Below are positions 1 to 64,000 of a stretch of 64,000 nucleotides of DNA, piece by piece; position 1 is the stretch's first letter, and the number at the start of each line of letters is the position of its first letter. This DNA is from Mariprofundus ferrinatatus (GTDB taxonomy: Bacteria; Pseudomonadota; Zetaproteobacteria; Mariprofundales; Mariprofundaceae): assembly GCF_002795825.1 (NCBI RefSeq), contig NZ_CP018800.1, positions 1,488,001 to 1,552,000 on the forward strand, read 5' to 3'. The notes below the pieces were generated by a model, which made no database searches, was not told the origin of the DNA, and was given only the letters and a program-made list of their open reading frames with translations. Both the position numbers and the translations under genes were made by a program.

Positions 1-366
1 GAAGGTGAAGATCGCATTGAGCAACGTGACGCCGAGCAGCGCCCAGGCGATGTAAAACGAGCCCTCTCCAGGCACCAGATATTCACTGAGAAAGGAGAGT
101 GCTGCACCTGCCAGCAACAGATAGGAGAATAGATTGTGAAACTGCAGCAGAAACTGCAGTACGATCAGCATCTCTTTTTTCTCGGACAGGCGATTGATGC
201 CGTAACATTTGCGCCGTGCCCGCACCTCGGCATTTTCGAGTCCCTGTTCAGAAGTGCTCAGCTGCTCCAGCACCTCATCGGTTGGAACCTGATGAATACG
301 CTTAAGCAGCTCCGGCGGAACTTCCGCCCGGCATGCCTCAACCATGGGATTTTCAATGTCTGTCAT
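1..366 (-). CDS. P-type cation-transporting ATPase, N-terminal fragment (runs off left edge)
   Basis: The 122 residues visible here are the start of the gene; the rest lies beyond the left edge. Residues about 20-60 have the pattern of the cytoplasmic Cation_ATPase_N domain of P2-type ATPases (VPTDEVLEQLSTSEQGL, then NRLSEKK), followed by the first hydrophobic hairpin (FLLQFHNLFSYLLLAGAALS and a second segment to the edge). Members pump Ca2+, Mg2+, Na+/K+ or H+ at the cost of ATP. The phosphorylation loop DKTGT is out of view, so the ion cannot be inferred. The ATG is 18 nt downstream of the ppsA stop, suggesting co-transcription with ppsA. Confidence 0.75.
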   Translation of the reverse strand, partial: MTDIENPMVEACRAEVPPELLKRIHQVPTDEVLEQLSTSEQGLENAEVRARRKCYGINRLSEKKEMLIVLQFLLQFHNLFSYLLLAGAALSFLSEYLVPGEGSFYIAWALLGVTLLNAIFTF

Positions 367-384
367 AATGACGCCATCCTGCTG

Positions 385-2784
<2,400 letters not shown>

Positions 2785-3105
2785 GCGCTCCTCCTGATTG
2801 ATCGTATCAGCATCCGGCTTGCCAAGAGAGTGACAACCGATACTCGGCCTGAAGTGTTTTTGCCTGCAACTATTATCACTAATGATTATAGCATATGGAT
2901 CGCAACGGGGTGCAGGAAGTCAGTGCGTCAGCCAACTCACAAGAAAGATCGGAACCCAGGGCGCCCGGCACCGCTGCAGCAAGCTGTTCCGGCAATCCAG
3001 CAGGCCAATACGCCAATGGTAAGAAAATGTATCATATCCATGCTGCAACTCCGCTTCTTGAATGACTGCCACATAGCCGTAGCAGAAAGATGAGCCATCA
3101 CATGC
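2785..3105. other. Divergent intergenic region between ppsA and the rpsF promoter
   Basis: About 320 bases without a convincing gene. It must carry the ppsA promoter; an AT-rich stretch around 2866-2895 is a possible place for it but I cannot define boxes. A GGAGGA ribosome site lies just before the ppsA ATG. The small open frames here have no recognisable product. Confidence 0.4.
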
Positions 3106-3133
3106 TTGCAATCGTCACTTTACTGCTTATGAT
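3106..3133 (+). promoter_or_regulatory. Putative sigma-70 promoter of the rpsF operon
   Basis: TTGCAA (3106-3111) and TATGAT (3128-3133) are separated by 16 bases, close to the consensus. Transcription from here would give a leader of roughly 95 nt before rpsF, long enough for the regulatory structure at 3201-3230. Confidence 0.5.
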
Positions 3134-3200
3134 GCGGCGCCACTGCGTGGATAACCATGCAGATTACATACCTTGCTCCGGACGCGCATATGGGTACCGG

Positions 3201-3230
3201 GGCGTACGTTTGTACACCGAGAGGAGCGCC
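3201..3230 (+). promoter_or_regulatory. Possible S6:S18 autoregulatory leader motif
   Basis: GGCG (3201-3204) can pair with CGCC (3227-3230), enclosing a small hairpin (TAC-GTTT-GTA) followed by an unpaired CACCGA and the GAGGAG ribosome site. Known rpsF leaders bound by the S6:S18 complex have a stem with a CCG in the 3' bulge, mimicking the 16S site. The arrangement here matches that idea and would hide the ribosome site, but I recognised it by eye only. Confidence 0.4.
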
Positions 3231-3233
3231 GTT

Positions 3234-3668
3234 TTGTATTACGAAACTATTTTTATCGTTAATCCTGATATCTCTCAGGAAAACACCGAGAAGCTGACCG
3301 ATGAACTGGTCGCCAAAGTCGAAAAAGTCGGTGGTCGCATTGTCAAACGCGAAAACTGGGGTTCACGTCCGATGGCATATTCCATTGCCAACCGTAAGCG
3401 TGGCAACTACATGCTGCTGGTAACTGACGGCAGCGCTGAAGCGATCAAGACGCTTGAGCACGCCATCAGCCTTGAAGAGCGCATTATCCGCACCCTGACC
3501 ACCAAGCTGACCGAACTTTCTGACAAGCCATCTCCACTGCTGCGTCGCGCACAGGCTGCTGCCAAGCGTGAAGAGGCTGCTGCTGAAGAGAAAGCTGAAG
3601 CTGCCGCTGAGGCCGCTGCTGAAGAGAAAGCCGTTGAGGCTGCTGATGGAGCAGAAGCAAGCGCCTGA
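3234..3668 (+). CDS. rpsF: 30S ribosomal protein S6
   Basis: S6 binds the 16S platform as a heterodimer with S18. The protein starts with the family's typical YYETIFIVNPD. I chose the TTG at 3234 because it gives this canonical N-terminus and has GGAG seven bases upstream; a frame open back to 3090 has no conserved sequence before it. The product is 144 aa. The folded core ends near residue 110 and is followed by an Ala/Glu-rich tail (repeats of EEKAEAAAEAAAE) similar to the acidic tail of other S6 proteins. Its 3' end overlaps priB by 23 nt, implying coupled translation. Confidence 0.95.
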   Translation: MYYETIFIVNPDISQENTEKLTDELVAKVEKVGGRIVKRENWGSRPMAYSIANRKRGNYMLLVTDGSAEAIKTLEHAISLEERIIRTLTTKLTELSDKPSPLLRRAQAAAKREEAAAEEKAEAAAEAAAEEKAVEAADGAEASA

Positions 3669-3987
3669 GTTTAACCGCGCCCGTCTTACGGGCCGGCTAC
3701 GCAATTTGCGTAAACGCTGGACACCGGATGGTTCTCTGGCACTGATTGCAGAACTGGTAATTCCACGCCCACAACTGGGCCCGGTTCGTTCTGGTGTTCA
3801 GGATGAACAGCCGATGCCACTTCGGGCAACCGGAGAGATATGCAACCGTATCTCTGCACTCGAAGAGAAGCATGTGATCGTGGAAGGGTGTTTGCGCAGA
3901 CGATTTTACAGCAGGGACGGTGAACCCTGCTGGGGACAGGTAGAGATCTGGGTCGACTCATGCCGAAAGGCTGATGATCCGGAATAA
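3646..3987 (+). CDS. priB: Primosomal replication protein N (PriB-like)
   Basis: A single OB-fold ssDNA-binding protein of 113 aa. In the family PriB joins PriA in restarting replication forks. The assignment rests on position (between rpsF and rpsR, the classic place), size (E. coli 104 aa) and OB-like strands ([50 protein letters not shown]). I chose the ATG at 3646, inside the rpsF end, because the sequence before it in the same frame is only the rpsF shadow. The sequence is divergent, so an uncharacterised ssb-like paralogue is possible. Confidence 0.75.
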
Positions 3988-4016
3988 AGCCTGAGAAGAG
4001 ATTTAGGAGTAGAAAC

Positions 4017-4370
4017 ATGAGTGAAGAAGTAAAAACAACTGCTGCACCAGCTCAGGGTGACCGCCAGCAGCGCACTGAACGTCCGCAAGGCGACCGCCCA
4101 CAGGGCGACCGTCCTCGCCGCCCACAGGGCGACCGCCCTCAGGGCCGTTTTCAGCGCCGTCGCAAGTTCTGCAAATTCTGTGCAGACAAGAGCCTGACCA
4201 TCGACCATAAGGATCCGGATATGCTGCGCGGTTTCATTACCGAGCGTTACAAAATCCTGCCTTCGCGCGTAACTGGCACCTGTGCCAAGCACCAGCGTTC
4301 GCTGACCACGGCTATCAAACGTGCCCGCGTTCTGGCTCTGGTCGCGTTCACCCCGCTGCATCACGATTGA
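4017..4370 (+). CDS. rpsR: 30S ribosomal protein S18 with a QGDRP-repeat N-terminal extension
   Basis: Partner of S6 on the small subunit platform. The conserved core begins around residue 47 ([10 protein letters not shown]) and keeps Cys52, Cys55 and a further Cys/His pair (TCAKHQR), the possible zinc site found in C+ forms of S18. At 117 aa it is about 40 longer than usual: residues 13-44 consist of four QGDR units plus one truncated QGR, spaced by Pro/Arg. The repeats are encoded by near-identical codons (cgcccacagggcgac), pointing to slippage or duplication. The extension would be positively charged and disordered. Confidence 0.95.
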
Positions 4371-4394
4371 TCCATTTGATCGCAGGGTGATCTG

Positions 4395-5390
4395 ATGGAA
4401 AGTCAGGCACCAAAACCACAGGCCATGCCGCCGCTGGTCGATTTTATTTTGACCCGGCGGCTGCCCTGTGCGGCAGTGATGACCGCCATGCTTTTGGCTA
4501 TGTGGCTGCCGATAGTGATTCCGGTTGCAAATCCGGCCATTGCCCTATTGCTTATGATGCTGGGCATGGCACTGAATTTGATGACCCCTGCTCTTGTTGC
4601 ACTGGTCACCTTTGGTGGAGGGTTTACCTTTGCGCTGCATGTAGCAGCAATCAGTGCCGCTGCGATCACCCTGGTGAGTGGGTTTTCGCTTACGGCAGGT
4701 ATTGTAACACTTCTGCTTTACGGGTTGCTGCCGATTCTCTCGGCAACTGCCATGATGCAGGAGAACGGCATCCGCCGCAGTGCCGAGTATGTGGCGATTG
4801 GTAGTGGTTTGATGGCACTTATCGGACTATTGCTTGCTGCCGCAGTTCAGGATACCGGCGTGCGTGAATGGATTGATTTGCTGCTGGCACCGATGTTTGC
4901 GGAACTGCCGCAAACGATGCCAGCCGAACAGATGCAGGCAATGCAGATGTTCAGAGAGTCGATGGTAGCCGTCATGCCGGCCCTGCTGGTATTGGCACTG
5001 TGGATGACCTGGTGGGGCAATACGGGCACAGCCCGCCACTGGGCAAAGAAATTTGGTTTTTACCGGGGAAGTGAGGCAAGTATGCTCACACTCGGATTTG
5101 GCAAGACACTGGCGTATCTGTTTGTTCTGTTGATGCTGCTGGTGATGATTGTTACGGGTGATCTGCTCTACCTTGTAGCCAATGCCGCGATCGTCATAGG
5201 CGGTCTGCTGGCAGCTCAGGGTGTGGCAGTAGCTCACAGCTGGCTGAAAGCGAAAGGACTCACTTTCTCGATCGGTCTGATGTATTTGATGTTACTCATC
5301 TGGTCTGCAATGATCGTACCTTTTGTGATTGTCGGCCTGATGGATATTTGGTTTGATTATCGCCGGAACATTCCGGCTGCTGGAGGATAA
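4395..5390 (+). CDS. DUF2232-type integral membrane protein
   Basis: 331 aa with about eight hydrophobic segments and short loops, and a cytoplasmic end. Proteins of this family (DUF2232, YybS-like) are commonly encoded between rpsR and rplI in proteobacteria and their function is not known. The gene sits 24 nt after rpsR and one base before the rplI ATG, and its end carries the rplI ribosome site (GGAGG). The glycine- and alanine-rich helices resemble substrate-binding subunits of ECF-like importers only in general character, so I assign no substrate. Confidence 0.7.
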   Translation: MESQAPKPQAMPPLVDFILTRRLPCAAVMTAMLLAMWLPIVIPVANPAIALLLMMLGMALNLMTPALVALVTFGGGFTFALHVAAISAAAITLVSGFSLTAGIVTLLLYGLLPILSATAMMQENGIRRSAEYVAIGSGLMALIGLLLAAAVQDTGVREWIDLLLAPMFAELPQTMPAEQMQAMQMFRESMVAVMPALLVLALWMTWWGNTGTARHWAKKFGFYRGSEASMLTLGFGKTLAYLFVLLMLLVMIVTGDLLYLVANAAIVIGGLLAAQGVAVAHSWLKAKGLTFSIGLMYLMLLIWSAMIVPFVIVGLMDIWFDYRRNIPAAGG

Positions 5391-5391
5391 A

Positions 5392-5841
5392 ATGCAATTG
5401 ATTCTTTTGGAACGCGTAGAGGGTCTGGGTAATGTTGGTGACGAAGTAACAGTTCGCCCTGGCTATGGCCGTAACTACCTGATCCCGAATGGTAAGGCCT
5501 CGCTCGCTACTGCAGGTAACCGCAGTATTTTTGAGCGTCGTCGTGCTCAGCTGGAGAAAAAGCAGGAAGAGGTTTTCACTGCCGCCAAGGCAGAGGCCGA
5601 CAAGATGGCCGGACTGAGTCTTGAAATCGTACGTGCCACATCTGACGGTACGCACCTGTACGGCTCTGTAAGCACCCACGACCTGGCTGAACTGCTGGTT
5701 GAGAACGGCTATGCTGTTGAACGCCGCAATATTCTGCTGGATGACCAGATCAAGGCTGTTGGTGATCACCAGTTCCGTGTGCGCCTGCACCCGGATGTAA
5801 CGGCTGAACTGACAATCAAGGTCACTTCCGAGCAGCTTTGA
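5392..5841 (+). CDS. rplI: 50S ribosomal protein L9
   Basis: L9 binds 23S rRNA near the L1 stalk and stabilises reading frame. The 149-aa product starts MQLILLERVEGLGNVGDEV and includes the conserved VRPGYGRNYLIPNGKA. The long central helix (residues about 45-75) links it to the C-terminal rRNA-binding domain (LYGSVSTHDLAELL). I chose the ATG at 5392 for the canonical N-terminus and its GGAGG site. The stop codon overlaps the dnaB start. Confidence 0.97.
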   Translation: MQLILLERVEGLGNVGDEVTVRPGYGRNYLIPNGKASLATAGNRSIFERRRAQLEKKQEEVFTAAKAEADKMAGLSLEIVRATSDGTHLYGSVSTHDLAELLVENGYAVERRNILLDDQIKAVGDHQFRVRLHPDVTAELTIKVTSEQL

Positions 5842-7226
5842 GTCAAGCGATTCCCCTGCGCCCCGATACGCTCAGAGAGCGTACCCCGCCTCACGCCCAT
5901 GATGCTGAGCGGGCGGTGCTCGGGGGAATCATGCTTGATCCTGAGGCACTGGAGAGACTGGAAGGCTCACTGCATTCGGATCATTTCTATGTCGAAGCCA
6001 ATGCCAGGATATTCAATGTAATTCTGGAGCTTTCATCGCGCGGCCAGCCGGTCGATGCGCTGACCATCAAAGATCAGCTCGAACGCAGGGATGAACTTGC
6101 TTCATGCGGTGGCGAAGCCTATCTGGCTGACCTGGTCACTGCTGTCCCTACATCTGCCAACGTTAAACACTACGCCGACCTCGTTCGCGAGCGCTCCGTA
6201 CTGCGAGACCTTCTCAGCACCTGCAGCAAGATCACGCGCAACGTCTATGAAGAGACTGCTCGCGACGTCAATGACCACCTTGATCTTGCCGAGAAGGATA
6301 TTCTCGCTATCGCCGAAAACTATAATCGCTCCCGCCCTGCCTTCAGCAGAATGAGTGACCTGATGCTCGAGAGCTACAAAGAGCTTGAAGAGCGTTATGC
6401 TTCCAAGAAACTGGTTACCGGTGTCACCACAGGTTTCGATGATCTCGACAAGATGACATCGGGCATGCAGCGCGGTGACCTGGTTATCGTTGCCGGCCGT
6501 CCAAGTATGGGTAAAACCGCTTTTTCAATGAATCTTGCCCAGAATGCTTCGTTGCGATCTGATGATAGTAACTCCGGTGTCGTTGCCGTCTTCTCACTCG
6601 AAATGTCCTGTCAGCAGATCGCCATGCGTATGCTCGCCTGTGAGGCGCGCGTCGACATGCAACACCTGAGAACCGGCCGCTTTTCATCGGATGACTGGCG
6701 CAAACTGGCTGCAGCCAGCGGCTCACTGGCCGAGTCGCGAATTTTTGTCGATGACACTCCTGCCATCTCGGTGATGGAACTTCGCTCCAAGTGTCGCCGG
6801 CTTAAACGCGAAAATAAGGGGCTCGATCTGGTTCTGATCGACTATATCCAGCTGATGAGTGGTCGCTCTGACTCGGAGAACAGGGCACAGGAGGTATCCG
6901 AGATCAGCCGCTCTCTGAAAGGGCTGGCCAAAGAGCTGGATGTGCCGGTAATTGCCCTGTCACAGCTCAACCGTTCGCTTGAGCAGCGTGCCGACAAACG
7001 TCCTGTGATGTCCGATCTTCGTGAATCCGGTGCGATTGAGCAGGATGCGGACGTCATCATGTTTATCTACCGCGATGAGGTTTATCACAAAAAGCCGGAG
7101 AACGAAGGGCTCGCCGAGATTATCGTTGCCAAACAGCGTAACGGCCCGATCGGTGATGTGAAACTCACCTTTATCCATCGTTACACCCGTTTCGAGAACA
7201 ATGCACCGGGCGGCTTCGACGATTAA
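5838..7226 (+). CDS. dnaB: Replicative DNA helicase DnaB
   Basis: Hexameric helicase of the replication fork, 462 aa. N-terminal domain PHAHDAERAVLGGIMLD pairs with primase; the C-terminal RecA-like ATPase has Walker A GRPSMGKTAF near residue 220, Walker B DLVLIDYIQLM near 335, and the conserved SQLNRSLEQRADKRP. Translation probably starts at a TTG (5838) that overlaps the rplI stop as TTGA, so it would be coupled to rplI; no later start would preserve the N-terminal domain. The rplI-dnaB order is standard. Confidence 0.95.
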   Translation: MSQAIPLRPDTLRERTPPHAHDAERAVLGGIMLDPEALERLEGSLHSDHFYVEANARIFNVILELSSRGQPVDALTIKDQLERRDELASCGGEAYLADLVTAVPTSANVKHYADLVRERSVLRDLLSTCSKITRNVYEETARDVNDHLDLAEKDILAIAENYNRSRPAFSRMSDLMLESYKELEERYASKKLVTGVTTGFDDLDKMTSGMQRGDLVIVAGRPSMGKTAFSMNLAQNASLRSDDSNSGVVAVFSLEMSCQQIAMRMLACEARVDMQHLRTGRFSSDDWRKLAAASGSLAESRIFVDDTPAISVMELRSKCRRLKRENKGLDLVLIDYIQLMSGRSDSENRAQEVSEISRSLKGLAKELDVPVIALSQLNRSLEQRADKRPVMSDLRESGAIEQDADVIMFIYRDEVYHKKPENEGLAEIIVAKQRNGPIGDVKLTFIHRYTRFENNAPGGFDD

Positions 7227-7286
7227 CACCCCTATCAGATGATGGGGAGTTGTCTGCCTGCCACCTACAGTAATAAACAGCCTGCT

Positions 7287-7949
7287 TTAACTGCCGGGCC
7301 TCTTTCTGATCGTACCGAGAATAACAAATCCCAGTCCCAGCATGAAGAACAGCACTGACGATGTCAGTTCCATACCGGTACAGACACCTGCAAGATCCAG
7401 GCAGAGGATTGGAATATTGAGAAAATATCCGGCAACCGACATTCCTCCGATAGCAGCGACAACAAGACCTGCTGTAAAAAGCCGCGAAGGCTTTGGCAGG
7501 TTGATCATGCTCAGAACACCAACCAGCGCAATCAAGCTAAAGGCAACCATGGCTCCGATGGAGGGTGCGGCAGAGAGATCCCCCTTGATTGCATTGGCCG
7601 CATTGCCAAGCAGCATCTGGTCAACTGAGGTCTGGGCATAAAACGAGGTGAACAGCATGCCGATGATAATCAGAAATATCCCCATGCACGATACGGCCAT
7701 GACATTACTGAAGTCGCCATGGCGGCTTTGATGCGCTCTGGCAATTTGAAGCAGCAGCAAGCCACTGAACAGAAATGAAAGTGAAGCGCTGAATCTCACA
7801 CCTATCCACTGCGGCATAATCGGTGGGTAAAGAAAAATATCGAACAGCTCGAAGACCCACCCCAAGAGGATGACTGCGCTTGCCAGCACAATCATGACAG
7901 CCATGATTTTAACAAGAAAAACCTTGTCTTCTCTAAGCAGGAGATCCAT
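7287..7949 (-). CDS. Six-helix integral membrane protein of unknown function
   Basis: 220 aa with about six predicted transmembrane helices and a basic C-terminus (IRKRPGS). I do not recognise a family signature. The first helix is followed by FELFDIFLYPPIMPQWIG, and two Cys lie in the last loop (ILCLDLAGVCTG). The layout resembles the membrane input modules found in front of PAS or GGDEF signalling proteins, but no output domain follows. It is the last gene in a minus-strand series after the antiporter, 98 bases away, and converges on dnaB. Confidence 0.55.
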   Translation of the reverse strand: MDLLLREDKVFLVKIMAVMIVLASAVILLGWVFELFDIFLYPPIMPQWIGVRFSASLSFLFSGLLLLQIARAHQSRHGDFSNVMAVSCMGIFLIIIGMLFTSFYAQTSVDQMLLGNAANAIKGDLSAAPSIGAMVAFSLIALVGVLSMINLPKPSRLFTAGLVVAAIGGMSVAGYFLNIPILCLDLAGVCTGMELTSSVLFFMLGLGFVILGTIRKRPGS

Positions 7950-8047
7950 ATCTGGATTGTAGCATAATATCTCCCTGCATATGTCCCTGCCTGAGAAGAA
8001 AACCCAGAGCTATGGTGCATTACTCCCGGATACCACTATTCCGTTTC

Positions 8048-9220
8048 TTACTCTGTCACATCCCCTGAACGGGTCAGTGCGATACGTGTCAGAATCGGCC
8101 CGAGCAGTTCGAACACTACGATCGCGCCAATTACAACCGTGAGAATCGTCTCAGCGGACTCGGGAAAGCGTTGCGAGGCAACGAGCGCCATGCCCATCGC
8201 CACGCCAGCCTGTGGCATTAATGCGATTCCAGTCCATGTCCTGACTGGAGCCGGAGCTCTGCTTATCGTCGCACCAACCCAGGCACCCAATATTTTACCT
8301 GCCGCACGCAGTAAAATATATGCCATGCCAAGCAGCCCTATGTGCAGAAGCGCATCCGCATGAAGAGACGCACCGGCCAGTACAAAAAACAGAATCATGA
8401 ATGGCCACTCAATGTGCTCAATTGCATGAAATGGACGATTATGATGACTGGCAAGGTTGATGATTGTCGCCCCCATTGCCACCACTGCGAGCAAGATCGA
8501 AACTTCAAGAAATATAGCAACTCCTCCGCAAAGGAAAATTACCCCTATTGCTTCGATCAGGGTTGGTTCACCTGTGCGGACACGTCCGGTAAGATATGCT
8601 GCAGGAACACCAAGAAGCATACCGACCAGAATAGCTCCAAACACATCCCATAATCCCATTAAAATAGGGGCAGCACTTGCGCCATCTCCCACATAAACTG
8701 CCGCAGCACTTAAGAACACGCTGAATACGACAAGCCCCCACACATCATCAATAGCTACAATCCCGAGAAGGGTTTGGGTAAACACCCCTCTGGCTTTGAT
8801 TTCATCTACAACCGCCACAGTAGCAGCTGGCGCCGTTGCCGTGGCAATACCAGCCAGCATCAATGCAACCGCCAAATCAACATCCATGAACAACAGTCCA
8901 ATCAGAACCAGCAGGGCGGTCAGTGTCGATTCAAACAACGAAACAGATAACACCAGCCGGCCGTATTGTTCAAAATTGCGTTTACTTAAATTCCCTCCAA
9001 TCAGGAAACCAACCATCAGTAGTGCAATATCCGTCATCAAGGGGAACCACTGTTGGGAGTCAGCTGTAAGTAAGTTTAGGCCGGAAGGTCCGATCAGAAG
9101 GCCGAACAGCAACAGAAGGGTAACGCGGGGAAGCCATGTTCGTCGTCCAAGATAGTCAATGGCAAGACTGGCAAGAAATATTGCACCGATTGAAACAAAT
9201 AAAGTACCTAATCCGGTCAT
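8048..9220 (-). CDS. Monovalent cation:proton antiporter (CPA/Kef-like)
   Basis: Inner-membrane exchanger of Na+ or K+ for H+, 390 aa with about 11-12 hydrophobic segments. It begins as typical Kef/NhaP membrane domains do (LPRVTLLLLFGLLIGPSGLNLL). The ion-binding centre is visible as TATAPAATVAVVDEI around residue 130 and AIDDVWGLVVFS around residue 155, where the DD pair carries the protonated aspartates. There is no C-terminal TrkA-N domain, so it is not KefB/C proper. It lies 48 bases downstream of pabB. Confidence 0.8.
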   Translation of the reverse strand: MTGLGTLFVSIGAIFLASLAIDYLGRRTWLPRVTLLLLFGLLIGPSGLNLLTADSQQWFPLMTDIALLMVGFLIGGNLSKRNFEQYGRLVLSVSLFESTLTALLVLIGLLFMDVDLAVALMLAGIATATAPAATVAVVDEIKARGVFTQTLLGIVAIDDVWGLVVFSVFLSAAAVYVGDGASAAPILMGLWDVFGAILVGMLLGVPAAYLTGRVRTGEPTLIEAIGVIFLCGGVAIFLEVSILLAVVAMGATIINLASHHNRPFHAIEHIEWPFMILFFVLAGASLHADALLHIGLLGMAYILLRAAGKILGAWVGATISRAPAPVRTWTGIALMPQAGVAMGMALVASQRFPESAETILTVVIGAIVVFELLGPILTRIALTRSGDVTE

Positions 9221-9268
9221 ACTTTATTTATAGCACAAATCATGGTTTGGCTGCTTATAAAGATGGCC

Positions 9269-10579
9269 TCAGTGAGATGATAGCGCCCTGAGAAGCCCTT
9301 CAGCCTTATGTTCGGTTTCGATCAGTTCATGTTCGGGATCAGAGTCTGCGACAATGCCCGCTCCTGCTGCCCAGTTCAGCTGCCCCTGATAGTGCCAGAA
9401 TGTACGAATCAGGATATTCATGTCACTTGAGCCATCCCATGCCACGTAACCGAGTCCGCCGGTATAGGGGCCTCGGGCATTATTCTCAAGTTCACGGATA
9501 ATCTCCATGCAGTGCACCTTGGGACACCCGGTAATCGTGCCTCCGGGAAACATGGCCATAAACAGATCAACCACATCCCTCCCCTCAGCCAGTTGGCCGC
9601 GGACATTGGAGACAATATGCTGAACCGTGGCGTACTGTTCGACCACCATGCGCTCATTCACCTCTACGCTGCCCGGTTTGCAAACCCGACCAAGGTCATT
9701 GCGCTCGAGATCAACGAGCATAATGTGCTCTGCGCGCTCTTTTTCCGATAGCAGTAGCTCAGCCCTTAACGATGCGTCCTTATCGCCCTCAGCCCGCCTT
9801 CTCGTGCCTGCAATCGGCCTTGTATCCACCTCGCCATCGGCATGGATGCGGAAGAGTCGCTCCGGTGATGCAGAAATCAGGCTTAACTGCCCCCTGCCAC
9901 TGCCAATCCGCACAAATGAGGAGAATGGTGCCGGATTTACACTGCGCAATTGATCATAGAGGCAGGCAAGATCCCTGTGCGCAAACGGCATTGACCAAAA
10001 ACGTGCGATATTGGCCTGAAAGATATCCCCTGCTCCGATGTACTCCTTCACCTTGCATACTGACGCTTTATACGACTCCGCCGAAGTCACTGACGGCTTG
10101 GTCAGAAGTTGCAACGATGTGGCCGGAACACACAAATCTCCCACCTCATCGAACATCATCAGCACTGTTGTCACCGCCTGTTCATCCCTGGCCGCAAGAT
10201 AGATCGACTCATGATCAAAGCAGAGTGAGAAGCCAGGATAGTGGGTCCACAGTATTGGGCCGGGAACGGCTGTCTTGGCAGCAGGAAGCTCCTCAATCAG
10301 TGAACCTGCTTCATAGGCAGCATAAAAGAGACAACGGATAGCAGGTGATTGCTCCTGATTTCCGCTAACAGCAGATTTCCAGCTATTGAAAAAAAGCTCA
10401 GCATGTTCGTCACTGGCATCCTGCTGCAACGAGACGGAGTGGCCATGCCGGGAGACCAGGAATTGCCGACCTGCTCCTGAGGGGTCTTCAAGAATGGCGG
10501 AAAAGTGGCTTGGAAAGGCAGAAAAAAGGCCGTAAGCGGAAAGCTTACGGCCATGATTCGATATGACGCGGAATATCAC
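9269..10579 (-). CDS. pabB: Aminodeoxychorismate synthase component I (PIAGT-type PabB) or TrpE-like chorismate enzyme
   Basis: A 436-aa chorismate-utilising enzyme with the family's C-terminal catalytic half: DIFQANIAR, SASPERLF, RPIAGTRRR, LVDLERNDLGRVC, FPGGTITGCPK and GGLGYVAWDGS. PabB makes 4-amino-4-deoxychorismate for folate. Classical PabB has PIKGT, whose Lys binds the substrate covalently; here the motif is PIAGT, as in anthranilate synthase and in a described PabB subclass without the covalent step. Length (TrpE is usually 480-520) and overall form favour PabB. The upstream ATG (10579) places codons 9-17 inside the fabF terminator hairpin, so the start is less certain than usual. 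A separate glutamine amidotransferase subunit is not in the window. Confidence 0.75.
   Translation of the reverse strand: MIFRVISNHGRKLSAYGLFSAFPSHFSAILEDPSGAGRQFLVSRHGHSVSLQQDASDEHAELFFNSWKSAVSGNQEQSPAIRCLFYAAYEAGSLIEELPAAKTAVPGPILWTHYPGFSLCFDHESIYLAARDEQAVTTVLMMFDEVGDLCVPATSLQLLTKPSVTSAESYKASVCKVKEYIGAGDIFQANIARFWSMPFAHRDLACLYDQLRSVNPAPFSSFVRIGSGRGQLSLISASPERLFRIHADGEVDTRPIAGTRRRAEGDKDASLRAELLLSEKERAEHIMLVDLERNDLGRVCKPGSVEVNERMVVEQYATVQHIVSNVRGQLAEGRDVVDLFMAMFPGGTITGCPKVHCMEIIRELENNARGPYTGGLGYVAWDGSSDMNILIRTFWHYQGQLNWAAGAGIVADSDPEHELIETEHKAEGLLRALSSH
10522..10552 (-). terminator. Rho-independent terminator of acpP-fabF, inside the pabB 5' end
   Basis: A perfect 10-bp inverted repeat, GGCCGTAAGC-N5-GCTTACGGCC (10528-10552), is followed on the minus strand by six T. 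It lies 45 bases past the fabF stop. If pabB begins at 10579 the hairpin is also part of its coding sequence. Confidence 0.85.
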
Positions 10580-10596
10580 GTCAGATTACTCGCCGA

Positions 10597-11841
10597 TTAA
10601 TCGAACTTGCGAACGATGACTGTTGCGTTGGTACCACCAAATCCGAATGAATTGGATATAGCCACCTTAATGTTAGCGTCCCTTGCTTCATGCGGGACAT
10701 AGTCCAGATCACACTCAGGATCCTGGTTGTCCAGGTTAATGGTTGGAGGAACCACACCATTGTGTACAGCCAGCACCGAGAACGCAGCCTCAATACCACC
10801 GGCAGCGCCAAGCAGATGGCCTGTCATCGATTTCGATGATGAAACCATCAGTTTTCTGGCATGATCACCGAATACCGATTTGATACCCTGTGTTTCAGCC
10901 ACATCGCCTGCTGGTGTTGATGTGCCGTGTGCATTGATATAATCGACATCCTCAGGATTGATCCCGGCACGTTGCATTGCAGCCTTCATACAGCGACCGC
11001 CGCCTTCGCCTCCCGGAGATGGTGAAGTCATGTGGTAGGCGTCGCCGCTCATGCCATAACCGATCACTTCAGCAAGAATCACAGCACCGCGTGCCTTGGC
11101 TGACTCAAGCTCTTCGAGTACAAGCACACCTGCACCTTCACCCATCACGAAACCGTCGCGATCCTTGTCCCAGGGGCGGGATGCGCGTTCAGGCTCGTCA
11201 TTGCGTGTGGAGAGTGCACGGGCAGCGGAAAAACCGCCAATAGCCAGCTCACAGACAACAGCCTCTGTACCACCGGCTACCATCGCATCGGCATCGCCGC
11301 GCGCAATGATCTCAAAGGCATCACCGACAGCATGCGTACCTGTGGCACAGGCCGTTACTGCAGCAGTATTCGGGCCCTTGGCACCGGTCAGCATCGATAC
11401 CCAGCCTGATGTCATATTGATAATCGTCTGCGGAATAAAGAATGGTGAGATTTTACGGGCACCACCGGCCTCATAAGCGCGCATGGTATTCTCGATACTC
11501 ACCAGACCACCCATGCCGGCGCCTACAGCGACACCGACACGTTCTGCATTGGTTTCATCAATGGTCAGGCCGGACTGTTCAAGCGCCATCAATGACGCGG
11601 CTACGCCAAACTGGATAAACTTATCCATTTTGCGCGCATCCTTGCGATTGATGAAATCTTCAACATTGAAGTCCGGAACCTCACCGGCAATGGTACAGGC
11701 CATACCCGTCGCCTCAGCATCAAAGTGGCTGATGCGACGGATACCTGATTTGCCGGCCTTAAGGTTTTCCCATGTTACATCGGTACCGGTGCCGAGCGGG
11801 GTAACCAGCCCAACACCAGTGACGACTACGCGTCTGGTCAT
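10597..11841 (-). CDS. fabF: 3-oxoacyl-ACP synthase II
   Basis: Condenses malonyl-ACP with acyl-ACP in fatty-acid elongation, 414 aa. The catalytic Cys is in VTACATGTHAVG around residue 165 and the two His are in NAHGTSTPAGD (about 305) and SMTGHLLGAAGG (about 340). It starts MTRRVVVTGVGLVTPLG and lies six bases after acpP, its acyl-carrier partner. Transcription ends at the strong terminator at 10522-10552. Confidence 0.97.
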   Translation of the reverse strand: MTRRVVVTGVGLVTPLGTGTDVTWENLKAGKSGIRRISHFDAEATGMACTIAGEVPDFNVEDFINRKDARKMDKFIQFGVAASLMALEQSGLTIDETNAERVGVAVGAGMGGLVSIENTMRAYEAGGARKISPFFIPQTIINMTSGWVSMLTGAKGPNTAAVTACATGTHAVGDAFEIIARGDADAMVAGGTEAVVCELAIGGFSAARALSTRNDEPERASRPWDKDRDGFVMGEGAGVLVLEELESAKARGAVILAEVIGYGMSGDAYHMTSPSPGGEGGGRCMKAAMQRAGINPEDVDYINAHGTSTPAGDVAETQGIKSVFGDHARKLMVSSSKSMTGHLLGAAGGIEAAFSVLAVHNGVVPPTINLDNQDPECDLDYVPHEARDANIKVAISNSFGFGGTNATVIVRKFD

Positions 11842-11847
11842 AAGATA

Positions 11848-12087
11848 TTATTCAGCTTTGGCAGCGATATAGTCGATTGCGTTCTGTACGCTCTGGATGC
11901 CTTCTGCATCTTCGTCCGGAATTTCAACACCGAACTCCTCTTCGAAAGCCATCACCAGCTCTACGGTGTCCAGTGAATCAGCGCCCAGGTCATCTACGAA
12001 TGATGAATCAGGATTGATCTCTTCCTCATCAACATTCAGCTGATCGGAAACAATTTTAATGATTTTAGCTTCGATTTCTGCAGACAT
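11848..12087 (-). CDS. acpP: Acyl carrier protein
   Basis: 79-aa acidic four-helix carrier that holds growing acyl chains on a phosphopantetheine arm attached to the Ser of [12 protein letters not shown] (around residue 38). The ATG at 12087 gives the normal MSAEIEAKI start and has GGGAGGA at the right distance; a longer frame upstream is not conserved. It is followed directly by fabF. Confidence 0.97.
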
Positions 12088-12211
12088 AAAGTCCTCCCGA
12101 AAAAAATAGATGCGGCTTCTATCATATGGTTCATAGCCACACAAGTCTGAACCACTTCTGCCTGCTGCTCAGCAGCGCACAGATAAAATAGTTATAGTCA
12201 GAAAACATGTC

Positions 12212-12239
12212 CATCTATTTTCCAACCAGACAAAGTCAA
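12212..12239 (-). promoter_or_regulatory. Putative promoter of acpP-fabF
   Basis: On the minus strand TTGACT (12234-12239) is followed after 16 bases by TAGATG (12212-12217). It lies between the fabG terminator and acpP, where extra acpP transcription would be expected. Confidence 0.4.
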
Positions 12240-12282
12240 TAATATGATTCTGACTCTGTTAAACGTTTCAACCCTTTTTTCA

Positions 12283-12314
12283 GAATTGAAACAAGCGGCA
12301 CATCCATGTGCCGC
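12283..12314 (-). terminator. Terminator or attenuator between fabG and acpP
   Basis: A perfect 8-bp hairpin GCGGCACA-TCCA-TGTGCCGC (12295-12314) is followed on the minus strand by TTGTTTC. The U-run is interrupted, so it may only partly stop fabG transcripts. A near copy of the hairpin occurs at 61649-61667. Confidence 0.6.
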
Positions 12315-12326
12315 ATAAATATATTT

Positions 12327-13067
12327 TTACATGTACATGCCACCATTCACATGCAGAACATGGCCGGTAATATAACCGGCTGCGTCACTGGCCAGAAAGG
12401 CTACGGCAGCAGCAATATCCTCCGGCTGTCCGAGGCGACCCAGAGGAATCTGCTCGGAGAGCTTGGCATGGGCATCATCGCCCAGTTCTGCAGTCATGTC
12501 GGTTGCAATAAAACCAGGTGCTACAGCGTTTACGGTTATGCCGCGCGAACCCACTTCGCGGGCCAGGGAACGGGTCATCGCCTCTACGCCGCCTTTACTT
12601 GCACAGTAATTGAGCTGACCGGGGTTACCCATTCCAGCGACAACCGACGAGATATTGATAATGCGGCCGCCACGTGCACGCATCATCGGCTTGAGCGCCG
12701 CCTGCATGGCATTGAACACGGATGACAGATTGGTATTGATCACTGCATCCCACTCTTCCGGCTTCATGCGCATGGCGAGATTATCGCGGGTAATACCGGC
12801 ATTATTGACCATCACATCAAGGCGACCGAAATGTTTGGCAGTTGCCTGCACAAAGCCCTGAATCTGATCACGATCGGAGACATCAACAGCGCTAGCCAGA
12901 ACCTCCACATTACTCTCTGCACGAATAGCGTCGGCTGCCTTGTCGATGGTGGCCTGAGTAGTACCACAGATGGCAAGGTTATATCCGGCTGCTGCCAGCT
13001 GTTTGGCAACAACCAGGCCTATGCCGCGGCTTGCGCCGGTGACCAGTGCAGTTCTTGTTTCGCTCAT
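12327..13067 (-). CDS. fabG: 3-oxoacyl-ACP reductase
   Basis: NADPH-dependent reduction of 3-oxoacyl-ACP in the elongation cycle, 246 aa. Short-chain dehydrogenase features: TGASRGIG nucleotide motif at about 11-18, NNAG near residue 87, catalytic Ser in ISSVVAGMGNPGQ, and YCASKGG with Tyr/Lys. The ATG at 13067 gives the usual length; an earlier start at 13088 would overlap fabD. It is the last gene of the yceD-led operon before the hairpin at 12295-12314. Confidence 0.95.
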   Translation of the reverse strand: MSETRTALVTGASRGIGLVVAKQLAAAGYNLAICGTTQATIDKAADAIRAESNVEVLASAVDVSDRDQIQGFVQATAKHFGRLDVMVNNAGITRDNLAMRMKPEEWDAVINTNLSSVFNAMQAALKPMMRARGGRIINISSVVAGMGNPGQLNYCASKGGVEAMTRSLAREVGSRGITVNAVAPGFIATDMTAELGDDAHAKLSEQIPLGRLGQPEDIAAAVAFLASDAAGYITGHVLHVNGGMYM

Positions 13068-13074
13068 AATCCCC

Positions 13075-14016
13075 TCACTCCCCTGCAATCAGTGCAATGC
13101 TAGCATCAATCTGATCCGAGTTGACACTTACCCCAACAAGCATATCACGCTCGATTCGTTTGACGAGTCCTGAAAGCACCTTGCCCGGCCCCATCTCCAC
13201 ACCCATGGTGATGCCGGATGTAGCAAGCTTCTGCACGGTTTCTGTCCAGCGCACAGGTGACACCAGCTGAGCAACCAGTGCATTCCTGATTTTCTCGATA
13301 TTCTGTTCAGGCGTTGCGCTTGCATTACCCCATACTGGGCAAACAGGCGTATTGAATGAAATCTCCTGCAACCGCGCAGCCATGGCATCTGCGGCAGGCT
13401 GCATCAGGGGCGTATGTGATGGCGCACTGACAGCCAGCGGCAAAGCACGTTTGGCTCCCGCCTCTTTCGCCATAATCATCATGCGCTCGACTGCCGCAGC
13501 ATGACCGGCAACAACCAGCTGTCCGGGACAGTTGTAGTTGGCCGCCCAGACCTTTTCGTCTTCACTTGATGCACTATCGCAGAGCCCTTCGACTATATCG
13601 TCAGCCAAACCAAGAATCGCGGCCATGCTGCCTACGCCGGCAGGCACTGCTTCGGTCATCGCCTTGCCGCGAAACGCCACCAGCTGCACCGCATCGGAGA
13701 AACTGATCGCTCCAGCTGCCACCAGTGCGGAGTACTCACCCAGAGAGTGACCGGCCACCTGTGACGGGGCGGCACCTCCTCGCTGCTGCCAGAGACGCAA
13801 CATGGCAGTAGAAGCAGTCAGAAGTGCCGGCTGAGTAAACTCGGTCTGGCCGAGTTTCTCATCGGCATCATCACGAATGAGTGCAGCCATATCGTAACCG
13901 AGTGCGTCCGATGCCTCTTCCAGTGTCTGTGTTACAACATCGACATCCTGAAACGGGTCGAGCATACCTTTACTTTGTGAACCCTGACCGGGAAACAGAA
14001 ATACAAAATCAGCCAT
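13075..14016 (-). CDS. fabD: Malonyl-CoA:ACP transacylase
   Basis: Loads malonyl groups onto ACP, 313 aa. It begins with the signature FLFPGQGSQSKGM, has the nucleophile motif GHSLGEYSALVAAGA around residue 92, the conserved Arg in FRGKAM, and His in SAPSHTPLM. It lies 23 bases after fabH and seven before fabG. Confidence 0.96.
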   Translation of the reverse strand: MADFVFLFPGQGSQSKGMLDPFQDVDVVTQTLEEASDALGYDMAALIRDDADEKLGQTEFTQPALLTASTAMLRLWQQRGGAAPSQVAGHSLGEYSALVAAGAISFSDAVQLVAFRGKAMTEAVPAGVGSMAAILGLADDIVEGLCDSASSEDEKVWAANYNCPGQLVVAGHAAAVERMMIMAKEAGAKRALPLAVSAPSHTPLMQPAADAMAARLQEISFNTPVCPVWGNASATPEQNIEKIRNALVAQLVSPVRWTETVQKLATSGITMGVEMGPGKVLSGLVKRIERDMLVGVSVNSDQIDASIALIAGE

Positions 14017-14039
14017 GATAAAATCCTAAATTCGAAAAA

Positions 14040-15074
14040 TTATTTGGACCAGCGCACGAGGTTCGCACCCCAGGCGAAACCGCCTGCAAATGCCTCAAGT
14101 AGAATCAACTGCCCTTTCTCAAGGCGCCCAGATATATAGAGGTCGTTCAGTGCCATCGGAACACTTGCTGATGAGGTGTTTCCATGCTTCTCAACTGTCA
14201 GCGCTACCCGATCCAGATCCATCTTTAGCTTCTTCGCTGTCGCCTGAATAATCCTGATATTGGCCTGATGCGGAACGAGCCAGTCAATATCGGAATCCTT
14301 CATATCGTACTTGGCCAGAATCTCTTTCACCACATCGCCAAGCTTGGTTACTGCAACGCGAAACACCTCGTTGCCCTTCATCTCGACAGCAGCGGCGCCA
14401 GCAGAATCGATCTCAAAATCAGCAGCTTCATGATGTTTTTCAGAGTGATGCATCTCCGGACTTGACGGGGGATGAGGGTGATGTGCTTTAAGCAGGTCGC
14501 GGTAGGCGCCGTCAGCATGCAGCACGGAACCGATCATGCCATTCTCAGCATCAGGCTCCCCTGCCTCAAGAACAACTGCACCTGCTCCGTCACCAAAAAG
14601 GATACAGGTACCGCGATCCCTCCAGTCAATAATACGGCTCATCGCCTCAGCGCCAATAAGCAGGACGCGCTTGAACATACCGGCCCGCATCATGCCTTCA
14701 GCCTGAGCCAGCCCGTATACAAAACCTGAGCAGACCGCCTGGATATCCCAGGCCGGAAAATCCTTACCACCCAGCTTACACTGAACCACAGTTGCCGTGG
14801 CCGGAAAAATAAGGTCTGGGGTCGTGGTCGCCACGATCAATGCATCGATATCATCGATTGTGACACCGGCATCGGCCATCGCAATTTTTGCCGCCTCGAC
14901 TGCAAGGTCGGAGGTCATCTGCTCCGGGGCAATAATATGGCGCTGGCGAATGCCTGTACGCTCTCGGATCCAGGCATCAGTGGTATCCACCATCTTCTCG
15001 AGATCGGCATTGGTCATGATACGATCGGGAAGATATCCACCGATACCGGTTATATGGACCGATCGCAAGCTCAT
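14040..15074 (-). CDS. fabH: 3-oxoacyl-ACP synthase III with a His-rich insertion
   Basis: Initiates fatty-acid synthesis by condensing acetyl-CoA with malonyl-ACP. Catalytic Cys lies in AVCSGFVYGLAQ (about residue 115), His in WLVPHQANIRI and Asn in KHGNTSSASVP. At 344 aa it is some 20 longer than usual because residues about 197-222 form an extra loop rich in His (AHHPHPPSSPEMHHSEKHHE), located where E. coli FabH has the short strand before the second thiolase half. The ATG overlaps the plsX stop by four bases. Confidence 0.95.
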   Translation of the reverse strand: MSLRSVHITGIGGYLPDRIMTNADLEKMVDTTDAWIRERTGIRQRHIIAPEQMTSDLAVEAAKIAMADAGVTIDDIDALIVATTTPDLIFPATATVVQCKLGGKDFPAWDIQAVCSGFVYGLAQAEGMMRAGMFKRVLLIGAEAMSRIIDWRDRGTCILFGDGAGAVVLEAGEPDAENGMIGSVLHADGAYRDLLKAHHPHPPSSPEMHHSEKHHEAADFEIDSAGAAAVEMKGNEVFRVAVTKLGDVVKEILAKYDMKDSDIDWLVPHQANIRIIQATAKKLKMDLDRVALTVEKHGNTSSASVPMALNDLYISGRLEKGQLILLEAFAGGFAWGANLVRWSK

Positions 15075-16132
15075 GATTCGACCATCTCCTGTACGGACTG
15101 GGTAATACGATCGGTCAGATTCTCATCCACCTCGCGGCAGGCAACAGAAACAGCGCTGACGAAACTTTCGGCATCAGCACCACCATGGCTTTTCACCACA
15201 ATACCGTTCAGACCCAGTAGCGGTGCTCCATTGTACTTGCCCGGATTGACGCGGTCCTTGAAACGGTTCAAAGCACTTCTGGCCATCAGAGCTCCGGCCT
15301 TGGCCACGACACCGCTGGTTAACTCCTTCTTCATGCTGTGGGCCAGAAAACGGGCAGTTCCCTCCATCGTTTTCAGTGCCACATTACCGACAAAGCCATC
15401 GCAGACCACGACATCGACATCGTTGCCGAACAGGTCGGTACCTTCAACATTACCAATGTAGTTGAGGGTGGTTTCAGCCAGCTTGCTGGAGGTCAGCTTA
15501 ATCACATCAGTGCCCTTGATATCTTCACTGCCGATATTAAGCAGACCGACACGCGGTGCATCCAGTCCTTCGGTGGCCTGCATATAACAGGAACCCATGA
15601 TTGCGAACTGGACAAGATGGTCAGAGGTACATTCGGAATTGGCGCCGGCATCGAGCATCAGCGTGCGGCCATCATCAACAGCCGGAATCATTGAAGCGAT
15701 CGCAGGGCGATCGATGCCAGGAAGGGTTTTCAGAACAAGTTTGGAGATCGCCATCAGTGCGCCGGTATTGCCGGCAGAAACCAGTGCATCCCAGTAACCA
15801 TCCCGCACCATGCGTGCGCCGACGTGGATTGATGAATCCTTCTTGCGTCGCAACGCATGCGACGGAGAGTCGCACATACCGATAACATCAGTAGCCGGGA
15901 TCAGTGAAACCCGACTATCAATTCCGCGCGCGCGCAGCAGGGGTGCAAGCACCTCTTCCTGGCCTACGATGCCAAGCGTCAGCGTTCCAGAGAACTGTGC
16001 GGAGAAGCCTGGAGCGAGGACCATCTGAAGCGCGTCAAGCACCATCGCGGGTGCCGCATCGCCGCCGTGTCCATCAACCAGGATTCGTATTTCCCGGCTC
16101 CCCTCGCCTGTCGTGTGAGCAGGTTCAGACAA
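15071..16132 (-). CDS. plsX: Phosphate acyltransferase PlsX
   Basis: Makes acyl-phosphate from acyl-ACP for the first acylation of glycerol-3-phosphate, linking fatty-acid and phospholipid synthesis at the membrane surface. 353 aa with the family's VDGHGGDAAPAMVLDAL start, ALRRKKDSSI, SAGNTGALMA and GLLNIGSEDIKGT motifs. The first 15 residues are a loose extension. It lies 40 bases after rpmF in the conserved yceD-rpmF-plsX-fabH order. Confidence 0.95.
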   Translation of the reverse strand: MSEPAHTTGEGSREIRILVDGHGGDAAPAMVLDALQMVLAPGFSAQFSGTLTLGIVGQEEVLAPLLRARGIDSRVSLIPATDVIGMCDSPSHALRRKKDSSIHVGARMVRDGYWDALVSAGNTGALMAISKLVLKTLPGIDRPAIASMIPAVDDGRTLMLDAGANSECTSDHLVQFAIMGSCYMQATEGLDAPRVGLLNIGSEDIKGTDVIKLTSSKLAETTLNYIGNVEGTDLFGNDVDVVVCDGFVGNVALKTMEGTARFLAHSMKKELTSGVVAKAGALMARSALNRFKDRVNPGKYNGAPLLGLNGIVVKSHGGADAESFVSAVSVACREVDENLTDRITQSVQEMVES

Positions 16133-16172
16133 TGAAATTGCCTCGTCTGCTGATACTGTTCAAAAGACCGGT

Positions 16173-16355
16173 TTAATCTTCGCTTGAAGAGGTAACTTCG
16201 CGACCCTTGTAGGTGCCGCAATGAGGACATACATGATGCGGACGCATCATTTCACCACACTCAGGACACTCGCTCATGCCAGCAGGTACGATACGATCAT
16301 GTGCACGACGCATGTTGCGCTTGGACGCGCTTGTTTTTCTCTTTGGAACTGCCAT
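16173..16355 (-). CDS. rpmF: 50S ribosomal protein L32
   Basis: 60-aa large-subunit protein starting [20 protein letters not shown]. It is the zinc-binding (C+) type, with CPECG and CPHCG pairs at about residues 30 and 43. It follows yceD by 31 bases. Confidence 0.97.
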
Positions 16356-16386
16356 TACTTACTCTCCTTTCACCAGTGGTGAAATA

Positions 16387-16920
16387 TTAACCATCAAGCT
16401 TCAAATTGCGCAGTGCGGCAAATGGATGATCACTCTCATCACGCTTGCACTTGCAGGCTTCACTGTTGAGATTGCTCCCACAACCCTGACACAAGCCTTT
16501 GCAGGTTTCACTGCAAATCACATCGGCCTTCCATGCCAGCCAGATATCCTCGCGCAGCACGTCCACCAGATTGACTTCACCGGGCGGTGCGATGTATTCA
16601 CAATCCACCCCGCTCTCATCGTCAACCGGTTCACGACCAAGTTGAAACTGGCGCTCAGTCTGGCCGGTTACCTGCCAGCTGAATGCCGCATTACAGCGGG
16701 AACATTCGCGTGCTATTACGGCACGCCACTCTCCACAGAGCCGATACAACTGACCTGTATGCTCAAGTGACACATTCCAGTGTACATCCCCGCACAGGTC
16801 AGAAACCACATTGACGCTTCCGAACTGCTCGTCCTGCAACACTCTCCGGGGCACATCGATGTCCCAGCTTCTGCCCGCTGCCGGAAGATTCTGCAATGTC
16901 ACGAGCCACTGTCGCTGCAT
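16387..16920 (-). CDS. yceD: DUF177/YceD family protein
   Basis: A 177-aa cytosolic protein found next to rpmF in most bacteria and linked in the literature with 23S rRNA accumulation. It has the family's mid-protein Cys pair (ECSRC, about residue 75) and a C-terminal cluster CKGLCQGCGSNLN followed by CKC, which probably binds zinc. First gene of the operon; a good promoter lies 33-60 bases upstream. Confidence 0.85.
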   Translation of the reverse strand: MQRQWLVTLQNLPAAGRSWDIDVPRRVLQDEQFGSVNVVSDLCGDVHWNVSLEHTGQLYRLCGEWRAVIARECSRCNAAFSWQVTGQTERQFQLGREPVDDESGVDCEYIAPPGEVNLVDVLREDIWLAWKADVICSETCKGLCQGCGSNLNSEACKCKRDESDHPFAALRNLKLDG

Positions 16921-16952
16921 GCTTACCTCCGGGCGATTTAAAGCAGGCGCGC

Positions 16953-16980
16953 ATTATCAATAATGCAGGTAGCCGGTCAA
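16953..16980 (-). promoter_or_regulatory. Sigma-70 promoter of the yceD-rpmF-plsX-fabHDG operon
   Basis: On the minus strand TTGACC (16975-16980) and GATAAT (16953-16958) are separated by 16 bases; both are near consensus. An imperfect palindrome CATTATTGATAATG covers the -10 region. A GGAGG ribosome site precedes yceD. Confidence 0.65.
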
Positions 16981-17130
16981 GTATCGCGTTCTCCTGAAAT
17001 TTGAATGAAAATCTGGCTTTTTTCTATTCACCTCATACATACCGGCATATCCGAATCGACCGCCTCACCTGCTGTTATTTATTCCGGCTGCCAGTTTCCT
17101 ATTCACATCTCAACACTCTTATATAAGTTG

Positions 17131-17158
17131 TTGATAATATAATAATACCATGTATTAT
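17131..17158 (+). promoter_or_regulatory. Putative promoter of the membrane cytochrome gene
   Basis: TTGATA (17131-17136), 16 bases, TATTAT (17153-17158) in a very AT-rich stretch, 45 bases before the start codon. Several overlapping alternatives exist in this stretch. Confidence 0.5.
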
Positions 17159-17202
17159 ATCGCCGATTATTCATTCAAACCAAGCTGGAAACGGGAGTAA
17201 AC

Positions 17203-17916
17203 ATGCCAAACTGGTCATTCAGCAATATCAACATTTCTCTAAAGGTTCTGTTCAGCAGCTACCTGATCCTCGTAGGTATCGGCTATATGATGGCCTTTAC
17301 CCAGATCCTTTTCACCCACGGTATGGCTGATGGAAAAATCGGCCTCTCCATTGATGACATCGTCTACAGTTACTATGGCAACCGTAACGGCTCCGTCATT
17401 GAGAATAAGCTCAACGGCTCAATGAAAGAGAATGCATCTGAAGAGGATCGATTCAAGATCATCAAGTGGGCCCGCGACGGAGCGGATGAACAGCAGTTCA
17501 ATGCAACCATCAAACCAATCTTTGAAAACAACTGTCTGGCCTGTCATAACGCTGATATGGGGCTGCCTGACTTCAGCACCTATGAGAGCGTAAAACACGT
17601 TTCAGAAACCGACAGTGGTGCAAGCTTCGCATCACTGACACGTGTATCGCATATCCACCTCTTCGGCATCGCCTTTATCTTCATGTTTGTCGGACTGATC
17701 TTCTCATTCTCCACCGGAGTGCCGCTCTGGCTGAAGGCGTCCGCCATTGCGATGCCCTATGTTTCGCAGGTACTCGATATTGCATCGTGGTGGCTAACGA
17801 AGTTCGACCCTGCATTTGCATGGCTGGTGATGTTTGGCGGAATCGGAATGGCGATCGCTTTTGCCTTTATGTGGGTCGTCTCGATGTATGAGATGTGGAT
17901 TAAGAAGCATACATAA
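17203..17916 (+). CDS. Membrane-anchored monohaem c-type cytochrome of unknown role
   Basis: 237 aa. TM1 at about 14-38, then a long external loop containing a single haem c site CLACH at residues 111-115 in NNCLACHNADMGLPDF, then three more hydrophobic segments (about 150-170, 174-198, 205-230) with possible haem ligands or quinone contacts His150 and His152 (VSHIHLFG). TM1 would act as a signal anchor placing the haem in the periplasm. I do not recognise a named family. It stands alone between its own promoter and a strong terminator, so it is probably expressed as a single gene. A role in electron transfer between quinones and periplasmic carriers is an inference. Confidence 0.75.
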   Translation: MPNWSFSNINISLKVLFSSYLILVGIGYMMAFTQILFTHGMADGKIGLSIDDIVYSYYGNRNGSVIENKLNGSMKENASEEDRFKIIKWARDGADEQQFNATIKPIFENNCLACHNADMGLPDFSTYESVKHVSETDSGASFASLTRVSHIHLFGIAFIFMFVGLIFSFSTGVPLWLKASAIAMPYVSQVLDIASWWLTKFDPAFAWLVMFGGIGMAIAFAFMWVVSMYEMWIKKHT

Positions 17917-17947
17917 TCTCCCCCCACCCATTCCCTGCACAATCCTG

Positions 17948-17977
17948 GGGCCGGCATTTAGCCGGCCCTCTTTTTTT
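17948..17977 (+). terminator. Rho-independent terminator after the membrane cytochrome gene
   Basis: GGGCCGGC-ATTTA-GCCGGCCC (17948-17968) followed by TCTTTTTTT. The hairpin begins 31 bases after the stop codon. Confidence 0.92.
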
Positions 17978-18033
17978 CGTTGTGATATAACGTACAGAGA
18001 CAGAGCACTCCTCATTGAATAGTTTACAACAGA

Positions 18034-18792
18034 ATGTATAACTCTCCAGCCATGCCGGATCAGATAAAATACAGGAAACCTGCCAAGCGCCCCCGCTTTG
18101 ACCGGCTACGGCGCTGGATCAGGGGGGCTTTACTGGCGCTGGCCTTGGTTGTGATCATCTGGCACCTCTGGGTGCTTGCACAGCTGCTGCAATGGCGCAG
18201 TGAATATCCTGAGATGAGTGCATTTATGCAGCAATCGCTTGAAGTGCTGCAAGAAAAGAATCCCAATGCAAAACTCTCGCATATGCCTGTTCCCTACAGC
18301 CGTATCTCGCATAACCTGAAACGTGCGGTAATTGCCGCCGAGGATGCCACCTTCGTCGAGCACAGCGGTTTTGACTGGGAGGGAATCCAGAATGCGCTTG
18401 AGAAAAACATCGAAAAGGGACGTTTTGCCGCCGGGGGATCCACCATCAGTCAGCAGCTGGCCAAGAATCTTTTCCTGTCCGGTGATCGTTCGCTGCTGCG
18501 CAAAGGTGAGGAGGCGATCATTACAGTGATGATTGAGACAACACTCTCCAAGCATCGCATTTTAGAACTCTACCTCAACTATGCAGAGTGGGGCCGCGGT
18601 ATCTACGGCGCCGAAGCTGCGGCACGCCACCACTTCGGAATACCTGCCTCAATGCTTTCGTCATGGCAGGCTGCCCGATTGGCAGCGATCCTGCCCAACC
18701 CGCGTTTCTACGACAGGCGCAGCACTGACTGGATCGACAGGAAAATCGAGATAATCCAGGAGCGCATGGCGAAGGTACGAATCCCCCGCTGA
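18034..18792 (+). CDS. mtgA: Monofunctional biosynthetic peptidoglycan transglycosylase
   Basis: Polymerises lipid II glycan strands at the outer face of the inner membrane (GT51 family). 252 aa: basic N-terminus, one transmembrane anchor at about 31-52, then the GT51 domain with catalytic Glu in AAEDATFVEHSGFDWEG (about residue 108), GGSTISQQLAKNLFL, and EAIITVMIETTLSKHRILE plus YLNYAEWGRGIYGAEAAA. No transpeptidase domain follows, as expected for MtgA. A second ATG six codons in is also possible. Confidence 0.93.
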   Translation: MYNSPAMPDQIKYRKPAKRPRFDRLRRWIRGALLALALVVIIWHLWVLAQLLQWRSEYPEMSAFMQQSLEVLQEKNPNAKLSHMPVPYSRISHNLKRAVIAAEDATFVEHSGFDWEGIQNALEKNIEKGRFAAGGSTISQQLAKNLFLSGDRSLLRKGEEAIITVMIETTLSKHRILELYLNYAEWGRGIYGAEAAARHHFGIPASMLSSWQAARLAAILPNPRFYDRRSTDWIDRKIEIIQERMAKVRIPR

Positions 18793-19042
18793 GGAACCCG
18801 GAAGCTGTTTAATTCCTATCATCATTCACACTGGCTCTGGTGTGACCCATGACAATCTCGTGCGCGGGCAAACTACGGAGATGTTCTTCTGTCCAGTGGT
18901 ATTGATGCCCTACCCCCTTGGGCACAACGTATTATTCGAATTCTTGCGATCAATACGTTTGCCTGATCCGGCCACAATACCCACTCCCACTGGCTACGAC
19001 TGCAACCAGAAAATCAAATGGACGAAAAAATACGAGGGGTAA

Positions 19043-20167
19043 TCAGAGCAGCTCTTCTACCATTTCCACCACACCTGAAGCGGCCTGTTTATCGCCTAAA
19101 ATGCGCCGAAGTTCGGAGAACTCTTCACGCTGCTTTCGGGCAGCCTCCTCATGGCACAGGAGTGGCATAAGCTCGGCCATGATGTTATCGACCGTGCAAT
19201 GCTCCTGAATCAATTCAGGCATCACAAAACGGTCACCAAGAATGATGTTGGCAAGGCCTGCGCACTGCAGGCTGACCAGTTTTCGCGCCAGAAACACCAT
19301 CAGGGGTGATCCGCGGTAAACCAGTACGGTGGGGGTATTCCAGAGCGCAAGCTCAAGCGTTGCCGTGCCCGACACGGCAACCGCAGCATCTGCCCGCATC
19401 GCATATCCATCGGCTGTACGATCGATCTGCTTTGCACCCAGTTTCAGTAATGGTTCCAGGACGGCCTTGTCGACTCCGGGAGCAACAGGAACCACGCATG
19501 CAAGGTCGGGGGCTTCACCTCGAACACGCTGCAGCAACTCTGCCAGAATCGGCACGTGCGCCCTGAGCTCCTGCGGCCGGCTTCCCGGGAGCAACGCCAG
19601 CAGCGATTGCTTCTCACCCACCTCCAGCCTCTCTCTTAATTCAGCGGCTGACCAGCCATCCGCACAACCTGCCGCACTTGGATTTCCGACATAGGCAGCA
19701 TGCTCGATGCCGTGCTTTTGAAACCACTCAGGCTCGAAGGGCAGGATACAGGCCAGTCGATCCTGCGATCTTTTCAGCTTCCTGACCCGCCAACCGCCCC
19801 ATGCCCATAACTTGGGGGCGATGAAGTGCAATACAGGAATACCTAGCGCACGTATCTTTCGCCCCAGTCGCATATGAAAGCTAGAAAAGTCCACAAGGAT
19901 GGCGACGTCCGGCCTCTCATTTGAGCACCAGTCGAGAACAGAGCGTTCAATCTCCTTGATTCTGGAGAGAGAGCGGAGCACATCGGCAAGCCCCATCACA
20001 TTGAGTTCGCTCATGTGGCGTACCGGCAAACACCCTTCGTCGACCATCTGGCTGCCTGCAATACCATGAATGGTTGAATCAGGAAAACGGGCCTTCAGCT
20101 CTTTCACCACGGTTGCAGCATGCAGGTCACCTGAGGTTTCGCCAGCACTGATAAAGAAGCGAGTCAT
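19043..20167 (-). CDS. lpxB: Lipid-A-disaccharide synthase
   Basis: Joins UDP-2,3-diacylglucosamine and lipid X to give the lipid A disaccharide at the inner face of the inner membrane. 374 aa, GT19 family, beginning FFISAGETSGDLHAATVVKEL and containing ILVDFSSFHMRLG, APKLWAWGGWRVRKLKR and LALLPGSRPQEL. Last gene of the long rpsB-lpxB run; I found no clear terminator in the 250 bases that separate it from mtgA. Confidence 0.96.
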   Translation of the reverse strand: MTRFFISAGETSGDLHAATVVKELKARFPDSTIHGIAGSQMVDEGCLPVRHMSELNVMGLADVLRSLSRIKEIERSVLDWCSNERPDVAILVDFSSFHMRLGRKIRALGIPVLHFIAPKLWAWGGWRVRKLKRSQDRLACILPFEPEWFQKHGIEHAAYVGNPSAAGCADGWSAAELRERLEVGEKQSLLALLPGSRPQELRAHVPILAELLQRVRGEAPDLACVVPVAPGVDKAVLEPLLKLGAKQIDRTADGYAMRADAAVAVSGTATLELALWNTPTVLVYRGSPLMVFLARKLVSLQCAGLANIILGDRFVMPELIQEHCTVDNIMAELMPLLCHEEAARKQREEFSELRRILGDKQAASGVVEMVEELL

Positions 20168-20197
20168 CAGATCAAACCCGCACAGAAATTGAGAAGA

Positions 20198-21004
20198 TTA
20201 ATCTTCTGAATAACCATAGACAGAAATACCGTACTGCCCCGCCAGTTCGAAGAAGCGCTGCCGCTCGATCATCAGTGTTTTTCCTGCTTCAACAGCAAGA
20301 AGGTTGCATCCCGATGCTTTCATCGTTTCAAGCGTATCCGGACCGACTGCAGGAACATCGAAGCGAAGATCCTGATCAGGTTTTGCCACCTTGATCACCG
20401 CGGCCTCTCCACTCCCGAGTGAACCACCGCGCTTGATCGATTCATCCGTGCCTTCAATCGCCTCGACAGCAAGAACCGCCTGATTCTGAACAATAATGGT
20501 CTGACCGATATCCAAACCCGCAATACCCTTGGCCTGCGCAAAACCGAATTCGATGTCGGCCATGCGCTTTTTTGCCACCGGACCAGCCAGGTGGCCACTG
20601 CCAGCCAGCATCTCTCCGGCATAAAGGGTCTGATCGATGAGGGTAAGTCCACCCTCTTGCAGAAGGTCAGCTATGGCATTAAGAATGGAGTCATCGCGCC
20701 TGTCTTTCAGCCGCATCAACCCCTTCATGGCGGTCAAATCAGGTCTGAAATTGCGAAACAGGTGGAGCTTGCGCACCTTGCCGGCCATTACCACCTGCTC
20801 GACACCGGCTCGCTTAAAGGCCTTGATCATGCCACCAATCTGACCGACATGAAGCCAGCAGGTTGAGGCGGTAAGTTTCTCAATCTCAGGAAATGTCTCT
20901 TCACGTGCCGCAACCGTATGAACCTCAAAACCGGCATTGGTCAGTGCCCTGGCCAATTCCAGCGGAAAGTGGCCATATCCGGCGATGAGTCCGATCCTGT
21001 TCAT
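20198..21004 (-). CDS. lpxI: UDP-2,3-diacylglucosamine pyrophosphatase LpxI
   Basis: Hydrolyses UDP-2,3-diacylglucosamine to lipid X, the step done by LpxH in enterics. The 268-aa sequence has the LpxI (formerly DUF1009) pattern: IGLIAGYGHFPLELA at the start, VGQIGGMIKAFKRAGVEQVVMAGKVRK, LKDRRDDSILNAIADLLQEGG and the C-terminal FDVPAVGPDTLETMK. Its location between lpxA and lpxB matches the missing step and supports the call. Confidence 0.93.
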   Translation of the reverse strand: MNRIGLIAGYGHFPLELARALTNAGFEVHTVAAREETFPEIEKLTASTCWLHVGQIGGMIKAFKRAGVEQVVMAGKVRKLHLFRNFRPDLTAMKGLMRLKDRRDDSILNAIADLLQEGGLTLIDQTLYAGEMLAGSGHLAGPVAKKRMADIEFGFAQAKGIAGLDIGQTIIVQNQAVLAVEAIEGTDESIKRGGSLGSGEAAVIKVAKPDQDLRFDVPAVGPDTLETMKASGCNLLAVEAGKTLMIERQRFFELAGQYGISVYGYSED

Positions 21005-21019
21005 GACGGTAAGGCTTGT

Positions 21020-21823
21020 TTAGTCCGACTCGCGACCGTGAGTCATCAGTCCACGTTTGGCACTGCGCACAAACTCGATAATCTCGCGTGCGACATCATC
21101 CCCCTCCTGCAACAGGGCTTCGGCCTCGGCAAGCCGTTCATCCCGCTTGCCACTCTCCTGCAGCAGGATACGGTAAATCTCTTTCAGCCGGCCCACCTGA
21201 CTGGCATTGAACCCTTTGCGTTTAAGGCCAACCAGATTCAGACCAGATAGCCCGGCTCTATATCCGCCGGCCAGCAGACAGTAAGGAGCAACATCCTTGG
21301 TAACGCCGCTCATGCCGCCGATCATGGCAAGCTTTCCGATTCGAACAAACTGCTGAATTGCGGAAAGACCACCGATGATGGCCTGATCATCTACCTCGAC
21401 ATGACCGGCAAGAGTTGCACAGTTCGCCAGCACGATGTTGTTGCCAAGAATACAGTCATGGGCGATATGGGTATAAGCCATCAGCAGGTTATTGTTGCCA
21501 ATCCGGGTCACCATGCCGCCCCCTTCAGTGCCGGCATTGATCGTTACATTTTCACGAATCTGGTTGTTATCGCCGATAATTACCTCTGAAGGCTCACCGT
21601 GATATTTAAGGTCCTGGGGAATCTGGCCTATGGATGAGAAGGGAAATACACGGTTACCCTCTCCCATTGTAGTGTTGCCGGTAACGACAGCGTGACTCAT
21701 CAGTTCACAATTATTACCAATCTTTACATTGGCACCAACTATGGAATATGGGCCGATGCTTACTCCATCTCCGATCTCCGCTCCGGCATCGACGATCGCG
21801 GTAGGATGAATTTGCGGACTCAT
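21020..21823 (-). CDS. lpxA: UDP-N-acetylglucosamine acyltransferase
   Basis: First step of lipid A synthesis: transfers 3-hydroxyacyl from ACP to UDP-GlcNAc. 267 aa of left-handed beta-helix hexapeptide repeats (IHPTAIVDAGAEIGDGVSIG onward) with the catalytic His in LLMAYTHIAHDCILGNN near residue 122, then the C-terminal helical domain (SQVGRLKEIYRILLQ). The start overlaps the fabZ stop as ATGA. Confidence 0.96.
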   Translation of the reverse strand: MSPQIHPTAIVDAGAEIGDGVSIGPYSIVGANVKIGNNCELMSHAVVTGNTTMGEGNRVFPFSSIGQIPQDLKYHGEPSEVIIGDNNQIRENVTINAGTEGGGMVTRIGNNNLLMAYTHIAHDCILGNNIVLANCATLAGHVEVDDQAIIGGLSAIQQFVRIGKLAMIGGMSGVTKDVAPYCLLAGGYRAGLSGLNLVGLKRKGFNASQVGRLKEIYRILLQESGKRDERLAEAEALLQEGDDVAREIIEFVRSAKRGLMTHGRESD

Positions 21824-22266
21824 GCGCTCTCTTGCGGCACCAATGTAGCCGTCAGATCACCTTCGCAAACAAGTTTGCCATCGACAAATGCCTCACCACG
21901 AAGTTTCCACATAAAGCCGCGTCGCCTGAGACAGGTCAGCTCAAAAATCACCTGATCGCCAGGACGAACCGGTTTGCGGAATCGAACGCCATCTATGCCT
22001 GTGAAATAGACCAGGTAATCACGATCATCCTCTACAGACTGAAATGCCAGCATGCCGCCGGCCTGCGCCATCGCCTCGACAAGAAGGACTCCAGGCATCA
22101 CCGGATGCGTTGGAAAATGGCCCGTAAATTGTGGTTCATTGATCGTTACATTCTTCAGAGCACGAATGCTTTTCTCCTTCTCAAAGTCGAGAATGCGGTC
22201 GATCAGCAGAAACGGATAACGATGAGGCAAATACTGCATAATCTCGTCAATGTTAAATTCCGGCAT
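21820..22266 (-). CDS. fabZ: 3-hydroxyacyl-ACP dehydratase FabZ
   Basis: Dehydrates 3-hydroxyacyl-ACP, competing with LpxA/LpxD for the same substrates. 148 aa from the ATG at 22266, chosen for GGAGAG four bases upstream and the typical length; a frame open to 22332 adds nonconserved residues. Motifs: LPHRYPFLLIDRI with catalytic His, GHFPTHPVMPGVLLVEAMAQ with catalytic Glu, FRKPVRPGDQ. Confidence 0.95.
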   Translation of the reverse strand: MPEFNIDEIMQYLPHRYPFLLIDRILDFEKEKSIRALKNVTINEPQFTGHFPTHPVMPGVLLVEAMAQAGGMLAFQSVEDDRDYLVYFTGIDGVRFRKPVRPGDQVIFELTCLRRRGFMWKLRGEAFVDGKLVCEGDLTATLVPQESA

Positions 22267-22310
22267 GTTACTCTCCATAAACAATGTATTACTGATTCCC
22301 GCCAATGGGG

Positions 22311-23318
22311 TTATTTCTGTTGTGCCTTCCACATATCCGGCAGTTTCATCATCAGTGCTGAAACCTTCAGCCAGAGTCGGTGTGGAATTGCCGGGGTTCC
22401 GGCATAGACGCCGCCCGCATCAAGATCTCCTATCACACCACTTTGTCCGGCAAGCTTGCATCCGTCACCAATCACAAGATGGCCGGCTGTACCGCTCTGA
22501 CCTCCGAACTGGCATCCTTTCCCGATCTTTGTAGAGCCGGAGATACCTACCTGACTGGCCATCACGGTATAGGCCCCGACCCTCACGTTGTGCGCAATCT
22601 GAACCATGTTATCAAGCTTAACGCCGCGCTCGATCACGGTGTCGCCTATGGCACCGCGGTCCACTGTCGCATTGGCACCGATCTCAACATCATCTTCAAT
22701 AATTACCCGCCCCACCTGCGGTATTTTCAGAAACCGTTTGCCTGCCCAGGCATACCCGAAACCATCCGCCCCTACTGTGGCTCCGGGCTGTAGAATCACC
22801 TCGTTCCCAAGCACACAGTTATGCGCAATCACGCTGTTGGCATGGAGGATGCAGATACTTCCTATGCGGCTGTTTTCACCGATAACGCAACCCGGCCCGA
22901 CAATTGTTCCGGAGCCAATTGTCACATTCGCCCCAATCACTGCCAAGGGGCCAACATCCACATCATCCGCCAATTTTGCAGAACCATCGATAACTGCCGA
23001 TGCATGGCGCTGACCTGATGCAATAGCCCTCGGATAAAAGAACCGCTGCAGCTTGGCGAATGCAAGATACGGATCATCGACAATAATGCTTCCCAGGCCA
23101 TCGGGTGCAGCCGCTGCATCCGAAATCAGCACCGCCGCTGCCGATGTGCTCTCCAGTTCACTTTTGTAGCGCTGGTTGGCCAGAAACGAAACCTCACCCT
23201 CTCCTGCATCCGCAAGGGTATTAACGCCAGTGATTCGAAGCTCAGGCTTCTCACAGGCAGGGCCACCTAGCTTGCCGCCGACAATACCGGCAACTTCACC
23301 GAGGGTAATTGATTTCAA
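22311..23318 (-). CDS. lpxD: UDP-3-O-acylglucosamine N-acyltransferase
   Basis: Third lipid A step: N-acylation of UDP-3-O-acylglucosamine using hydroxyacyl-ACP. 335 aa: N-terminal uridine-binding domain (about 1-100; SFLANQRYKSELESTSAAAVLI), hexapeptide beta-helix (about 105-300), with catalytic His in VQIAHNVRVGAYTVMASQVG around residue 236, and a short C-terminal helix. Followed by fabZ and lpxA. Confidence 0.95.
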   Translation of the reverse strand: MKSITLGEVAGIVGGKLGGPACEKPELRITGVNTLADAGEGEVSFLANQRYKSELESTSAAAVLISDAAAAPDGLGSIIVDDPYLAFAKLQRFFYPRAIASGQRHASAVIDGSAKLADDVDVGPLAVIGANVTIGSGTIVGPGCVIGENSRIGSICILHANSVIAHNCVLGNEVILQPGATVGADGFGYAWAGKRFLKIPQVGRVIIEDDVEIGANATVDRGAIGDTVIERGVKLDNMVQIAHNVRVGAYTVMASQVGISGSTKIGKGCQFGGQSGTAGHLVIGDGCKLAGQSGVIGDLDAGGVYAGTPAIPHRLWLKVSALMMKLPDMWKAQQK

Positions 23319-23327
23319 ACGATGCTC

Positions 23328-23852
23328 TTACTTTTCTGCATCAAGGAGCTTGGTGATATCAGCGGTGATATCATGCTTCGGATTGATGTAGAGGGTTACT
23401 GGTTTGGCAATGATCATGTCGAAGCCACCCTTTTTTCCATAGCTGCCGACAACTTTTTCAAACTTAGATCCAATGCTCATCTGAAGACGATTCTGTTCTG
23501 CCTGAAGTGCTTCCTGAGCATCCTGCTGCTTGCGCTGAAAATCCGTACGCATTGCTTTCAGCTCCTGCTGCTTCTGTGCCAGGCGGTCAGGAGACATGGC
23601 CATCGACTGCCCCAGAAGATCTTTTTCCTGCTGGCTTATCTTTCCACCCAGTGCCTGCAACTCCTTGACCTTCTGATCCTGCAAAGCCTGCAAGCGCTTC
23701 ATTCCCCGTTGATGGTCAGCTGTGTTTTCCATTGCGCTTTTGACATCGATATAACCAATCTTCAAGCCTTCTGCCTGCACCGCTGAAATGCCTACAAATG
23801 AGACAGCCACCATCGATAACAGCAATGATCGAATTCCTATCTTCTTATTCAT
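23328..23852 (-). CDS. skp: OmpH/Skp-family periplasmic chaperone
   Basis: 174 aa with a signal peptide (residues 1-27, cleavage after SAVQA). The mature protein starts LKIGYIDVKSAMEN and has a long charged coiled-coil arm (about 55-125), the Skp architecture that holds unfolded outer-membrane proteins. Location between bamA and lpxD is the classic one. Confidence 0.9.
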   Translation of the reverse strand: MNKKIGIRSLLLSMVAVSFVGISAVQAEGLKIGYIDVKSAMENTADHQRGMKRLQALQDQKVKELQALGGKISQQEKDLLGQSMAMSPDRLAQKQQELKAMRTDFQRKQQDAQEALQAEQNRLQMSIGSKFEKVVGSYGKKGGFDMIIAKPVTLYINPKHDITADITKLLDAEK

Positions 23853-23883
23853 TTAAACAACTCCTTTCCAACCATTTCTTCTA

Positions 23884-26229
23884 CTAGTATGACGTTCCTA
23901 ATACAAATTCAAAACTTCTTTCGACATCTCCGGCAACCTTACGGATCGGATAGGCCCAGATTACACCAATAGGTCCGATGGGTGACATCCACTCAAAGCC
24001 AAACCCTGCCGAATATCTGACTCGTGATAAAGACAGTGCCTCTGTCACACTCACTGTAGTTCCGCCGACAGTTGCATTAACAGCGCCCCAAACTGTTCCC
24101 GCATCCGCAAAAACAACAGCACGAACCCCTGTCGTATCAATAAACGGAATCGGAAAGAAAACATTAAGCGATGCGGATACTTGTTTATCACCACCTACGG
24201 GTTCTTTGGTTACAGGGTCACGCAGAGATACGCCAAGGGTGTCAAAACCTCTCAAACTTCCGACGCCACCCATGGAGTAGCGCCGGTATAGGGGAGTATC
24301 CATATTTGAATAACCGCTTATCATGGATGCTGAGAGGTTGGGATTGAAAGTTATGACATTTTTGTCGCCAAATGAAAAATAAGATTTGCTTTCAAAAGCC
24401 GCCTCATAAAACTTCTCATTACCACCAAGACCAGCGACGCTGAATGTCAACTGGTCATAATAACCTTCGGTAGTTGCAATCATTCTATCCCTGCTATCCC
24501 AAGTCAGACGCTGGGTCAATTCACCCGTGGTCTGTTTACCCTGCTGAGCCAGAACGAATAATGAAGTTACCTGGGCTGCATTCGCGATGGTCAGGTTAGT
24601 TTGATTGTACTGATAATTGAGCCCGTAAGAAACATAACTTGAGATGGGCACTCCCAACCCTAATCCGACACCCTTTTTAGTCGTTCGATAGTTAGTCGTT
24701 GCTATAGGATCAGTAGCAGTATGGCTCGCATTGATTGAACCACTGATATTATCAGCGAACAGATAAGGGTCTGTCAGGTTTGCGGTAACATTCTTGGTAA
24801 TACGTCCATATTCACCATTCAAGCTTGCCTTATAGCCTTTCCCGAACAGGTTGGTTTCATTTACTTTCGCGTTAAAAATCACCTTCTCTTGCTGTGAATA
24901 GCCAATACCCCCGGAGATTGAACCGGTTCTTCTCTCCTTCACATCCACCTTCATCGTAGCCTTGCCAGCTGTATTGCCTTTTGCAATAGAGGTGCGCACA
25001 TCTTCAACCAGACCCGAACGCATCACATCTTCTTTACTCTGTTGTATCTGCGAACCGGAATAACGCTCCCCTTCCGATTGTTGCACCAGCCTGCGAATAA
25101 CAGCGTCCTCGGTTTTCTCATTACCCTGGATTTCGATCCTCTCAACGTAAACCTCGGCACCTTTTTCAATGTCGAAATTTATCGCAACTGTTCGCTCATC
25201 CAGCTTGCGGTTCATCAAAGGGGTTACTGTCGCAAAGGCATAGCCTTCATCATTGACCCTCTCGGTCAGTGCCTGAAGCGTAGCCTGCATGTCAGAATGA
25301 TCGTAGGTGTCACCAGCCTCTACTTCCAAGAGATCAATCAGCGCATCTCTATCTGGGACCAGATCACCCTGAACATCCACGCCCGACACCGTGTACTGAT
25401 TACCTTCATGAACATTAAAGGTAAGATTGAAGGCCTTTTTATCCGGAGTCATGCTGATCTGTTGAGACTCGATCTGAAAATCGAGATAACCATTGTTCAG
25501 GTAAAACTGCCGCAGCATTTCAGCATCTGCACCAAAGCGCTTCTGATCAAAGACGTCTTTATCAGAAAACCAGCTGGCCAGATTTGATTCGCTCGAAAAA
25601 ATCTCACCTTTCAACGTATCATCGCTGAATATCTCGTTGCCAACAAAGCGGATACGTTCAATGTGCGTAACTTCTCCCTCGTGTATTTTAACCAGCAGAT
25701 CAACACGACCATCGTTTCTCGGGGTGGCGATAAACTTTACATCAACCTGGTAATATCCATCCTTAAGGTAGCCCTTGCGAAAGGTGTTCAGATCTGACTG
25801 TTGATTCGACGGGCTGAACATCTGGCCGGGTTTCAGTTTCATGCGTAACTGCAAATCCTTGCTCGTATGCTCCTCGTTACCCTCAAATTCAAGTGAAGCG
25901 ATTAGCGGATATTCAGTCACATGGCAAACCAGATGAATGCCCTTCTCTACCCTGGTACCAGTAAAACGCACATCGGAGAAAAAACCGGACCTGTGGAGGG
26001 TACGAACATCCCGGCTCAACTGTTTGCGGCTAAGCTCCTGTCCCTCCTTGCTTCCCATCTTGGAAAGCACCATCTCTTTTTCGACAAAGCGGTTACCCTC
26101 AACTTCAATGGAGAGAATTTGAGAAACCACTGGCTGAGCAGCTGCTTCAGCTGTGGCAGGTGGTGTAGCAGCTGAAATCAGCGACAGCACTATCCCCATA
26201 CTCAGCAGTAATTGTCTTAAGCGAAACAT
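23884..26229 (-). CDS. bamA: Outer membrane protein assembly factor BamA
   Basis: Omp85-family outer-membrane insertase. 781 aa from the ATG at 26229: signal peptide to about residue 27 (PPATA), then five POTRA domains (about 40-430; the first begins ILSIEVEGNRFVEKEMVLSK) and a C-terminal 16-strand barrel that contains GSLRGFDTLG and ends FEFVLGTSY with an aromatic final residue. The start is one base after the rseP stop and uses AGGGGAT as ribosome site. An extension up to 26271 lies inside rseP and is unlikely. Confidence 0.96.
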   Translation of the reverse strand: MFRLRQLLLSMGIVLSLISAATPPATAEAAAQPVVSQILSIEVEGNRFVEKEMVLSKMGSKEGQELSRKQLSRDVRTLHRSGFFSDVRFTGTRVEKGIHLVCHVTEYPLIASLEFEGNEEHTSKDLQLRMKLKPGQMFSPSNQQSDLNTFRKGYLKDGYYQVDVKFIATPRNDGRVDLLVKIHEGEVTHIERIRFVGNEIFSDDTLKGEIFSSESNLASWFSDKDVFDQKRFGADAEMLRQFYLNNGYLDFQIESQQISMTPDKKAFNLTFNVHEGNQYTVSGVDVQGDLVPDRDALIDLLEVEAGDTYDHSDMQATLQALTERVNDEGYAFATVTPLMNRKLDERTVAINFDIEKGAEVYVERIEIQGNEKTEDAVIRRLVQQSEGERYSGSQIQQSKEDVMRSGLVEDVRTSIAKGNTAGKATMKVDVKERRTGSISGGIGYSQQEKVIFNAKVNETNLFGKGYKASLNGEYGRITKNVTANLTDPYLFADNISGSINASHTATDPIATTNYRTTKKGVGLGLGVPISSYVSYGLNYQYNQTNLTIANAAQVTSLFVLAQQGKQTTGELTQRLTWDSRDRMIATTEGYYDQLTFSVAGLGGNEKFYEAAFESKSYFSFGDKNVITFNPNLSASMISGYSNMDTPLYRRYSMGGVGSLRGFDTLGVSLRDPVTKEPVGGDKQVSASLNVFFPIPFIDTTGVRAVVFADAGTVWGAVNATVGGTTVSVTEALSLSRVRYSAGFGFEWMSPIGPIGVIWAYPIRKVAGDVERSFEFVLGTSY

Positions 26230-26230
26230 A

Positions 26231-27577
26231 TTATCCCCTGAACAGGCGCGACAGATCGTTATAAAATGCAAATACCATCAACGTAACGATCAGTGCCAGC
26301 CCAATCACCTGCGTAATTTCCATAAAACGTGGTGACAGCTGCCTGCCCCTCAATTTCTCCAATCCCAGATAAACCAGAAGACCACCATCCAGAATAGGGA
26401 TTGGCAACAAATTCAGCACCCCGAGATTCACTGAAATCAATGCCAGAAAACTCATGAAATAGACCAGACCCAGATCAGCGGTCTTTCCCGCCAGCTGGGC
26501 AATGGCTATCGGCCCCCCGAGATTATCCGGTGAAATCGCCGATGTCACCATTTTGCCAAACACCCCAAGGGTTAGCACCGTCATCTCCCAGGTTCTGACA
26601 AAACCGTACTGAACCCCTTCAAAAACACCCATGCGGTAGATCTCAGTCCCATGCAGCGACTGTGATGCCAGGCGTACGCCCAGTCGCCCCTGTTGATCCT
26701 CATCTGCAACCGGTATAACAGTCAGGCTCAGCGTAGTTCTGTCACGCTTTACCACCATGCTCAGATTTTCATCGGCGTGCCTCTGCACCTGGGCAATAAA
26801 CTGATTCACATTGCCTATCGTGTATCCGTTCACCTGCTCAATAATATCGCCTTTCTTCAGCCCGGCGCGCTCTGCCGCAGATGACGGCATCACCTCTTCA
26901 ATCGAAACAGTGAGGCCGGGGTTGAAACCGAGCACTTCGTCAGCCACGTCTATCAGCAGGGCATCCTTTTCCTGAACAGGCAGTGACAGGGAAAGCGAAA
27001 GAGGCCTCTCGTCGCGATCCACATGCAGGGTGGCTGAATCGCCAACATAACCCTTCAGCAACTCTTCCATCTGCTGCCAGGAGTTCACCTCACGCTCTCC
27101 CACCTGTACAATGCGGTCTCCAACCTGAAGCCCTGCCTGCTCGGCAATCGAAGCGGGTGCAACATAACCTATGGTCGGGGGAAGCACTGCCTGTCCAAGC
27201 CAGGCGACAATCATATATGCAACGATGGCAAACAGAAAATTATATACAGGCCCCGCTGCAGCAACAGCTGCACGTTTCCAAACCGGCTGGTTATTGAAAG
27301 CTCTGATCCTGTCAGCTTCACTCAGTTGCTGATCCTTCTCATCGGGATTCTCACCGAGCATTTTCACGTAACCGCCGAGAGGAATAGCCGCGATAACATA
27401 CAACACCTCTCCGTCGCGGCTGCGCCAAGAAAAGAGTGCAGGACCGAATCCGATGGAGAACTTCTCCACTTTAATCCCAAGCCTGCGGGCTACAGAAAAG
27501 TGGCCGTATTCATGCACGGCGATCAGCAGAGCGATCGCCACGACAAAGGCCAAAGTTGTATGCAGAATTTCCGGCAT
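26231..27577 (-). CDS. rseP: Site-2 intramembrane metalloprotease RseP
   Basis: Zinc protease that cleaves anti-sigma factors and signal peptides in the inner membrane. 448 aa; zinc site HEYGH at about residue 22 (VHEYGHFSVARR), two PDZ domains (about 125-290; GLQVGDRIVQVG and GLKKGDIIEQVN), and the C-terminal motif NLLPIPILDGG near residue 395. Its presence next to bamA suggests envelope stress signalling. The ATG shares a base with the dxr stop. Confidence 0.94.
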   Translation of the reverse strand: MPEILHTTLAFVVAIALLIAVHEYGHFSVARRLGIKVEKFSIGFGPALFSWRSRDGEVLYVIAAIPLGGYVKMLGENPDEKDQQLSEADRIRAFNNQPVWKRAAVAAAGPVYNFLFAIVAYMIVAWLGQAVLPPTIGYVAPASIAEQAGLQVGDRIVQVGEREVNSWQQMEELLKGYVGDSATLHVDRDERPLSLSLSLPVQEKDALLIDVADEVLGFNPGLTVSIEEVMPSSAAERAGLKKGDIIEQVNGYTIGNVNQFIAQVQRHADENLSMVVKRDRTTLSLTVIPVADEDQQGRLGVRLASQSLHGTEIYRMGVFEGVQYGFVRTWEMTVLTLGVFGKMVTSAISPDNLGGPIAIAQLAGKTADLGLVYFMSFLALISVNLGVLNLLPIPILDGGLLVYLGLEKLRGRQLSPRFMEITQVIGLALIVTLMVFAFYNDLSRLFRG

Positions 27578-28719
27578 CAGGATATCACCTCGTTGGCCAG
27601 ATCCCTGGCATGCTCATCATGCAACCATACATCGCTCAACTGCCCTACGGGGACATTTTCCACCTGCGAGAGCACCTTTTCGACAGTCATCACAATATCA
27701 GTAAATCCGATGCGTCGCTCGCGGAAAGCTGCATTGGCCACCTCGTTGGCAGCGTTGAATGCAATGGAAAGCGAATCCTCACCCTGCATGACATCTTTCA
27801 CCAGTCGCATAGCCGGAAAACGTGTACTGTCCACAGCCTGGAAATGCAGCGCTCCTGTTTTTGCCATATCGAGCCACGCAATACCGGTTGAAAGTCTCGG
27901 TTCAGCCTGCATCGCATAGGCAATCGGCATACGCATATCAGGCATCGCCAACTGCGCCAGCACCGAACCGTCATGATACTCTACCATGGCATGGATGATG
28001 CTCTCAGGATGAATGATGGCAGAGAGCTTTTCGGCAGGAAGATCAAACAACCAATGCGCTTCGATCAGCTCCAGCGCTTTGTTCATCATGGTCGCTGAAT
28101 CGACACTGATCTTTGCTCCCATATCCCAGTTCGGATGGGCAATCGCCTCTTCCGGCGTCACATTACGAAGCGAGGCTGGATCACGATCCCTGAACGGACC
28201 TCCCGATGCAGTCAGAATTACCTGTGTAACCGAACCATGGTCATGCCCATGCATACACTGATGTACAGCAGCATGCTCTGAATCCACTGGCACTACCTCG
28301 GCACCCGAGGCGCGCGCAGCCTGCATGAATATTCTGCCGGCAGTAACCAGACACTCCTTATTGGCAAGCCCGACCCGTTTTCCGGCCTTTACCGCTGCAA
28401 GCGTAGCCGGCAACCCGGCAGATCCGACCATGGCGGCCATCACCATATCTGTCTCAGAGGCTGCAGCGAGCTCTGTTGCTGCAGCCATACCCGCTTCAAG
28501 TCGGACACCTGCAGGAAGTCGCCCTTGCAGCTCCAAGGCAGCACTTTCATCAGTCATAACAACCCATTCGGGCCTGAGTTGTTCAGCAAGCTGAAGCATC
28601 TTCCCATGATTGCGATGTCCTACGAGTGCATGGGCGGAGAACTTATCGGGATGCTGCAGCATCACATCGGCTGTACTGCAGCCGATGGAACCCGTGGCAC
28701 CGAGCAACGTTATCTTCAC
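27577..28719 (-). CDS. dxr: 1-deoxy-D-xylulose 5-phosphate reductoisomerase
   Basis: Converts DXP to MEP in isoprenoid synthesis, feeding undecaprenyl diphosphate synthesis by uppS. 380 aa from the GTG at 28719, which overlaps the cdsA stop as GTGA and gives the canonical VKITLLGATGSIG; the frame is open upstream but that part lies inside cdsA. Motifs: NKECLVTAG, VPVDSEHAAVHQCM (metal), ASGGPFRDRD, HPNWDMGAKISVDSATMMNK. Confidence 0.95.
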   Translation of the reverse strand: MKITLLGATGSIGCSTADVMLQHPDKFSAHALVGHRNHGKMLQLAEQLRPEWVVMTDESAALELQGRLPAGVRLEAGMAAATELAAASETDMVMAAMVGSAGLPATLAAVKAGKRVGLANKECLVTAGRIFMQAARASGAEVVPVDSEHAAVHQCMHGHDHGSVTQVILTASGGPFRDRDPASLRNVTPEEAIAHPNWDMGAKISVDSATMMNKALELIEAHWLFDLPAEKLSAIIHPESIIHAMVEYHDGSVLAQLAMPDMRMPIAYAMQAEPRLSTGIAWLDMAKTGALHFQAVDSTRFPAMRLVKDVMQGEDSLSIAFNAANEVANAAFRERRIGFTDIVMTVEKVLSQVENVPVGQLSDVWLHDEHARDLANEVIS

Positions 28720-29495
28720 ACCATCACCCCCCACAGCAGCCACGCCACCGGCACAGCCATGATAATGGCATCAATTCGATCAAGAATACCGCCATGGCCC
28801 GGCAACCAGCGCCCACTATCTTTGACGCCGACCAAACGTTTCACCGCTGACTCTGAAAGGTCGCCAAGTGCGCCTGAAAATACCGTGATAATAGCAAGCA
28901 TCAAAGCCAACCCAAATGGAAGAACACCCCATGCCAGCCAGCACACCACTGCCACAGGCACAGCGAAAAGCACCCCTCCTGCCAGCCCCTCTATCGATTT
29001 TCCCGGACTGATTGCAGGACAGAGTTTGCGCCTGCCAATTGCGCGCCCAACAAAATACGCCGCTATATCAGAAGCCCAGACTGCGAGACAGGCACCAATC
29101 ACCAGCCCCTGGCCCATCTCTGAACCGTGCGTTGAAGCAACGGCAAGGGCAAACAGATATATCCAGGAGAAGAGCCAGATAAAGGCGAAAAAGCTGCCGA
29201 AAGAGGCCTCGTGTTCCCGGGATGTCATAACGAACAGGCCGAACCAGAAGATTGCCGCCAGAAGAAGCCAGGTGACCTGCGGCGACTCCAGAAAGGCAAT
29301 CCAGAGAGGCAAAGAGGAAACCATATAGATCATCGAACCTCTTAATTTCATCATCAGGATCAGCTCGCAGGTAGCCCCCCACCCGATCAGTACCAGTACA
29401 GTTTCAAACCATGGTGACGGCAGCCTGAAATACCAGACCCAGACAAGGGCAACCAGCACCAGGGCTGTAATGATGCGCTTATTCAGTTCACTCAT
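28716..29495 (-). CDS. cdsA: Phosphatidate cytidylyltransferase
   Basis: Makes CDP-diacylglycerol from phosphatidate and CTP in the inner membrane. 259 aa with about seven or eight hydrophobic segments and the C-terminal CdsA signature (GALGDLSESAVKRLVGVKD, then GRWLPGHGGILDRIDAI). The start overlaps the uppS stop by one base; the stop overlaps dxr. Confidence 0.94.
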   Translation of the reverse strand: MSELNKRIITALVLVALVWVWYFRLPSPWFETVLVLIGWGATCELILMMKLRGSMIYMVSSLPLWIAFLESPQVTWLLLAAIFWFGLFVMTSREHEASFGSFFAFIWLFSWIYLFALAVASTHGSEMGQGLVIGACLAVWASDIAAYFVGRAIGRRKLCPAISPGKSIEGLAGGVLFAVPVAVVCWLAWGVLPFGLALMLAIITVFSGALGDLSESAVKRLVGVKDSGRWLPGHGGILDRIDAIIMAVPVAWLLWGVMV

Positions 29496-30244
29496 CAGCT
29501 AACCTGCTCGCTGGTCTTGCCATAGCGCCGCTCGCGCTCTGCATAATCATCCAAGGCAACTTTCAGATCCTGTTTGGTAAACTCCGGCCAGAACACGTCA
29601 CTGAAGTAGAGCTCTGCATATGCCGCATCCCAGAGGTGAAAGTTGGAGATGCGGCGCTCTCCACCGGTCCGGATCAACAGGTCTAGCTCATTCAGATCAT
29701 GCCTCCAGAGCAGAGAGCGGAACTTTTCCGGGGTAAGTTCTGCAAGGGCCGATTCAGTGTCGCTCTGTTCACCAATCCATCGAACAGCCTGTTTAACACC
29801 GGCAACAATCTCCTGCTGACCGCCATAATTAAGGCAAAGAACCAGATCCATCCCATCATTTCCTTCGGTCTCGACAGAAGCCTTCTCTACCGCACGTCTG
29901 GCACTGGCAGGGAGTGGCGAAACGTCGCCCAGAACCCTGAAGCGGACACCATTCTCCATCATGTCAGGAACACTTTTCGGCAGCATTATCGCAAGCAGGC
30001 TCATAAGCCCGCGCACTTCGAGTTTTGGTCTGTTCCAGTTTTCAGTTGAAAAGGCAAACAGGGAGAGCTGGCGAACACCCAGTTCTTTTGCCCACTTTAC
30101 GACGCTACGGGCAACTTCGGCACCCTTCTGGTGTCCCTCCAGGCGAGGCTTGCCGTGCGCCTTAGCCCATCGTCCATTGCCATCCATGACAATACCGACA
30201 TGGTATGGAATGCCAGGCTTGGCCGCCTGTTTTGATGAAGACAT
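29495..30244 (-). CDS. uppS: Undecaprenyl diphosphate synthase
   Basis: Builds the C55 lipid carrier for peptidoglycan and polysaccharides. 249 aa; cis-prenyltransferase motifs VGIVMDGNGRWAKAHG (catalytic Asp), LFAFSTENWNRP and the C-terminal RTGGERRISNFHLWDAAYAE plus FWPEFTKQDL. The ATG shares one base with the frr stop (TGATG). Confidence 0.96.
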   Translation of the reverse strand: MSSSKQAAKPGIPYHVGIVMDGNGRWAKAHGKPRLEGHQKGAEVARSVVKWAKELGVRQLSLFAFSTENWNRPKLEVRGLMSLLAIMLPKSVPDMMENGVRFRVLGDVSPLPASARRAVEKASVETEGNDGMDLVLCLNYGGQQEIVAGVKQAVRWIGEQSDTESALAELTPEKFRSLLWRHDLNELDLLIRTGGERRISNFHLWDAAYAELYFSDVFWPEFTKQDLKVALDDYAERERRYGKTSEQVS

Positions 30245-30789
30245 CAGACAGTCAGGATTTCAGTTTCTTTATGCTCGATAATCTCGTCAACTTCAGCGAT
30301 AAACCTGTCGGTAATCTTCTGAATCTGATCCTGCAAACGTTTGCTCTCGTCTTCAGGAAGCCCCTCATCCTTCACCTGATGCTTCACTTCATCATTGGCA
30401 TCACGACGGATATTGCGAATGGACACCTTGGACTTTTCACCCGCGGCTTTCACCTGCTTCACCAAATCCCGGCGTCGATCCTCGGTGAGCTCTGGAAGCA
30501 CAAGACGCACAACTTCACCATCACTGGTGGGGTTCAGGCCGAGGTCAGATTTAAGAATGGCCTTCTCGATATCAGCAATCAGGTTCTTTTCCCATGGCGT
30601 AATCATCAACATACGCGGCTCGGGCACGGAAAGGTTTCCCACCTGATTGATTGGAACTTCAGACCCGTAATAGGAGACCCGAACATGATCGAGCAGAGCC
30701 GCATTGGCTCGTCCCGTCCGGATCGTTGCCAGATCCGACTTCAGCGCAGCAATGGATTTCTGCATTCTGTTTTCGACATCTTTAAACAT
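30244..30789 (-). CDS. frr: Ribosome recycling factor
   Basis: Splits post-termination ribosomes with EF-G. 181 aa from the ATG at 30789 (AGGAGGGG five bases upstream). A GTG two codons earlier overlaps the pyrH stop but is too close to the ribosome site. Signature: IRTGRANAALLDHVRVSYYGSEVP near residue 26 and DEVKHQVKDEGLPEDE. Confidence 0.96.
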   Translation of the reverse strand: MFKDVENRMQKSIAALKSDLATIRTGRANAALLDHVRVSYYGSEVPINQVGNLSVPEPRMLMITPWEKNLIADIEKAILKSDLGLNPTSDGEVVRLVLPELTEDRRRDLVKQVKAAGEKSKVSIRNIRRDANDEVKHQVKDEGLPEDESKRLQDQIQKITDRFIAEVDEIIEHKETEILTV

Positions 30790-30791
30790 GC

Positions 30792-31535
30792 TCACCCCTC
30801 CTGAACCAGTGTGCCGACAGGCTCACCGGACACGGCTTTCAGCATCTGACCCGGTGTAGTCACATCAAACACCACAATCGGCATATGATTGTCACGGCAG
30901 AGTGACATGGCTGTAGCATCCATGACTCCCAGACGCTTGGTCAGCGCTTCAGTAAATGTAAGTGTTTCATAACGTATGGCATCAGGGTTCTTGGCCGGAT
31001 CGGATGTGTAAACACCATCCACCTTGGTTCCCTTGATCACTGCATCGGCCTGAATCTCCATGGCGCGAAGACTGGCAGCTGTATCTGTTGTGAAATAGGG
31101 ATTACCTGTGCCTGCAGCAAAGATCAAAATACGCCCTTTCTCAAGATGGCGTACAGCACGGCGCCGGATATAGGGTTCGGCTATTTCCCTGATATGCAGG
31201 GCGGAAATCACTCGCACAGTTGCACCATTGCGTTCGATTGCATCCTGCAGGGCGATAGAGTTCATGACCGTAGCCAGCATGCCCATGTAATCGGCACTGG
31301 CGCGATCCATTCCAGAGGCGGTGCCGCTCATGCCCCGAAAAATGTTGCCACCACCGATTACGATGGCCAGTTCAACACCGGCGTTTTGTACCTCGATTAT
31401 CTCTCTGGCCAGCCGGTTTATGGTTTCGGGATCAACACCGTATGAGGTCTCCCCCATTAATACTTCGCCGGAAAGCTTGAGCAGCACCCGCTTATAGGGG
31501 CGCTGCTCACTGCTTTCGAGACGAACATCACTCAT
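30792..31535 (-). CDS. pyrH: UMP kinase
   Basis: Hexameric bacterial UMP kinase, UMP + ATP to UDP + ADP. 247 aa; [23 protein letters not shown], and DHMLATVMN-like [17 protein letters not shown], with the C-terminal [13 protein letters not shown]. The ATG at 31535 lies six bases past the tsf stop; a TTG immediately after that stop is an alternative start. Confidence 0.96.
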
Positions 31536-31541
31536 CTGCAA

Positions 31542-32411
31542 TCAACCGCCCTGAATCTGAGCAGCAACTTCTGCAGCGAAATCTTCCTCTTTCCGCTCGA
31601 TGCCTTCACCAAGCGCAAAACGAGTCATGGCGGTTACTGTTACATTACCCAGCGCCTTGCCGACTTTCTGGTCCGTATCCATAACAAAATCCTGCTCAAG
31701 CAGGCAGATGTCAGAGTAGAACTTGTTCAGCTGACCGGTCACGATCTTGTCTACGATCGCTTCAGGCTTGCCACTGGCAATAGCACGCTCGGAAAGCACC
31801 GCACGCTCACGCTCTACGGTATCCGCATCAACATCGCCGCGGGCGATGAATAGCGGATTGGCAGCGGCCACATGCATGGCAATACCACGAGCCAGATCGG
31901 TATCAACATCACCATCGAAACCGACAAGCACGCCGATCTTTCCGGCGCCATGCACATAGGAGGCCACGCCACTTGCTTCAGTGCGCTCAAAACGACGGAT
32001 ACTCATATTCTCGCCAATAGTCGCAATCAGCTGCGAAAGCGCCTGTTCAACAGTGTGTTCCCCGTCGAAGTCCATAGCCTTCAGCGCATCAACATCGGCA
32101 GGGTTCTGCTTGATGATCAGCTCGGCAACAGCATTTGCAAATCCAACAAATTTCTCGTTCTTACTTACGAAATCGGTCTCGGCATTTACTTCCAGTACAA
32201 CACCGACATTGCCTTCGGATACGGATACAACAACGCCCTCTGCTGCTACGCGCCCGGCTTTCTTGGATGCGGCACCCAGTCCCTTCTTGCGAAGAAGATC
32301 AACCGCTGCATCGAAATCACCACCGGTTTCAGTCAATGCTTTTTTGCAATCCATCATGCCTGCGCCGCTCGTTTCACGCAGTTTTTTTACATCTGCGGCC
32401 GTAATGCTCAT
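31542..32411 (-). CDS. tsf: Elongation factor Ts
   Basis: Nucleotide exchange factor for EF-Tu, 289 aa. N-terminal UBA-like module VKKLRETSGAGMMDCKKAL, then ETDFVSKNEKFVGFANAVA and the two core subdomains. Follows rpsB by 27 bases. Confidence 0.97.
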   Translation of the reverse strand: MSITAADVKKLRETSGAGMMDCKKALTETGGDFDAAVDLLRKKGLGAASKKAGRVAAEGVVVSVSEGNVGVVLEVNAETDFVSKNEKFVGFANAVAELIIKQNPADVDALKAMDFDGEHTVEQALSQLIATIGENMSIRRFERTEASGVASYVHGAGKIGVLVGFDGDVDTDLARGIAMHVAAANPLFIARGDVDADTVERERAVLSERAIASGKPEAIVDKIVTGQLNKFYSDICLLEQDFVMDTDQKVGKALGNVTVTAMTRFALGEGIERKEEDFAAEVAAQIQGG

Positions 32412-32438
32412 TCTATATTCTCCGTAATCTCAATATTA

Positions 32439-33227
32439 TTAAGCTTCGGCTGCAGGCTCGGCTGCAACGTCTGCTTCAACTTCTTCACTGCCTGCAGCCA
32501 TCGCCTCAACGATGTCGGCGCCATCTTCACTGTTCTCAAGTGTCCATGCTTCGGCACCTTCCAGAAGCGCGTCAGCAATCTTGCTGCAGAAGAGGCGAAC
32601 AGCACGAATGGCATCATCGTTACCAGGAACAACATAATCGATACCGGATGGGTCGCAGTTGGTATCCACGACAGCGACAACCGGGATACCCAGTTTCTGG
32701 GCCTCTTTCACAGCCAGGTCCTCTTTGCGCACATCAACCACAAACAGACAGTCAGGAAGCTCAACCATATCCTTGATACCGCCGAGTGAACGCTCCAGCT
32801 TATCCAGTGCGCGCTGCATCTGCAGGGCCTCTTTCTTGGTCAGCAGCTCAAACACGCCCTCTTCCTTCTGGCGCTGAAGATCTTTCATCTTGCGAACAGA
32901 CTGCTGAACAGTTGAGAAGTTGGTCAGCGTACCACCCAACCAACGGTGATTTACATAAAACTGACCGGCACGCAGTGACTCCTCTTTAACCGCATCGCGG
33001 GCCTGACGCTTGGTGCCAACGAACAGCACACGACCACCGGCAGCTGCCAGCGCGTTCATAAATGAGTAGGCCTCATTGGCCAGACGCAGAGTTTTCTGCA
33101 GATCGATAATGTGAATGCCGTTACGCTGACCGAAAATATACGGTGCCATTTTTGGGTTCCAACGGCGGGTCTGGTGACCGAAGTGCACACCTGCTTCAAG
33201 CAGCTGCTTCATAGTAAACTGAGACAT
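32439..33227 (-). CDS. rpsB: 30S ribosomal protein S2
   Basis: 262 aa, starting [19 protein letters not shown] and containing [13 protein letters not shown] and [19 protein letters not shown]. It has an acidic C-terminal tail ([19 protein letters not shown]). First gene of the long run that continues through lpxB. Ribosome site GGAGGA. Confidence 0.97.
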
Positions 33228-33324
33228 TTAAGTCCTCCGATTGTTATTATCCTCCACCGCCTCTCACCCTTCCGGGCACAATGGAAATGACGGTGTGCGA
33301 ATTTGCCCCTTCGAGCGGGCGCGC

Positions 33325-33353
33325 TTTCTAACGAAAAGCCGGTGAAATAGCAA
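33325..33353 (-). promoter_or_regulatory. Putative promoter of the rpsB-tsf operon
   Basis: On the minus strand TTGCTA (33348-33353), 17 bases, TAGAAA (33325-33330). The implied leader of about 90 nt is GC-rich and could hold the S2 autoregulatory structure known from other proteobacteria, but I could not verify a fold. Confidence 0.35.
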
Positions 33354-33394
33354 GCGTGCTTTCAATTATTTGAGGACACCGGAGATGGGTAACG

Positions 33395-33559
33395 GTGAGT
33401 AGAAAGCAGATTGAAAGCGCCAAAATAGCGTTATGCGCTCAGCTTCTCATGCAGGAGATGGATGCATGCAACTGCAAGCAGCTCTTGTTTGTCGTGAATA
33501 GCGCCTACTACTGCACTGGTAGTGTGATTAATCGAGGTAAGCGGTCTTACCAGCAATAA
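33395..33559 (+). CDS. Possible small protein (54 aa), doubtful
   Basis: An open frame from GTG (GGAG ten bases upstream) with composition unlike a random frame: ALCAQLLMQEMDACNCKQLL, then FVVNSAYYCTGSV. It has four Cys. It overlaps the 3' end of the opposite-strand pentapeptide gene by 32 bases and lies over the likely rpsB upstream region. No family recognised. Confidence 0.2.
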   Translation: MSRKQIESAKIALCAQLLMQEMDACNCKQLLFVVNSAYYCTGSVINRGKRSYQQ

Positions 33560-34142
33560 ATGCGCGCTTGAGTGCCCATTTGCGTATCTTGGCACCTTGA
33601 CGGTTGGCCTTGGTCAGGTTGGCCCTTTTCAGACTTGCGCCGCGCAGGTCAGCATTCGTCAGGTTCGACCAGGAGAGGTCGGTCTCATACAGCACCGCAC
33701 CGCGAAGGTCAGCACCCTCAAGGTTGCACCCCTGCATATTTGCATAGGTGATTTTGGCATATCGCAGATCCTCACCGGACAGGTTCATGCCTGAGAGGTC
33801 GACACCGTCCAATGTCCAGCCACTGCGTACGCGGGAAATCAGGCGATCACGATCAATACGCATACCCTTCTGATTCACATTGATCATCTCGGCACCATCG
33901 AGGTTCGCTCCGGTGATGTCAGAGCCGCTCATATCAGAGCCGCCAAAATCACAGTGGCCCAGATCAGCTCCGGAGAAGTTTACGTTCTTCAACGTGGCTC
34001 CATTGAACTTTGAACCGTGAAGGTTGGCACCGGAGAGATCGGCTCCTGAAAGGTCCTGACCCGAAAAATCGAGGCCGGCAAGATCGGATCCTGCAAGGCT
34101 TTTCCCCTCTTTAATCTGCGCAATCACATCTACAACGCCCAT
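33528..34142 (-). CDS. Pentapeptide-repeat protein
   Basis: 204 aa from the ATG at 34142, selected for its AGGAGGGG site. Residues about 20-95 and 115-185 consist of A(D/N)LXX pentapeptide repeats (SGADLSGANLHGS, EGADLRGAVLYETDLSWSNL), forming two right-handed quadrilateral helix blocks split by a non-repeat segment (KGMRIDRDRLISRVRSGW). A basic tail follows. No signal peptide. Pentapeptide proteins have diverse roles; some protect gyrase, most are unassigned. Confidence 0.85.
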   Translation of the reverse strand: MGVVDVIAQIKEGKSLAGSDLAGLDFSGQDLSGADLSGANLHGSKFNGATLKNVNFSGADLGHCDFGGSDMSGSDITGANLDGAEMINVNQKGMRIDRDRLISRVRSGWTLDGVDLSGMNLSGEDLRYAKITYANMQGCNLEGADLRGAVLYETDLSWSNLTNADLRGASLKRANLTKANRQGAKIRKWALKRAFIAGKTAYLD

Positions 34143-34234
34143 AATCCCCTCCTGATCAGCGGCCTGAAATGGTAGAAGAAGAGCGCCAAAGCGCAAGCGA
34201 TAATCTTTGCCGACGCTTTAGCAGGAAAAGGTGC

Positions 34235-34768
34235 TTAGAAATTGAGATCGATAGGCCCGACCCTGATACTGGTTGGCGACCTGAACGTGATGCGCACACC
34301 CTTGGTAGGCCCGATCGCCTGCAGCTCTTTACTGATGCTCACGGGTTTCTTCACATCCTGAGCCTGACGATTAAACACCCTGACCCACTTGCCCTTAACC
34401 GTCTGCACTTCAAGATTCACCCAACCATCGCCTATGCTCTTATCGCCAGTAGTAGCCTTGTGAAGGACGATTGATTTGAGGGTGACCGGCCAGTCAAGAT
34501 AGATGCGTACCCACCCTTCCCGGTAGGCCTCGGATTCGGTTACATCCTCCACCCACCCAAGCATGGTGCTTGGCTCATTGATATTCTCGAAGAAACTTCT
34601 GCTTCCGCCATTGAATTCGTGTTTATCATCCTTCGTGGCCTGGGAACCGTCGCTACGCACCACTTTGTGGGTGACCGATGTAATGCCCGCATATGCTGTA
34701 TCTATACATGCTGCATTCAGTCCGAGCATCAGAAATGTGGAGAGTGATACAAACAATAATTTATGCAT
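34235..34768 (-). CDS. Secreted protein of unknown function
   Basis: 177 aa with a signal peptide (hydrophobic 4-20, probable cleavage after AYA at about 27). The mature part is predicted to be mostly beta strand (EGWVRIYLDWPVTLKSIVLHKAT, GVRITFRSPTSIRVGPIDL), suggestive of a discoidin-like or jelly-roll fold, but I cannot assign a family. Monocistronic by spacing; a hydrophilic DGSQATKDDKHEFNGG segment follows the signal. Confidence 0.6.
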   Translation of the reverse strand: MHKLLFVSLSTFLMLGLNAACIDTAYAGITSVTHKVVRSDGSQATKDDKHEFNGGSRSFFENINEPSTMLGWVEDVTESEAYREGWVRIYLDWPVTLKSIVLHKATTGDKSIGDGWVNLEVQTVKGKWVRVFNRQAQDVKKPVSISKELQAIGPTKGVRITFRSPTSIRVGPIDLNF

Positions 34769-34880
34769 AGGAGACCTCCTGTAAGCCTATGTTCAGCGGC
34801 CTTACACCTGATTATAACACCTCTGTAACAGTTTGCAGGTTTGATATGTTGTTATCCGTCGCCATTGAGCAAGCTTCGCG

Positions 34881-36116
34881 TTAACCAGCCATAATCAGCG
34901 GATAGTGAAAGCGCGGTCGGTTTTTCCTCCCTTTCACCATCTGAATGGCGGCGAGAGAGACTGTGGAATCACCATACTTCTTATTGATACGGTTGACCGT
35001 CAGCATCAGATCAAGCTGACGGGTATCCTCTTTCGAGAAACCGAAGAGGTCGGGCGTGGCCGAAGCTGCGTGGCTGATATGGGTCGCCACCACACCGCAG
35101 CCGCGATAGCTCTCCCCTGCCCGGAACAGTTTAGCAAACCCCGTTTTCACCGCCGCCATAATCCGCCGCAGACTGCCGGTTTCAATCTCGAGCCGGATAT
35201 CGGCTCCATTGCGCTCGAATGTTGCCAGCGTCAGAAAGACATGGATGTGACGGGTCAGCAGGTGCTTGGCAACAAGCTCAGATACCAGTCGCATCGTGTG
35301 ATAGCTCAGGTGTGCACTCACAATCTCGCGCGAGGTTGTCAGCTGCCCTATCGAGGCGGTGCGGGCGACACTTTTCGGCAACGGCGGTTCTGTTTCCACG
35401 CCTGTGACTGAAATTCCGCAAAGCTCCCGTTTCAGGGCCAGACCATGCCGCCCCAACAGACGGGTCATCATGCCATCCTCAACACATGTGAACTGTAGTG
35501 CAGTATGAACACCGAACTTGCGCAACAGCGCTGTACGGTTTCTGCCGATGCCGGGAATTTCAGCAACTGCAATATCGGCGAGAAAGCGTTCGATACGCTT
35601 CCCGGGTATCACCGTCGTACCATTCGGCTTGTTCGACTCAGATGCCATCTTGGCCAGCGTACGCGTCACGCTGACACCAACCGAGGCGGTAATGCCCGTT
35701 TCGCGGACAATAGCAAGCCGAATGTCGTCGGCAAGCTGGCGGAACGATTTTCGCCACAGTGTGCGAATACCGTTCATCTCCATAAACCCCTCATCAATCG
35801 AGTAAACTTCGACCTCGGGGCTGTAGCGTCGCAGGATGGCAAACATCTTATCGGAAATCTGGCCGTAGTAGCGGAAATCGGCGGCAAGGTATTCGGCATG
35901 AGGGGCAAGCTTTTTCGCCTCCCATACCGGCATGCCGGTGGTGATTCCGAGCGCCTTGGCATCGTAACTCTTGGCGACTACGATCGCATTCTGGCTCGAC
36001 AACACACAGATCGGCCTCCCCTTCAGATCGGGTCGGCGCGCCATCTCGCAGGAGGCATAAAAGGCATCGCAATCGATATGCGCAATCGCATTGGGCCAGT
36101 TGCTGACCATTGTCAT
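34881..36116 (-). CDS. umuC: Y-family DNA polymerase (UmuC-like)
   Basis: Error-prone translesion polymerase. 411 aa from the ATG at 36116. Palm residues: Asp in IAHIDCDAFYASCE (about residue 12) and EVEVYSIDEGFME (about 100). It also has SVGVSVTRTLAKMASESNKP, the helix-hairpin-helix IPGIGRNRTALLRKFGV, a little-finger domain, and a possible beta-clamp motif QLDLML near residue 365. It lies 42 bases behind the UmuD-like gene, forming a umuDC-type pair. Confidence 0.85.
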   Translation of the reverse strand: MTMVSNWPNAIAHIDCDAFYASCEMARRPDLKGRPICVLSSQNAIVVAKSYDAKALGITTGMPVWEAKKLAPHAEYLAADFRYYGQISDKMFAILRRYSPEVEVYSIDEGFMEMNGIRTLWRKSFRQLADDIRLAIVRETGITASVGVSVTRTLAKMASESNKPNGTTVIPGKRIERFLADIAVAEIPGIGRNRTALLRKFGVHTALQFTCVEDGMMTRLLGRHGLALKRELCGISVTGVETEPPLPKSVARTASIGQLTTSREIVSAHLSYHTMRLVSELVAKHLLTRHIHVFLTLATFERNGADIRLEIETGSLRRIMAAVKTGFAKLFRAGESYRGCGVVATHISHAASATPDLFGFSKEDTRQLDLMLTVNRINKKYGDSTVSLAAIQMVKGRKNRPRFHYPLIMAG

Positions 36117-36158
36117 GTTTCCACCAACCCGAGTGGGCAACCGGAGCGTTGCCCGTTG

Positions 36159-36731
36159 TTAAAATTTACGAAACTGGCCGACGACTTCGCCGTAGATGTC
36201 GAGAGACTCTTCTGGATAGATATTGGGGTAATCGGCATTGGCAGGCTCGAGATACATGCCATCTTTGCCCGAACGCAGGTATTTGATCGTGAAATCGCCA
36301 TCGACGATAGCCACCACCACCTTACCCAGAGAGGGGTTGGTGTTGCGTTCAACGATCAGGAAATCACCGTCGTGGATACCCGCCTCGATCATCGACTCGC
36401 CACGCACCTCGACCAATACGGTCTTGGATGGATGTTCAACAAGATATTCATCGATGGTAATCGCATCGCCAAGCGCCTCGGTGGCAGGGCTCGCAAAACC
36501 GGCCGGTGCCTTACCGACATGCGGACGTGCGAAAAACATATTGGCCGGTGAAAGGCGACCGCCCGGCCCCTTGCTGATGTAACCGGCAAAGATCATGCGA
36601 TCGACAAATTTAACCGCCCCCTGCTTGCTCACGCCGACAAGGGCGGCGATCTCCGCATAGGATGGAATCAGGCGGTGCAGTGCATAATAATCCTGCAGTC
36701 GGCCGAGGTAGAAAGGGTCTTTACTCACCAT
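36159..36731 (-). CDS. UmuD-like S24 autopeptidase fused to a LexA-type winged helix
   Basis: 190 aa. Residues about 10-65 form a winged helix like that of LexA (LIPSYAEIAALVGVSKQGAVKFVDRM, then GYISKG). Residues 75-190 match UmuD: cleavage site Ala77-Gly78 in PAGFASPATE, catalytic Ser113 in VRGESMIEAGIHDGDFLIVE and Lys150 in DGDFTIKYL. Ordinary UmuD (about 139 aa) lacks a DNA-binding domain. The gene precedes umuC, so it probably both represses its own operon and, after self-cleavage, serves the polymerase. I chose the ATG at 36731; a TTG at 36767 would place the operator palindrome in the coding sequence. Confidence 0.8.
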   Translation of the reverse strand: MVSKDPFYLGRLQDYYALHRLIPSYAEIAALVGVSKQGAVKFVDRMIFAGYISKGPGGRLSPANMFFARPHVGKAPAGFASPATEALGDAITIDEYLVEHPSKTVLVEVRGESMIEAGIHDGDFLIVERNTNPSLGKVVVAIVDGDFTIKYLRSGKDGMYLEPANADYPNIYPEESLDIYGEVVGQFRKF

Positions 36732-36743
36732 GCGCTGCAGTAT

Positions 36744-36761
36744 GGTGTACGAACGTACACC
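36744..36761. promoter_or_regulatory. Palindromic operator upstream of the umuD-like/umuC pair
   Basis: GGTGTACG-AA-CGTACACC: two perfect 8-bp arms separated by two bases, 13 bases before the chosen start of the UmuD-like repressor. Position and symmetry fit a LexA-family dimer site. Confidence 0.7.
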
Positions 36762-36787
36762 CTGCAAGGAAAAATATTCTCAGGAAA

Positions 36788-37435
36788 TTAAAGCGACAAC
36801 CACCCCATACCAACGCTGATGCCGACAAAGGCCAGCACCGATGCACCGACTCTTGAAAGCTGCTGCTGACGTCCCCTTAGCTGCGAGCGGATTTCGCCGC
36901 CAGCCCTTCCCAATCCGTAGCCGAAGACAAGCTGTGGAACCACAATTGCACCCGCACCGAATGAGAGGCCCAATAGCAAACCGTATGCGCCTGAACCGGT
37001 AGCTGCGGCGGCAGCCATCACACCGGCAAGCGGTGCACAGGGACGCAACCCCATCGCAAAGCCGATGCCGAAGAGTCCAGCCCTGATCTGTTTCTTCTTG
37101 CGGGAAGAACAGCCAGCGACTCTCCCCTTACGCCATAAAAGCACGGCAGAGAAGAGCAGCATGGCAGCAAAGATCAGGTTGGCATGACTCATATCAAGCA
37201 GCCCGACCAGTGATGCGCCAACCAAACCTGATACTGTTGCCAGCAGTGCATAAGCGCCCATGCGGCCGGCATTAAAGCGCCACGTCTGCAGTGATGTCTC
37301 TTTTGCTCCAAGGTCCTGGGATAAGAGCATCACGCCCAGTGTCGGAATACAGGTGAACATACATGCACCGGCCCCGAATGAGAGGCCGATGATGAATGTT
37401 GCCAGCATGGATGAGAGAAGCACCTCCACCATCAA
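36788..37435 (-). CDS. TauE/UreH- or DsbD-like membrane transporter
   Basis: 215 aa with six hydrophobic segments in two pseudo-repeats. Each repeat has a conserved Cys-Pro element: GAGACMFTCIPTLGVML (Cys about 25 and 29) and GLRPCAPLAGVM (Cys about 137). This matches the membrane domains of the CcdA/DsbD and sulfite-exporter/UreH groups, which move electrons or metal ions. It overlaps the ferredoxin gene by ATGA and is the last gene of the TonB operon, so metal transport or delivery of reducing power for it is likely. The start region is MMVEVLL. Confidence 0.65.
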   Translation of the reverse strand: MMVEVLLSSMLATFIIGLSFGAGACMFTCIPTLGVMLLSQDLGAKETSLQTWRFNAGRMGAYALLATVSGLVGASLVGLLDMSHANLIFAAMLLFSAVLLWRKGRVAGCSSRKKKQIRAGLFGIGFAMGLRPCAPLAGVMAAAAATGSGAYGLLLGLSFGAGAIVVPQLVFGYGLGRAGGEIRSQLRGRQQQLSRVGASVLAFVGISVGMGWLSL

Positions 37436-38460
37436 TCCTTTTTGACTCGACGGGAAGGTTTCTGTTTACCCTCCCACTGCTTCTGTGCCCTGTTGCGCTC
37501 TTTGAAGTATTGTGGATCGGAGACCTTGATCGGAATCACCGCATACTTCATCGCCATGACCCCTTTATCAGGGCAAAACTCCACACAACGTCCGCACAGG
37601 GTGCAGTCGGGCATCAGGATATCCTTCTCTTTCGATGTGTGGATCTCGCGGATATCCATCGGGCAAGCCTTGGCACAGAGGCCGCACTTGTCACAGCGGG
37701 GCGTGTAGTTCTTCACAAGCCTGACCAGCCCGATCTTCTTGAAGATCGCGTGCATTGCCAGCATCGGACAGATGCGGCAGAAGGGCTGACGCATGGTGAG
37801 CGACAGCACCAGAATCAGACCAAAGAGCGTATCGGCAATAATCGAGAGGATCATGTAACCGGTTGACGAGGTATCAATATAGAGCTGATTGAGCTGCCCT
37901 GCCGCAAGCGAGGTGAGAATGCGGCTCGGACAGATTTTACAGAAGGGATCACCCAGTTCATGGCCGACAAAGCCGATTCCCGAAGCGAGCGGAAAGAGGA
38001 TTACCAAGAGCCCCAGCATCAGCCATTTGGCAGGCCGTATGCGATCCACGACTTTCTCATCCAGAGACTCTGTACGGTTCAGACGCAGCTTCTGTCCGAT
38101 CATACCGAGCACCTCCTGGAAGAAGCCGAGCGGACAGAGCCAGCCGCAGAATGCCTTGTTGAGCAGCACGAAGAGCAGCAGGAATGTCGCCAGCGTCGTC
38201 AGAACCGGAAGCAGCATGCTAAGGGCGAAGGTACCTGCACCGATAGCGCGCCCGACGCCGTGGCCGAGCTGATGCTGAAGCGGAATCAGTACGCAGTAAT
38301 CCGCTGTCTTCGCATCATAGGCACAGGCAAGCGCCGGGAATGCGCCGGAGATTTTATCCGCCGAGTAGAAGCCGACAAACACCGACCCATAAACCAGAAA
38401 CAGGAATGCCAGCAGCTGTACCACCTTGCGAATGACCGATAAATTTTTCCAGACAGGCAT
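37432..38460 (-). CDS. Membrane polyferredoxin (NapH/CcoG/FtrD-like)
   Basis: 342 aa. About five to six membrane helices carry Cys pairs CGWLCPLGFFQE, CKICPSRI and CRICPMLAMH. The C-terminal cytosolic part has two [4Fe-4S] motifs, CDKCGLCAKACPMDI and CTLCGRCVEFCPDKG. Relatives pass electrons from the cytosol or quinol across the membrane: NapH to periplasmic nitrate reductase, FtrD for iron uptake, CcoG in copper delivery to cbb3 oxidase. No nitrate reductase genes are nearby; context (TonB, receptor, metal-binding periplasmic proteins) points to reduction of a metal. Start shares a base with the preceding stop. Confidence 0.8.
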   Translation of the reverse strand: MPVWKNLSVIRKVVQLLAFLFLVYGSVFVGFYSADKISGAFPALACAYDAKTADYCVLIPLQHQLGHGVGRAIGAGTFALSMLLPVLTTLATFLLLFVLLNKAFCGWLCPLGFFQEVLGMIGQKLRLNRTESLDEKVVDRIRPAKWLMLGLLVILFPLASGIGFVGHELGDPFCKICPSRILTSLAAGQLNQLYIDTSSTGYMILSIIADTLFGLILVLSLTMRQPFCRICPMLAMHAIFKKIGLVRLVKNYTPRCDKCGLCAKACPMDIREIHTSKEKDILMPDCTLCGRCVEFCPDKGVMAMKYAVIPIKVSDPQYFKERNRAQKQWEGKQKPSRRVKKD

Positions 38461-39287
38461 TACTTTTTCTCCTTACGACGACGCTTCCTTAGCGTCATAA
38501 AGCCACCGAGCAACATACCGCCGCCAACCATAGCAAGACCAAGCTCTGTGGACTGCCAGTGCTGAGGATTGATGTGATAGTCATATGAGAAGGTCGTGAT
38601 AAATCTCTGGCCATCATCGCCATGCCTGGCTGTCAGTAAAAATTCAGCTGGTGGATTGGCAGCCCGCCCCGGTTTTTCATAGGTAAAATCCTGAGGCAAC
38701 GGAACAGTCACACGGCCTGTGGCATCGGCTGTGAATTCTGCGCTACTGCCATTGCCCGTTGTCATTGACATGCTGGCTCCGGCAAGCGGCTCACCCCTGT
38801 AGCGAATCACAAACACGGCATCCGTTCCGGAGTAGTAGCGCCAGTGTTCCCGTGCCAATGGCGCCGGTTCAATCTCCAGTGCCGATTTTTCGTGACCGAT
38901 CAAAAGCGATGGCGACACACCCGATGGTTTACCATTCATGTAGATATAACGAATGGCCGACTCATGCAGCTCACCCGCACTGCGTTTTGCTACCAATGCA
39001 TGATAATTGCCCGTACCCATCGCTTTCACGCTGACCCTGCCCTGCTCCGGCTGCAGTGCCTTAACAGCCAGATGAGGGCTCATCAGCTGAGTTTCTGCAC
39101 CTTCGCCACCATGCAGCAGGTATGTTTCACCTGCATGGCGACTGTTCCCGCCACCGTGGCCGCCGCCGTGACCGGCATGTCCATGACCCTTCACTGCTGG
39201 CGCAGGTACCCAGTGCATCGACGCCTCGGCGGTGAAGGAGAAAAGAGCCACGACAAGCGTGGCTCCCATCAATAATCTCGCTTTCAC
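38460..39287 (-). CDS. Periplasmic His-rich protein with Ig-like and C-terminal anchor
   Basis: 275 aa: signal peptide (about 1-22), a His/Gly-rich segment (KGHGHAGHGGGHGGGNSRHA at about 33-52), two beta-rich domains resembling DUF4198-type periplasmic metal-binding proteins (PLAGASMSMTTGNGSSAEFT), and a C-terminal transmembrane helix (MVGGGMLLGGFMTL) with a basic cytosolic tail. The His stretch could capture Cu or Ni. It overlaps both neighbours by one to four bases. Family assignment is tentative. Confidence 0.6.
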   Translation of the reverse strand: MKARLLMGATLVVALFSFTAEASMHWVPAPAVKGHGHAGHGGGHGGGNSRHAGETYLLHGGEGAETQLMSPHLAVKALQPEQGRVSVKAMGTGNYHALVAKRSAGELHESAIRYIYMNGKPSGVSPSLLIGHEKSALEIEPAPLAREHWRYYSGTDAVFVIRYRGEPLAGASMSMTTGNGSSAEFTADATGRVTVPLPQDFTYEKPGRAANPPAEFLLTARHGDDGQRFITTFSYDYHINPQHWQSTELGLAMVGGGMLLGGFMTLRKRRRKEKK

Positions 39288-39814
39288 TTTTTGCTGCCTT
39301 TCCAGCTCTTGCCGGAATAGAGCCCTGCTTTCTGCTCATCGGTAAGCAGGCGTGAAGCCTTCACCGATGCCATCAGGTTCGCTTCAAGTTTGGCTGCACG
39401 CAGCTCCCCCATACGCTTCGCGTACGCCTTGATATCGCGATCCTTCAGATCGCCGCTATGCAGCGTTGTACGGAACTCGGCAACCGTAATCTGTGCTTCC
39501 GCATGTGCTTTGGCTGCACCGGTCTCGGCTGCAACCAGAAGCTCTCCTACCTCTTTACGCTGTTTGTCGTTCAGGTTTCCATTCTTGAGAATCTTGCGCA
39601 CATAGTCCGGGCTGTTGCCCGGAATATTGTGGTGTCCCGACCTCTTATGATATCCGGAGGACTTTGCATCTCCCTTTGAACAGCTTGCTGCCTTTTCACC
39701 TTTAAAGCTGCAGTCCTCAGCAGAGCACTGCTTTCCACCACAGGCCATAGCCGTGCCGGAGAGCAGCAGAGCTGCCGAAGTTGCAATCATCAGATGTTGC
39801 AGTTGTTTTTTCAT
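39284..39814 (-). CDS. CpxP/Spy-like periplasmic protein with Cys-rich N-terminus
   Basis: 176 aa with a signal peptide (cleavage near SGTAMA at residue 24). A Cys/His-rich segment follows (CGGKQCSAEDCSFKGEKA, then CSKGD and HKRSGHHN) and then an all-helical body with LTDEQKAGL near the end, the LTxxQ element of the CpxP/Spy/ZraP group. Members bind metals or unfolded proteins and sense envelope stress. It lies 23 bases after the receptor. Confidence 0.65.
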   Translation of the reverse strand: MKKQLQHLMIATSAALLLSGTAMACGGKQCSAEDCSFKGEKAASCSKGDAKSSGYHKRSGHHNIPGNSPDYVRKILKNGNLNDKQRKEVGELLVAAETGAAKAHAEAQITVAEFRTTLHSGDLKDRDIKAYAKRMGELRAAKLEANLMASVKASRLLTDEQKAGLYSGKSWKGSKK

Positions 39815-39837
39815 ATCCTTCTCCCTCGTTCTATGGA

Positions 39838-42060
39838 TTAAAATGTTGCCGTAATACCGGCGTTCCAGCGGCGGCCCGGATTGACCACGATGGAGAGGTC
39901 CTCGGCGTTGTAGACGAAGTCGGCATTACTGTCGTAGTAGCCGCGTGCGGTGTTGTAGTAGGTGCGGTCAAAGGCGTTATCCACGCGTCCATAGAGCGAC
40001 CATTTCACCCGGTTGTTGCTGCCGGTGGCAAAGTCGTAGTTGGCAATCAGGTCGAAAATGGCATGCCCGCCGATCTTCTCCTGATTGATCTCGTCGGCGA
40101 AGTAGCTGCTCTGGGCGTTCATTTCGGTGGTGAGCGTAAAGCCTTCGAACGGCTTGATACGCGCCGCTAAAAACAGCTTATGTTTCGGCGCACGTGGAAC
40201 CACTTTGCCGCTGTTGTTGTAGTTGACGATGGCATTCGCTCCGGGCATCGGGCTGAAGCGGTTGCCCAGCAGCAGGTTGAAGTTGTCGTAGCGGGTGAAG
40301 TTGGCATCAAGAAGCGTGTAGGCCACATCCATGGAGAAGAACTGGCTCTGGTCGCTCTTCAGGGAGACTTCCATGCCGCGGTTACGCATGCCGCCGATAT
40401 TCTGGTACTGGTCCATCACACCGGTCGCCGGATTGGCATACTGACCCGCCACGTTGAGAATGAAATCCTTGCGATCAATCTGGAATGCCGCGATGTCCCA
40501 CTCGACATCACCTGCGCCGATGTCGACCTTGCCGCGCAGGCCGATCTCATAGTTAGTAGCCTGTTCAGGTGTCAGGTTCGGATTTGCAGCCACAGTGCCG
40601 GTCAGCGAAATGGTGCCGGCAAAAAGCTGCTGGATGGTCGGGGCACGGAAACCGGTCGATACATTGGTGTATAGTGATACCGAGTCGCTAATATCGTAGT
40701 TCAAGCCGCCACGCCAGGAGCCGACATTGAATTTCTTCTGCAGGAAGGGTGCAGCTGCAGCCGGCAGGTAATCCTCATAACTGAGTCGGATATGGTCGTA
40801 ACGGCCGTTTGCGGTCGCCGTCAATGCATCGGTTACACGGAATTTAAGCTCCCCGTATCCGGCATACATACGCTCTTTCGTCCTGTCGCTGGTAATCAGC
40901 GTTCCGGCAGTAACCACGCCGCCGAACGGACTCGGGCTGGTACGGTGATCGGCCAGAATGGTCACCCGGTTCTTGTAGCTGTTATCGCGAATGTCGACTC
41001 CGCCCATCCACCCGACACTTTCGCTGCTACCACGCCACTCGCCCTTGATGCCGCGCTGAATCTGCTTGTAGTCGTTATCGTTCTGGTAGGCATTCACATC
41101 GGTCACAGGCAGACGGTTCACATCATAGCGAATCGGAGCGGTCCAGAAGCGGGTGTGATCACCGAACTGGTAGAGGTTAACCATCAGGTTGCTGGTTTCG
41201 GAGATGTCATTGGCATAGGTCAGGTAGAACTTGCCGAGGTCGACATTGTAGTTACGGGCAAAATCGCGGCCATCGACACTGGTCGGATCGACTGCCGCCT
41301 GCGTCACACCTGTGACTGTTCCGTGGCTGTCCTTGAAACGCTTGGCCACCTCCCAGCCGAAGGTGAGGTCGCTGGAGTCGGATGTGTAAAACTGCAGTTT
41401 TCCGTTCAGGTAGTCGGCTTTATATTTTCCCTGGAAGTAATAACTGTCGGCATCGCGACGGCTGGCCTGCACATGGCCCGATGCCACATCCGTAGCAAAA
41501 CCGGCACGTGCCATGCCACGTTTATAACCGAAACTGCCAGCTTCAGCGGAAACGCTACCACCAGCCATTTTGGCGCCGCGTTTGGTGGTAATAATCACCG
41601 CTCCTGCCAGCGCATCGTCACCGAAGAGATAGGAGGCGCCACCCTTGATCACCTTGATCGATTCGATGTCGTCCATATTGATATTCACTCGTCCCGTACG
41701 CTCAAACACCGGTACGCCATCAATCACCACGGCCACACCCGGCTTCTCACCCATGAAACGCTGGTTCTCGACACCGCGGATATGAATCTTCAGCGAATCC
41801 TGACTCTGCAGCTCCGCCGTCACTCCCGGAATAGCATCAAGGATCTGCTTGATGTTCTCGGCATGCGCTTTTTCAACTTTGGCTCCGGAAATCACTGCGA
41901 CATTGGAGGGCTCTCCGCGCTTGGATTCAAAACGGTCATCGATCGTTGTCGAATCGACTCGCATCAGCCCCATATCTTCTGCTTCGGCCATCCATGGTGT
42001 CATCAGCATGGCCAGCAGCGATGCGGCCGCTGTCACATGCTTTTTCATTTTCAGGTTCAT
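39838..42060 (-). CDS. TonB-dependent outer-membrane receptor
   Basis: 740 aa. Signal peptide to about residue 27, a likely TonB box near DSTTIDD (36-42), plug domain (ENIKQILDAIPGVTAELQ, then IHIRGVENQRFMG and GGASYLFGDDALAGAVIITTKRG), and a 22-strand barrel ending NPGRRWNAGITATF with terminal Phe. The ligand cannot be read from the sequence; partners encoded downstream bind metals and can supply electrons, so a metal or metal complex is likely. The gene lies 39 bases behind tonB. Confidence 0.9.
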   Translation of the reverse strand: MNLKMKKHVTAAASLLAMLMTPWMAEAEDMGLMRVDSTTIDDRFESKRGEPSNVAVISGAKVEKAHAENIKQILDAIPGVTAELQSQDSLKIHIRGVENQRFMGEKPGVAVVIDGVPVFERTGRVNINMDDIESIKVIKGGASYLFGDDALAGAVIITTKRGAKMAGGSVSAEAGSFGYKRGMARAGFATDVASGHVQASRRDADSYYFQGKYKADYLNGKLQFYTSDSSDLTFGWEVAKRFKDSHGTVTGVTQAAVDPTSVDGRDFARNYNVDLGKFYLTYANDISETSNLMVNLYQFGDHTRFWTAPIRYDVNRLPVTDVNAYQNDNDYKQIQRGIKGEWRGSSESVGWMGGVDIRDNSYKNRVTILADHRTSPSPFGGVVTAGTLITSDRTKERMYAGYGELKFRVTDALTATANGRYDHIRLSYEDYLPAAAAPFLQKKFNVGSWRGGLNYDISDSVSLYTNVSTGFRAPTIQQLFAGTISLTGTVAANPNLTPEQATNYEIGLRGKVDIGAGDVEWDIAAFQIDRKDFILNVAGQYANPATGVMDQYQNIGGMRNRGMEVSLKSDQSQFFSMDVAYTLLDANFTRYDNFNLLLGNRFSPMPGANAIVNYNNSGKVVPRAPKHKLFLAARIKPFEGFTLTTEMNAQSSYFADEINQEKIGGHAIFDLIANYDFATGSNNRVKWSLYGRVDNAFDRTYYNTARGYYDSNADFVYNAEDLSIVVNPGRRWNAGITATF

Positions 42061-42099
42061 CGTACCACCTTCCTCTTAAGTATTAATAAAATCGTTTTA

Positions 42100-42777
42100 T
42101 CAGGTCGCATCCAGCCTGAAGCGCATACGAAACTCGCACTCCAGCGGGCAGTGAACATTTGATGGTGGTTTCGGTAACGGAACAGCCCTCTCCACTGCCT
42201 CTTTGGCCGCCGACAGCAGCAGCAAAGGGCCGTTATCAACCATCAGCTGGCGTGCTGATCCATCCGGAAAAAGGACAAAGCGAACATTCACCTCGCCTTC
42301 TATTCCCCGACGTCGTGCCGCTTTCGGATACCACTTGTGCTCCTCAATACGTGCCATTACATCAGCCAGATAGCGCTCCTTTTCCAGCTGGATAACCCCT
42401 TCATTAATCTGGGGAGCAGCTTGACTTGCTTCCGCTACCGCCTGTTGGAGCACTGCCGTTTCAGGCTGTGCTTCCTGTTTCGCCTCCTGCGGCTTCACCT
42501 TCGCTACCTTCTTCGCTTCAGGACGTTTTACCTTTTCGATCTTTTTCGCTTCCACCCTCTCAGGCTTCTCCTGAATCCGCTCCGGCACCGGGGCAGGCTC
42601 GGGAGCATGGGTCAGAAAACTCAGGCGTGTTACAGATGGATTGATCGGATCCGGTGCGGGAGCAGAGGTTACGCCGCCAAAGCCGATAAAGAGCAGCCCG
42701 TGCAGCAGCAGGGAGAGTGTAACTGCCGCTGAGCGCAGTCCGATCTGCCGTATGCCTCTCCCCTCCCCGGACATCAT
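42100..42777 (-). CDS. tonB: TonB energy-transducing protein
   Basis: 225 aa: one N-terminal transmembrane anchor (AAVTLSLLLHGLLFIGFGG, about 17-36), a Pro/Lys/Glu-rich spacer to span the periplasm (repeated EAKKVAKVKPQEAK), and the C-terminal TonB domain (YLADVMARIEEHKWYPKAARRRGIEGEVNVRF is its start). It is directly fused in order to exbD by an adjacent stop and start. Confidence 0.92.
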   Translation of the reverse strand: MMSGEGRGIRQIGLRSAAVTLSLLLHGLLFIGFGGVTSAPAPDPINPSVTRLSFLTHAPEPAPVPERIQEKPERVEAKKIEKVKRPEAKKVAKVKPQEAKQEAQPETAVLQQAVAEASQAAPQINEGVIQLEKERYLADVMARIEEHKWYPKAARRRGIEGEVNVRFVLFPDGSARQLMVDNGPLLLLSAAKEAVERAVPLPKPPSNVHCPLECEFRMRFRLDAT

Positions 42778-43185
42778 CTACCCCTTGGGTTTCTCGGTAA
42801 CGATATCGACGCCAGTGGCACCGGCCTGACGCGCAGCATCGATCACGCGCACCGAATCGCCCAGCGTCACACCGCTATCACCGCGGATCACCACCCGCTT
42901 GTCACTGCGACCAGCCAGCACATCGGCCAGTTGCCCGGCAAGCATTTCATAAGAGATCACCTTGCCATCAATGCGCAGTGCGCCGGAACGTTCAATCACC
43001 ACTTCCAGCGGCTCCTTCTCGTCAAGTGCAGTGGCGCTCACCGCTTCGGGCAACTCAATCGGCAACCCCTCATCATTGATAAAGTGAGCGGTAAGCATGA
43101 AAAAGACGAGCAGCAGGAAAACGATATCGATCAGCGGTGTCAGATTCGGGGCCTGGCCACTCCTGCGTGTTCCCTCAAATTGCAT
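42778..43185 (-). CDS. exbD: Biopolymer transport protein ExbD
   Basis: 135 aa from the ATG at 43185. One transmembrane segment with the essential Asp (NLTPLIDIVFLLLVFFML; Asp about residue 21), then a periplasmic domain (VVIRGDSGVTLGDSVRVID). Overlaps the exbB end by 11 bases. Converts proton motive force for TonB. Confidence 0.94.
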   Translation of the reverse strand: MQFEGTRRSGQAPNLTPLIDIVFLLLVFFMLTAHFINDEGLPIELPEAVSATALDEKEPLEVVIERSGALRIDGKVISYEMLAGQLADVLAGRSDKRVVIRGDSGVTLGDSVRVIDAARQAGATGVDIVTEKPKG

Positions 43186-43804
43186 GGGCCAGAGAGTCCC
43201 CGTGTTTAATCTGATCGCTGACACTGTATTCCGGAGCATGTGGAAGCTGCTCAATCACCATGGATGCCACCCGCTGCATCGACTTGGCGCGTTTATCCAC
43301 CAGACCTTCGAGAAAGTGCAGCAGAAAAAGAATGGGGATCGCTACGGCGAGGCCTGCTCCGGTAGTCACCATCGCTTCCCAGATACCTCCGGCCAAAACC
43401 ATTGCATCCACCTTGCCGCCAGCGGCCTCGATCACCTGAAACGCTTTGATCATGCCGGTGATGGTGCCGAACAGCCCGAGTAACGGTGCGGTATTACCGA
43501 GCCATGCCAGCGTGCGCAGCCCTGTCTCCATACGAGCCAACTGCTCGGAACCAATACGCGAGGCCACCCTGGCGAGATCCTTTACACCCTGTTCAGCTGC
43601 CTCCTTCACACCAACAGCAATCGCAGTTTCAGGAGAAACGCGTTTTCCCTCTGCTGTGTAGAGGTTGTCGAGGCCACTGTTTACTTTAGGCAACAGCTGC
43701 AGATGTATAAGTCGTTCGACCACAATAGCGACTGCCACAACCGAGTAACCGAGCAACACCCACATTACCGGGCCGCCTTTGTCGATCAGCATACTTATAT
43801 CCAT
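43175..43804 (-). CDS. exbB: ExbB/MotA-family proton channel protein
   Basis: 209 aa with three transmembrane helices: N-terminal (VMWVLLGYSVVAVAIVVERLI) and the conserved C-terminal pair (LGNTAPLLGLFGTITGMIKAF, then AMVTTGAGLAVAIPILFLLHFL). With ExbD it forms the proton-driven motor. First gene of the TonB operon; AGGTAAAG ribosome site, a TATAAC -10 (43850-43855) and three RegA-like boxes lie upstream. Confidence 0.92.
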   Translation of the reverse strand: MDISMLIDKGGPVMWVLLGYSVVAVAIVVERLIHLQLLPKVNSGLDNLYTAEGKRVSPETAIAVGVKEAAEQGVKDLARVASRIGSEQLARMETGLRTLAWLGNTAPLLGLFGTITGMIKAFQVIEAAGGKVDAMVLAGGIWEAMVTTGAGLAVAIPILFLLHFLEGLVDKRAKSMQRVASMVIEQLPHAPEYSVSDQIKHGDSLAHAI

Positions 43805-43865
43805 CGCTTTACCTCCCCTTCCAGAAGTGGAGGCGAAGGTTAGGAGGAAGTTATAAAGTGAAAAT

Positions 43866-43910
43866 TAGGCAAAATGTCGCGCGGCATTTTGCCGCATGGC
43901 AATTTGTCGC
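43866..43910. promoter_or_regulatory. Three tandem RegA/RegR-like boxes upstream of exbB
   Basis: Three 15-bp units directly abutting: 43866-43880, 43881-43895 (GCGGCATTTTGCCGC) and 43896-43910. The published RegR box, as I recall it, is GNGRCRTTNNGNCGC. The middle unit matches fully, the third has two mismatches and the first three. They lie 10 bases upstream of the likely -10 of exbB and between it and the divergent small gene at 44036. Confidence 0.7.
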
Positions 43911-44035
43911 ATGCTTTCCGGATCGCATGCGTTTGGGCCTCCTGAATCAGGCTTCATTGACGCATCGATCTATATCAGAATGGAGCTGAACATTTCTCTG
44001 GAACAGCACGGGATTTTTTCCTATGTTACCGACCT

Positions 44036-44263
44036 ATGTTAGACATGGATGTCACAAAACTAGATATTCCGATTCATTTTCATTCGGACCCGAACTGCCT
44101 CTATAAAGTTGATGGCATCTGCTGTCATGGTGCAAACCCTGTCAGAAGACACGAGTGCAGAACCTATTGTCCTGTCACATCAGTCAGGTGGGTAGATGAT
44201 CATTTCGGCCACCTGAGTAACAATGAAAAAGAGAACATGATCAGGGCAATTGCCAATTTCTGA
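44036..44263 (+). CDS. Small cysteine-rich protein of unknown function
   Basis: 75 aa with five Cys (21, 29, 30, 41, 45) and several His, suggesting a metal site: NCLYKVDGICCHG and HECRTYCP. No signal peptide or membrane segment. The conserved-looking Cys spacing argues for a real gene, but no good ribosome site is visible. It is divergent from exbB across the RegA boxes and convergent with regA, so a link to metal handling is plausible. Confidence 0.5.
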   Translation: MLDMDVTKLDIPIHFHSDPNCLYKVDGICCHGANPVRRHECRTYCPVTSVRWVDDHFGHLSNNEKENMIRAIANF

Positions 44264-44301
44264 TCACCCTGCTTTCAGCGATATGTCCAGGTAGAAGCCA
44301 T

Positions 44302-44847
44302 TTATGTTTTGGAAGGTCGCTTGGCCAGTTTTCGCTGCAGGGTACGCCTGTGCATACCAAGCCTTCTGGCAGTTTCTGAAATATTGCCGTCGCACTCCAT
44401 CAGCACCTTCTGGATATGTTCCCACTCCAGCCGTCTGGTCGACATCGGCTGCTCGGCAACTTCGGCAGCGGCATCGCCACTCTTTTTCTGTAGTGCCGCA
44501 ACCACCTCATCAGCATCTGCAGGCTTAGCCAGATAGTGCGTGGCGCCAAGCTTGATCGCCTCCACTGCCGTAGCAATTGAGGCATAACCGGTAAGCACAA
44601 CAATGCGGGTGTGTTCATCCAGCTGATGAAGCCTCTCGACCAGCACCAGACCGGAATCACCAGGCATACTCAGATCCACCACGGCATATTCCGGTGCTGC
44701 ATCACCCACCAGTTCAATAGCATCAGCAACATTGTTCGCCACCTGAACGGCAAACCCGCGTTTCTCCAGCGCAGATGAGAGGATGCGGCAGAACAGCGCA
44801 TCATCATCGACCAGCAGCAGATTCGGCAGATCTCTGTTTGACTCCAT
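44302..44847 (-). CDS. regA: Redox response regulator, RegA/PrrA/ActR family
   Basis: 181 aa. Receiver domain with acidic pocket LLVDDDALF and phospho-acceptor Asp58 in AVVDLSMPGDSG, Lys in YLAKPADADEV. The Fis-type C-terminal helix-turn-helix GNISETARRLGMHRRTLQRK is almost identical to that of RegA/PrrA. In purple bacteria this regulator controls photosynthesis, CO2 fixation and respiration in response to oxygen and quinone redox state. Encoded three bases after regB. Boxes matching its known target occur at four loci within 3.4 kb. Confidence 0.93.
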   Translation of the reverse strand: MESNRDLPNLLLVDDDALFCRILSSALEKRGFAVQVANNVADAIELVGDAAPEYAVVDLSMPGDSGLVLVERLHQLDEHTRIVVLTGYASIATAVEAIKLGATHYLAKPADADEVVAALQKKSGDAAAEVAEQPMSTRRLEWEHIQKVLMECDGNISETARRLGMHRRTLQRKLAKRPSKT

Positions 44848-44850
44848 CAG

Positions 44851-46164
44851 CTACTCCGTTTTCAACTTCTGCAGTGGCAGACGAATGTTAACAAGGGCAC
44901 CACCATCGGGATGGTTACTGATATTCATCTCACCGCCAAGCCTTCGCACCACCTCACTGGCCAGATAAAAGCCAAGCCCGTGCCCATCTTTTTTGGTGGT
45001 GTAAAATGGTTTCCCTAGTGCATCCAATGCAGCCGCAGTAAGCCCTTCGCCAAAATCCCGTATCTCCAGTCTGAGTTCCGCAACAGACCACATGGCGTTC
45101 AGTTCAATCTGTTCCGGCGAGGCATCGGCAGCATTGTTCAGCACATTGATTACAGCCTGATTCAGGGTCTCGTCGACAACAATACTCGGAACCGGCTCAT
45201 CTCCCTCCAACGAAACATGTATTGATGTCGAGGGATGCAACTCCTGCCAGCGCGAAATACAGTGATTCAAACAGCTTCTGACATCTTCACTATGTCCGCT
45301 CTCGGCTTTCATCTGCCCTGCACTGGCACTAATCTGACCCAAGGTCGCCTTACAGCGGTCTACCTGTGAGCGAAGGATTTCAATTTTCTCCACCAATTCT
45401 GGCTGGCCCTTGTACTCCTGCTCCATCTCTTTGGTCAGCACGGCCATGGTTGCCAGCGGAGTACCGAGTTCATGTGCAGCTCCCGCAGCCAGCGTACCAA
45501 GTGAAACCATATGCTCATCGCGCAGGTTTTTCTCGCGTGCTTCAGCCAGTTTCTGGTCTCGCTGGCGCAGTGCTTCAGCCATTGAGACTACAAAAAAGAG
45601 GATCAATCCGACAGCCAGCAGAAAGCTGAACCACATACCCAACACATGCAGGCTAAAGTCGCCTGCTGGGGCTGCATGGCCAGCATGAGTGCCATGCGAT
45701 GCATGTCCGTGAACCGCCATCTCCTGTGTTAATGGCACATTGATCAGCATGAGGAACGTGTAACAGCCAAGTGTTACTGAAGCCATCGCCCAGACGTAGC
45801 GCTTGGGAAGCGTCGCCGCCACAATAACCAGTGGCAGCAAGAACAGGGATACAAAAGGATTGCTTGAGCCGCCAGCAAAATAGAGCAGAGCAGCAAGCGC
45901 AATAACATCAACCACCAGATGCAGAAAGAATTCATTTGCCGATGCCGAAGGTCTATTTTGGATTCGAAGCCAAAGTATCACATTTGACACGGCATATACT
46001 GCGATGACTGCAAGCATAGGAAGCAGAGGCAGCTCCACCGCAAGCAGATAGACGGCAAGACCGGTAGCGGCCAGTTCACTTGCAATCACAGCACTTCTGA
46101 AGACGAAAAGACGTTTCAGGTTATAGGCACCTGCCACATCCCGAAGCGCGTTATCAACAAACAT
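44851..46164 (-). CDS. regB: Redox sensor histidine kinase, RegB/PrrB family
   Basis: 437 aa with six membrane helices (about 20-195). Loop 98-104 is GGSSNPF, the quinone-sensing motif of RegB. Phospho-acceptor His231 lies in GAAHELGTPLATM; Cys271 (VDRCKATLG) is 40 residues later, the same spacing as His225/Cys265, the redox Cys of Rhodobacter capsulatus RegB. The C-terminal ATPase has NNAADAS, FGEGL and GHGLGFYLASEVVRR. Unusual feature: the loop before the last helix is His-rich (VHGHASHGTHAGHAA, residues 151-165). Confidence 0.92.
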   Translation of the reverse strand: MFVDNALRDVAGAYNLKRLFVFRSAVIASELAATGLAVYLLAVELPLLPMLAVIAVYAVSNVILWLRIQNRPSASANEFFLHLVVDVIALAALLYFAGGSSNPFVSLFLLPLVIVAATLPKRYVWAMASVTLGCYTFLMLINVPLTQEMAVHGHASHGTHAGHAAPAGDFSLHVLGMWFSFLLAVGLILFFVVSMAEALRQRDQKLAEAREKNLRDEHMVSLGTLAAGAAHELGTPLATMAVLTKEMEQEYKGQPELVEKIEILRSQVDRCKATLGQISASAGQMKAESGHSEDVRSCLNHCISRWQELHPSTSIHVSLEGDEPVPSIVVDETLNQAVINVLNNAADASPEQIELNAMWSVAELRLEIRDFGEGLTAAALDALGKPFYTTKKDGHGLGFYLASEVVRRLGGEMNISNHPDGGALVNIRLPLQKLKTE

Positions 46165-46252
46165 CCGAACCCTTCATTGCTTGCAAACTACCATGCCGAC
46201 AGCCTCTCTGAAAATAAGCTGGCAGGCTACATAAGAGAGAGCGCCAGCAGAT

Positions 46253-46267
46253 GTGACAAATTGTCGC
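46253..46267. promoter_or_regulatory. RegA-like box upstream of regB
   Basis: GTGACAAATTGTCGC, a near-palindrome; two mismatches to the published RegR consensus. It lies 89 bases before the regB start, the same distance as the csp1 box from csp1, and about 19 bases upstream of a possible -10 (TTATGT). Confidence 0.6.
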
Positions 46268-46410
46268 ATTCCCATCAACAGCCTGTCCCACATGATACGC
46301 ATGTGCCGGAGGGGCATGGTCGTTGTCTCATCCCCGGGATAGTCCTGCTGCTCCGGCACAACCTTCCATTTTCAGCGCATAGAATCATTTACAATTACAC
46401 TTCAAACAGC

Positions 46411-46441
46411 AAAAAGCCCGGCCTGAGTGAGGACCGGGCTT
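46411..46441 (-). terminator. Rho-independent terminator upstream of regB
   Basis: AAGCCCGG (46414-46421) pairs with CCGGGCTT (46434-46441), with an extra CCT/AGG pair inside; five T follow on the minus strand. It cannot belong to regB and lies 195 bases beyond the csp1 stop. Confidence 0.8.
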
Positions 46442-46540
46442 GCGAATATGTTCCGGAGGGAAATATGGCACGAGAATTGTGCGGACAAGAGAGCCAGTTG
46501 GCTTGGGCCAGCCCTCATGCCCGACTTGGGGTGAAACAAT
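46411..46540 (-). ncRNA. Candidate small RNA controlled by RegA
   Basis: Between the csp1 terminator and a second strong terminator lies about 140 bases of noncoding sequence on the minus strand, preceded by a RegA-like box (46565-46579) and a weak -10 (TACGAT, 46545-46550). A transcript of about 125 nt ending at the 46411-46441 hairpin is implied. No known RNA family recognised. Confidence 0.4.
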
Positions 46541-46542
46541 AG
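46465..46542 (+). CDS. Possible 25-residue peptide, doubtful
   Basis: An ATG with an excellent ribosome site (GGAGGG, four bases spacing) opens a 25-codon frame beginning MARELCGQESQ. It lies on the opposite strand to the candidate small RNA. No family recognised; one of the two readings is likely spurious. Confidence 0.15.
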   Translation: MARELCGQESQLAWASPHARLGVKQ

Positions 46543-46564
46543 CCATCGTAGCCTTGCATCCAAT

Positions 46565-46579
46565 TGGGCAAATTGTCGC
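46565..46579. promoter_or_regulatory. RegA-like half-conserved box between csp1 and the small-RNA candidate
   Basis: TGGGCAAATTGTCGC. The right half GTCGC is intact; three mismatches to the RegR consensus. It follows the csp1 terminator on the minus strand. Confidence 0.4.
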
Positions 46580-46586
46580 AGATAAT

Positions 46587-46610
46587 AAAAAGCCCGGGAC
46601 AAACCCGGGC
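46587..46610 (-). terminator. Rho-independent terminator of csp1
   Basis: GCCCGGG-ACAAA-CCCGGGC (46592-46610) followed on the minus strand by five T; 25 bases past the csp1 stop. Confidence 0.85.
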
Positions 46611-46635
46611 CAGTATGTTTTCAGCGTACTAAGAA

Positions 46636-47142
46636 CTACGCCTTCAGGTAGCTCTTGCACTCCTTGATACAATCAGCACAGGCATCGGCGCACGCCTTGC
46701 AGGTCGAATGTTTCTTCTCGTGCTTGCGACACTCCTTCTCACAGGCACCGCACATCTTGATGGAGAGTTCGCACAACTCCTTCATATATGCTGAGTCCAT
46801 CGTCACCAGCTTGGCGTGGGCTGCACAGAAAGCGCCGGTTTCCAGCACGATCCTGGCGCAGTCGGCCATGGCGGTATCGCCCGCCTTGAACTCGATCAGG
46901 CAGTGGTGAATGCAGTCATCCCCGGTGCGCATACAGTTGTGTAGCGCTTCGATCATCTTTGCATTCTTGGCGCCGGTGGCATGGCCGTGGTGCATCGAAT
47001 GGTCATCGGCGGCAAACGCCTCACCGATGCCGGCCAGTGCCGCACTCGATGCCAGTGCACCCAGCCCCAGTGCACCGGCCCCTTTCAGCATCGTACGACG
47101 CTCTATATCCAGATGTTCCGTCTGATCTCTATCCATACTCAT
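46636..47142 (-). CDS. csp1: Tat-exported four-helix copper-storage protein (Csp1-like)
   Basis: 168 aa. Twin-arginine signal (ERRTMLKGAGALGLGALAS, predicted cleavage after GEAFA), then a His segment (HSMHHGH) and a helical bundle with 14 Cys, many as CxxxC on one helix face (HNCMRTGDDCIHHC, CGACEKECRKH, CKACADACADCIKECK). This is the pattern of Csp proteins that store many Cu(I) ions in a four-helix core. The start is taken as the ATG at 47142; one at 47136 is equally possible given the GGAGG position. Monocistronic with a full RegA box upstream and its own terminator. Confidence 0.88.
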   Translation of the reverse strand: MSMDRDQTEHLDIERRTMLKGAGALGLGALASSAALAGIGEAFAADDHSMHHGHATGAKNAKMIEALHNCMRTGDDCIHHCLIEFKAGDTAMADCARIVLETGAFCAAHAKLVTMDSAYMKELCELSIKMCGACEKECRKHEKKHSTCKACADACADCIKECKSYLKA

Positions 47143-47231
47143 ACACCTCCGTGATGTTAATTGCGAATTCCTTATCCGTTCCCCGGGATGTGTTTCATTA
47201 AGGATAAGCTTAGCAGGAACAATCAGAGGGC

Positions 47232-47246
47232 GCGACATTTTGTCGC
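47232..47246. promoter_or_regulatory. RegA box upstream of csp1
   Basis: GCGACATTTTGTCGC, a complete match to the RegR consensus as I recall it and an almost perfect palindrome, 90 bases upstream of the csp1 start and about 20 from a weak -10 (TAAGCT). Confidence 0.7.
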
Positions 47247-47267
47247 ACCCCTGAATATGGGCAGTAA

Positions 47268-47297
47268 AACAAAGAACCCGGCCACGCAGGCCGGGTT
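47268..47297 (-). terminator. Rho-independent terminator of the hrcA-dapB operon
   Basis: AACCCGGCC-ACGCA-GGCCGGGTT (47275-47297), then TTTGTTTT on the minus strand, 30 bases past the dapB stop. Confidence 0.88.
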
Positions 47298-47327
47298 CAA
47301 TTCAATGCTACACAATGCCGGAGCTGA

Positions 47328-48137
47328 TCAGTTTCTCAGGTTCAGCACATCCTGCATATCGTACCAGCCTGCACTCTTATCCATCAACCACGAGGCAGCG
47401 CGTACGGCGCCCTTGGCGAAAACCATACGATCAGCAGCGACATGGTTGATCTCGATACGCTCTTCATCGGCGATAAACATCGCCTGATGTTCGCCGACTA
47501 TATTGCCGCCTCGTACCACCGAAAAGCCGATCGATCCGGGCTTTCTGGCACCGGTAATGCCTTCACGGGAGTAAACCGCCACCTCTTCCAGCGGTACGCA
47601 GCGGCCTGCTGCCAGCGCACGCCCCATAGCCAGTGCCGTACCACTCGGAGCATCCACCTTATGCTTGTGATGCGCCTCGAATATCTCGGCATCGTAATCC
47701 TCGTCCAGCACCTCAGCAGCCCGCTCAATCAGGCTTAACGCCAGATTCACGCCTACCGAATAGTTGGCTGCCATCACAACAGGTGATCCGGAAAGGATCT
47801 CCTTCAGCTCGTCGAGCTGCCCCGGTTCAAACCCGGTTGTCCCAATGATCATACCCATGCCGCGACTGGCCGCAAAATTGGCATGGTTCAGCGTCGCCAC
47901 CGGGGAAGTGAAATCGATCACCACATCAGCCTCCGCACAGCTGTTGATGTCGTCGACAACCCCAACACCCAGTGTTTCGACACCGGCCAGTTCTCCTGCA
48001 TCGCGACCGATAAACGGTGAACCCGGCCGCTCAGTCGCACCGGCCAGAATGGTGCCTTTACTGCCGCTGACCGCACGCACCAGCATACGTCCCATGCGTC
48101 CGGAAGCACCGACTACAATGATTCTCATGTCAGACAT
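47328..48137 (-). CDS. dapB: 4-hydroxy-tetrahydrodipicolinate reductase
   Basis: Second step of the diaminopimelate/lysine branch, NAD(P)H-dependent. 269 aa with GASGRMGRMLVRAV at the start, the catalytic HHKHKVDAPSGTAL (about residue 158) and GSIGFSVVRGGNIVGEH. The start shares a base with the dnaJ stop, so it is coupled to the chaperone operon; DAP supply is not heat-shock related, the linkage is simply positional. Confidence 0.94.
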   Translation of the reverse strand: MSDMRIIVVGASGRMGRMLVRAVSGSKGTILAGATERPGSPFIGRDAGELAGVETLGVGVVDDINSCAEADVVIDFTSPVATLNHANFAASRGMGMIIGTTGFEPGQLDELKEILSGSPVVMAANYSVGVNLALSLIERAAEVLDEDYDAEIFEAHHKHKVDAPSGTALAMGRALAAGRCVPLEEVAVYSREGITGARKPGSIGFSVVRGGNIVGEHQAMFIADEERIEINHVAADRMVFAKGAVRAASWLMDKSAGWYDMQDVLNLRN

Positions 48138-49288
48138 TACCTGCCCTCCTTGGAAAGATCTTCCCAGAAATCCTTAACCTTTCCCAGAAAAGAGGAGCGC
48201 TCCGGATAGACATCATCACCTGTCTCATCGGCAAATTCACGCAGCAACTGCTCCTGCTTCGAACTCATCTTCTTCGGCACGGCAATCTGCATGCGCACAT
48301 AGAGGTCACCCTTCTGGCCACCGGCACGCACATCCGGCACACCGTGGCCGCGCAGACGGAATACGCGCCCACCCTCGGTTCCGGCAGGAATCCTGATCTT
48401 GATCTTGCCTTCCAGCGTCGGAGCATCGACCTCCGCACCCAGAGCGGCCTGCGGGAATGTCACAGGCATCGTACAGTAGAGGTCGGCACCATCGCGCTCG
48501 AAGATCTTGTGCGGTTTGAGTGAAATAACAATGTAGAGATCACCCGCCGGCGTTCCATGTTCACCCGCTTCGCCCTCACCGCTGACACGCACCTGTGCAC
48601 CATCATAAACACCGGCCGGCACCTTCACTTTCAGCTTCTTGTTCACTCTTGTTCGGCCCGAACCACCGCAACTCTGGCATGGCGATTCGATACGTGTGCC
48701 GGAACCGTGGCAGCTAGGACATGTACGGCGCACGGCGAAGAAACCCTGCTGCATCTGTACCTGACCATGGCCGCCACAGGTAGAACATGGAACCGGATTA
48801 GAACCGGGCTTGGCACCACTGCCATGGCATGTGTCGCAGTTTTCATGCTTGGGAATATTGAGTTCAACCTCTTTTCCACTCGCCGCCTCTTCGAGGGTAA
48901 CTGTGAGATTGTAGCGCAGGTCTGCACCACGCGTGGCACGACCACCGCCGCCGAAACCGAACATATCGCCGAACACATCACCGAACATATCGCCGAAATC
49001 ACGGAAGGCATGTGAATCCTGGGCGCCCCCACGGCCCCAGAAGTCCTGCATCTGCTCATCCACACCTGCATGGCCATACTGGTCGTATCGTTTGCGTTTG
49101 GATTCATCGGTGAGCACTTCGTAGGCCTCGGTCACCTCGCGGAAGTTTTCCGCCGCCTTATCATCGTTCGGGTTACGGTCCGGATGGTATTTCATCGCCA
49201 GTTTTCGATAAGCACGCTTGATGGCGTTCTCATCGGCATCCTTGGCTACACCCAGTACTTCATAATAATCGCGTTTGGACACACTCAC
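48137..49288 (-). CDS. dnaJ: Chaperone protein DnaJ
   Basis: Type I Hsp40 co-chaperone, 383 aa. J domain (1-70) with HPDRN, Gly/Phe region (about 75-125), four CxxCxGxG zinc repeats ([32 protein letters not shown], about 150-210) and substrate-binding C-terminus. Stimulates DnaK. Confidence 0.97.
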
Positions 49289-49337
49289 TCCCTGCTATCG
49301 TTACTCGTTCACGCTCTCTGCTCACATCGAACAGATG

Positions 49338-49373
49338 TGAAAAGGAGCGGCAGACCCTAAAGCCCCCGCTCCT
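49338..49373 (-). terminator. Hairpin with U-run between dnaK and dnaJ
   Basis: AGGAGCGG (49343-49350) pairs with CCGCTCCT (49366-49373); four U follow on the minus strand. A second 7-bp hairpin TCACATC-GAACA-GATGTGA (49322-49340) follows directly. Likely lowers dnaJ relative to dnaK. Confidence 0.5.
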
Positions 49374-49393
49374 CTCACGTCTCGGCTCACGCC

Positions 49394-51307
49394 TTACTTT
49401 TTGTCGTTTTCATCCACGACTTCAGCATCGAGAACATCATCATCATTCTTCTTGGATGACGCACCGGCAGCTTCGCCACCTGCAGCTTCAGCCTGCTCCT
49501 GCTGCATCTGCTGGTAGATCGCCTCACCCAGCTTCTGTGCTTTCTCAGCAAGCTTCTCTTCAGCGGCAGCGATGGTGTCGGTATCTCCACCCTCGATCGC
49601 CTTCTTCAGCGCCTCGAGTGCCTCCTCAATTTCCTTGCGAGTCGCCTCATCCACCTTGTCACCATGCTCTTTCAGCGACTTCTCGGTGGAGTAGACCAGT
49701 GCATCGGCACGATTCTTCGCTTCGATCTTCTCTTTCAGCTTCTTATCCGCATCAGCATTGGCCTCAGCATCCTTCTTCATGCGCTCGATCTCCTCCTCAG
49801 AGAGGCCGGAGCCGGACTCGATGCGAATGGAGGTCTCCTTGCCGGTACCCTTATCCTTGGCATGCACGTGCATAATGCCGTTGGCGTCGATATCGAAGGT
49901 CACCTCGATCTGCGGCATGCCGCGCGGTGCCGGCGCAATACCTTCAAGATTGAACAGGCCGAGCTGCTTGTTGGCCGCGAAAAGATCGCGCTCACCCTGT
50001 GCCACCTTGATGGTCACGGCCGTCTGGTTGTCGGCAGCCGTAGTATAGGTCTGGCTCTTCTTGGTCGGAATGGTGGTGTTCTTCTCGATAATCTTGTTGA
50101 ACAGGCCACCCTCAACCTCAATACCGAGGGATAGCGGGGTTACGTCCAGCAACAGTACATCGGTCACATCACCTGTGAGTACCGCACCCTGAATCGCAGC
50201 ACCGATCGCAACCACCTCATCCGGATTTACACCCTTATGCGGCTCACGGCCGAAGAACTCCTGCACCTTCTGCTGCACCAGCGGCATACGGGTCATACCA
50301 CCGACCAGCACCACTTCGTGGATATCTGCAGCTTTGACACCGGCATCCTTGAGCGCCTGCTTGCATGGCTCGATCGATTTCTCGACCAGATCACCAACAA
50401 GGCTCTCGAACTTGGCACGTGAAAGCTTGATCAGAAGATGTTTCGGTCCGGATGCGTCAGCCGTGATAAACGGCAGGTTCACTTCGGTCTGAGTGCTTGA
50501 AGAGAGTTCGATTTTGGCCTTTTCGGCTGCCTCTTTCAGACGCTGCAGAGCCAGCTTGTCTTTCATCAGGTCAACACCATGCTCTTTCTTGAACTCTGCT
50601 GCCAGATACTTGATCAGCACCTGGTCGAAATCCTCACCGCCAAGGAAGGTATCGCCGTTGGTCGCCTTCACTTCGAAAACACCGTCACCGATCTCAAGAA
50701 TCGAGATATCGAAAGTACCACCACCCAAGTCGTAAACGGCAATCAGGTGATTCTCTTCGGTTTTATCCAGACCGTAAGCGAGTGCCGCAGCCGTCGGCTC
50801 GTTAACGATACGCAGTACATTCAGGCCGGCGATTGCGCCGGCATCCTTGGTCGCCTGGCGCTGGGAGTCGTTGAAGTAGGCAGGAACGGTAATCACCGCA
50901 TCCTTTACAGTTTCGCCCAGATAATCTTCGGCAGTCTTTTTCATCTTCTGCAACGTAATCGCAGAGATCTCCTGCGGGCTCATCTTCTTGCCGTCAGCCT
51001 CCAACCAGGCATCGCCGTTGTCGGCTTTTACCAGCGGATAGGAGACCAGCTCCTTATGGTGCTTCGCCTCTGCCGAATCGAACTTGCGGCCGATCAGTCG
51101 CTTCACCGCGTAGAATGTCTTGTCCGGGTTGGTCACCATCTGGCGCTTGGCAGATGCGCCAACCAACCGCTCATCAGCGGTAAATGCAACAACGGACGGG
51201 GTGGTGTTGTCGCCTTCGCTGTTGGCGATCACCTTAGCCTTGTCGCCTTCCATTACGGCTACACACGAGTTGGTGGTGCCGAGGTCAATTCCAATTACTT
51301 TTGCCAT
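49394..51307 (-). CDS. dnaK: Chaperone protein DnaK (Hsp70)
   Basis: 637 aa. ATPase domain with [31 protein letters not shown] and [12 protein letters not shown]; linker [15 protein letters not shown]; substrate domain and helical lid; C-terminus [16 protein letters not shown]. Second promoter of sigma-32 type lies 57-84 bases upstream. Confidence 0.98.
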
Positions 51308-51363
51308 TTCTTCGTACTCCTGAATATAGGTAAAAACTTACGTTAAAACTGTCTTGAAAGTGT

Positions 51364-51391
51364 TTATGGGGGGAGGATTTCCCGTTTTCAA
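51364..51391 (-). promoter_or_regulatory. Sigma-32 (RpoH)-type heat-shock promoter of dnaK
   Basis: On the minus strand GGTTGAAA (core TTGAAA at 51386-51391) is followed after 14 bases by CCCCATAA (51364-51371), close to the sigma-32 consensus CTTGAAA/CCCCATNT. It is in the grpE-dnaK gap, giving dnaK a promoter of its own. Confidence 0.65.
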
Positions 51392-51467
51392 CCCCTTAAT
51401 AAAAATATTTTGAGTAAGAGAACCCTGCTCCGGCTGAAAGCCACAGCCCTCTTGCCACCCGTTAGAA

Positions 51468-52022
51468 TCATGCAGGGCCGCTGGAGACCAGCACCTTGGC
51501 CGGCCTGATCAGGCGGCCGTGCAGCGTGTAACCGGCAACATGCTGGGCGATTACCGTACCTGCCGGCTCCTCACTCGGCATCTGTGAAAGCGCCTCGTGC
51601 AGGTGCGGATCAAACACCTCGCCAGTTGCATCGATGCGAACCACTTCGAAGCGTTTCATCATCTCGTGCCAGCTATTCAGCGTCAGCTGAATACCTTCAC
51701 GCACAGCTTCCTCGTTACCCGATTCAACGGCCAGAGCACGCTCAAGATTGTCCATGACATCGAGCAGTGAGGTGGCGAATTTCTCTACGCCGAATTTATG
51801 TGCATCAGCAATCTGGCGTTCGGTACGCTTGCGCAGATTTTCCATCTCTGCATGCGTGCGCAGAAGCCTGTCTTTGAGCTCAGCAATCTCTGCCTCGGCA
51901 GCCTCGAGCGGATCGACCTCAATCTCGATTTCAGGCATCACCTCATCGCCATTCTCATCGAGCTGAATCGCCTGATCCTTTTCCACTGTCGCTTTCGCTT
52001 CTTTTTTCTTCTTTGCAGTCAA
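51468..52022 (-). CDS. grpE: Nucleotide exchange factor GrpE
   Basis: 184 aa; long N-terminal coiled coil (LEAAEAEIAELKDRLLRTHAEMENLRKR, cut here in sense at about 38-66) and the C-terminal beta domain with GEVFDPHLHEAL. It starts with TTG (52022), supported by AGGAG seven bases upstream. Releases ADP from DnaK. Confidence 0.94.
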   Translation of the reverse strand: MTAKKKKEAKATVEKDQAIQLDENGDEVMPEIEIEVDPLEAAEAEIAELKDRLLRTHAEMENLRKRTERQIADAHKFGVEKFATSLLDVMDNLERALAVESGNEEAVREGIQLTLNSWHEMMKRFEVVRIDATGEVFDPHLHEALSQMPSEEPAGTVIAQHVAGYTLHGRLIRPAKVLVSSGPA

Positions 52023-52046
52023 TGTGCCACTCCTACTCTACCTGTC

Positions 52047-53078
52047 TTATTTCGCGTTAAGGCCACCGGAGAGCATTCTGCTCACCCACTTGGCCGTACA
52101 ATCCACGATCGGCATCACACGTTCGTAGTGCATGCGTCTTGGCCCGATCACACCAAGCGTGCCGACAATATTGGCCGGTCCCGAATAGTGCGACAGCACC
52201 ACGGATACCTGCTCCATGTTCACCAGCGCATGCTCGGAGCCGATAAACACCTTCACGCCACTCTCTTCACGCTCCACCTGTTCAACCAGATGCAACAGCT
52301 GTTCACGCTCTTCAATCGCAGCCATCAGCGAGCGGATCGTATCCACCACGGCAAACTCAGGCATCTCAAGCAGTTGGCGCTGACCGCTGACAAACATCTC
52401 AGTCTGACCCTCTGTGGGGGCATCGGCCCAACGTTTCAAGTCCTCGAGAAGATGTCGCACCCTCAGGCGATCTGATTCCATCTCGCGCTGCAGTCGTGAC
52501 CGTACCTCTTCAAGGCTGCAGCCTGAGAGCAGTTCGTTAAGCCGCTGAGAGATTTCGTATAGCCTCTGGTCACCGATCTCCCTGGGGCGTGCAACCAGGC
52601 GGTTCTGCACTTCGCCGCTATCGGTCACAATCACCGCCAGCACCTTTTCGGATGAGACCGGCACCAACTCGATCCTGTTGATGCGGTTGAACCCCTGTTC
52701 ATGGACCCACACCATGCCGGCAAAATGGGTCAGACTCGCCAGCTCATCGGTGGCCTTTTTCAACAGCATGCTGCGCTCGGATGCGTTGCCGAGGTGCCCC
52801 GGCATGGATGTCTCCAGCTGACGATTGATATCTGGATCGACCGCCATCAGTGAATCAACAAAATAACGCAACCCCGAATCGGTCGGCACGCGTCCAGCAG
52901 AGGTATGCGGTGAGGCAAGCATTCCCTGCCGTTCGAGCTCGGCCATCACATTGCGGATCGATGCAGGGGAAAGACCAAGGTCTCCCTGTTGGGAAATCGT
53001 GCGTGATCCAACAGGCTGGCCGGAGCCGAGGTAGGCCCGCACCACTTCGCCGAGGATATGTTCGTGTCTCTCTTTCAT
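52047..53078 (-). CDS. hrcA: Heat-inducible transcription repressor HrcA
   Basis: 343 aa repressor of class I heat-shock genes that binds CIRCE elements and needs GroEL for activity. N-terminal winged helix with GQPVGSRTISQQGDLGLSPASIRNVMAELE, then GAF-like core. The ATG at 53078 is preferred because an upstream GTG (53114) lies inside the CIRCE element. First gene of hrcA-grpE-dnaK-dnaJ-dapB. Confidence 0.94.
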   Translation of the reverse strand: MKERHEHILGEVVRAYLGSGQPVGSRTISQQGDLGLSPASIRNVMAELERQGMLASPHTSAGRVPTDSGLRYFVDSLMAVDPDINRQLETSMPGHLGNASERSMLLKKATDELASLTHFAGMVWVHEQGFNRINRIELVPVSSEKVLAVIVTDSGEVQNRLVARPREIGDQRLYEISQRLNELLSGCSLEEVRSRLQREMESDRLRVRHLLEDLKRWADAPTEGQTEMFVSGQRQLLEMPEFAVVDTIRSLMAAIEEREQLLHLVEQVEREESGVKVFIGSEHALVNMEQVSVVLSHYSGPANIVGTLGVIGPRRMHYERVMPIVDCTAKWVSRMLSGGLNAK

Positions 53079-53107
53079 CGCTTGAATGCCTTTCTCGTCA
53101 TCAGGGA

Positions 53108-53134
53108 CTGGCACTCTAGCGAAGCGACTGCCAG
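53108..53134. promoter_or_regulatory. CIRCE operator of hrcA
   Basis: CTGGCACTC-N9-GACTGCCAG, the CIRCE inverted repeat with one arm mismatch, 30 bases before hrcA. Autoregulation by HrcA is expected. Confidence 0.75.
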
Positions 53135-53188
53135 AGACAATGCAATAGTAGTCGTGAAATATTCAAATGTTCGGGCTACACTGGCCCA

Positions 53189-53653
53189 GTGATAATTATC
53201 TCGCTCTCTGAACAGATGCTCTACCACCGGCGTAAAACAGGCGTCTGGTACGCTTACCCTGTTTCCACTGCAGCCAAAGGTGCTGGCAACCTTTCGGGGA
53301 GTTTTAAAACACCGCTTGGCAGGCACCGCATTGCCAAAAAGATCGGGGATGGCTTGCCACTGCTCACGGCATTCCGGTCACGCGAGCCGTTCTGCATTTA
53401 TGATCCTGAAAACGATGATCCGGACAGGGACTGGATTCTTACCCGCATTTTATGGCTGACAGGTTGCGAAACCGGTAAAAACCGCCGCGGCAAGGTTGAT
53501 ACACATCGGCGTTTTATCTACATCCATGGCACCCACGAAGAGGATAAGATCGGCACCCCCGCCTCGCACGGCTGCATCCGCATGAAAAACAAAGATATGC
53601 TTGACCTGTTTGAGAACAGTGCTGTCGGAGAGGCTGTCCTGATCAACGGCTAA
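53189..53653 (+). CDS. L,D-transpeptidase (YkuD family)
   Basis: 154 aa. Catalytic motif HGTHEEDKIGTPASHGCIRMK (His and Cys of the YkuD active site, cut to 20 here at SHGCIRM) around residues 117-137. It begins ISLSEQMLYHRR, the start of the domain, with no signal peptide or LysM domain. The GTG start at 53189 lies in the divergent gap from hrcA. Members form 3-3 peptidoglycan crosslinks or link lipoproteins; how this short form reaches the periplasm is unclear. Confidence 0.85.
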   Translation: MIIISLSEQMLYHRRKTGVWYAYPVSTAAKGAGNLSGSFKTPLGRHRIAKKIGDGLPLLTAFRSREPFCIYDPENDDPDRDWILTRILWLTGCETGKNRRGKVDTHRRFIYIHGTHEEDKIGTPASHGCIRMKNKDMLDLFENSAVGEAVLING

Positions 53654-53665
53654 GCATGAAGCGTG

Positions 53666-54175
53666 TCAGCCATTAACATCCAGCAGTTTCTTGCTCTCTT
53701 CAAGATACGATAAAAAGCGTTTCATATCTTCATCACTGTAGTGAAAAAACTTTATATGCATACCGGCTGCATATTTCGAGCCGTCACTAATCTCAGTAAC
53801 CTCACCACTGAATTCGGCCAGCAGCTTCTCCTCCGGCGGGATATAGAAGTGGAGTATAAGAATTGTGTCGACCGGAAAAGGATCCTCGCACTGAATAAAA
53901 ACGCCGCCCTTGCTCGCATTGAGCACATAATCCTTGCAGAGCAGTGGCAACTCCAGGTTATGCCGCACCGAGAGGGAGACCGGGAAGCGCACATGCCTGC
54001 GCTTCTCACTACCCGAATAAAATTCATCTGTATCGCCCCCATGGCTAAGGAGCATTTTTGTCCCGGCCTCCCTATTAAATGGCCAAAGGCGCTCTACAAG
54101 GTTCCCCAGTAGAAACACCTGTCTGTTCAGAAACCCCATAAGCTTCTCCGTAATAGATATAAGAGTTTCAGCCAT
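53666..54175 (-). CDS. PilZ-domain protein
   Basis: 169 aa. The PilZ domain begins at about residue 57 with KRRHVRFPVSL (RxxxR) and contains NASKGGVFI (D/NxSxxG), the two c-di-GMP contact motifs. The N-terminal 50 residues are helical. It likely responds to c-di-GMP and modulates surface or envelope functions; the effector is unknown. Converges with the L,D-transpeptidase gene. Confidence 0.85.
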   Translation of the reverse strand: MAETLISITEKLMGFLNRQVFLLGNLVERLWPFNREAGTKMLLSHGGDTDEFYSGSEKRRHVRFPVSLSVRHNLELPLLCKDYVLNASKGGVFIQCEDPFPVDTILILHFYIPPEEKLLAEFSGEVTEISDGSKYAAGMHIKFFHYSDEDMKRFLSYLEESKKLLDVNG

Positions 54176-54448
54176 AATTCAGCGGCTGGTGCAGACACCT
54201 TGATATAACGATCATGCAAACTGCCACGCCTTCTGCCCTGTCTCGCGATAATGGTTGAAGCGGCTCCAAGCAGTGCACCTGAGAGATACCCTGCTCACAA
54301 CGAGTATAGGTGAAAAATCAGTTTAGGGAAAATGAGCACATTCCGGCAGGGGAATCCACCCCATCCCCATTAATTGCTTGAGAAACAGCCCCGATATCTT
54401 CTAACGCATTCTTACAGAGCCTCTCCTGATCAGAAGTGAAGATATGAT
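54176..54448. other. Intergenic region without recognised genes
   Basis: About 270 bases between the PilZ gene start and the small membrane-protein stop. No RNA gene or convincing hairpin terminator seen. It should hold the PilZ promoter. Confidence 0.35.
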
Positions 54449-54643
54449 TCACACGCTTTTGTTCAGCCATCCACGCTTTACAGCCACAAACAGAACAATT
54501 GCTACCGGGACAATCCAGCCGATGTGATCGAATTCAAGTAACCAGTGCCAGATGGATACGGCCTCGATATGACCATGGCCGCTGTGGGCCAGGACGAGTG
54601 TTGGCATGAGCATAATGGCAATCGCGACGAACAGCTTAGACAT
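54449..54643 (-). CDS. Small membrane protein downstream of tatC
   Basis: 64 aa from the ATG at 54643, overlapping the tatC stop by eight bases. It has an N-terminal hydrophobic segment (LFVAIAIMLMPTLVLA, perhaps a signal peptide), a short HSGHGH segment, and a second transmembrane helix (WIVPVAIVLFVAVKRGW). Role unknown; His residues could bind a metal. Confidence 0.6.
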   Translation of the reverse strand: MSKLFVAIAIMLMPTLVLAHSGHGHIEAVSIWHWLLEFDHIGWIVPVAIVLFVAVKRGWLNKSV

Positions 54644-55409
54644 TTTCAATTTCCTTTTCGGTTTTCCGTTTTTTCATCTTCGCGAGATAGAGACCGACCT
54701 CATAGAGCAGCAACATCGGAACCCCCAACAGTACCTGAGAGATGATATCGGGCGGAGTGAGAATGGCTGCAAAGACGAATGCCCATACTATCACATAGCG
54801 ACGCTTGTCCGCCAGTGACTCGGCATCCACAATATTCAGCCGAACCAGCAGCATGATCACAATCGGGATCTGGAAGCTGACACCAAAGGCGAAGAGCAGC
54901 TTCAGCACCAGCGAGAGGTACTCCTTCACCGCCGGCATGGCCTGGATATTCTCCGTGGAGAAGCTGAGGAAAAACTCGAAGATCAGTGGAAATACAATAT
55001 AAAAGGCGAAAGCACCGCCGGCCAGCAACAACCCCAGACTGCCGAAGAAGTAGGATGAGAATGCCTCTCTCTCGTGACGGTAGAGGCCGGGGGCTACAAA
55101 AGCCCAGAACTGATAGAGGGTTACAGGTGAAGTGGCAAACAGGCTTAATACCAGCGCGATCTTCAGGTAGGTAAAAAAGACATCAGGAGCATTGAGAAAC
55201 ACCAATGGCGTGCCTTCAGGCAGTGCTGCCCTGAGTGGTTCAGAGATGAAATCGAATACCGGCTCAGAGAAATTTATCAGCACCATGACGCCGATCATGT
55301 ATGCGACAACGGCTATGCTGAAGCGGCGGCGCAGTTCAGCCAGATGCAGGAGAATACTCTTGCCCGAATCGTCCAGCGCCCCCTTCTCTTCCATCTCATC
55401 CCGGCTCAC
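54636..55409 (-). CDS. tatC: Sec-independent protein translocase TatC
   Basis: 257 aa with six transmembrane helices; conserved HLAELRRRF near residue 22, FWAFVAPGLYRHERE near residue 97, and AILTPPDIISQ near residue 217. Core receptor for twin-arginine signal peptides, such as that of the Csp1-like protein in this window. Start overlaps tatB by ATGA. Confidence 0.96.
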   Translation of the reverse strand: MSRDEMEEKGALDDSGKSILLHLAELRRRFSIAVVAYMIGVMVLINFSEPVFDFISEPLRAALPEGTPLVFLNAPDVFFTYLKIALVLSLFATSPVTLYQFWAFVAPGLYRHEREAFSSYFFGSLGLLLAGGAFAFYIVFPLIFEFFLSFSTENIQAMPAVKEYLSLVLKLLFAFGVSFQIPIVIMLLVRLNIVDAESLADKRRYVIVWAFVFAAILTPPDIISQVLLGVPMLLLYEVGLYLAKMKKRKTEKEIENV

Positions 55410-55750
55410 TTCGAAGCCTCATCTCTATTCTGCGGATCCCCATCTTTAGCTTTGCCGGCTGCAGAACCAAGCGCTACGGCCGGATCGATCACCTGCCCGT
55501 GCTTTTTCATAATCTCTTTGTTGATGTCGCTGATATCGCCTTCGCTCAGAGCATCCTTGATCTCGGTAACCGGTGTTGATAGCGGTGCGGTCTCCTCATC
55601 GATCTGGCGTTTTACATCACTGACCCAGTCGCGTCCTTTGCGCACCACGCGACCGACCTGTGAGAAGAGCTCTGGCATACGCTCAGGCCCCAGCACCAGA
55701 AAGGCGATTACGCCGACAAGAAGCAGCTCCAAAAATCCGATATCAGGCAT
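55406..55750 (-). CDS. tatB: Sec-independent protein translocase TatB
   Basis: 114 aa: membrane helix (FLELLLVGVIAFLVLGPERMPE) with the Glu and GPERMP hinge of TatB, then an amphipathic helix and a charged tail. Works with TatC in substrate recognition. Confidence 0.92.
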   Translation of the reverse strand: MPDIGFLELLLVGVIAFLVLGPERMPELFSQVGRVVRKGRDWVSDVKRQIDEETAPLSTPVTEIKDALSEGDISDINKEIMKKHGQVIDPAVALGSAAGKAKDGDPQNRDEASK

Positions 55751-55776
55751 GGTAGTTCAAACCCCAATGGGAGCTG

Positions 55777-55971
55777 TTACTTTTTCTCGACAGACTCGTC
55801 AGCAGAATCGACCGAAGATTCGTCCTTTTTGTCATCATCAGAAATATTGCTGCGAAAGCTCTTGATTCCCTTGGCAAGCCCTGCCCCAACCTGTGGCAAC
55901 CGCTTGGCGCCGAATAGCACCACGACAATAATCAGGATCAAAATCAGCTCTGTTGTTCCAAGTCCAAACAT
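55777..55971 (-). CDS. tatA: Sec-independent protein translocase TatA
   Basis: 64 aa: short helix ([23 protein letters not shown]) with the FG-xKRLP hinge, amphipathic helix ([12 protein letters not shown]) and acidic tail. First gene of tatABC. Confidence 0.94.
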
Positions 55972-56265
55972 TGCAGTACTCCCCCAATAACGGCCTTTAC
56001 AAGCAACTGAAGTTACCAGTAAAGATGATTGCGGACATTACGCGATTTCACAATATCGGCAAGCGGCGGAACTGATGACAATCAGGCCGGATCAAAAGTG
56101 ATCCATGTCGAAAATATGACGATCTTCTGCCCTGCCTGGCACCTGATTGCCGTCAGGCAAGGCTGTTTCGTCAAATTAATGACCAAATCAGACAAAATGG
56201 CTTGTTATTTAGAAATTATATAGATAGACATTGCGTCAACTTTCCATCCACTCACAGGAGTGACC
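55972..56265. other. Divergent intergenic region between tatA and the signalling operon
   Basis: About 290 bases. AT-rich sequence at 56195-56230 probably holds the promoter of the response-regulator operon; no clear boxes. I see no gene here. Confidence 0.35.
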
Positions 56266-56634
56266 ATGATTCTAATTGTTGATGATAACGACTCGATCCG
56301 TGAAATGCAGGTCGCAGTTCTTGAGTCCTCGAACTATGTCGTAAGGGAGGCGGCTGATGGAGCCCGCGCACTAGCCCTTGCCGAAGAGAGACGTCCGTCG
56401 CTCGTGCTGATGGATATCACCATGCCAGGCATGACCGGTTACCAGGTACTGGCCAGGTTGCGCGAACTCTATGGTACTGAATTGCCCATCGTCATGGTAA
56501 GCGCTCTTCCTGAAGATGAAGAACGCGAAACAGCCATCTCTCGCGGCGCAACGGATTTTATCAGCAAGCCATTCGATATACCTTCAGTCCTGCAGTGTGT
56601 CAGGCAATACCTGCAGCAGCCAGAAGTGGCGTGA
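56266..56634 (+). CDS. Single-domain response regulator (CheY-like)
   Basis: 122 aa receiver with LIVDDNDSIRE and phospho-acceptor Asp in LVLMDITMPGMTG (about residue 50), Lys in FISKPFD. No output domain. Start at 56266 fits AGGAG six bases upstream. Coupled to the hybrid kinase by GTGA. Probably part of a phosphorelay with the two following genes. Confidence 0.88.
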   Translation: MILIVDDNDSIREMQVAVLESSNYVVREAADGARALALAEERRPSLVLMDITMPGMTGYQVLARLRELYGTELPIVMVSALPEDEERETAISRGATDFISKPFDIPSVLQCVRQYLQQPEVA

Positions 56635-59600
56635 CGCAGCAGCGTACATTCAGGCTTGCAATTGCGGGGGCGGGCCAAGGCGGCAAAGCCCTACTCGATG
56701 TGTTGCTGGATGACAGTAACATTGAGGTGGTTGCAATTTCTGACTCCCGCATTGATGCGCCGGCACTGCAGCTGGCTGAAACCAGAGCCATCCCCATCTG
56801 TTACAGTGTTGATAAACTTCCTGAATGTGACATGGCTATTAATGTCACAGGCTGCAGCGAAGTTTCCAAACAGTTACGCCAGCATTTCTCAACCGATGTG
56901 GAGATAATGGAGGGGAAGGCCGCACACTTCTTCTATGATCAGGTACGCAAGCGAAAAAATGAAAAGGAACAGGTTGAGCGCATGCTCGCCGAGTTCGAGA
57001 AACTCAACCGTGTCGGGCGCCAGCTCAACACCAGCGGCAGCCTGTCACTGATGCTCAAGCTTGTGCTGCACGAAGCGATGCAGGTTACCGGATCCCAGGC
57101 GGGAACCATTTCGCTCTACAATCATTCAACCCGGGCCCTCTCCCTGCATACGGCTTCCGGCTTCTCCGAAGGGTTTGAAACGCAGGAGCCGTGGATCATC
57201 AGGGAGGGAGGGCTGACCGAGCGCATCCTTACCGAGCGCAAACCATTCGTGATCAACGATATATCCAAATCAGACACATTCTCTCTCAACACCGTCCTTG
57301 CCAATGAAGGGGTAAAAGCGCTTGTTGCAGTACCGCTGACGCTGGGCGGTGATATTGTTGGCATCCTCTACGTCAATGACTTCACCCCCCGTGACTATGA
57401 TGAGAATCAGGTCTGCATTCTTGATCTGCTTGCCAATCAGGCGGCACACGCGATCCAGAAAGCACATCTCTTTCAGGCCATTGAACAGGAGAAAGAGGAA
57501 CTCAAGTCGCTCAACGAACATCTGGAATCTCGCATCATGGAGCGCACTGCAGACCTGACGAAGGCCAACGAGGAACTAACCCGCGCCAACAAGGCCAAAT
57601 CGCAATTCCTGAGCAACATGTCACACGAACTACGCACCCCGCTCACCTCGATCAATGGCTTCTCCGAATTTCTTCTCGACGGCTTTATCGGCCCCCTCAA
57701 CGAGGCCCAGAGCAAGTACCTGAAGAACATCAATGTATCCGGCAAACATCTCCTGGAGCTGATTAACGGCATCCTTGATCTCTCGAAGATAGAGGCCGGA
57801 AAAATGAGTCTCAAGCTAGAGAAGGTCAGCGTTGCAACGCTCTTTGAGGAGATCATGCTGGTGCTTGAGGGGTATGCAACCAAAGAGAACGTCACACTGA
57901 ACCTCCAGTGTGACGCCGGGTTGCCTGACATCTTCCTCGACCGCACGAAGTTCAAGCAGATCCTCTACAATATCTGCTCCAATGCGATCAAGTTCAGTCC
58001 CGAGGGTGGTGAGGTCACGATTGTCGTCAATTTCGACAAGGCCTCCTTTATCAGTGGCGAGGAGGAGCTTTACGCCTCCCTATCGATCGCAGTATACGAT
58101 CAGGGTATCGGCATCAGCCCTGAGGATCAGAAGATCATCTTCAATCCGTTTGAGCAGGTTGACGGATCTCATTCGCGTAACTTTGAGGGCACCGGACTTG
58201 GACTGACACTCACCAAACAGTTGATTGAAATGCATGGCGGCACCATCACGGTGGAGAGTGCGGTTGGCCAAGGCAGCTGCTTTACCTTCACGCTGCCGGT
58301 GGAAACCAAGCGACCTAAAGCGGCCAAATCATCTGGTATCCCGGCAACTGGGCCTGACCTGATTGGAGAACCTCCATTGGGTTCGAGCAGAGTCAGGGAA
58401 AATGCGCCGTTGATTCTTGTCGTCGATGATGATGCCCACTCGCTGGAGATAACCACCCTCTACCTCTCCGGGGCCGGCTACAGGGTCTGCCATGCCAGAA
58501 ATGGCGATGAAGCGTTGAATATTGCCATCAAAAAACGGCCGTTTCTCATTCTTCTCGATATCATGATGCCCGACAAAGATGGCTGGGAAGTACTCCAGGA
58601 ACTAAAGAGTGAGGCAGAGACCTGCGATATTCCTGTCATCATCTGCTCCGTTTCAGAGAATCAGGAGCTGGGCGTTGCCTTGGGTGCCACCGACTATCTG
58701 ACCAAGCCGATTGACCGTGAACTACTCACCTCCAAGCTGCATAATCTCGGCAAAGGCCTGCACAGCAAACACCGCACCATGCATGTGCTGGCCATCGACG
58801 ATGACGAAAACATCCGTGAACTCTATACCGCCACCCTCTCAGCACAGGGATACAGGGTGCACGCTGCAGCCAACGGCCCTGATGGCCTGAGGCTGGCCGA
58901 ACAGGTTGAGCCGGATGTTATCATTCTGGACCTCATGATGCCCGGCATGGATGGATTTGAGGTGACAGAGCAACTGAAGCAGCATCCCAGCACCCAGGAT
59001 ATCCCTATCATCGTTGTCACAGCCAAAGAACTGACGGTTGCCGAAAGGATGCGCCTGATGGGACATATTGAAGAGTGTGTCAGCAAGGAGGCCTTCACCC
59101 AGGGACAACTGCTGCAGGAGATCCACTATTTTGAGACCCTCTACCCGTATCAGGCCGGCCTCAAAGATGAAATATCCGGACTGCTCAACCATCGCTACTT
59201 CCAGATCCGCCTTGGACAGGAGCTCTCCCGCTCCAAACGCAACGATCAGAATCTCGCCTGCATACTTGTTGATCTTGATGAGTTTGCCCGTTTCAGTGAA
59301 TGCGCAAACGAGGGTTATGTACACTCGGCCCTGCGCAAGGTAGGCGACTTTTTCATGAAGAATTTGAGAGGCTCCGACATTGCCACCCGCCACAGGACAG
59401 ATGAGTTCGCAATGATCCTGACCCAGACCGAACTGGAGGGGGCACTACTGGTGACAAAACGGCTGAAAAACCTGATCGAGGCCTACCCGTTCCCTGGCGA
59501 AGATATGCTGGGTGAACATGGCCTAACCTGTTGCGCGTCCATATCTCTCTTCCCGGAGGATGGTGATACAGCTGAAAAACTTATGCAAAACTGCCACAGC

Positions 59601-59675
59601 CTGATTCAGATCGCCAAAGCAAAGGGGGGCAACAGGCTCGCCTATTGTCACCATGGTGAAGTGGTCATCAAATGA
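56631..59675 (+). CDS. Hybrid histidine kinase: Rossmann-GAF-HisKA-HATPase-REC-REC-degenerate GGDEF
   Basis: 1014 aa from the GTG at 56631. Residues about 5-105 form a Rossmann-like domain with LAIAGAGQGGKALL; about 125-290 a GAF domain; then a coiled coil. HisKA has NMSHELRTPLTS at about 326-337 and an ATPase domain follows (YNICSNAIKFSPEG, GTGLGLTL). Two receivers (about 593-715 and 718-840) have DIMMPDKDG and DLMMPGMDG. The last part (about 850-1005) is diguanylate-cyclase-like but the active loop reads RTDEF instead of GGDEF, so it is probably inactive. No membrane segment: a cytosolic sensor. Confidence 0.88.
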   Translation: MTQQRTFRLAIAGAGQGGKALLDVLLDDSNIEVVAISDSRIDAPALQLAETRAIPICYSVDKLPECDMAINVTGCSEVSKQLRQHFSTDVEIMEGKAAHFFYDQVRKRKNEKEQVERMLAEFEKLNRVGRQLNTSGSLSLMLKLVLHEAMQVTGSQAGTISLYNHSTRALSLHTASGFSEGFETQEPWIIREGGLTERILTERKPFVINDISKSDTFSLNTVLANEGVKALVAVPLTLGGDIVGILYVNDFTPRDYDENQVCILDLLANQAAHAIQKAHLFQAIEQEKEELKSLNEHLESRIMERTADLTKANEELTRANKAKSQFLSNMSHELRTPLTSINGFSEFLLDGFIGPLNEAQSKYLKNINVSGKHLLELINGILDLSKIEAGKMSLKLEKVSVATLFEEIMLVLEGYATKENVTLNLQCDAGLPDIFLDRTKFKQILYNICSNAIKFSPEGGEVTIVVNFDKASFISGEEELYASLSIAVYDQGIGISPEDQKIIFNPFEQVDGSHSRNFEGTGLGLTLTKQLIEMHGGTITVESAVGQGSCFTFTLPVETKRPKAAKSSGIPATGPDLIGEPPLGSSRVRENAPLILVVDDDAHSLEITTLYLSGAGYRVCHARNGDEALNIAIKKRPFLILLDIMMPDKDGWEVLQELKSEAETCDIPVIICSVSENQELGVALGATDYLTKPIDRELLTSKLHNLGKGLHSKHRTMHVLAIDDDENIRELYTATLSAQGYRVHAAANGPDGLRLAEQVEPDVIILDLMMPGMDGFEVTEQLKQHPSTQDIPIIVVTAKELTVAERMRLMGHIEECVSKEAFTQGQLLQEIHYFETLYPYQAGLKDEISGLLNHRYFQIRLGQELSRSKRNDQNLACILVDLDEFARFSECANEGYVHSALRKVGDFFMKNLRGSDIATRHRTDEFAMILTQTELEGALLVTKRLKNLIEAYPFPGEDMLGEHGLTCCASISLFPEDGDTAEKLMQNCHSLIQIAKAKGGNRLAYCHHGEVVIK

Positions 59676-60067
59676 GGGACTTTTCAGGCATAAAAATAGC
59701 CGTCGTGGATGATACCGAGGGCATACTGATGCTCTTCAGCGCCATCCTGGAGGCCCACGGTGCAGAAGTGACCACAGCAGAGGATGGCAAAGCATTCCTT
59801 GAGCAGATCGAGAACCTATTCCCGGATCTGATCCTGCTCGATATTCAGATGCCGAAAATGGATGGTTACGCGATCCTGCAGCAGATCAAAGCGATACCCG
59901 CGCTCTGCAACACCCCTGTTGTCGCTCTGACTGCCCACGCCATGAGTGGCGACATGGAGAAAATTCTTGAGGCGGGCTTTACGGGTTATATTGCCAAGCC
60001 TGTTGATACGCGCGCATTTCCGGATCAGGTCGCATCATTTTTGTCGTCTGGAACACCCTCCACTTGA
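59672..60067 (+). CDS. Single-domain response regulator
   Basis: 131 aa receiver, IAVVDDTEGIL, Asp in DLILLDIQMPKMDGY, Lys in GYIAKPVD. Overlaps the hybrid kinase by ATGA. Resembles receivers such as DivK or phosphotransfer intermediates; output unknown. Confidence 0.88.
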   Translation: MRDFSGIKIAVVDDTEGILMLFSAILEAHGAEVTTAEDGKAFLEQIENLFPDLILLDIQMPKMDGYAILQQIKAIPALCNTPVVALTAHAMSGDMEKILEAGFTGYIAKPVDTRAFPDQVASFLSSGTPST

Positions 60068-60139
60068 GAAACAAACCGGTTTACTGCGAGGCAGGCCAAC
60101 CGGTATGATCGCCACCCCATCAGGGCAAGGAGCGTGACA

Positions 60140-61558
60140 TTGTTTAAACGCATTCTCATCGCCAATCGCGGCGAATGTGCCATCCGAATTATTCGCGCTT
60201 GTCGTGAACTCGACATCAAGGCAGTTGCCATCTATTCCGAGGCCGACGCCAACGCGCTGCATGTAAAAAAGGCCGATTTCGCGGTGATGATCGGACCTGA
60301 TCCGGTCAAGAGCTATCTCAACATCCACCGTATTGTGACCATCGCTGTTGAGACCGGCTGCGATGCCGTGCACCCCGGTTTCGGATTCCTCTCCGAAAAC
60401 GATGAGTTTGCACGGCGCGTGACCGAAGCTGGCATGACCTATATTGGCCCCTCCCCCGATGCCATCCGCGACATGGGCAGCAAGACCAAGGCGCGCGAGT
60501 CGATGATTGCTGCCGGCGTGCCGGTCATCCCCGGGTCCGAGGGTGAACTTTCCAGCATTGATGAAGCTCTCGTGCTTGCCAACGACATGGGGTATCCGGT
60601 GATGCTCAAGGCTGCTGCCGGTGGCGGCGGACGCGGCATCCGTCGCTGCGACAATGATGCCGAGCTGCGCGAGAACTATGATATCACCAAACGAGAAGCC
60701 ACTGCCGCATTCGGCGATGATGCCCTGTTCATGGAGAAGTGCATTGTCGAGCCGCACCATATCGAATTCCAGATACTGGCCGATTCGCATGGCAACGTGG
60801 TGCACCTCTTCGAGCGTGACTGCTCAATCCAGCGCCGCAACCAGAAGCTCATCGAGATTGCCCCGAGTAATTTTCTGACGCCTGAGCTGCGAGCTGAGAT
60901 GGGTGCCGTGGCCGTGAAAGCGGCAAAAGCAGTCAACTATGTCAATGCCGGTACGGTCGAATTCCTCGTCGATAAGGATCACAACTTCTGGTTTATGGAG
61001 ATGAACACGCGCCTGCAGGTAGAGCACACCATTACCGAAACCATCACCGATGTGGATATCGTGGCACAGCAAATTGCCATTGCCGAAGGCAAGCCGCTGC
61101 CCTTCACACAGGAGGAGCTCTCGTTTCACGGGTTCGCCATCGAATTCCGGATCAATGCAGAAGATCCGAAGAACGGTTTTCTGCCGACACCGGGCCGCAT
61201 CACCCGCTATAACTCGCCCGGCGGACCGGGTATCCGTGTCGACGGCTGCGTTTATGCCGGCTACGAGATCCCGCCCCACTACGACTCAATGTGTGCCAAG
61301 CTGACCGTTTCCGGTCCTGACTGGGAGAGCACCGTTCGCCGATCCAAGCGTGCCCTGGCCGAGTACGACATCCGCGGCGTACGCACCACTCTGCCATTCT
61401 ACAGCGCGATTGCCGGATCGGATGTGTTCATGCAGGGCGAATTCGATACCGGTTTTATGGACAAGCATCCCGAGTTGCTCAACTACAAACAGAAGAAGAC
61501 GCGTGAAGATATCGCGGCGGCTGTAGCAGTGGCGATTGCAGCCCACTGCGGTCTGTGA
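60140..61558 (+). CDS. pycA: Pyruvate carboxylase subunit A (biotin carboxylase)
   Basis: Carboxylates biotin with bicarbonate and ATP. 472 aa; starts FKRILIANRGECAIRI, ATP-grasp KAAAGGGGRGIRR near residue 157, EMNTRLQVEHTITE near 288, and a C-terminal ~25-aa extension beyond typical AccC. I chose TTG (60140; GGAG seven bases upstream) for the canonical N-terminus; GTG at 60134 is too close to that site. Close linkage with pycB and its extra tail favour pyruvate carboxylase over acetyl-CoA carboxylase. Confidence 0.9.
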   Translation: MFKRILIANRGECAIRIIRACRELDIKAVAIYSEADANALHVKKADFAVMIGPDPVKSYLNIHRIVTIAVETGCDAVHPGFGFLSENDEFARRVTEAGMTYIGPSPDAIRDMGSKTKARESMIAAGVPVIPGSEGELSSIDEALVLANDMGYPVMLKAAAGGGGRGIRRCDNDAELRENYDITKREATAAFGDDALFMEKCIVEPHHIEFQILADSHGNVVHLFERDCSIQRRNQKLIEIAPSNFLTPELRAEMGAVAVKAAKAVNYVNAGTVEFLVDKDHNFWFMEMNTRLQVEHTITETITDVDIVAQQIAIAEGKPLPFTQEELSFHGFAIEFRINAEDPKNGFLPTPGRITRYNSPGGPGIRVDGCVYAGYEIPPHYDSMCAKLTVSGPDWESTVRRSKRALAEYDIRGVRTTLPFYSAIAGSDVFMQGEFDTGFMDKHPELLNYKQKKTREDIAAAVAVAIAAHCGL

Positions 61559-61605
61559 CGCATAATGGATATGGGTTCATGGCTTCCTGTCATGTCCCTT
61601 TGGAT

Positions 61606-61635
61606 GCGACTGCAAAAGCGTCGTTTTGCAGTCGC
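61606..61635. repeat. Perfect 12-bp inverted repeat between pycA and pycB
   Basis: GCGACTGCAAAA (61606-61617), six-base loop, TTTTGCAGTCGC (61624-61635). In the transcript it forms a stable hairpin ahead of pycB, without a terminal U-run. It could moderate pycB expression or be a mobile palindromic unit. Confidence 0.75.
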
Positions 61636-61648
61636 TTACGGCTTAGCT

Positions 61649-61667
61649 GCGGCACGTCCGTGTGCCG
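61649..61667. repeat. Second hairpin, near copy of the element at 12295-12314
   Basis: GCGGCACGTCCGTGTGCCG, differing from the fabG-acpP hairpin at two symmetric positions (A to G in both). The shared loop TCC and the symmetry suggest a dispersed repeat family. Confidence 0.5.
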
Positions 61668-61697
61668 AAAAATGCACCCTGCTGAAGGAATATAATT

Positions 61698-63554
61698 ATG
61701 AATGAAGCAAAGAAAAAACTGGCGATTACCGAACTGGCCCTGCGTGACGGCCACCAGTCGCTGCTGGCCACTCGTATGCGGCTCGATGATATGCTGCCGA
61801 TCTGCGACAAACTGGATAAAATCGGTTACTGGTCGGTCGAGGCCTGGGGCGGCGCCACTTTCGACACCTGCCTGCGTTACCTTAAGGAGGGGCCCTGGGT
61901 ACGCCTGCGCGAGCTGAACAAAGCGCTGCCGAACACCCGTATCCAGATGCTGTTGCGCGGTCAGAACCTGCTTGGCTATCGCCATTATGCCGATGATGTG
62001 GTGCAGAAGTTCGTCGATATGGCTTCGGCCAACGGTGTGGATGTATTCCGCGTCTTCGATGCCATGAACGACCTGCGCAACGTACGTACGGCAATCAAAC
62101 AGGTGAAGGCCAATAACCGTCACGCCGAAGGCACGATCTGCTACACGACCAGCCCCGTGCACACGCTTGAGTATTTTGTCGATCTCGGTAAAGGGCTTGA
62201 GGATATGGGGTGCGACACTTTGGCAATCAAGGATATGGCCGGCCTGCTGACCCCGGTCAACACCCGTGAGTTGATTTCAGCACTTAAAAACGAGGTCTCG
62301 ATTCCGCTGCACCTTCATTGCCACGCCACATCCGGCGTTGCCGAGATGGTGCAGTGGGAAGCTGTGCATGCCGGTTGTGACATTATCGACACGGCTATCA
62401 GCCCGCTTGCAGGCGGCACCAGCCATCCGGCGACCGAATCGATGGTAGCCGCCTTCGCCGGCACCGAGTACGACACAGGGCTCGATCTGGTGGCACTGCA
62501 GGCTGTAGCTGCCCACTTCCGTGAAGTACGCAAGAAATATTCCCGCTTCGAGTCCGATGCCACCCGCATGGATACCCGTGTATTCATCAACCAGATTCCC
62601 GGCGGCATGATCTCCAATCTCGCCAACCAGCTCAAAGAGCAGGGTGCACAGGATAAGATGGATGAGGTGCTCGATGAGATTCCTCGCGTGCGCAAGGATT
62701 TTGGTTACCCGCCACTGGTCACCCCGACCAGCCAGATCGTCGGCACTCAGGCGGTACTCAATGTCGTTTCGGGCAAGAAGTACAAGGTGATTACCAATGA
62801 AACCAAGTCCTATCTCAAGGGGATGTACGGCAAGGCACTCGGCATAATCAACGAGGATGTACGAAAGCTGGCGATTGGCGATGAGGAACCGATTGATGTG
62901 CGGCCGGCCGATCTGCTGCAGAATGAGATGGACGCCCTGACCCGGGAAATCGGTGACAAAGCGAAATCGGTGGAGGATGTTCTCTCCTATGCGATGTTTC
63001 CGACCATAGCACTGCAGTTCTTCGAAGAGCGCGAAAGCGGTCATTTCAACCCGGAACCGCTTGAGGCCCCGACAGAACCGGCTGGAGCACACTCAGAGGT
63101 GGTTACAGCACAATCGCTGGCGCCTACCGAGTTCAATATCACCATCCACGGCGAGCAGTACAACATCAAGATCGAGGGCTCCGGCCACAAGAGCGAGGAT
63201 GTGCGTCCGTTCTATGTGAAGGTGGATAACATCCTTGAAGAGGTGATGGTGGAATCGCTCACCGAGGTGGTGCCATCCATCGAGGGAAGGATCGACACCA
63301 GGAAGGCATCCAAAGGCTCTCGCAGGCCTAAAGCGCGGAGTGACAGCGATGTTACCACACCGATGCCGGGTCGCGTGGTGACCGTCAGCGTTGCCGTTGG
63401 CGACCATGTCGAGGCCGGTGATACCGTCATGACAGTCGAGGCGATGAAGATGGAAAATCAGGTGTTTGCACCTGTCTCCGGTACCATCAAGGCAATCCAT
63501 GTCGCCGAGGGTGACAGCGTCAACCCGGACGAGTGTCTGATGGAGATCAGCTAA
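61698..63554 (+). CDS. pycB: Pyruvate carboxylase subunit B (carboxyltransferase with biotin carrier domain)
   Basis: 618 aa. Carboxyltransferase barrel about 1-300 (ITELALRDGHQSLLATRM, then YKVITNETKSYLKG), a linker region, and a C-terminal biotinyl domain (about 545-618) with biotinyl-Lys in VEAMKMENQVF. Transfers CO2 from biotin to pyruvate, giving oxaloacetate. Relatives include oxaloacetate decarboxylase alpha; no oadB/oadG neighbours occur, so the anaplerotic enzyme is favoured. Confidence 0.9.
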   Translation: MNEAKKKLAITELALRDGHQSLLATRMRLDDMLPICDKLDKIGYWSVEAWGGATFDTCLRYLKEGPWVRLRELNKALPNTRIQMLLRGQNLLGYRHYADDVVQKFVDMASANGVDVFRVFDAMNDLRNVRTAIKQVKANNRHAEGTICYTTSPVHTLEYFVDLGKGLEDMGCDTLAIKDMAGLLTPVNTRELISALKNEVSIPLHLHCHATSGVAEMVQWEAVHAGCDIIDTAISPLAGGTSHPATESMVAAFAGTEYDTGLDLVALQAVAAHFREVRKKYSRFESDATRMDTRVFINQIPGGMISNLANQLKEQGAQDKMDEVLDEIPRVRKDFGYPPLVTPTSQIVGTQAVLNVVSGKKYKVITNETKSYLKGMYGKALGIINEDVRKLAIGDEEPIDVRPADLLQNEMDALTREIGDKAKSVEDVLSYAMFPTIALQFFEERESGHFNPEPLEAPTEPAGAHSEVVTAQSLAPTEFNITIHGEQYNIKIEGSGHKSEDVRPFYVKVDNILEEVMVESLTEVVPSIEGRIDTRKASKGSRRPKARSDSDVTTPMPGRVVTVSVAVGDHVEAGDTVMTVEAMKMENQVFAPVSGTIKAIHVAEGDSVNPDECLMEIS

Positions 63555-63573
63555 GCTTATCACTCTCAATATA

Positions 63574-63607
63574 CAGAGAGGCCCGGCATTACCGGGCCTC
63601 TCTGTTT
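63574..63607 (+). terminator. Rho-independent terminator of pycB
   Basis: CAGAGAGGCCCGG-CATTA-CCGGGCCTCTCTG (63574-63604), a perfect 13-bp stem, followed by TTT. 19 bases past the stop. Confidence 0.92.
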
Positions 63608-63834
63608 CTGCCGCGTCGACGCAATACACGACACATCCTTGCAGACGCCGGGTGCCGTAATCGCTGGCCTAGATAACTATTCGCGAAGGAACTCGGTGCC
63701 GACCTGGTGACCGAATCCGATTGAACTGCAGTGAATACTGACTTCCACTAGCCCTTGCAAGCGGCAAAAAGATCGCATAGAAAATAGGCTTACAGTCGCC
63801 AAATGCACCATTTGCCAGCAATTAGGAGGCGAAA

Positions 63835-64000
63835 ATGGCCAAGAGTGAGCCCATAAATCAACATGAAGAGAACAGCCGTACACTGAGCCGGTTATTCTCG
63901 ATCGCATCTACAAGTGTTGATCAGAATCAGATGCTGCACCTTTTTCTGGATGAACTACTTTCGCTAAGCTGGCTCTCTTTGCAGCCCAAGGCAGGCATTT
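63835..64000 (+). CDS. Start of a probable GAF-domain signalling protein (runs off right edge)
   Basis: 55 residues visible from the ATG at 63835, which has AGGAGG five bases upstream. The sequence IASTSVDQNQMLHLFLDELLSL, then WLSLQPKAGI, resembles the entry of a GAF domain in sensor kinases and cyclases (short helix before the first strand). The class of the protein cannot be decided from this piece. Confidence 0.6.
   Translation, partial: MAKSEPINQHEENSRTLSRLFSIASTSVDQNQMLHLFLDELLSLSWLSLQPKAGI

Follow-up and report, generated by a model that had tools for sequence, protein, structure and literature searches.

A TonB-linked operon in Mariprofundus ferrinatatus with a probable role in copper acquisition and an inner-membrane redox step

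RESULTS

A compact eight-gene operon combines TonB components with inner-membrane redox proteins

The window analyzed here is a 64,000-nt stretch of the Mariprofundus ferrinatatus genome. At positions 36788-43804 it contains eight intact minus-strand reading frames, given below from the first gene to the last:

43175..43804, minus strand: exbB, TonB energizer channel (PF01618, 2.7e-26)
42778..43185, minus strand: exbD, taken from its conserved start Met (PF02472, 3.6e-29)
42100..42777, minus strand: tonB (TonB_C PF03544, 1.5e-10)
39838..42060, minus strand: TonB-dependent receptor, outer-membrane entry (barrel PF00593, 2.8e-52; plug PF07715, 5.9e-19)
39284..39814, minus strand: Cys/His-rich Spy/CpxP-like periplasmic protein (PF07813, 9.1e-5)
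38460..39287, minus strand: H, His-rich periplasmic protein, predicted DUF4198 fold, C-terminal membrane anchor (PF10670, 4e-5)
37432..38460, minus strand: N, NapH-like membrane polyferredoxin (PF12801, 3.2e-11, plus a C-terminal 2[4Fe-4S] domain, Fer4)
36788..37435, minus strand: D, DsbD_2 membrane protein with C25xxxC29, C109 and C133 (PF13386, 3.6e-17)

The tight packing reported in a sequence-only reading of this DNA, with gaps of at most 39 bases and several overlaps of 1-11 bases, was confirmed from the sequence. The longest exbD ORF begins further upstream, at a TTG at 43254; assuming that the gene starts at the ATG at 43185, where the Met is conserved, it overlaps exbB by 11 bases. Spacing between exbD and tonB is 0, gaps of 39 and 23 bases separate tonB from the receptor gene and the receptor gene from the Spy-like gene, and the overlaps that follow are 4 (Spy-H), 1 (H-N) and 4 (N-D) bases. 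An Rfam scan of the window returned zero riboswitches at gathering scores, and none of the eight genes matched PepSY.

The H-N-D core recurs with TonB receptors in other genomes

Searching other genomes for the eight-gene order, as the sequence-only reading had suggested, recovered the identical order in Mariprofundales. We refer to the DUF4198-fold protein, the NapH-like polyferredoxin and the DsbD_2 membrane protein as the H-N-D core. The core is present in each of the 39 foreign loci in which N is flanked by 5 kb or more on both sides; 35 of them have a TonB receptor nearby and 33 have ExbBD-TonB. Among all 80 foreign loci, many of which are incomplete, exbB lies near N in 57 and a TonB receptor in 70. 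Of the 39 well-covered loci, 6 have no ExbBD-TonB nearby, but in five of these six a TonB-dependent receptor lies no more than 6 kb away, and at the sixth (L066) the RegA/RegR-type boxes described below are present. A siderophore or vitamin pathway, which would have counted against the sequence-only reading, does not recur beside the foreign clusters, and neither does a nickel gene family. The Spy-like gene (23.6 bits against PF07813, slightly below the cut-off of 24.3) was seen in Zetaproteobacteria only, in 8 of the 80 loci, and is a lineage-specific accessory outside the core.

Polyferredoxin N has 246 confirmed matches in a one-genome-per-species collection. Hosts of the cluster include many marine sulfur bacteria; Neptuniibacter marinus, Amphritea atlantica and Sedimenticola selenatireducens are cultured marine examples. 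Within the open-access literature searched, we found no published description of this gene set.

Properties of the receptor and of H, N and D

The operon receptor does not match TIGR01778 (TonB-copper receptor). Its best named subfamily is the siderophore receptor family TIGR01783 (181 bits, below the 223.5 cut-off), and by profile its closest solved relatives are the PQQ-type YncD/PqqU receptors rather than OprC. The clusters carry two receptor subfamilies that are ~22-25% alike and are paired with the same inner-membrane core; both match 6v81 and 9c4o by profile at 1e-46 to 1e-51. The cargo of the operon receptor would be chelated copper, for the reasons given below.

Although H falls below the PF10670 cut-off (24.3 bits against 34), its AlphaFold2 model (pLDDT 90.8) aligns with Zcp (9mhj; Z 17.7 over 175 residues) and with a Ni-DUF4198 structure (9gcb; Z 15.1). 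This modeling supports a DUF4198 metal-binding fold, a fold that has been solved with Cu, Zn and Co. A PDB sequence search with the single protein gave no matches, and the H profile gave weak Ig-like matches only. Residues H96 and H148 are ~100% conserved, and H is likely to be a metal-capture protein. It shares its fold with Zcp and IsDUF4198 and differs from them in its C-terminal membrane anchor and in that no N-terminal histidine was seen: where signal cleavage would be expected, none of the 73 N-termini inspected by eye (72 relatives and H of the window) shows a histidine.

The nearest named family of N is NapH/MauN (TIGR02163), at 66.4 bits, below the cut-off of 213. Its distinguishing feature is a putatively periplasmic loop, C46-x9-C56...H63xxxH67, in which C46, C56, H63 and H67 are conserved in 99-100%; the loop is missing from all FtrD, CcoG and YccM proteins compared. 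N is shorter than CcoG and scores closer to YccM. We lean slightly toward N being a cupric reductase that converts Cu(II).

For D, the sequence-only reading had offered a Cys-Pro TauE/DsbD-like permease. The DsbD half of that assignment is borne out (PF13386, 63.4 bits against a cut-off of 24.9), whereas the TauE match is insignificant (0.35). Modeling predicts a CcdA-like fold with transmembrane cysteines, at a TM-score of 0.58 and Z of 8.7 against CcdA, which are modest values for a helical protein; PDB sequence searches with the single protein or its profile gave no matches. Homologues of D follow ccoI/ccoS in cbb3 assembly clusters (ccoGHIS). There are two possibilities for its function, a Cu(I) permease or a thiol electron donor, and we consider them evenly balanced.

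RegA/RegR-type boxes are common to the cluster and to copper genes

Upstream of exbB, the window contains the following features:

43868..43911: tandem RegA/RegR-type boxes, upstream of exbB; the same boxes lie upstream of relatives' clusters
44302..44847, minus strand: regA, ActR/PrrA/RegA-type response regulator, the presumed regulator (NF033791, 219 bits, below the cut-off of 250)
44851..46164, minus strand: regB, ActS/PrrB/RegB-type kinase (NF033792, 241 bits, below the cut-off of 350)
46252..46268: RegA-type box, upstream of regB
46636..47238, minus strand: csp1, Tat-exported four-helix copper-storage protein (TIGR04401, 117.2 bits, cut-off 100)
47231..47247: RegA-type box, 5' end of the csp1 ORF

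RegB carries the GGSSNPF motif and a His-rich loop that is conserved within Mariprofundales. The csp1 product matches 5fjd at 6.2e-15, and the true start of the gene probably lies inside its ORF. The boxes would be bound by RegA, and csp1 would belong to the same regulon as the operon; csp1 and the cluster co-occur (Fisher P 0.004).

Upstream of cluster units, 54 RegA-type boxes were observed against 0.3 expected from mononucleotide shuffles, in genomes that are not independent of one another. In six Gammaproteobacteria, box sites lie both at the H-N-D cluster and at OprC-type copper receptors of TIGR01778, three full-length examples of which score 492-554 (cut-off 472); some of the six also have boxes at Sco-PCuAC (PF02630, PF04314), ccoNOQP and regBA. 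In relatives, the same RegB/RegA control would extend to copper-receptor and oxidase genes, which places the operon in a putative regulon with OprC/NosA even though its own receptor lacks a TIGR01778 match. In the Mariprofundus loci L017 and L019, a second receptor with boxes lies between the regulator genes and exbB, and that of L017 has OprC as its best PDB match (8.9e-23). In L022 a box separates the cluster from a divergently oriented Cu-oxidase-domain gene and cytochromes. A motif match inside Neptunomonas cydB was dropped because of its position at the gene's 3' end.

Boxes are missing upstream in many hosts, including Sedimenticola and Thiodiazotropha. For FNR-like sites, 10 upstream windows match at 9 of 10 positions, against 2.1 such windows expected, a side observation for Sedimenticola-type hosts.

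DISCUSSION

Because RegA-type boxes are common to the cluster and to copper genes, we read the cargo as copper and not iron, and we hold this with good confidence. The fuller reading, that the operon is a TonB-energized copper acquisition system with an inner-membrane redox step, under RegB/RegA control together with copper storage, is probable. A link of the cluster to copper and respiratory oxidases is suggested by the boxes that it has in common with OprC, Sco-PCuAC, ccoNOQP and csp1. This regulator family exerts global redox control, and thus co-regulation need not imply a single metal.

In the proposed mechanism, the receptor, powered by its own ExbBD-TonB, would take chelated Cu(II) into the periplasm, where H would bind the metal. 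Electrons from the cytoplasm or the quinol pool would pass through the Fe-S centers of N to its periplasmic Cys/His loop, turning Cu(II) into Cu(I) and releasing copper from its chelator. D would then either carry Cu(I) inward or maintain the loop cysteines of N in the reduced state. The imported, reduced copper would serve respiratory oxidases, and copper starvation that stalled the oxidase would leave the quinone pool over-reduced and, by way of RegBA, switch the operon on. Dependence of the cluster on a cbb3 oxidase was rejected because neither the source genome nor genome G011 has ccoN above the cut-off. Since the source genome lacks a cbb3 oxidase, the oxidase link here would be to an aa3-type enzyme. 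CcoG (TIGR02745) likewise finds only a 21-bit match in the source genome, at a different location.

Copper acquisition in Gram-negative bacteria is poorly characterized (PMC12914433), especially with regard to the inner-membrane copper step and to how aa3-type oxidases are supplied (PMC12617631). The cluster could explain copper acquisition and reduction in a bacterium that has neither CcoG nor a cbb3 oxidase, and as a widespread conserved gene set it offers a defined list of residues and a candidate regulator. By analogy, it resembles the CrtA/CrpH system of Bordetella, which performs TonB-dependent import of chelated copper (PMC12914433, PMC13038864). In both, a chelated-copper receptor would adjoin a proposed copper-reductase membrane protein and be tied to heme-copper oxidases, and the CrtA/CrpH genes sometimes include ExbBD-TonB. 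CrtA-type receptors are marked by the residues E337, Q356, H358, R395, W265 and Y130. The inner-membrane parts differ: the CrtA partner is a heme-binding PepSY_TM protein, whereas here an Fe-S polyferredoxin is accompanied by DUF4198 and DsbD_2 proteins.

A rather unlikely alternative is that H-N-D is an extracytoplasmic module for copper handling and thiol redox that provides oxidase assembly with reduced copper, in which case passage of copper through the inner membrane may not occur at all. In its make-up the core resembles CcoG/H and the DsbD_2 protein of cbb3 clusters, in which a polyferredoxin (the cupric reductase CcoG), an anchored periplasmic protein and a DsbD_2 protein are found together, and homologues of D occur in these ccoGHIS clusters. 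In addition, the model of D is like CcdA, a thiol electron transporter, the N loop has a cysteine pair, and TlpA-like thioredoxins adjoin some clusters. N departs from CcoG in its length, its nearness to YccM and its own Cys/His loop. Against this alternative, some hosts have CcoG as well as the cluster, and the M. ferrinatatus genome has neither CcoG nor cbb3. The TonB receptor, absent from ccoGHIS but present at most foreign loci and often with its own TonB system, argues for acquisition. Acquisition into the periplasm alone would also satisfy the receptor linkage.

Uptake of nickel or cobalt through a DUF4198 nickel-binding protein is suggested by the fold of H and by reports that DUF4198 proteins adjoin TonB receptors and NikR, that one binds nickel with a Kd of 18 nM and that the Ideonella protein prefers Ni over Cu (PMC12537917). 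The histidine that by-eye inspection did not find at the cleavage site of the 73 N-termini is, however, the nickel-brace ligand, nickel gene families are not among the recurrent neighbors, and the boxes are common to copper genes, which makes this reading quite improbable.

Reductive iron import, in which ferric complexes would enter through the receptor and N would reduce Fe(III), is highly unlikely. In its favor, the host is by kinship an iron oxidizer, N and FtrD fall within one broad polyferredoxin superfamily, and the receptor scores best with a siderophore subfamily. Against this, Fur boxes are not enriched upstream of 97 cluster units by consensus match (mean best match 11.26 against 11.04 shuffled), and the boxes present are those common to copper genes. 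The sequence-only reading had likened the operon to FtrABCD, in which a membrane polyferredoxin also adjoins periplasmic metal-binding proteins. Its general idea of TonB-coupled metal import with inner-membrane redox handling fits the data, but the FtrABCD likeness does not. FtrD proteins beside P19 match N at only ~22-29 bits, compared with 191-460 bits within the family of N, and the loop is missing in five FtrD proteins; kinship with P19/FtrABCD was rejected on these grounds. P19/FtrA (PF10634) has no match in the source genome or among the eight genes, none of which encodes an Ftr1 iron permease, and the cluster differs further in its TonB coupling and copper-type regulon.

Import of an organic cofactor or another small molecule instead of a metal is scarcely credible: the closest solved receptors are of the PQQ type, but the receptor scores 130 against the PqqU equivalog cut-off of 1200, H has a predicted metal-binding fold, and two receptor subfamilies serve one core, as expected if the carriers vary while the metal stays constant.

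Organization of the operon

The complete 2.30-Mb genome that holds the window has Mariprofundus species and other Zetaproteobacteria as its nearest named relatives. The eight genes of the operon are intact and are spaced as described in the sequence-only reading. Profile searches (Pfam, NCBIfam) back ExbB, ExbD, TonB and the TonB-dependent receptor (R), followed by a Spy-like protein scoring just below threshold (S), a His-rich protein with weak similarity to DUF4198 (H), a NapH-like polyferredoxin (N) and a DsbD_2 membrane protein (D).

36788-43804 (-), the operon exbB, exbD, tonB, R, S, H, N, D
exbB-exbD, 11-base overlap, taking the conserved ATG start of exbD at 43185
exbD-tonB, spacing 0
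tonB-R, gap of 39 bases
R-S, gap of 23 bases
S-H, H-N and N-D, overlaps of 4, 1 and 4 bases, respectively
43868-43911, tandem RegA/RegR-type boxes ahead of exbB
44036-44263 (+), 75-residue Cys/His-rich ORF on the opposite strand, between regA and exbB
44851-46164, RegB
46636-47238, csp1, Csp1-family copper storage protein (TIGR04401, 117.2 bits versus a cut-off of 100; PDB 5fjd, 6.2e-15)

Conservation of an H-N-D core

H was found in 15 of 61 sampled genomes. The eight-gene order recurs in Mariprofundales, in several cases with regA-regB directly upstream. An N alignment was used to scan a one-genome-per-species collection; 246 relatives were confirmed and 80 loci kept, mostly from marine and sulfur-oxidising Gammaproteobacteria (Thiodiazotropha, Sedimenticola, Neptuniibacter, Amphritea, Methylophaga, Methylomonas), with one Sulfurimonas among the hosts. 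When neighbours were clustered, only R, H, N, D, ExbB, ExbD and TonB reached more than 10 loci. Where at least 5 kb was available on either side of N (n=39), H and D were each present in 39/39 loci, R in 35 and a TonB system in 33; S was confined to Zetaproteobacteria among the loci examined. On a Sulfurovum mangrovi plasmid, R, D and N occur together with a polyferredoxin fused to an H-like DUF4198 domain, and genes for a 2-hydroxyacyl-CoA dehydratase and its activase adjoin that cluster.

The receptors fall into one subfamily with 35-84% identity to the window R (mostly 48% or more) and a second with about 21-28%. Because receptors interchange while the H-N-D core stays constant, they may be carriers that vary around one metal.

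Regulatory boxes shared with copper genes

A search for inverted repeats upstream of the clusters returned GACA-3-TGTC (7 observed versus 0.18 expected, P 1e-9). In the window this repeat forms the tandem at 43868-43911. The RegR box GNGRCRTTNNGNCGC, whose consensus PMC5506826 quotes, shares 14/15 positions with a related 15-mer, GCGACAATTTGTCGC. Summed over the upstream regions of all cluster units, box matches numbered 54 versus 0.3 expected from mononucleotide shuffles, relatives not being independent; in many hosts, e.g. Sedimenticola and Thiodiazotropha, none was seen there. Across the window genome the strict pattern occurs 26 times versus 3 for the reversed control, and the intergenic boxes are at csp1, in the exbB promoter, and upstream of regB and of an RND pump operon. 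Since the boxes match the RegR consensus and stand upstream of regB itself, RegA probably binds them.

In two Mariprofundus loci (L017, L019) the regulator genes and exbB are separated by a second receptor with boxes; OprC is the best solved match of the L017 copy of this receptor (8.9e-23). In L022 the cluster faces a Cu-oxidase-domain gene and cytochromes, with a box in between. Six Gammaproteobacterial genomes have boxes at the cluster and, in 6/6, also at genes for copper receptors of TIGR01778 (554, 492 and 521 versus a cut-off of 472 for the three scored at full length); some also have them at Sco-PCuAC operons (L201, L205), ccoNOQP (L202) or regBA (L204). csp1 and the cluster co-occur across 41 Mariprofundales genomes (Fisher P 0.004, uncorrected for kinship). 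RoxS/RoxR, a RegBA-type system, controls terminal oxidases (PMC11742914). The shared boxes, the csp1 co-occurrence and this oxidase control together make copper the best-supported cargo, as judged from sequence.

RegB carries a GGSSNPF motif, the ubiquinone site of RegB, and a His-rich loop near the membrane, HGHASHGTHAGH (window, L253, L019-L021, L204), which is conserved in Mariprofundales, is shorter in Amphritea and might sense metal. On the strength of these two features, copper shortage could reduce the quinone pool and so turn the operon on through RegB.

Several further observations concern these sites. In most other Mariprofundales (L162-L175) csp1 has a different location, frequently next to genes for PCuAC or TlpA-like proteins, and lacks a RegA box; csp1 of L167 and L171 adjoins regB and has the box. 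The boxed RND operon (L136, L254; G000:C1:155171 region) encodes an efflux adaptor, permease and outer-membrane protein, similar genes adjoin the copper cluster in L020 and L018, and the pump might export a copper chelator. FNR-like sites occur upstream of the cluster in L057, L060, L072, L075, L078 and L091 (10 upstream windows at ≥9/10 positions versus 2.1 expected).

A possible route for copper and its alternatives

In the proposed route, R would bring in chelated Cu(II), H would capture it, N would convert it to Cu(I), and D would move Cu(I) inward or else hold thiols reduced. The operon would work much like CrtA/CrpH of Bordetella, the closest described system, in which chelated copper enters through a TonB receptor whose neighbour is a PepSY_TM protein, a proposed copper reductase (PMC12914433, PMC13038864). 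The inner-membrane parts differ, however, so we regard the operon as a variant rather than a member.

D has conserved cysteines C25, C29, C109 and C133. Its model (pLDDT 81.6) best matches CcdA among solved structures (Foldseek TM 0.58; Z 8.7 on re-alignment, modest for a helical protein). D homologues follow ccoI or ccoS in the cbb3 clusters of three genomes (G012, G398, G400; HMM E 1e-13 to 1e-7). Neither ccoN nor CcoG scored above cut-off in the window genome or G011, whereas many relatives have both; the window genome has a CtaD/CoxA-type cytochrome c oxidase operon with two Sco proteins. A module that handles copper with no import across the inner membrane is the strongest alternative, though an unlikely one.

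The AlphaFold2 model of H (pLDDT 90.8) best matches Zcp (Z 17.7, rmsd 2.6, 175 residues), whose structures were solved with Zn, Cu or Co, and H96 and H148 are conserved at about 100%. Nickel would fit the second match, an Ideonella DUF4198 protein with Ni (Z 15.1). The nickel brace of IsDUF4198 requires an N-terminal histidine (PMC12537917); none of 73 H-family N-termini, judged by eye, has one at the expected cleavage site, and we consider nickel improbable.

Iron import by an FtrABCD-like route, the parallel drawn in the sequence-only reading, is slightly less probable still. Fur boxes were not in excess upstream of 97 cluster units (mean best match 11.26 of 19 positions versus 11.04 in shuffles), and the N-family motif, C46-x9-C56-x2-LIP-x-QHQ with H63 and H67, lies in a Cys/His loop absent from the five FtrD, thirteen CcoG and YccM compared. 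The parallel thus fails; the general idea of TonB-coupled metal import with inner-membrane redox chemistry stands. Import of an organic cofactor is very improbable.

Going by the topology of NapH, the N loop would be extracytoplasmic. H67 is missing from the Sulfurovum N. By pairwise scores N is closer to YccM than to CcoG or FtrD.
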